This document shows positions 1 to 64,000 of a DNA stretch of 64,000 nt, piece after piece. A program made the translations under genes and the position numbers. Numbering within the stretch: position 1 is the stretch's first letter; each line of letters opens with the position of its first letter. Source of the DNA: Acanthochromis polyacanthus (taxonomy: Eukaryota > Chordata > Actinopteri > Pomacentridae); NCBI RefSeq assembly GCF_021347895.1, contig NC_067126.1, positions 34,112,482 through 34,176,481 of the forward strand, given 5' to 3'. The notes beneath the pieces were generated by a model. That model had not been told where the DNA came from, ran no database searches, and saw only the letters and a program-made list of their open reading frames with translations.

Positions 1-160
1 AGCAGCATCGTGTACGCCATTACCCTCCATTTACGACACTACACAAAGAGCCTCGTCACCAGCAGTGTATGGCTGAAGACCCGGAGGCAGGACTAAGGGA
101 GATGCTAACTGGTGTTTTCATTGTGCTGTTAAACTGCTAAACTGAGAAACAAAATGTGTT
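1..160. repeat. Duplicated segment, copy 1 (second copy at 4257-4385)
   Basis: The window opens inside a segment that recurs, nearly word for word, from about 4265. Shared blocks include AGCAGCATCGTGTACGCC, the stretch ending AAAGAGCCTCGTCAC, and ATGGCTGAAGACCCGGA. After about base 125 only short shared words such as AACTGAGAAAC remain. The ATG in both copies is followed by only a short reading frame (22 codons here, 11 in copy 2), so it may be a leftover 5' exon of a duplicated gene, but I do not recognise a protein. Confidence 0.7.
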
Positions 161-296
161 TGAACTCATCATTAAAGCTGTGAAAACGACCAATTTTATG
201 TAGTGACAGCTGCTATAAAGCCAACTTAGGTTATTTGCTGATTTGTTTCATGGAGTCATAGCCGGATTTTGTCATCGAGCTCTAAGTGATAATAAT

Positions 297-568
297 CCCT
301 TCATCCATCAAGGTAACACTGGATAAAAGAAGAGTTCTATTGTTGTCTTTGAAATCCCCAATGATTGTGAATCTTTTGTCCTCTCCACCGACAAACTGTG
401 GTCCAGTTGTGGGTAGGATAGTAAAGAAGTTGTCGTTCTGAGGTTTTTCTCTGGTCCTCCTCTGCCATGAAATCTGACTGAGGGACTCCTGAGTTTCAGT
501 AAGTATGCAGGGTAAAACAGCTTTTCCATCTTGAACCACGGTTGTGTTTCCACCAATCACCTGGAGTG
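297..568 (-). pseudogene. Truncated nectin/PVR/CD226-like IgV exon
   Basis: On the minus strand a good acceptor (pyrimidine tract then ACAG, ending at 569) is followed in phase 1 by an open V-type Ig exon. Readable hallmarks are the B-strand Cys in AVLPCIL, the Trp in QISWQRR, a NFFTILP segment and the DKRFTIIG / NNRTLLLSSVTL strands. These resemble the first domain of nectin/PVR/CD226-type proteins. The frame then reads DEG and runs into unrelated sequence and a stop instead of the expected Y-x-C, so the F-strand cysteine, the G strand and a donor site are missing. No signal-peptide exon or second domain was found nearby. I infer a broken gene fragment; a real exon with a rearranged end is less likely. 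Confidence 0.65.
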
Positions 569-599
569 CTGTAAAGAGAAGGAAATTACATCAGGCTTT

Positions 600-2640
600 C
601 AGATCATGAATCAAAAATACAAGAGAACCTACATGTAAATTAAAGATGATGAGAAATTAAAGAGGCTCAGCCAGAGAAAATGTATTAAAGCAATGGTCCA
701 GAATGTCATAATGTCTAACTTGAATTAGTGTGATATATGTGGATGTAACCAAGTAGTTTTATTTGCCTCTGCCTGTAATCAATAACTGACCGTCAAATCA
801 AATAAATTCAGTATGATTCAAAAGCATTTTGACAACTTTTATTAATTAACATTTGATATAAATTTAGGCTATATCTTAAAATAAAGTGCAGAACTTGAAA
901 AAAGAATGACTGAACAACCTAAACCACCGTATATACATCTTTAACAATAGCCAAATTTCAAAAATGTAAACAACTGAACACTTTTCCTGTCTTATATCAC
1001 TCCCCTTACATCCCCTGCTTCCTAATGGGAGAACTGAGCTGCTGCTTGCCCTGCCAGTACTTTAAATCGTGGCCTGAATGGTATCAGGGCCATTCTCAAA
1101 CATATTTAGAGGAGCTCACTGGGGAGTCTGGAACGAGTTTTGATTATGTTCGAAGTTGAGAAAGCCTCCTCTCCACTGTTTTTTGAAGGCAAAGCTCCGA
1201 TGCAATGCAGAGATTTCATTGGCTGAGTAGCGTCACGTGGGATGGCTGAACTCGTACGTAATTGGTCTGTGTGTTTCCTGAGCTGATAAACCAATGATAA
1301 ATAGTGGAAAGCCTGGGATGGTAAAATAAATCAGACCCGTAAAATTTGCAGCGGTTCAGATGGCGTCTGGGTCGGGATTTGGACCGTCATTTAGTGTGTC
1401 CTGTTCTCAGTCATACACATTCCCCCGCCCCATACAACTTCACCGCTTCCTAACATAGAGAAGGCGAATTTATGAACGGGAAAGTGAACGTTATGTCAAA
1501 AAGCACAGTGATACGTATATTTGTGCATTTTTAAGTGGTTATACGTAAATTCGCTTCTAGTGGGTATACGGCGTATATCACGTAGACTACACCCCTGGGC
1601 TTTACCTAAACTAACAGCTGCAGTGAGGATAAGCGTTCTACAGAGCTGGTATGAGCTTCGGTAAGTCCACCAAAAGTTTTCTACATGTGAACGGAATCCG
1701 CAACAGATAGCAAACATGGACAGGTCTACTGATACCACAGAGGCGTATTTTACACAAGAAAGGCAAAATATAATAGAGAAATCCAAAGATCTTAAGCACA
1801 TAATACAGACTTACAGTTTCACAGATGCAGCAGCTATAGCAGAAGCAAAATTTGCAAAGTGCTTCAGACTATGTGGACGTTAACAGGTGTATCAGAGTGT
1901 CGCTGCTAAATTATGAGGGCATCAGTAGATCTAGCATTACAGCTGTGTGTTGTGATCAATGAGTGTGTCGTTTAGATGTGTTTTTCTGCCTTGTGAAACA
2001 GTTTTATTCCTTCAGCTGCAGCACTAATGATATTACACTGCCTGAGAACAAGTAAAACATTAAGCCAAAGCCTGAACCAGACTGACTCATATGGTTCAGA
2101 AGGCCAAAAACGAACTTTGTACCACTATGTGTGTTTTTTTTGTTTTGTTTTTTTTACAAAAACAAGTGGTGTTACATGGTTTTGGGTGTACGTAAAGGAT
2201 ATATTTTAAAACATAATTTAAATTTCTAAATAGCCTTACTGCCAATCTCATAAAGGTCCCCAATCAGGCTACAAGGCTTTAATGTTTAAATCACTTTCTA
2301 TTTCAGGAATATTTCTCTCTATAAAGGCAAACAGAACAACAAAATGGCTTTGACATCATTTCCATTTTGAAAAACTCATATCTTCTCCTCTTATTATTCA
2401 TGCACTGAGCTTCTAATGCTGGTGACATTTTCCAAGGGACTGATTTATGAGTCTGAAGCGCTTTTATACACCCTGATCTGTTATTTGGAACATAACCTGC
2501 TCTGGACCAGGTTATGCTCCAAATTATAGATCAGCATGTGATCAGAATGCAATATTGGAAATGACAAGCTCGTAGAGGCAGCATTGGTGCTTTCTGCAAT
2601 GGAAACCTTGAGTCCTGGTATGTGGATGTTACATTGATGT
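600..2640. other. Non-coding, no recognised feature
   Basis: Only short chance reading frames on both strands. No splice-flanked coding exon, RNA gene or clear repeat was recognised. Confidence 0.5.
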
Positions 2641-2649
2641 TTCCCACCC

Positions 2650-2965
2650 ATGTAAACATTGTTGCAGGCCATGCACACCTCTTTGTGGCAATGTTATTCC
2701 TTGGTCATATGAAAATAATGTGTACTCCCACACCGATGAAAGGAATGGTGTTTTGGGAATAACAGAGAGTTAAAGTTTGGCTTGGCCTCCAAATTCCCCA
2801 GACGTCAGTGTTATCGAGCGTCTGTGGGAGGTGCTGGAAAAACAGTTCCAGTCAATGTAGGGCTCACCTCCCAACCTAGAGGATTCAGAAGACCTGCTGC
2901 TAATGTTTTGGTGTCTGATAACAGGACAGCCTTCAGAGGACAGTTATTTTGGCAACACAATGGAG
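2650..2965 (+). mobile_element. Decayed Tc1/mariner transposase, C-terminal remnant
   Basis: From about 2785 the plus strand reads a degraded form of the DDE transposase C terminus: NSPDVSVIERLWEVLEKQ (normally [10 protein letters not shown]), then a stop, then PPNLEDSEDLLLMFWC. A weak match to the QDN-PCHT region lies just upstream around 2720. Stops and frame changes make it non-functional. I assign it to Tc1/mariner from these motifs; the subfamily is uncertain. Confidence 0.6.
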
Positions 2966-4256
2966 ATCTTCAAAATGTTTAGCAGGTGTGTTGCGGTTGG
3001 AGATTACAACAAACTGAATACTGCTTATCTCACATTTTCCTTCAAGTGTGTGTCCTCTAAAAATGCAAAAGGCCTTCTAGAGCCAGTGTTTGATTCGTCC
3101 ATTCATGGTCAGTGTAGAAACACGGTAGTACAAAATTGTGGATTCAAGGGCTAAATCTAAAGTAACAAACACAATGATTCTTACACACTAAAGAACACAT
3201 TTCTGCATATAGATCCCCAACGACCTGCAAACTGGACCTTTGGTGGTGTTGCTGATTGTCTATCTTCATCTATGACGGTGGCGTTGGAAAGTTTATTCAT
3301 TAATAGACGGTTAAAACGTGGTCTGACTACAAATGATAACCCTAACCCAGAGGTGTAAAACATTCTCAGACACTTGATTTATAAGCAATCATTCAAATAC
3401 AGCAATGTAAAAAAGACAAGAAAAAAATCCTCCACATGAGTTTATAAGTATCACATGTAAAATGTAGTCAGACTGGGAAAACTACAGCACAAAATGTCCC
3501 CTGTTACTGAAACACACCAGAGTATGAGATTAACTTTTATGCATCAGTGTGCAGGCAGCATTTGACAGCTGTGATTTGCTAACAAATTTTATATTACAAT
3601 AAATAACAATTTTTAATTTTTTTTTTAGGACAATAGAACATTGTTTTCTGTTTTGGATGCACAGCCACCACAGTGGTCACCACGAATAGAATCACAATCA
3701 GAATAATCAGATATTTATTTTATGTTATTTTGTAGGGTTTTAACTGTCATGTTTAAATTACATTATAAATAACACTGTGAGGTCTTGCTTGGTAAATACA
3801 CACTGCCTGTCTTATTTCTGTGAACAGTAATTTAGCTCAATGCCTGCTTTAAACATGTATAAGTAAATAACAGCAGTGATGTCATTTCTTACAATCCTTT
3901 GAGTCAAGCCTCCAGCCATTAATCACGTTTGAATAATGTATCATAATGTATCATAATGTATCTCCGTCATTAGAATCTTACCATCTCAGCATCTGAATCT
4001 TCATTTGACAGACCTTCTCATCAACTCCAAAAATGAAAACAGCTACGAAGTCAAAGCTATGTGGGTAAATGCAACGATAAAACTAGGCTGCATAACACGT
4101 CTGTTAAACGTGGTCTATGGATGTATGCGGCGTTTACAAACTGTTTTCTATACTACAGTGTTTGTTGCTAACCACAATTGTGACAAGAAGAGGAGCACCG
4201 GTGGGAAAAACCAGAAAACCAAAACTACGTACCTTTTGTTTCTCTAACCTGGTGAA
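2966..4256. other. Non-coding AT-rich stretch with a small tandem repeat
   Basis: No coding exon recognised. At 3933-3962 a 10-bp unit (TCATAATGTA) is repeated about three times. Confidence 0.5.
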
Positions 4257-4385
4257 GCAGCAGCAGCAGCAGCATCGTGTACGCCATTACCCTCCATTTA
4301 CGACACAACACAAAGAGCCTCGTCACTGAGCAGCAGGATATGGCTGAAGACCCGGACGCAGTACTAAGATGCTAACTGGTGTTTG
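4257..4385. repeat. Duplicated segment, copy 2, starting in a (CAG)n run
   Basis: Second copy of the segment at 1-160, starting within five to six CAG units at 4257-4273. The copies differ by scattered substitutions and small indels. The short frame after ATGGCTGAAGACCCGGA closes within 11 codons here. Confidence 0.7.
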
Positions 4386-4569
4386 GTTAATGTTAAACAA
4401 AGTATCAACATTTATCCCCATGATGTAGGACTGCCACCACTCGGGTACTCGTTTTATTAGTTATAATAGTAACATTGTGAAGCGTTTTATTTGTTGAACG
4501 TTATAAACATTCCTGCTTTTTTCATTCTGCTCTTAACATGCTGAACTGAGAAACTGTAATATCTGCAAG

Positions 4570-6210
<1,641 letters not shown>

Positions 6211-8580
6211 GTGCAGTTTCTCTTCCTAGTTTGGTGTGACGGTAAAAAAAAAAAAAAACATGTTCCTGATATTTAAAGCTAAAATCTGGTTGAAAAGCAC
6301 AACTGATAATCTGTCAAAATGTGCATACATAGAAGTGTGCATTGAACACTGAATAAAGTCTCTGTAGATTATAGACTAAACATGCATCAAGTCAGGCACT
6401 GGCTTTGAACTAGCACTGGAACCAGCTGGTCAAAAGGGCCCTTACTGCTGCTGCTGCTGCTGTTTATGAGGTCCATAAAGGTTCTTAGCAAAGTATAAAT
6501 GTTAACAGTATTCCTGGAACCATGCGGAGATAATTTTGTCTGTCTGCTATTTCACTGAAGTGGAGGAATTTTGTAGAGGGCTGGAAAGAGTTGAAGAAGA
6601 AAGACAATTCAGTTGGGAGGTGGTGCTCACTTCAGACAGAAGTGTAGTGACATGAAATGCTAAAAATGTAATGTATTTTACCAAGGTAAGAAAGTGAAAT
6701 ATGCACAGTTTATGGGATATATCAGTTTTATATCTACTTATGCATGTTAATGTCTGTCTATGTGTCTCTACCAGGAGGTTGTGAGATCAGAGATTTAACT
6801 GTGGGAGTCAGAGCTAATTTACCTCTGTGTGTTTCAGACTGTGCTGTTTCAGCTCTAGACACCACAAAGGCCATTACAGATCATTCTGTTATTATTTTAC
6901 TTGATAATTACACAATTTGTCCAAATGCAAGTTTTAGCAATCAAGTTATGATTTTATCATAAGTACTATTTGGGTGAACTAAACCTTAAAAAAAATCTTC
7001 GGGAGGATATGAAGTAATACTTTGTGTAGAATACTCAGCATGGTCCTGAAAATGCAGCCTCTGTAGACAAAAGTGGAATCCTCCTTGAATAAACATTTTA
7101 AATTATAAGCACATTTTGAGTGAAATCATCCTTTAAAACCGTAAGTTGTGCATTTAAATTGTAAATTGCGCACTTTAGTGATCATCTATTGTGATAGATG
7201 TCTTAAAAAAGGCTGTGAATGTGCGGCTGAACGTAGCAGAACGGGCCATCCTCCAGGAATGCAGACGCATACCACGGTCATCACTGGCAGCAGCACATGA
7301 GCTTTTGGAATAAAAATCATCTGTCAGTTTCTTCAAATTTCTCCATGACTGACTGAAGATATGCCTCCAGAGAACATAGTCAATACAGTCCTGGAATACT
7401 GGGGGTAGCTACAAAGCTTTTTGAAGTAATCTGAAGGAGGCTTGTTGTTTTCTTCATCATTAAAGTTAAAATTATGAAAAATATGACGTAAACCACAGCC
7501 TGAACAAAGCAGATCTGTTCTCAGATAGACTCCTCCCTCCACTCTGCTCCCACAGTGTGTCTTTGTTTTTGTCTGGGAACTGTGTGTTTCTGTGCTCAGC
7601 CTACGTGTACTTACCTTTAAAGTATTTCTGTTTTAAATCCAGGAAAGAAATGAAGCAAGGACATTTACTTCAATGAAAAAAAAACAGTCTACATCCTTTA
7701 AAACTGGTAGTTTATCTGGACTTTGTCCCCTGTCAATACATTTTCTGTTATGTCAGAAAATGTCAACAACCAGCAGCGATTAGTCTATAACTTTGTAAAT
7801 GATACACAGCATATCCACCTTAAACAGGTCTGCCTTCAGTTTTTAAAAACACATGCTTTCCAAGTTAAACTGTGATCAAGTTGCCAGTTTCATAGTAACT
7901 ATGAACTTTAACTCCACCTGCTGGGATTTTATATTCATAACAACCAACAGTCAGTTGCTTTCAGATCTTGTTCAAACCTTCCACTGAGGCCCTTTGGTTT
8001 CTTTACTTCTCTGTTTTTTATGCTAATGATTTTGTGCAAACTGTTGGCCAGGACTAGTTCCTGCTCTGCCTCTACATCCTGCCTCCCTGCTGTCCTGGTC
8101 CTGACTTCCTCTGATGGGTTGGAATGTTACCCAGTTTTTTTCCACAGCAGCATCTACAACCTGCCTCCTGTAAAAGCAAATGTGGCAGTCAGAGCAGCTG
8201 TAACTTTATGTGAATGCTGTGTTTGGAGCTTCTCCTTTCACTGGTTAGAAACTACTTCTTGCGACTGAGTTTTGCATGCTTGTACTTTGTTTCTGTGTCC
8301 TCTTTGTGCACTTTTAGCTTACTCATTTGTACCTCCATGCACTATGTTGTCACTGTGTAGCTTAATATAACCCTCATGTTCAATCTCTGTTCCTGGAGAC
8401 TGGGCCAGGCATCAGTTAACCTCACATGTCCTCCCACACAAACAGGATCTTGCTTGTTCAGGTTTGTGTCTTTGTTTTGTTCAGGTAAGATTACAGCTGT
8501 TTTGTTTTGTTTTTGCTTGTTGTCGTTTTGGGTAATTTAATGAGCAGATACTCTGGTTGACAGGATTTTCTGTGTGGTGT
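6211..8580. other. Non-coding, no recognised gene
   Basis: Mostly AT-rich sequence with a (CTG)6 run at 6445-6462. Near 7210-7315 the plus strand holds a short open stretch (RLNVAERAILQECRRIP) that then breaks; it may be a decayed exon or transposon piece but was not identified. Confidence 0.45.
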
Positions 8581-8584
8581 TTTC

Positions 8585-8775
8585 ATGAGGATGCTCTGGT
8601 TTCCTCCCACACTCAAAAACATGGATAGTTAGTTATTTGACTATTTTAAATTGGACGTAGGTGTCAGCAGAAGTGGTTGTCTGACTCCATGGTGACCTGT
8701 CCGGGGTGGGGAAAGGCTCCAGCTTCCGACATCCTCCTACAGGATAAGGGTGGTGCAGCTAATAGATGGAAAAAT
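8585..8775 (+). repeat. Degenerate LINE/SINE 3'-end repeat, copy a
   Basis: The words GGTTTCCTCCCACACTCAAA, GTGACCTGTCCGGGGTGGGG and the GGATAAG...TAGATGGAAAAATGGGTG end are typical of an abundant fish retrotransposon 3' tail. A second partial copy lies at 19213-19356. I am sure it is repetitive; I am less sure of the clade. Confidence 0.6.
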
Positions 8776-9079
8776 GGGTGACTATCAGCTAGAAAGTAAA
8801 AGAAAAGCACCAGATTGAGTCTCTCCATCTGCTTTATATCTTGTGTTGAGAAGCAATCATTGGCCCATTGGTTCCCTCTATTTGTTATTTTTCCCTTACT
8901 TGGCTGCTGTAATTGTAACTATATCGCCTTCCTTCTGTAAAAAGTTGCAATTTTGCTTTCAGCAGTCATCAGCCCTCCAAAATGAGCTGTAACATAACTA
9001 CAAAACAATCAAATTAAAAATGCACACACAATAATAATAATAATAATTAAAAAGACTGTGCATCCCTAAAATTGGGACA

Positions 9080-9285
9080 CAAATGTAAAAATATAAATTT
9101 CCTATGAAAAGAAGAAGGTGGTGTGCTGTATGTTCATATTGAACATTAACACTTTTTGTTACCACATAATTCCATCTGTATTGTTTTATAGTTTTCATGT
9201 CTTCCGTATTAATCTACAATGTATAAAAAATTAAATTAAACAATTGATTAAGAATGTGTCTCCAAACTTTAGGTAGTGTTTATAT
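9080..9285 (+). repeat. Solo Tc1-type terminal fragment
   Basis: Its complement reads CACTACCTAAAGTTTGGAGA and continues into TACATTGTAGATTAATAC. This parallels the terminal repeat of the short element at 10731-10931. Only one end was found, so this is a remnant. Confidence 0.5.
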
Positions 9286-10214
9286 GAAGGAGATCAAGTA
9301 CTGAAAAAATCCAAAACACTGTAAAGTATTCAAAATCCAATTTAACCTAATGAGGGGAAAAATATATAATTATTTTTGCAAGTGAGGAATGCAAGTCTTA
9401 TATCTGATATGGGATCAGTCACATGGTTAGCAACAACAAAATGTGACATTATAGAAACTAGTGTATAGATCTGTCTATTAAGCAGCAGCACTTTACCACC
9501 AAATATTTGGTCAACACTCCTGTGTCACACAATCAAACACATCTTGTTACAACAAAACATCGTAAGGTGACACACCCATGCATGAGACACTTTTTTTTCC
9601 CTAATGATGAGACGGAAAAACCACAAAGTAGGAGGTTCAGAAGCCATACTTGTGAGATAATGTCTGTTGTTTATTTCCTTTATAACTTGTACAAGGTTAC
9701 AAAGTTCGAGCCAATTAAATCTCACATTTGCAAAACAGTTTTGCATCAATGACAGATTGCTGATGTTTTAATACCTGTGTTGCAATAGTAGAAAATCAGA
9801 ACATGGTTTTAAACATTTTATATATTTTTGCAAGAACCTGAGAAAATCTTTAAAATAATAAGCTGGACACACACAAAAAAACCTTAAAATATGTGCAAAG
9901 ACAGATGTTTTGCATGCACAAAAGCCAAAGCAGATAAACTACAAACAACCCCAAATGTGTGAATAATCACTAACAATAAAACATATTATCTTATGGTTAC
10001 ATACCAAGCCAGAAAGAGTAAGCTGCTGTGAGTTTGCTAAAGAACTGGTGGCATTATTCTACAGAAACAGAAAAGTAAGCTTGGCTGTTACTGATACTGA
10101 TGCTCTATTTGCCTTTTCTGCTTCCTGTCCAACATGTCTGTTCTTTGTTACTCAGCTTTGACCTGAAGTCCCTTTCGTCAGCCCAGCAGACTGAATGGAG
10201 CTTCTCAAAGTCTC

Positions 10215-12931
10215 TCATTCTCTGTGCGATTTGTCCTCATAGACTGCATAACTTTGAGGTTGTGGAGGGGTCACCTATATGGGTTAGAAATACAAGTGAT
10301 GTAAATGCATAGAAAAGAAGAAAAAAAAAGCAAAAAACAGGACAGGAAATTTAAGGTTGTGCTGAAATACTTCCTAAGAAATGAGAACAGGTTTTACGTA
10401 AGTTCCTCTAACCTCTCCTCCTAACGGAACATGATACAGGACCCAGGTCATGGTGTTGCTGTTGTACAGGTTCTCATCTGCAGTCCTGCTCCACTGTCCT
10501 CTACAAAGACAACATGTAGACCAATAATGACACCACACTGCATTTTATTATTGAAACTATTTAGTGGTTATCTATATAATAATACACAGGGAAAGTATTC
10601 ACAGATGGGAGCACAAGAAAGTTATATTTTTTATTACATTTTCTAAGTTTCAAAAAAGCTGCTTGAAGTAAAAATACTGCCTTGAAAAATCCTACTAAAG
10701 TAAAAACGAAGCAGTATTATCAACTAAGTACACTACCAGTTAAATGTTTGGACACACCTTCTCATTCAGTGCTTTTTATTTATTTTTATTATTTTCTAGA
10801 TTGTAGATTAATACTGAAGATTAGCACTTTTTTGTTTACTATGTAATTCCATATGCATTTTTTATATTCCTGATGTCTTCAGTATTTATAATGTATAAAA
10901 TAAATTGAATTAAAACTTTTGATTGATAGTGTATGTTGAATGTTTCAGAGGAAAAAATACGCTTTCTGCAGAAGACCACGATGTAATTTTATTACTACAG
11001 TTGTTGGGCTGCAGCACACAGTACATTTCATGTGAATCTGCTGATTATTTTCTTGATTAACCCGTTCTGTCAAAAACACCCATTACATCTGACTTCCTCA
11101 AATAGCTTCTTAGGTCAAAATGAGTTTAAAAATTCCCAGATGTACAGAATACTTTTATACCAATGTTTTCTCACGTCTTTCTTATCTCTCACAATCTCCT
11201 TTTTTAACCATTTGACCCCTTCTCTGTCATTTCCTGGTTTATTCTAGATAGTGTGAATTTGTCGCCCTCTGCCTTTCCTTCCTGTCTCTCCTGTCCCTCT
11301 CTCCATCTCTGCCCTCTGTAGATGACGCCTACACTTTTACTCCTCCGTGTTTTCATCTCTGTTAAAATGGTATTTAGATGTGAAGGGAAGCGCTGTTTAA
11401 AATGTTTTGGATGTTAATGTAGTGAGTTACGATCAAATAATTAATTTACTGGTAATAGTTGATATTTAGACCGTTCTTCTTCCTGTTTTCACATCCTGTT
11501 TGTGAAGATGACATTTATAAACATACTGAATTGATCTGCTGACGGAGAAAGAGCAATTTTAAGCCACTTCCATGTTTACATGCTTCCTATGGGTCAACTC
11601 CTAAACACCACATTCCTTTTTGTTATGCTATTCAACACACAAATGTATTACTTCCATAGTAATGACTGATGATATTTATATCATAATTTGAAATATTATT
11701 GATGCATTCTGTCTTAGCTGGCAAAAAATCTTGTGTAAATTAGACAAATTTGTCTTAATGACAAGAAACTCTTATAACTTGAAAAATATCTTAGCAAAAG
11801 TAGAAGCTTCTCACAATACACCTTCAAATTATGAGCAACTATTTTTTTTCTTGTTGCGGGAGCTGCAGAAACATTTTTAATGGCCAACATCTCGGCTCGT
11901 CAAAGCAGGAAGAGCACAGTTATTGTTAGTGATACTACACGCATTTTGGTTTGGAGACAGGCTTTAGTATTGTGCACACTCACTGACGTCTCACTGGAGC
12001 CCTGGCACTTTATGGGTGTCAATGTTGTTAAAACTTAGCCTAACTGCACTGACACATCAAAATATCCTTTGTGAAATGTGTTTATGTGCTGCTGAAACAT
12101 GATCTCAGACATGTGATAGAAATATTTATATAGAAAAAATAGATAACACTGCAGCTAACTCAGCTAACCATATTGTTAGCTTAAAACAAAGTGTATAAAG
12201 ATACAAAGCTCTACAATGTTAATAGGCTACGTTTCTTTTTTTTAACGATAAATGAAGATGATCTCTCACCTGTAGATGATGAGAACTAATATGGTGCAGC
12301 ACAGAAGTGGTCCGATAACAGATGTGAGTGCCAAATACCTTGACGAGTGGATATCTGCATGAAATAAACAATGAATTAAATTAAGTAGCATGTGGCGTGT
12401 TATGTGATATGTAGAAATTATTAGATTGCTTTGTGCTTTACCTACCTTTGTGGTTCCCAGACACAATTAAATTCCACTTGATAGTGTGTAAGCCAAAAAA
12501 GTCAGTTACATTACATGTATACAGTCCTTCATCCTCAGGTTGATCATCAATAATACTCAGCTTTGTAGGTAAGTTATGGTCTATTGTCACTCTGTTAGAG
12601 GAGAAATTTGATTGTGTCTGATTGTGAAAGATGCTATGTATGTAAGAAGATCCGCCTTTTATCCAGCTGATTTGTGTGACATTTCTGTCGGATGTGTTGC
12701 AGATGAACTCGGCTAATCCTCCTCTGGACACCAGCATGTCCCTGTAGTCAACTGTAAGAGAAGAAGCTTGAAGGAAACAACCAATAAACATGAAAAGAAC
12801 TCTGTACTTACATCTAAATGAGAGCATGCATCACAAAGAGAAATCAGCTCTGTACCTGCAAAGACATGCCACATCCCAGAGAGCTGAATGAAGAGCAGCG
12901 CTACTTGGTTCAGGCTAGACATGATGTCCAT
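10215..12931 (-). CDS. Single-IgV transmembrane protein, gene A
   Basis: Five coding exons on the minus strand join in phase: 12931-12856, 12751-12446, 12354-12270, 10500-10398 and 10274-10215 (intron phases 1, 1, 2, 0), giving 209 residues. Residues 1-25 are a signal peptide (starting MDIMSSLNQV). A V-type Ig domain follows with the Cys pair C43/C105, W55 and the DEGLYTC motif, and five N-glycosylation sequons. Residues 134-155 form a membrane helix (LALTSVIGPLLCCTILVLII). The roughly 54-residue tail has five tyrosines and ends YAVYEDKSHRE; none fits a strict ITIM or ITSM. All introns start GT and end AG; exon 4 rests on phase and splice sites only. Its neighbour is gene B, a tandem paralogue. 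I infer a cell-surface immune-type receptor or ligand. The family within the Ig superfamily is not assigned. Confidence 0.75.
10731..10931. mobile_element. Tc1-derived MITE (201 bp) in intron 3 of gene A
   Basis: Terminal inverted repeats CACTACCAGTTAAATGTTTG and, on the other end in complement, CACTATCAATCAAAAGTTTT are flanked by TA on both sides (10729-10730, 10932-10933). There is no coding capacity; the middle is AT-rich. It is a deletion derivative of the Tc1 family whose longer relative begins at about 28722 (CACTACCAGTCAAAGGTTTG). Confidence 0.8.
10932..12269. other. Rest of intron 3 of gene A
   Basis: AT-rich, with short pyrimidine-rich pieces. No further exon that keeps phase was found between 10933 and 12269, so exon 3 is taken to splice directly to 10500. 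Confidence 0.5.
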
Positions 12932-13872
12932 CAGAGGAAGACAAAGTGGAGTCTGACTAAACTGAAGTTTTACATGTGTTTTGTAGCGGGGGTGACAAGA
13001 AGCGGAAGTGGTTAGTCGAAGTTTAAAAAACGCATTTAATGGAGCATAAAATGAAGTCAAAATCAAATCGGCAGTGTGATTTATTGTTTGTTAATTGATA
13101 ATACCCTGACAATGATTTTATTGGTCTTAATCATTTAATGAACTCAATTATAAACTGTACATGAGGTGACACAACAGGAAAAGCACTTCTAGTGGTGAAG
13201 ACAGCTTAACCGCGTAGTGTGAACCTGCTGCTGAGCATGCTCACAGTGTGTCAAATATTTAACATAATCAGGTCTCAGTGAGCTGTACGTGCCTGCGGGA
13301 GTCAACAGCTTGTATGGCTCAGAAGACACTGTTACACAAACCGGATCTGACTTCCGACCGATGTTAACCATCAAGTTTTACACCATTTTGTGCGCCTGTA
13401 TATTCACAGTATAAACCTCATTCACTCCTTGTGTAAAGCAGCAGAGCAGCTCACATTTGTCTACTCTGCTGGACTAACTGAAAATAAAACTGTACATGAA
13501 AAGTAAATAGTTTAAAACATAAGAGACTTTCATATTACGAAGCTCTACGATGGCCAGGCCCCACTTTTGGGTTGATTTGAGGTAACTTTAATGTCATTAT
13601 GACAAATATTGTTCGGAAATTATTTTGAAAATCAGAACGACATTCACTGTGCAATGCTACTGTTAAAACATTCATGCATAAGAACATATTAAAACCATAA
13701 ATATAAAAGATAAGTAAAGATAAGGTATCCTTTTGTCCGCCTGTCCTCCCTCTGTTGGCCTTCCTTTTTAATACCTGCTTTGAAAGTGACAAAATAAAAC
13801 AGAACGTCCATCAAATTTCTTCTCCTTCTTGTCCATGTATCTTTGAAGCTGTCATTTGAACGTCTCTTCAGC
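12932..13872. other. Intergenic spacer between Ig genes B and A
   Basis: Contains the 5' flank of gene A (similar to the flank of gene B for several tens of bases, for example the GAAGTGGTTAGT word) and the 3' flank of gene B. No TATA box is evident. Confidence 0.5.
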
Positions 13873-16800
13873 TCAGAAGTGACCATAGATTGAATTCAGC
13901 CTCTCTTTGTACTGACTCCTGTTGTTATTTGTCCTGCTGCCTGTGCCGCCCTGATGGAAGGGCACATATGAAGACATGGAGTCAAATTAAGGCAGAAAAT
14001 TAAACAGAAAAACTCAGAAGTGGTAAAGATGACAACGTTCTTCTCACCTCTCCTCCAGACTGGTCCTGGTCTGGATCCTGATTCCTTGTCCTGGTCCTAA
14101 ACTTTCTGAAGAGATAAAGCAGTAATCACTAATGACACCTGACTTCTTAGCATTTCAGGTACTTTACTCTATGAGCCTAAATAAGTAAAAGTTCCACACA
14201 TAGAAAAAGCCCCATGGATCTTATTGCAACAAAAGAAATGTGGTTAATAACTGACCAATAATTTGAAACATTTGTAGCTCTGATTCTTACTTTTTTCCTA
14301 CCTTCCTACCTTTTTTTTTTTTTACTATTTTTTTTTACAAAACAGAAGAAACCATTACAGATGAAAGCAAACACATTCACAATAGCACACAACATCAACT
14401 ACCAAGTAACAGCACATTTAACATTGGAAAATTATACTCCTCATTAAAGTGCATGTACACATTCATCCCCATAATATTTTCACACTGTATGTCCAAGTTT
14501 ATGTATTTGTTTTTAATTGTGGTTATTATAGTAATGGGCTTGCAATTACTAACATTCTGTTGAAAATGTTTACTGCAGTAATGTGTTCACTGGTAAAACA
14601 GAAAATGATGTAATCACTCAGCCCACTGCATCAACTGTCAGTTACTAACGGTCATTCTGTTTGCATGATGCTGCATGACATTTACATAATGACTTTTGTG
14701 CATCTTTTCGTTCTCATATCTCTTTTCATGTTGTGACGCTGCAGTTAGACACTTTTGAGCTTCCGTATGCATCTGCAGTGGAGAAACATGTACAAGTTCT
14801 GCATTGCCAGGAGCATAATCAGTATTTCAAGTACATTTGTGCGGAAACATGGTCTGCTAAAGCTGCTTAAATACTTCTTTGATGCATATATGTGTTTTAT
14901 GTTGAATTATATTGTTTTAGAGACATAGTTCATAGATAGAACATCTGAGTGCCATTTCAAGACTTGCTGTGTGGAAATGCAGTGCTCCAAGAGCAGGAAA
15001 TCAAACCTTAGCACGAATAAAAATGTGCTCTTTGCACAGAATGCTGATAAAGTATGGACTCAGATGTTAATCTCAATTAGCATCTTCCACCCTTTTCTGA
15101 GCAAAGCTGTCAAAAATGACATAACACAATCAAATTCACTGTTTAAAAACAGCTCTGTAAAAAAATTTCAAAAAACTTGTAGCAAGAGTGAGGGGAAAAC
15201 ACATTAAAAACAACGGAATATTGTAATATTCAAAACTGGCAAACCTGTGAAGAAAATGCCAACTATCTATAAAATTTTAACACATTTAAGTACACTACAA
15301 TTGTGTAATATTATTTCTGTGCTATTTAACCTCTTAGGACCTGATGTCCACATATGTGGACATTTTTTCCCCCAAAGAGATCGTATTGTTCATAATAATG
15401 ACAATAATAAAAAATAATAACAATAATAAAAATTGGAATATTACCAACAATAATTATAACAACAATGCAAATAAAATATTACATATAATTTAAATATAAA
15501 AATATAAGAAACACACATAAGATTTTCTAATGTGTGATAATGAGACCTCAGGTCTCAAGAGGTTAAATAAATAAATTTGAAAATACTATTTGTTTAAAAA
15601 AATCCAGATATTTGATGCTGATATTATTCACAGTTTTGGTCTGTTTTTTGTTTACTTGTTTGTTTGTTTTTTACATCCACATTTATACATTTTTTTCTGT
15701 GATTTTCTTAGATATTTGATTAGATTAATTAGATATTATCTGTAAGTATAAACAAAACAGGAAAAAGTAAAGTAACTGTAAAAAGATTTAAAATATTCCT
15801 GTCCTTAATATACAGAAGATTCTTTTAAATTAACAAAAAAATCTGTCAAAATTATATATATTTTTGAAAATTTAAATACAGCAAAACAGTGGAATTTTAT
15901 GTTTGATTGTTGTAAATCAAAGAATTACTATTATAAGAAATGCAGATTTTTTTTGAGTGCAAATTTTTTACAGTTTATTTTATTTATTTTTTTATAAAGG
16001 GTTAACATCTGAATGATTTTTTTATTTGTTATTTATTGTGATTTTACAAGTTATTACCTGCAATTTAACAACAGTATAATGAAAAGAGTATTAAATACCA
16101 GTGTATTATTGTTAAAGTTAGAGTTAAAAGCTATTTTTTTAGCAATTTTTTCTTTATTTTTTTTTACATTTTTGACCGTAGCATCTTAACTGTTTCAGCT
16201 ATATGTGTGAATGCAGTCTTGTGACAAAGAGATTGAGAAACCCAGAGATGATTCAGAAACTTGCTGTTTAAGTCAGTAAAAATTAAAGCTGATGCTACTG
16301 CTGTCCTTTTTTTATGGTTTGTAATTTTCTAATAAAGGGCTTAGATTTGATGTAGTTTGAGTCTAAACAGCCAATAAATAACCAGCTCATGTAATTTTTT
16401 GAAATAAAAACTCCCCAAGGTTTGCTCCAAAAAACAAGAAAACAGACAAAGTCAATAGCTTCAGTGTCCTCGGTGCTAGCTGTGACCTTGAGCTACTTTC
16501 CATTGCCACTTGTCATTGCCACCTTTTCAGCAACTTGTGAATTTCCTCTCACTAGGGCACCACCTACTTACATTAAAATAAAAAAAAGCTTAGACTGAAA
16601 GTGCAGACAAAGGACATTTAAAGGCCAACGGGTTGCAAAGGAATGATTTTCTTTTGTTAAATTAAAGTTCAGACTTTGTTTGTGGTGCTCACACTAAAGA
16701 TATTTAAAATATTCAACACAGCCAGTCTCTTTAAAATCTTTCATAGAATCTATGATAAAGTCAGAAATGATGCTTTGTTTTTCAATTGTGGGTAAACGTT

Positions 16801-17605
16801 CAACGTAGGGAGACACGGAATCACAACGTCACTGTGCTTTAAAATCAAATCAGCCATCCCAGTACTGACAACCGCTTTGTAACCGAATAGAAAAACGTTC
16901 ATATTTACAAATGTTGAACTAAAAGGAACTAAAGGGCATCGCTCACCTGCAAAGACAGAGCGCTGACAACATGATGCCACACAGAAGAAATGAAATCGAA
17001 GAAGCCAGGATGTATACCAAATGCAGTGGATGGATAGCTGCATGAAATCAACAGTGAATTAAATTAAATAGCATGTGGTGTGATGTGTAGAAATGATTAG
17101 CCTTGCTTTGTGCTTTACCAACCTGCGTTCCCAGACACAGTTAATTTCCACTTGATAGTGTGTAAGCCAAAAAAGTCAGTTACATTACATGTATAAAATC
17201 CTTCATCCTCAGGTTGAGCATCAATAATACTCAGCTTTTTAGGTAAGTTATGGTCTATTGTCACTCTGTTAGAGGAGAAATTTGATTGTGTCTGATTGTG
17301 AAAGATGCTATGTGTGTAAGAAGATCCGCCTTTTATCCAGCTGATTTGTGTGACATTTCTGTCGGATGTGTTGCAGATGAACTCGGCTAATCCTCCTCTG
17401 GACACCAGCATGTCCCTGTAGTCAACTGTAAGAGAAGAAGCTTGAAGGAAACAACCAATAAACATGAAAAGAACTCTGTACTTACATCTAAATGAGAGCA
17501 TGCATCACAAAGAGAAATCAGCTCTGTACCTGCAAAGACATGCCACATCCCAGAGAGCTGAATGAAGAGCAGCGCTACTTGGTTCAGGCTAGACATGATG
17601 TCCAT
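13873..17605 (-). CDS. Single-IgV transmembrane protein, gene B (paralogue of gene A)
   Basis: Five exons on the minus strand join in phase: 17605-17530, 17425-17123, 17037-16947, 14105-14048 and 13950-13873 (intron phases 1, 1, 2, 0), giving 201 residues. Signal peptide and IgV domain differ from gene A at only a handful of positions (for example T for I in SSYTHSIF, K for T in LPKKLS, F for L in DEGFYTC) and by one codon near the end of exon 2. The membrane exon (about residues 130-158, HLVYILASSISFLLCGIMLS) is only distantly alignable to that of A. The tail is unrelated: basic, then acidic (RKFRTRTRNQDPDQDQSGGE), ending NSIYGHF with two tyrosines. Both genes point the same way with B upstream, so this is a head-to-tail duplication. 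Function as in gene A is inferred only. Confidence 0.75.
15326..15565. mobile_element. piggyBac-like MITE (240 bp) with TTAA ends
   Basis: Lies in intron 3 of gene B. It begins TTAACCTCTTAGGACCTGA and ends, as inverted repeat, TCAGGTCTCAAGAGGTTAA. TTAA is the target site of piggyBac-type transposons. A short internal palindrome (TCCACATATGTGGA) follows the left end; the middle is an AT-rich filler without coding capacity. Confidence 0.8.
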
Positions 17606-19212
17606 CAGACAGAGGAAGACAAAGTGGAGCTTCACGTTGCGCTTGTACATGTATTTGTGGAGGAGGCGCTGAGAAAAGGAAGTGGTTAGTTGCTGTTCTG
17701 CTCAGCTCAGAACTAACTATTGTAGGATAATACATGAAGTTATGTAAAAATCTTATCTATAATTTCTCAGTTCAACAAAGAAATACCGACAACCAAATGA
17801 AAATCCTTTGTGAAAATGAGCTAACAATATGATCACAGAACAAACATCTTTCCCTCTGAAACTTCAGTGGCTGATGTGACAAACTGAAATGTAAAATGCA
17901 CCTACATAAATGACAATCTTAAACGGCAGGAAAACCGCTCCTGCATAGTGCTCTAAACACTTCACCCACAATGTGTGAATCCAGGGTGTTACTGGTATGT
18001 GTGATTTTACAGTTGCACAACATGTTGGCTACTTCATTTCTTATGCGATAGACATGATTAACGGGTACCGATGACATTTATCTGATGTCGCTCAGCGTGT
18101 GATAGAAGCACCTTTTGTTTTATGCTGTATCGTGATGGGGAAAGCCACAAATCTTAAACACCGTTTGATGCTTTTAACAAAAAACGTTCACATGAAGTCA
18201 GAAAATCAGGGTTCTGCTGTGTGCATGGTTTGCACTCGCATTGTCATGACAGAATACAGCAGAGTCATTTGTTGTGGTATAAGTGGCAGTCCATTTGTCA
18301 TCCACTAAAGGTACTGATATTGTCCCCAAACACTGCTTTCCCTTGTTTCCCTTAGTATGCAGGTGATATGACACATTTTAGAGACCATATGGACATGAGC
18401 AGATGCTTAACTGACAGCTCCCTGACTTTACTTTTAGCTGCATTGCATCTGTTCTTCATGAATCTACGACACAAATCCTCAGCTGTCATAAAACTACACT
18501 ATATACAATGATATCTGAGCAATGTAACACACAAATAGCATAAATGAGCAAAAGGTTTTAGGTTGTACACCAGTAGATATACAGCACAGTGTACAGAATA
18601 ATTCTAAGAAATCACTTTTTTAAAAATTTGCATAATTCACTGTGGATTTTAGAGTTTGCTCCCGTCACCCACACTTGGTTGTGCAGAAGTCTGATAAGAA
18701 ACCTCAAATTGTGTTCCCTAGTGCCGTCTTGACAAGAATAAGGAAGTTGTTCAGACTGATTCTTGCAACTTCTCTACAAAGCACTTTATCAGTGTGTCGC
18801 CACTGTTTTTTTATACAATATAGTGATACTTACGTTCTGTTACTAAATTTCACATCAAATTGATTGTAGTCCCGTCATAAGACTTCAGAGGGCGCCCTCC
18901 ACTCTAGTCAATCCCTGGCTTCCGGTGCCCTTTATTTAGTTTTGATGGTACTTTTGTGAAGAAAAAAAAGTCAGATGTCTCCTTGCTCGAAGAAATCGAA
19001 TATTATTATTTTTACAAAACACCTCATCTAGAATTACCTGACTGTAAATTACACATGGAAAGTAGTGCAGATGAAAATATTAGAGAAAATCCTAATTTAT
19101 CTTAATCTGTATAATGTTTTTATAATCAGGGTTTGTTGATAAACCTACATTCTGACTTTGAACTACTGCACACTTCTAAATTGTGACTCAATTGTGATTA
19201 AATTGTTCATAG
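17606..19212. other. 5' flank of Ig gene B and non-coding sequence
   Basis: No coding exon recognised. A palindromic GAGGGCGCCCTC lies near 18889-18900. Confidence 0.5.
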
Positions 19213-19356
19213 TTGTGAATGTGAGTGTGATTGTCTGTATATGTAGCCCTGTGATAGACTGTTGGCCTGTCCAGGGTGTGCCCTGCCGTCACCCTAAGTC
19301 AGCTGGGATAGAATCCAGCCCTCTGTGACCTGGTGTATGGATAATGTATGGATGGA
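19213..19356 (+). repeat. Degenerate LINE/SINE 3'-end repeat, copy b
   Basis: Reads GCCCTGTGATAGACTG, GCCTGTCCAGGGTGTGCCC, CAGCTGGGATAGAATCCAGC and ends in ATGGATGGAT. This is the recognisable 3' tail of a common fish retrotransposon and is better preserved than the copy at 8585-8775. Confidence 0.7.
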
Positions 19357-19751
19357 TATCAGTGCTGCACAGCTAAATATTGAATGACACATTAAACTAG
19401 GAGAAGATTTATTAGAAATTGTGTTCTTTTATTAATGTGCTACACTTAATAATGTAATGAACAAAGCATCCCCATTAAGACGAGAAGAAAGATTCTGCGT
19501 CATTTTTTAAAAATACTGGAACAAGCCAAGCGACACTTCAACTAGAAAGAAAAAGGTGCACTCAAAAAGCTAGAAACTTAATGACAGGATCAGTAAGCAG
19601 ACTTTGTAAGTTCATATAGAAATGAAAAACCAATTGATGAAGTAAGAATGTGTGCGTTTTGAAATAATAAAAGTGTCCATATGTGCATGTGTATGTCTAC
19701 CAAACCCAAAGTCTCCACCACTGTACGAGGTGTCTCTCATTTCCTTCATTT

Positions 19752-19754
<3 letters not shown>

Positions 19755-19818
<64 letters not shown>
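19755..19818. repeat. (CA)32 microsatellite
   Basis: Uninterrupted CA dinucleotides over 64 bases. Confidence 0.97.
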
Positions 19819-19822
<4 letters not shown>

Positions 19823-20404
19823 CTGAGGGGCTTGACTCTTGACTAGACTGTCAAAGTACAACAGGAACAGGAAGCCGCCCTCCTTCATAAAGGTCTCAGA
19901 GATAAACAAATTCACTTCAAATCAATTCGTACACGGTCAGAAAACATGCATGAAATGTGCATGACGTTCTGCTGAAAGGCTTTTACCACGTTTCTGTTTG
20001 TCTACATTATTTTCTAGTCTCAGTGTCTGTCATTATGCTCAGGCAAGAAATGCACTCCAGTGTAGATCCTGCTAAAGACAGGGCAGGATGGCTGCAGTAA
20101 ACATTCACGAAAAGTAAAATCTAAGGACGTTTTAAGGCTGTGAGCAGTCAGGAACTAATTTCATTTTATTGTGTGCCAGCAGGTAATACTGTCATCACCT
20201 CTGTCCTTCTTCTTGCTGCTGATACTCAGCAGCAAAGCAGCAGATCAGCATATGCAAATACAGACAGTGCAAGTGGAAGTATGATGAAATTAGCATAGCT
20301 AAAGAAGAACAGACATCTATCAAGAAGACTTGACTTTCTTTTCCTGTTTTTCTTTTCTAAAACAAGCTTTAGTCTTCCTCGTGCTTCTACAAAAGCCGGT
20401 GTAA

Positions 20405-20418
20405 ATGCCCTCTAGTGG
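20405..20418 (-). promoter_or_regulatory. CTCF-like motif beside the Tc1 insertion
   Basis: The minus strand reads CCACTAGAGGGCAT, matching the CTCF core except at the last base. It lies 9 bases before the target TA of the Tc1 element. The match could be chance or part of an older repeat. Confidence 0.4.
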
Positions 20419-20426
20419 TAACACTA

Positions 20427-22064
<1,638 letters not shown>

Positions 22065-23193
22065 ATTCTATTCACCACTCATAGTTTCAATAAATAACAT
22101 TGCCAAGGTGTAAAAACACTTATTGTTTGGACAGTTCACAACAGCATTGACTTGAACATTATCAACAATCTTAAATTTAAAAAAAAAATCATTATAAATG
22201 TACAGATATATCATATGCAGGTGTGAGTTTAGGTTACTATTTCTCAGGTTGTGGCATTTAATGCACACAGGGCAGCAAAATGGGTCCTGTTTCATTCAGC
22301 TTGGAGCAATTACATTTTTGTGAGCTCATTTTGTTCTTTGAAATCTAAAATTACACAGTTGAGCTTGTAAAAGTCAATGTTCCACTTTATTAACTGTTGA
22401 AAGATTGGCATAGACAGAACTAATGCAGGTTAATGTAACAGTTCTGCAATAAATACTGCTTCCAGAAAGATTTCTGTTTCCAGTTTTTGTTGAAAATATT
22501 TTCAAAATGTGTTGTTAGAACTGTATGATCATTTTAGAGGATACAGTTTGAGGTGTTGTGTCACTGTGGAGTGTTTTAACTGTGTTTCTATTATTTACTG
22601 TTGCCTCACCCACGTGCTCTGGAACTTAAAGAATGTTCACCATCCAGGAGTTTTGCAATTCTAAGCATTTTTGATGATTGTACATTATATTAATGACAAG
22701 TTTAAGAAATAAAAACAAGCAAAAGATATTTATTAATAGTCAGCAACACAGTCAGACATTTTTATGGGGTGGCCAGGCTTAAACTGATAGAAACTAATAT
22801 CTCAAATCTCTCTAGGCTGAACAGTTACATTTTTTCGATACATTTATTGATCCCTTATGCAGGTATGACATTTAGAAATACACCTTGAGAACACCAAGCT
22901 TTTTCATTTCTGAAATTTGGAATAGTTAGTCAAAGTTACACTCTTTTCACTTCTATTTACTCCACTTCTATGAGTACAGCCAAAGCCCTCTAACAGGCTT
23001 CACTAGTGGTTGTGTGAGGTGGACAGAAGTTTGCCAAGACTGTAGCCTAAAGAGGCCAAGAGCATCTTGGAGTCACCTCTTGGCTCTACATCAGTTAATA
23101 TTTAAGGCAAAGATAACATTTTTGGTAAACATAACGTTTGTAGCTGGACTATTACTGGAAGCCTTCAAGTCTTTTCATTTTACAGTGTAAACA
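22065..23193. other. Non-coding, flank of a decayed transposon
   Basis: AT-rich; no exon recognised. The part next to 23194 may include the unmapped 3' end of the minus-strand element whose transposase ends there. Confidence 0.4.
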
Positions 23194-24326
23194 TCACCAT
23201 GCAGGAACAAATTTAACTGAACCACCTCTTGCCCTGATGACGGCAGCACACCTCTGAGACATTGACAAGATCAATATCTGAAGGTAATCAGGTGAAATTC
23301 CATTGTTCCAAACATGAACGATGGCGTCCTGAAGTTCATGGAGGGTCTTTGGTCTCTTTCTGCCAACTGCAGATGTCAGAAGATGCCAACAGTTCTCTAT
23401 AGGATTAAGGTCCGGGCTGCTTCCTGGCCATTTTAGAGTTTTAATGGACCGTTCTTCCATCCATTTCTTCACCTGTAACGCATGTAAACACATTACTGTT
23501 TAGTCTCTGAATCAGAAATGAAGCAGGAGTAACTACAGAAGTGCCTAAATCAGTCAGGCGTCCGTAAACACCACAGAGAGCGTGAAAGTTGACAGATGTA
23601 CACGCAGATCTCAAAGTGTTCACAAGAGCTGAAATTTAGTTTGTTGCGTCCAGCTGCTTGTAGGAGTGGAGGAGACCTGCAGTGTCAAAGAGCCATAGGA
23701 TTCATTTGATTCTCTTCAAAACAAAAGAGGAGCATGCATTCACGCACAACTCAACAAAGCGACAACTTTATAAATTACATGCTTAAAAATTATCCCTGAC
23801 CTGGAGACAGGATCGATCAGGGTTTATCGGTGAGTAAGTCTGTGTATTTTTCTACACTTCAGATAGTTGAGTTGCCACATAGAGTCTCAGCTTTTCAACT
23901 AAAGTTAGAAGGGTGATTCAAAAACTCCATCACAACTGAACCTTTTTTTTACTGTGAAACTCTGACCTTTTCATAAATTTGAAACATTTCTTCATCATTT
24001 TAAGCTTTCTTTACTTTGAAGATTTTTCTGTTTTGCAGTAGAATATATGCAACATTATGTTCAAGAAACTACCAAAATATGGCAACGGGCAGCCTAGCAG
24101 CAATGAAAATAAACTTTATTGCACCATAAGTTGGTATAGTTACAAAATTATCATCACACATGAGCAGACACAGACTTCTTGCTGCCACTACAGCATTTAT
24201 TCTTCACTAATTTGACTAATGGTCACATATAAGACTAAAATTGTAACTGTTCTCGTATTAGTCTGTGCACATTAGATAATAAAAGCTGCAAAATAAAGCA
24301 GTTTCTTGATTTTCATTTTGATTACA

Positions 24327-26142
24327 TACATTACTGGTCAAATGTTATAGAACGCCCCAATTTTTCCAGTTTTTTATTGAAGTTCAAGTAGTTCAAGTCT
24401 AATGAATAGCTTGATATGAAACAAAGGTAAATGGTGAACTGCCTGAGGTTAAAAATAAAGGTAAGGTTACCCCAAACTGAAAAATAATGAGAACAATTAT
24501 ACAACAAGAAGTTTTGCCAAACTTGGACCGCCCGCGACAAAGATGACCCCTGTGACCTTGAAAATGAGGTCACGGTCACCAAATTCGAACTTGACCTGTG
24601 TCTTATTATGGTACACCTGTGTACCAAATATGGTGAGGCTACATCAATATTTGATCGAGTTATCGCGCGGAAACCAAATTGTTACAGACAAACACGCAAG
24701 CAAGACCATGCAGCTGAAAACAATACCTTCCGGCAAACGCAGTTTTGCCGGGCAGTAAAAAGGCCTTTTTCAGGGAACAAGAAATAGGTTAACAACTTAA
24801 AGCTATTGAACAGCAGTGGAGGTTGATCAAGCCTTGAAAGTTGGTGCTAACACATCCTACAGGTGTTCCGAATTTTCTTAATTACTTCCAACCCCCTCTG
24901 TCTGCATAAAGTGGTGTTAGAACACACCGTGGCACCAAACCCTCCAGAGCATTATTTGAACAGCATTTTCCTGCAGAAAGTAGTGCCTTTCGATGAAAAT
25001 GGGGAGGAATAGGCAATTAACAGTAGAGGAGAGACAGACCATCATAACACAGAGAAATTGTGAAGACAGTCAAAGTGTCAGTGAGTACAGTTTTCTTCAA
25101 CATCAAAATGCACTCTGACACTCGAGGAAACTCTCACAGGAAGAGCTCTGGAACACCCAAAGCCACAATAGAATCAGAAGACAAGTTTCTAAGAGTCAAC
25201 AGGTTGGTGATAGGTGGCTCACAGGACAACAGCTTCAAGCACAGCTTAGTCTCAGTTTCAACTGTAAGAGAAGACTTTGAAGTGCAGGCTTGACAGGTCG
25301 AGTTGCAGCAAGAAAGGAACTGCTAAGATGTCAGAATAAGAAAAAAAAGGCTTGCCTGGGCCATGAAGCATTGCCAATGGACTACTGAAGACTGGAAGAA
25401 GGTATTACGGAATGATGAATCAAAATTTGAAATCTTTGGTTCATCACGCAGGATTTTTGTACGCTGTCGAGTAGGAGAAAGGATGGTTCCTCAGTGTGTG
25501 ACATCAACTGTCAAACATGGAGGAGGAAGCGTGATGGTCTGGGGCTGTTTTACTGGATCCAGGGGTCGGTGATTTGTACAGTGAGAGGAACCCTGAACCA
25601 AAACGGCTACCAAAGCATTCTGCAGTACCTCTGGTATGTTCCTAGTTGGTCAGGGGTGCATCCTACAGCAAGTTAAAGACCCAAAACATTAGACCAAGCT
25701 ATGCCAGAACTACCTTAGGGAAAAAAAGAAGAACAAGATGGTGAGCTTGAAAACATGGAGTGGATGGCACAGTCTCCAGACTTAAACCCTATGGAGCTGG
25801 TTTGGGATGAACTGGACAGAAGAGTGAAAGCAAAGTAATCTACAAGTGTCACACATTTATGGGAACTTCTGCAACAGAGTTTGGAAGAACTTTCTGAAGA
25901 ATGTTTGATTTCCATTGTGGAAAGAACGTAGCAAGTGTGTTCAGCTGTTATATCTGATGACTATTTTCATAGGTCAAAAGTTTTGAATACATTTTGGTTC
26001 CTAAATTGTTTTTTTTTAACCTAATTTGTTTATTTGCTCTATGCTTTTATTTCAGAGTACAATGAGACACAAACATGCATCATTCCCAATTTTTAAAAAA
26101 TTGAAAAATTGGTGTGCTCTAAAACTTTTGACCGGTAGCGTA
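24327..26142 (+). mobile_element. Decayed Tc1-like element nested inside the split transposase
   Basis: Ends are imperfect inverted repeats flanked by TA: left TACATTACTGGTCAAATG, right in complement TACGCTACCGGTCAAAAG. The plus-strand transposase is recognisable ([34 protein letters not shown] at about 25363-25571) but is broken by many stops and shifts, and the SPDLNP-E region near 25770 is damaged. It is older than the Tc1 copies at 4570 and 20427. Confidence 0.8.
24515..24755. repeat. SINE/MITE-like insert with AGGTCA half-sites
   Basis: Sits inside the 5' part of the nested element. Contains repeated TGACC/AGGTCA words (GTGACCTTG, GAGGTCACGGTCACC, CTTGACCTG), then GAGTTATCGCGCGGAAACC and CAGACAAACACGCAAGC, and ends GCAGTTTTGCCGGGC. 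This order resembles a widespread animal repeat; clade not assigned. Confidence 0.55.
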
Positions 26143-27074
26143 TAAAGTTTGTTGAAATACTAAAATTCGGTTTTGGTTTTTGTGTGCCACCCCAAGATTT
26201 TTAGTGGCTCCATCTGGCCCCCTCATAATAAACATCTGGAAGTATACTCACACTTTTAGCTCGATGACAGGGAGTACAGTCTTTCTGAAAGATACACTTA
26301 TTTGGCAGTTTGAAATGGTCCTTAATGGTTGGCAGCAGCTTTTCCTCCAGTATAGCCAGGTATCCAGTGGTATTTAAGGACCCATCTACAAACTGCAGGC
26401 GACCTACTCCATGATAGGAAATGCAGCCCCATATCAACTGACTGGTTGGGAATCTCACCTCCAAACAATCTGGATCTCCACTCTGTCCATCAGCCACACG
26501 GAGGATGAATCTCCTCTCATCCGAGAAAATGACAGACTTCCAGTGCTCAGGCGTCCACTCCACATGCTCCTTGCACCAGTTTAGCCGCACCTTTTTTATT
26601 TTTTTCTGTGAGGAGGGGCTTCTTCTTCTTCTTCTTCTTAGGGCATCTGCTCCTCAGGAGGCGTCTCCTGACCGTCACTGCACTCGCCACCACTCCCGTA
26701 TGTTCCTCCCATTCGCGTTTGAGCTCGAAGGAAGACGCGCTGCGGTTTTTGAGGAACAGGCGCTTCAGAACTCGGTCTTGTTTAGCCGTAGACACGCGTT
26801 TGCGTCCCGTTCCTTGTTTCCTCGCTGCAGAGCCGGTGTTCTTGAGTTTGGAGAGAAATCTGCTCACTGTCGACTGATTGCAAGACACTCTTTTGGCGAT
26901 GTGACGGGTGGAGCATCTCTCCTCGTGTAGAGCAGCAATAGCAGTCTTTTTCTCTTGCGTCAACTGCGCGTAACTGGCCATCCTGACCAAAGCAAAGGCT
27001 GCAACAGCTGTGCAATGAAAGTGCATCTCATCTTAAAGTGCCATAGTAGCAACTCCAGCAGCTTTATAGCTGTA

Positions 27075-27240
27075 TTTCTTACAGATTGCATCAGATAAGA
27101 CTGACATGGGTGGGTGATGATGTAAGGTTGCATCAGCTGTGAATTTCAGTCATGTAAACATGCTCTGCAAGAGTTGCAGTTGTATCAGGATGGAGTCTGG
27201 AGAACTTTTCATTTTGTTTTCCATTTGAACAACTTGAGGG
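27075..27240. repeat. Repeat pair, copy 1 (copy 2 at 30400-30575)
   Basis: Shares GATTGCATCAGATAAGA, TGACATG-GT-GGT-ATGAT, GTCAGCTG/ATCAGCTG, GGATGGAGTCTG/GCCTG, GAACTTTTCA and TTTCCATTT in the same order with the later copy. Identity not assigned; likely terminal or flanking sequence of a repeated element. Confidence 0.6.
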
Positions 27241-27559
27241 GCTGGTGGGATCATTAAGGACTGGAAACTCAGATCAGCCCAACTTTATATTTCAGAGTAA
27301 CATGAGTAGAAAGTGTGAGTTACCGAGCTTTAAGTAAAATAAGGTCATCCAGCCCTGTTTCTATATGTAGCACATGATCCACATTAATATCACAGTAACT
27401 GCATGATAGCTTGTTTGTTATGATTTAGTCACTCTCCCATAAAGCTTTGATGCTTGTAACTCCATTAGGGAAGTCATAGCTGTCTTGCTGGCCACCCTCA
27501 CTAGTGTCTTTCTTGCATGGTCACTCAGTTCTCTGCTCTGTCTTGATTTTTGCGTATTT

Positions 27560-28076
27560 TTTTTTCCATTTCCTAGCGATGAATTTAACTGTACTCAAAA
27601 GAGAGACTGGGAAATTTTCCTGTATCCATCCTATAACTTACACATTTTAAAATAATCTTTTCATTGAACTGCTTGGGAAGCTCTTTTATCTTTACTGTGC
27701 AGTTATAGCCAGGAGCATTGCTGCACCAGTGACTTTGTAATACAGTTACTTGAAACACATTCACTACACTCAAATATCTCCATTTTCACTAATACACAAT
27801 AAGGCTTCCAGCGCCATTGCAGTTTCTGCATCTGTGTTGAATTAGGTGAGTCACTTTAAATGAGGTGACTACTTATGCACACATTTTACATATTCTGTTT
27901 TCATTAATTCACAGTACTTTGCGAGAATTTGTTTCCATTCTGATACAAATGTCTTTTTTTTTTGTAAATTCTTGACAAAACAGTGCAACTAAATCCAGCA
28001 TTATTGGGTCTTTAAAAGCAATAAAAGGATATTTCCAAGGGATGAGAATGCTTTTTATAGGCACTGTATGGCTAAC
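27560..28076 (-). mobile_element. Decayed Tc1-like N-terminal fragment with terminal sequence
   Basis: The minus strand reads KELPKQFNEKIILK and, in a shifted frame, STVKFIARKWKK, recognisable pieces of a Tc1 helix-turn-helix region. The sequence to the right (27840-28076), with GACTACTTATGCACACATTT and the end TTATAGGCACTGTA, looks like the matching element terminus. No catalytic part was found. Confidence 0.5.
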
Positions 28077-28721
28077 AGACTATTACTTCATTTTTAATGA
28101 GTTTATCTGACAGTAATTTGAATGTTTTAAGGGGAAAAAGTTCACCTATGAAGTTTCAAAACCTAATACCCCAAATAATTAATTGATAAATGCTGTCTGT
28201 GTAGCTTGTAGCAATGGAAACTTTGTCTATGTTTAGCCTAATGGGAATCTAACCAACAAGAGAATATATCTTGTCCTCCACCTCCTCTAATCTCTTTCCT
28301 GTATCTCGTTGCCTTCATTTTTTCATCTTGAAAGACCTTCTTTTACTCAAAGCATTCTATTCTTGCTTTAATGAATTAATCATCTGGCCACCAATAGATA
28401 CCAACAATGACAAGTGCTGCAACCATTATGCTGTGTCTGTCTCTGCTCACACAAAATACATGCGTGCCAAGTAAAACAAAGTTCATCCGCTGCTTGAATG
28501 ACACACAGAAGACCCAAAACATGGATCAGAACAGAAGACTTTCATGCCCATTTAGAATGACAGATGAATAGAGCAAGGCCACATTTTCATCTTTCTTATT
28601 TTGGGGCTATAGCCTCTGACGCTCAGGCCTAGCAATGCCAAAAACATTACATTATAGCCAAAAATGTTGTGGAAAGGTTGCAAATACTCTCATTTTGTAA
28701 TAATTTGAGACCATTTAACAT

Positions 28722-30036
28722 GCACTACCAGTCAAAGGTTTGCACACGCCTTCTCATTTTATAGTTTTTCTTTATTTTCTATTTACATTTTAGATTCTCA
28801 CTGAACTATGAATAAACGCATATGGAATTATGTTTTATATTTAACTTTATCAAAATAGCCACCCTTTGCTTTGATTACTGCTTTGCAAACCCTTGGTATT
28901 CTCTCGATGAACTTCCTGAGGTAGTCACCTGAAATGGTTTTCACTTCACAGGTGTTCCTTGTCAAGGTTAATTTGTGGAATTTCTTTCCTTCTTAATGTT
29001 GTGTTGTGCAGAAGTCAGGTCGGTCCACAGTTGACAGCCCTAATTGACAACTGTTAGAATCCATATTATGGCCAGAACCGATCAGCTAAGTAAAGAGAAA
29101 TGACAGTCCATCATTACTTTAAGAACAGAAGATCAGTCAGTCTGAAAAATTGCAAAAACTTTGAATGTATCCTCAAGTGCAGTCGCAAAAACCATCGAGT
29201 GCTTCGATGAAACTGGCTCATTTGAGCACCGCCCCAGGAAAGGAAGACCAAGAGGCACCTCTGCTGCTGAGAGGAAGATCATCAGAGTCTCCATCCTCAG
29301 AAATCACAAGTTAACGGCAGCTCAGATTACAGCCCAGATAAATGCCACACAGAGTTCTAGTAGCAGACACATCTCTACATCAACTGTTCAGAGGAGACTG
29401 AACCAATCAGGCCTTTATGGTCCAATAGCTGCTAAACTATGACTAATGAAAAGCAACAAGCAGAAGAGATTTGTTTGGACCAGGAAAGGCAAGGAATGGA
29501 CCTTAAACCAGTGGAAATTTGTGCTTTGGTCCGATGAGTCCAAATCTGAGATCTTTGGTTCCACCTGCCATGTCTTTGTGCGACACAGAAGAGGTAAATG
29601 GATGGTCTCTACATGCATGGTTCTCACTGTGAAGCATGGAGGAGGAGGTGTGATGGTGTGGGGGTGCTTTGCTGGTGACACTGTTGGGGATTTATTCCAA
29701 TTTGAAAGCAGACTGAGCCAGCATGGCTACCACAGCATCCTGCAGCATCATGCCATCCGATCCGGTTTGTGTTTAGTTGGACCGTCCTTTATTCTCCAAC
29801 AGGACAGTGACCCCCAAACACACCTCCAGGCTGTGGAAGGACTATCTGACCAAGAAGAAAGTGATGGAGTGCTGTGTCAGATGACCTGGCCTCCACCTGA
29901 CCTAAACACAATCCAGATGGTTTGGGATGAGATGGACCACAGAGTGAAACCAAAGGGCTCAGCATCTCTGGGAACTCCTTCTGAAATGTTATTCACTTGT
30001 TCCCTGAATGGTTACATTTTCATCCATGGTGTCTGA
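28722..30036 (+). mobile_element. Decayed Tc1-like element with broken transposase
   Basis: Starts with CACTACCAGTCAAAGGTTTG, the same terminus as the MITE at 10731. Transposase pieces: a damaged helix-turn-helix from about 29069 (MARTDQLSKEK then a stop), NVSSSAVAKTIECFDETGSF and QRRLNQSGLYG (29161-29442), then after a stop LWSDESKSEIFG, VKHGGGGVMVWGCFAG, QQDSDPQTH and PPPDLNTIQMVWDEM (29446-30036). The Asp residues are still visible, but Glu is replaced in the usual NPIE motif (NTIQ), so catalysis is lost apart from the stops. A right terminus was not identified. Confidence 0.8.
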
Positions 30037-30399
30037 ATTCCCAGTAAAACCAGTAAGTATTTTTTGTTATCTGATTCATACAATAAAATTACACTGTAAA
30101 TTGTGGGCTCTGTTGTAGACTGTTGCCATACAGGCTTCTTTTCTGTCACTTTCTTCTGTTTCTCCTTCTCTTTCTCGATTAATGCAGAGCTGATGGAGCA
30201 GAATTTGATTACAAGATCTGTTTAGCTGGTGCAGGCTTACTGAAGGTCTGTGGAGGGCTGGAAAGAAAACAAGCTTCATCAATTTGCCTGACAGATGGAA
30301 GAAACACAATTTAAATGTGTCTCCAATATCCTGATGTTCAAAGAAAGTGCATCACCCCTTTAAACTGTAAATGTCATCCAATTCTCAGTATTACATGGT

Positions 30400-30575
30400 G
30401 TTATTTCTTAAGGATTGCATCAGATAAGATTGACATGAGTAGGTAATGATATAATATTTCGTCAGCTGTTTAAGAGCTGCAGTCGTTCCTTGCTGGTGTC
30501 TGGATGGAGCCTGCTGAACTTTTCACTTTGCTTTCCATTTAGAAAGATAAACCGAAGCAACTCAAGGGCTTCTGA
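30400..30575. repeat. Repeat pair, copy 2
   Basis: Partner of 27075-27240; see there for shared words. Lies just beyond the decayed Tc1 element. Confidence 0.6.
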
Positions 30576-30579
30576 TAAC

Positions 30580-33646
<3,067 letters not shown>

Positions 33647-33956
33647 AAATGCAAAGAAAGATTCACGTTACAGTTCTATTTCTTTCATTTCCACAACAAC
33701 TTGCTTAGCTGGTGTGAGTGTATGTATGTGTGTGTAGCCGTGTGTGTGTGCAGATGACATCAGCTTTTGGAAAACATATCACTCAAGCTGCTCTTGGAAA
33801 CATTTCATTTTTTTCTATTAATATATTTTCTTATTTCGGATGTGGAAATGAATAAGGAAAAAAGCCTGTAACAATGAAGAGGGTGGTCAAGGTTTGGAAT
33901 GTGGATGTCAAATCTTGATTGTAATTCATTTGATCCATTTTCAACAACTCTGTTCT

Positions 33957-34535
33957 GGGTCAAAATATAATTGCGGGACTTTTTGTACCATAGTTGACAG
34001 TTGTTTTGCTGTTTTCAGGCCTAAAATCAACATGGCCGCCTATAACCAAATACCACATGACATTTTTACAGAAAGATTCTTCTAAATATTATATATACAA
34101 TTGAGCAAAATTAAAATTGAAAGCTATTTATAAAGATATTATTGTAAGTATTAAACCTGTTGACATGCCTTAAATCCACACTTGACTCACACATTACTTT
34201 ATATCAAATAACTCAGAAAGCCTTGGAGTCTTTCAGTCTTTTCTTCAGGAGGAAATGACATCAACCTTGAAAAGTGTTTTTGCAATGGGCAACTTAGTTG
34301 AAAGTTATTTCCCAGACAGATACAAGTCACTATTTTACATACAAAATTTGATATATTGCCAAAAAATAAATATTTGTAATGAATATCTGAACTTAATAAA
34401 AAGAACATAATCAAAACTGTTTTTGAATAAACTCATTTTATTATTGTGTAACTAAGTAGAAGGTGGTCATTAGCTGACATTTTAGTGATATCCAGTCATT
34501 AAATGATTGTTTCCATAATAAATAATTATGGAATT
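33957..34535 (-). repeat. Interspersed 0.6-0.7 kb repeat, copy 1
   Basis: Inverse orientation to the copies at 37106 and 44560. It starts GGGTCAAAATATAATTG. Shared blocks include GGTTATAGGCGGCCAT (complement ATGGCCGCCTATAACC), the AAGAATCTTTCTG region, GGAAATGACATCA and GAAGGTGGT. It lacks the far end seen in the other copies. No coding capacity. Confidence 0.75.
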
Positions 34536-34539
34536 TGGA

Positions 34540-36281
<1,742 letters not shown>

Positions 36282-36954
36282 ACACTCATATCCAGACAGA
36301 CAATGCATGCCTACATTGACACATGCACAAAGGCAGAATATGTAGAGAGATTGGTATACAAGGCTAAAAAGTGAATGAATGAATGAATGAATGATAAATG
36401 CATGCAAATTGCAATCACATGTATAAAATCTCTTATGCATACATTCTAAAGTCTGAAGGCAAAACGAGCAATACAAATATTTATAAGCATATTATGGATT
36501 TCTATGCAAAGTGTCTGTCAGTAATAATGTTGCAAAAGCAGTTGACACATTTAAAATGAGGCAGAGCTAATCGGAACATGGTTTCTGTTGTGTTTGTGTG
36601 TGTGTGGGCGCACGTTTTCAGTTGGTTTCGATTCAACTGAGCTTCTATTAATTCCATTTTTAACATCAGCACATATTTAAAAAGCAAAAACAAATGGGAA
36701 AACCCCTAAACAAAAGAACACTAATACTAAAATAATAACCATAAAAACGACAGTTAGAATATATTTTTTAGTCTTAATTTTATATTAGATTTAAATGTTT
36801 AATGAATAATGTTTACATGTGTGAAAACAATTACATTTCTCATATTATATACCAATTATTGATCCAAGGCATCTCTTGCTTACCAAGCAAATTTATATAA
36901 AACTACATTACCAATGCATACTTTCTTTTACAGTAAATTCAAATCTAAAGGAGA

Positions 36955-38016
36955 ATTCGTGTTACACATATGTTTATTTCATTTCTCGGACAACTTATTT
37001 AGATTGTTTTGGAGTTCTTCTGTCCCCTAGTGGCGAAAAATAAACTAACACAGCTTTAACCATCTAAAACAAGCCAATTTAAAAATACTAGATGATTTAA
37101 TAACTGGGTCAATATATATTATATTTGAGGGACTTTTGAAGTCCATGGGATATATCTTTCATACATTTTTATTAAAAGTAAAAAAGAAACTAATTTTTTA
37201 ATATTCATGATGTTCATTACTTTACAAATTACATAATTATTTATTGTGGAAACAATCACTTATTCAAAAAAAATGACTAGATATCACTAAAATGTCAACT
37301 AAATAACCATCCAAAGTTAATAACAACCACCTTCTAAATACCTAAACAATAATAAAATGAGCTTATTCAGAAGTAGTTTTGATTGTGTTCTTTTTATTAA
37401 CTATCATGACAGATATTTCTTTCTTGGCAGTATACTAAATTTTATACAGTCAATAACAAATTGTATCTGTGTCCAAGAAATCACCTTCAACTAAGTTATC
37501 CATTACAAAAACGCCTCTCAAGGAAGTGTGTTCATTCCAGATCACATGACCTGCTCCACATGATGTCATTTCCTCCTGTAGAAAAGGCTGAAAGACTCCA
37601 AGGCTTTCTGAGTTATTTAATATAAAGTAGTCAACATGTTCACTACAACATCTTTAGAAATAACTTTCAATTTCAATTTTGCTCAATTGTATATACAATA
37701 TTTAGAAGAATCTTTGTGTGAAAATGCCATGTGGTGTTTGGTTATAGGCGGCCATCAAAACATCAAAAATATCCACCATGATGTAAAAAGTCCCACAATT
37801 ACATATTGATCCAACTGGTTTTACTTAGAACTTACATTAAATGTAATGATTACTGCTGGCAGGAATTACTATATCTGGAATTACTGCTGTAAACTGAAGA
37901 TGGATCACAGTAGTAACGGATCTACACACAAAAAGCCAGAGAATATCCAACCCAACAGCTAACTTCAGTGCAAAAACGCATTTATTCACACACAATTTAG
38001 CCTGCACACCTTCTTG
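36955..38016. repeat. Tandem duplication upstream of fstl1, unit 1 (interrupted)
   Basis: Minus the inserted repeat at 37106-37812 this unit is about 355 bp and matches unit 2 (38052-38400). Shared blocks: TTTTGGAGTTCTTCTG, CCCCTAGTGGC, AAATAAACTAACACAGC, TTTAACCATCTAAAA, AAGCCAGAGAATATCCAACC and TTCAGTGCAAAAA. Confidence 0.85.
37106..37812 (+). repeat. Interspersed 0.7 kb repeat, copy 2, inserted in the duplication
   Basis: Starts GGGTCAATATATATTATA and ends (in complement) GGATCAATATGTAATTG, so the termini are inverted repeats. Flanks AACT before and AACT after suggest a short target duplication. Compared with unit 2 of the tandem duplication the insertion point is clean. I infer a non-autonomous DNA transposon; superfamily not assigned. 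Confidence 0.75.
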
Positions 38017-38051
38017 CACTTGCACATCACACTGATACACATCAAGTTTGA

Positions 38052-38400
38052 AAAATTAACATTACAAACATGTTTCTTTCATTTCAAGAACATCTTATTT
38101 AGCCTGTTTTGGAGTTCTTCTGCCCCCTAGTGGCTAGAAATAAACTAACACAGCTTTAACCATCTAAAAACAAGCCAATTTAAAAATATCACATGATTTA
38201 AGAACTGATGTCACTTGGAATTTACATTATCTAATGGATCACTACAGGAAGGTTGGAATTATTTCTGTAAAGTCAAACTGGATTAGAATAGTAACGGATC
38301 TGCGCGCGCAAAGCCAGAGAATATCCAACCCAGCAGTACCTTCAGTGCAAAAAAGAAAATGTATTTATTCACACACAATCCAGCCTACACACCTTCTTGG
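38052..38400. repeat. Tandem duplication upstream of fstl1, unit 2
   Basis: Uninterrupted 349-bp partner of unit 1. It ends directly at the GC-rich fstl1 promoter. Confidence 0.85.
38120..38133 (-). promoter_or_regulatory. CTCF consensus motif upstream of fstl1
   Basis: The minus strand reads CCACTAGGGGGCAG, a full match to the vertebrate CTCF core. The equivalent position in unit 1 (37020-37033) reads CCACTAGGGGACAG, one base off. Binding is inferred only. Confidence 0.6.
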
Positions 38401-38617
38401 TTCCTCCCCCTCCTCTACTCTTCTGTAAACGTCCTCGGAGGACTCCAGACGTTTTCATTGGCCGCAGCTCGAGCAGAGGAGGAGGAGAGACTGACGGACT
38501 GGCAGGAATTCCTCAGCGCTCCTCAAATTTCTTCAAATCACGGACCTTCTGCTCGGCCGCGTCCCGACGAACATCCAGACCTCTTCTCCCGAGCAGATTT
38601 CCGCTTTTTCCACAAAG
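38401..38617 (+). promoter_or_regulatory. fstl1: fstl1 promoter and 5' non-coding exon
   Basis: GC-rich and CpG-containing against an AT-rich background, with an inverted CCAAT box (ATTGG, 38457-38461) and no TATA box. A strong donor (CACAAAG|GTAACG) at 38617/38618 marks the likely end of a non-coding first exon. The exact transcription start cannot be read from the sequence. Confidence 0.65.
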
Positions 38618-38754
38618 GTAACGTAGCAGACCGAAGCCAGGCTTTTCCACAAGTTTTCCTCACTCGAGAAATTGGCGTGAAAACCGATGTTCGCTCGCTC
38701 ATTTGCTCTTTCTTTCCCCTCTGATCCGTACTTTCTCTTTTTTTTCATGCCCAG

Positions 38755-61035
<22,281 letters not shown>

Positions 61036-62475
61036 GTCAGGATGCAGTGAAGGAGAGGATGCACGCCATCAACCCCTTCTTCCATTACTTGATTTGCCTT
61101 GCGGCTACGTGTTACTAAACTGACTTTTTCATGTTTCTCTGCTATGTTAATTATTATACTTTTTTTTTTTTTTTACAGTGTTTATGTGTTTGTGTTGATG
61201 TTTGTTAGATTCAGGGGCAATCCAAGAGTATAATCGGATTCCCCTGCGTTCAGTACTGTCATGTTTGATTGTATTACTGCGCCCCTACACTAGCCCTGGG
61301 GCTATTTTTACTACAATCCTTATATTTTTTACAGTTATTATGAAAAAAATACTGTCAAGTTGTCACTGTTTTGGGCTGTGGAAGTCACTGTTTGAGAAGG
61401 TAGTGAGGTTAGGAGACTGTTGAAAAGAGGGAGCTGACAGAGCAGAGGGAAACCTGACTATCTGACATCTGGTGCAGTGTGTTTCTCCACATCTTTGGTC
61501 AGCAGGTTGTTTGAAAAAGCTGGGATAAGAGGGTAAAGCTACTAGTGCTTTTGATTATGTTGCCCTTTAGAACTGCCACAGTAGGCCATTACTTGACCAT
61601 TGCACTTCACTTTCTTTCTCCTTAGCTTTTTGTAGGCTCTAGTTTACCACAAGGCTGAAATTTAGTTGCATCTTACTGCTAAAAGTAATACGTTTGCTGC
61701 AAAAAATAGAAAGTTAGCTTCTATGTACAATATGTTATTGGCTTGAGTTGGAACTCACCTTGTTCCCGTGTTGTATTTAGGCAAGTCTCTTTGGTGCTTT
61801 TTGATTCAACATATCTCTGACAATGACACAGTGGTCCAGCTTCCGGTGTGAAGCAGCACAACTACACGACACTAGCTGAGACTTGATCTGAATATAGCAC
61901 GGAGAAACCTGAAACCAAAGTCTTGATGAAGTATTTGAATGATGTATAAAAATTCTCCAGGTAAAACATTACCGTGGACCCAGCAACAACACTATACCTG
62001 TGCTTTCAAAATCACTCTAACAGAAGGACTAGCCTCACTGTCAGCTAAGGTAGCGTAGATGCATCAATAACTGGGTGCAAGTAAAATGTGTGTGTGTGCG
62101 TGTGTGTGTGTGTGTGTGTGTGCTGTTAAAATATGATGCTGAGTGTAGTTTGGTTTGTTAAATGTGTTCATTTGTTCGAATCTTGTATTGAAATTGGGAT
62201 ATTTGACAGTCAAAAAATCAGTGCCTTAGACCTGCAAACAGTCCAGGTCTCTACCTTTGCCTGCATGTAGGCTACCATGTCACATGGCATCGCAAGAACG
62301 AGTGCGCTTTGCTGACGTTTAGCAGTGAACTAGTGCTTTGTGACTCTATCCCCGATAAATGTCTGTGTGAAAGTTGCATTGCTAAGTCCTGGCTAAATCT
62401 TTATATTCCACTAAGAATGCGGAGACTGTAAGGAGTATGTATGTATGCCAATAAAGCCCATTCACCACAACACAG
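61036..62475 (+). other. fstl1: fstl1 3' UTR
   Basis: About 1.4 kb from the stop to the polyadenylation signal at 62450. It contains a (TG)n run at 62087-62122 with one CG interruption. The end is inferred from the signal, about 20 bases past it. Confidence 0.7.
62450..62455 (+). terminator. fstl1: Polyadenylation signal AATAAA of fstl1
   Basis: Canonical hexamer in GCCAATAAAGCCC, followed within 30 bases by a GT/T-rich stretch (CTTTGTGTGTGCTTTT). Confidence 0.75.
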
Positions 62476-63360
62476 CCTTGTCACTTTGTGTGTGCTTTTA
62501 TCTGCAAAATTTTACTAGGAAAAAATACTGAAAGGAGTGAAGGAGAAGAAAAAGGTTTCTCTTGGAGGAAAATAATTGCTTTAAGTAGAAGCCATTAGAT
62601 GAAGCTATTACATTTTCTAACAAAGACAAAGTGCAAGGAGCTGCCAGTGCAGTTTAGAATTAAAGTTAAAAATGTACCCATTATTTCTCAGGCGGTATTC
62701 AGAGAGAGCATTGAGTACATTCCTGAATTGCATTGCCCACATAGTGACCTTAAGCCATTCAGTTCAGGAAGTTAGTGGCTGCTGGTTGTTGTCAGGTCCG
62801 ACTTTGAAAGACGTTTCATTCAGTTTTGCTGTCTTTGCTTCTGAATATTAAAAAATATATAGATTCTCTTGGCAATATGCATTTTGGGCGTAACATTATA
62901 GTGTCTTTCAGCTGGCACAAGTCAATTTAGTACACACAAACATGTTGAGTTTTGCTCCTAAAATCTTAAGCTACACAATAACAACTTATTACAGCAGAAC
63001 CAGTTCCTCAAAACTGAGCAGGAAAAGTATTCACTTCTGCATTTTGCCTGACTACAACCTTGACAATAATATGTAGAAATCTGACTTCAGTGGGAAAAAC
63101 AACTATCCTCCTCGTATTTGCAATTCTGTGCACATCAAGTCACCAGACTATTGCATAATGTAACAGAAGCAGGGTGTTGCATAATGGCTCAAGAGGGGTT
63201 GCAGCTGAAAGGATGGATCGGCTACAGTTCTCAGGAATACTTAACAACCTAATCATGCAGTTATATAAAGGAAAGTTGTAATGTATAGCTGTAAAATGTA
63301 AATAAACTGCCATAAACCTGCACTCAGTGGTTCCACCTCCCCTCAGTTAATACTTTGGTA
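62476..63360. other. Intergenic spacer fstl1 to lrrc58
   Basis: Under 1 kb; no exon or repeat recognised. Confidence 0.55.
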
Positions 63361-63724
63361 ATGTGACAGATTGAGGGAGCATCCAATCAGAGATTGAGTG
63401 GGCGGGGCTTACCCCAGAATCAGCCAATCTGTAAACATGGCTGCAAAATTCGCCCTCAAAGAACGCCTGCATTGTTGAAGCGTGCAGAGTAGATAAATGT
63501 AGCTACAGAAGCATGTCGACAGAGCAAAATTAGTGACCTAGATTTAGCTAGAGATGCTACTAAATGGTGCTGGAAAGTGTATAGAAACTTCTCCGTTGTT
63601 CATGCTAACAACAGATAGTGAGTCCTGGAGCTAGCTTGCGCTTTACGGGGGACTTTAAACCTACAGCAAAAGTTCTGTACGGACTTCACACAGAGTTAAA
63701 GAAATTCAAGCTAAAATCGCCAAA
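63361..63724 (+). promoter_or_regulatory. lrrc58: lrrc58 promoter and 5' leader
   Basis: TATA-less. CCAAT boxes at 63383-63387 and 63424-63428, a GC box GGGCGGGGC at 63400-63408 and a YY1-like AACATGGC at 63434-63441. This is the usual layout of a housekeeping promoter. The transcription start is not determined. Confidence 0.6.
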
Positions 63725-64000
63725 ATGGAGATTCACGAAGGGGCAGCGGCGGTAGGAGATGGTGTGCTCGACTTTTCACGTTTGAGTTTGACCACTTTGA
63801 GCCTTGACAGCATGAGCGAAGAGAGGAAGAGGGACACCAGGCAGCTGTACCTGAACTACAACCGACTAGTTTCGCTCCCGTTGTCGGTAAGCGTTTTCTG
63901 CAACCTCGAGTTTTTGGACATCAGCAACAACGGACTGACGGCCATCTGCGAGGGCATTACGAGGCTAACCAAGCTGAAAACGCTGGTAGCGAAGAACAAC
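63725..64000 (+). CDS. lrrc58: Leucine-rich repeat protein 58, N-terminal part (cut by window end)
   Basis: 92 codons are open from the ATG at 63725 to the window edge. After a short N terminus (MEIHEGAAAVGDGVLDFSRL) come LRR-type repeats: LYLNYNRLVSLPLSV, LEFLDISNNGLTAI and KLKTLVAKNN, with the L-x-x-L-x-L-x-x-N spacing. The family is an intracellular LRR protein, known as a substrate-recruiting factor of cullin E3 ligases in mammals. The assignment rests on the match in order and spacing to the N terminus of LRRC58 and on its position directly downstream of fstl1 in the same orientation, as in mammals. Other short LRR proteins are possible but less likely. Confidence 0.85.
   Translation, partial: MEIHEGAAAVGDGVLDFSRLSLTTLSLDSMSEERKRDTRQLYLNYNRLVSLPLSVSVFCNLEFLDISNNGLTAICEGITRLTKLKTLVAKNN

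Follow-up and report, generated by a model that had tools for sequence, protein, structure and literature searches.

How do two adjacent receptor genes come to share a nearly identical ligand-binding half and to carry different cytoplasmic tails? The question is raised by two genes of the fish Acanthochromis polyacanthus, found in a stretch of 64,000 nucleotides of DNA (the window).

Gene pair and gradient of identity

The window encodes two tandem IgV receptor genes placed head to tail on the minus strand. Each has five exons, in the order signal peptide, single IgV domain, membrane helix, and two tail exons. The exon coordinates, the GT/AG splice sites, and the exon phases (1, 1, 2, 0) were reproduced for both genes, the phases as given in the original prediction. 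Searches with Pfam matched both proteins to general Ig models only. The features are as follows:

Gene B (upstream), 17605-13873, minus strand: protein of 201 residues
Gene B exon 1, 17530..17605, minus strand: start codon and signal peptide (76 bp, phase 1, 76/76 identical to gene A exon 1)
Gene B exon 2, 17123..17425, minus strand: single IgV domain (exon model; Pfam ig/I-set/V-set on the spliced protein; AlphaFold pLDDT 90.7)
Gene B exon 3, 16947..17037, minus strand: membrane helix (best 20-residue window without charged residue)
Gene B exon 4, 14048..14105, minus strand: first part of tail type B (exon model, tail profile)
Gene B exon 5, 13873..13950, minus strand: C-terminal YxExxNx[IV]Y motif and stop (exon model, motif, tail profile; end at 13873 read by eye)
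Gene A (downstream), 12931-10215, minus strand: protein of 204 residues
Gene A exon 1, 12856..12931, minus strand: start codon and signal peptide (exon model)
Gene A exon 2, 12446..12751, minus strand: single IgV domain (exon model; Pfam ig/I-set/V-set on the spliced protein)
Gene A exon 3, 12270..12354, minus strand: membrane helix (exon model, membrane-window scan)
Gene A exon 4, 10413..10500, minus strand: first part of tail type A (exon model, tail profile)
Gene A exon 5, 10215..10274, minus strand: end of tail type A and stop (exon model, tail profile)

The search of the 957-Mb assembly (81 contigs) for further copies of the V exon gave two DNA matches and no significant third copy. At the protein level, the next best match of the V exon after the pair had an E-value of 0.065, and searches with the membrane-plus-tail regions retrieved these loci alone (next best E-values of 0.124 and 0.48). 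The pair is flanked by two Tc1/Sleeping Beauty-type elements (4567-6210 and 20427-22067), which are 98.9% identical, lie in opposite orientation, and have terminal repeats of about 215 bp. The window also includes a further Tc1/Tc3-type transposase fragment (26550-27032, minus strand), a diverged repeat family with copies 68-76% identical (33956-34545, 37105-37813, and 44559-45279), and an open frame with a weak match to ZIP transporters, under the Pfam cut-off (58891-59289).

We compared the two genes segment by segment with forced pairwise alignments. The 5' flanks are 71% identical (127/179, with 42 gap columns). Exon 1 (76/76) and intron 1 (104/104) are identical, exon 2 matches at 294 of 303 positions (97%; 100% at its start and 95-98% in the remainder), and intron 2 at 77 of 84 (92%). 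Identity then falls to 65% in the membrane exon (53/82, with 12 gap columns). The values for exons 4 and 5 (69% and 72%) are uninformative, because the global alignments were forced and contain 30 and 191 gap columns, respectively. Hence, the original prediction described the gradient well: a few per cent of differences in exons 1-2 and the intron between them, a lower similarity in intron 2, and a membrane exon that is only loosely alignable. It had named uniform identity along the genes as one outcome that would speak against it, and the identity is non-uniform. The longest run without differences takes in the whole first exon and first intron as well as the 5' portion of the V exon, and comprises 311 columns among 750 aligned columns with 70 mismatches. 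When these mismatches were placed at random 20,000 times, no replicate attained 311 columns and the maximum was 143. The two copies of this identical tract, which we regard as a recent conversion tract, are:

Copy in gene A, about 12641-12951, no strand assigned: 311 identical aligned columns
Copy in gene B, about 17315-17629, no strand assigned: one 4-base indel relative to A

The first 125 codons of the two genes differ at six codons, all nonsynonymous, and at none of the approximately 78 synonymous sites, although with so few changes this 6:0 ratio is not significant by itself and is only suggestive. An intron, presumed neutral, that is 100% identical between older homologous flanks of around 65-71% identity is the signature left by gene conversion. 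This process, already proposed for the ligand-binding half by the original prediction, is well supported in the window, and a like contrast is found in other fish species (see below). The two steps in the gradient, 100% and then 92-97%, could correspond to a recent short tract on top of an older, longer one.

Other processes might produce such a gradient. If a second, unrelated tail had recently acquired a copied leader and V block through duplication or exon shuffling, one would expect the sharp fall of identity observed at the membrane exon. Yet the homology persists at ~65-71% beyond both ends of the tract, which implies that the tract postdates the pair. Together with the homology of the tails and the presence of both tail classes in many fish families (see below), this makes a recent copy very improbable. 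Strong purifying selection restricted to the ectodomain could in principle keep old paralogues similar, and the V domain does have cysteines, a tryptophan, and NxT/SNF positions that are invariant across the family. It accounts neither for the 104 identical positions of intron 1 nor for the lack of synonymous differences, and between close species the V domain varies at least as much as the tail (gene B and its Amphiprion relative are 75% identical in V and 90% in the tail). We give it practically no credence. Finally, one V region might have been overwritten by the other during assembly. We regard this as scarcely more credible than selection alone, since the edges of the tract carry differences, six codons differ, and many independently assembled fish genomes present a like pattern.

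Histories of the V domain and of the tail

To place the pair in its family, we assembled 143 distinct relatives from three protein searches (28, 95, and 97 hits). Those bearing a species label are all from ray-finned fishes, save for stray ferret labels, and six have no species. We take nearly all the labelled relatives to be percomorphs, plus one salmonid (Oncorhynchus nerka). In nr, three Oreochromis clusters additionally bear the ferret label, which we have taken as a mislabelling. Six relatives (P0001, P0002, P0003, P0029, P0030, and P0034), in which both tail types are represented, have two tandem V domains. Within the V domain, the mean entropy is 1.53 bits in loops and 1.37 bits in strands, and such a small difference makes no case for a hot binding face.

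To class the tails, we used two profiles, each derived from 13 tails; the two kinds are here called A and B after the genes of the window. The class was called by a difference of 5 bits between the two scores, an arbitrary threshold, but the gaps are wide in most rows. A class could be assigned to 43 of the 48 held-out relatives, which came from later searching and had no part in the profiles, leaving 5 without one; the weak or odd rows include P0125 (7.1 versus 0.7 bits) and the aberrant tails of P0101 and P0119. The tail of gene A scores 80.2 with the A model and 7.0 with the B model, and that of gene B 71.1 with the B model and 4.8 with the A model, each gene being itself a seed of its own model. 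Many fish families contain both classes, and 18 species, Acanthochromis among them, have the two together (21 after the third search). The salmonid protein (P0143), which is ~35% identical to the first sequence of the query, has a B-type C-terminus with the twin-tyrosine motif. Tail B would thus be older than the percomorph radiation, which points to an origin of the family before the percomorphs.

The tail exons had been described as unrelated. Compared as families, however, the two tails are distant homologues: hhalign gives a probability of 95.9 (91.5 once the juxtamembrane region is removed) and a score of 43.8, against a maximum of 14.7 in 200 column shuffles. Exon shuffling, offered in the original prediction as an alternative to conversion, is therefore not needed, and it is not favoured by the tail tree, in which each class tracks the species across percomorphs.

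The trees of the two halves of the protein tell different histories. In the V tree of 85 rows, 35 of type A (12 of 97 rows, unclassed or partial, were dropped, and 95 alignment columns kept), the tail type switches 30 times. It switches once in the tail tree, a result that is partly circular because the labels were defined from the tails. A topology with all A-type V domains in one clade is rejected (p-AU 4e-9), and so is one with the two tails of the window in one clade (p-AU 0.0015); the tail of gene A groups with Stegastes and that of gene B with Amphiprion. A quick V tree of 126 rows (46 A rows; 19 of 145 rows dropped) has 40 changes of tail type. This is within the range obtained with shuffled labels (27-45, mean 37.6), and so the V domain retains no trace of the tail type.

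The same discordance is seen species by species. The best A-B pair of each of the 18 two-tail species is 77-100% identical in V, 31-100% in the membrane segment, and 19-42% in the tail. The pair of the window has the lowest membrane identity (31%), which suggests that the homogenised block stops earlier here than in most species. In 13 of the 18 species, at least one A-B pair has V domains that are identical or joined with starred support. Among two-tail species, 45 of 63 V domains are nearer to a gene of the other tail type in their own species than to any gene of the same type elsewhere, and this is the case for none of 62 tails; some annotated isoforms are among the rows counted, and a protein with two V domains contributes only its membrane-proximal one. 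Of the 18 exceptions, 15 are from African cichlids, which have many copies and whose sampled species are closely related, 2 from poeciliids, and 1 from Micropterus. Two Etheostoma species illustrate the pattern: A and B are 95-100% identical in V within species and V domains 82-83% between species, whereas the tails of A and B are 29-42% identical within species and those of the same type 88-91% between species. These protein comparisons, from which we infer the conversion tracts beyond the window, show that the ligand-binding half clusters by species, with the 18 exceptions above, and the tail by gene.

Some of this sharing could be produced by splicing instead. If alternative or readthrough splicing joined one ectodomain block to either tail, a V domain that seems shared in another species would be a single exon counted twice. 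The two genes of the window have a common strand and matching phases, and B is the upstream one, so its exons could splice in frame to the tail exons of A. Three predicted models of Etheostoma cragini are in line with this: X1 (tail A) and X3 (tail B) of LOC117952900 are 100% identical in the leader, V, and membrane segment (25+93+36 residues), and X2 carries an A tail on a different ectodomain. The shared ectodomain of X1 and X3 at one locus implies that readthrough splicing also occurs, as far as these models go, and where a single annotated gene contributes several isoforms as rows, some of the identity may come from a shared V exon rather than from conversion. Yet the window has separate leader, V, and membrane exons for each tail, i.e., two V exons. 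Elsewhere, an A and a B protein have different LOC numbers in 14 of the 20 other two-tail species (a tally from names), and in 17 of 18 species the best-matching A and B are distinguishable in at least one of V, membrane segment, and leader. At least one A and one B protein have consecutive LOC numbers in Etheostoma spectabile, Sander vitreus, Notolabrus celidotus, Cyclopterus lumpus, and Poeciliopsis prolifica. Different or consecutive numbers suggest tandem genes as in the window. Hence, we consider splicing an unlikely general explanation, and conversion and readthrough may both be at work.

A paired-receptor reading

We conclude that the two genes are most likely ancient tandem paralogues whose binding half has been homogenised by repeated gene conversion, whose tails have been kept apart, and which would function like paired receptors. 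In this scenario, two old members of a teleost family of single-IgV receptors would have been maintained as a pair. Concerted evolution of the ligand-binding half by repeated conversion is the best-supported cause of the likeness of the V domains, selection would hold the two tails distinct, and readthrough splicing across the pair may contribute to the sharing in some species. Because their V halves are matched, both receptors would see one fast-changing ligand, and the tails would relay different signals, in the fashion of paired receptors and perhaps with opposite (activating versus inhibitory) effects.

The idea of pairing came with the original prediction, and the comparative data support its evolutionary side strongly: these are neighbouring genes with near-identical ligand-binding domains and different cytoplasmic tails. 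Its signalling side fares less well, since the pair in the window does not consist of one ITIM-type member and one with an ITAM or a charged helix. Searches of both tails for ITIM, ITSM, ITAM, YxxM, and NPxY found none, and the best 20-residue membrane window of each protein is devoid of charged residues, as had been noted. In the family, an ITIM-type pattern is present in 9 of 46 A tails and 15 of 87 B tails, and an ITAM in none of the 133. The tails have conserved features of their own: A has a [YF]xV core and an SxAxY motif, and B ends, in the window as in a salmonid, with the invariant twin tyrosines of YxExxNx[IV]Y. With the canonical features tested and unmatched, we class the pair as working like a paired receptor rather than as a proven one. 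More tentatively, and with slightly less than even confidence, we propose a new teleost paired-receptor system, in which the IgV domain would have been re-homogenised independently in many lineages since the early percomorph radiation and the two conserved non-ITIM/ITAM tails would represent new signalling modules whose effects are either opposite or complementary.

Receptor pairs of this kind are viewed as the mark of an arms race, in which pathogens exploit one receptor and its matched twin counteracts them, and the worked examples are mostly mammalian, with ITIM/ITAM tails. Here, an unnamed fish family has its binding half repeatedly matched between two genes across many families and conserves two tails that lack the textbook motifs. 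The family provides numerous independent instances of conversion, as well as two putative signalling modules open to direct test.

Relation to known receptor systems

The database names of the relatives are placeholders or misleading (hemicentin-2-like, myosin light chain kinase), and we found no fitting functional name. The scan of 17 members with NCBIfam gave weak, scattered matches only, and sequence searches of solved structures gave assorted Ig domains only among the best 60 of 114 and of 2217 matches. A search of a phage collection with the exon 1-2 protein had no match, in keeping with the fish origin of the gene. CD200R and its activating relatives are among the closest known systems; the tail of CD200R has an NPxY motif, found in none of the 133 family tails. 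The NITRs have a J-like GxGT motif following the V domain. Only 4 of 133 rows have it close to the end of V, and the V exons of the window end in WNLIVS and WKLTVS. The TIGIT/CD226/nectin group is defined by three motifs, (V/I)(S/T)Q, AX6G, and T(F/Y)P; a related pattern, [VAIT][ST]Q[IVM]xW, is present in 64 of 133 rows. NILT, NITR, and other teleost Ig receptors likewise have clustered V-type genes, a phase-1 V exon, and a phase-0 final tail exon (PMC3022915). NILTs differ in having CX3C/CX6C/CX7C cysteines, where the V exon of the window has two cysteines only, and tails with ITIM or ITAM, where those of the window have neither (PMC3022915).

The closest precedents for the evolutionary pattern come from two other systems. 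In a study of primate Siglec-11 and Siglec-16, the region of the V-set exon groups by species and the downstream region by gene, and gene conversion is inferred in every primate examined (PMC5701461). These are also neighbouring receptor genes, with the same two-tree signature. They have known inhibitory and activating roles and sialic-acid ligands, whereas the fish pair has tails free of known motifs, and its pattern extends over many fish families. In the CEACAM pairs of mammals and Xenopus, conversion is centred on the exon of the ligand-binding N-domain and synonymous differences are absent (PMC2832619, PMC5112662), much like the homogenised ligand-binding exon of the fish pair and its lack of synonymous differences. 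However, CEACAM tails carry ITIM/ITSM and ITAM or ITAM-like motifs that the fish tails lack, and the Xenopus pairs are opposite in orientation, unlike the fish genes. Hence, the process itself is already known from Siglec-11/16 and CEACAM. Literature searches by six LOC numbers retrieved no paper, and in those by topic, judged from listings and the openings of abstracts, we recognised none describing the family. Within that literature, we found no account of this family of fish receptors, of its two tails outside the ITIM/ITAM types, or of the pattern in so wide a range of lineages.
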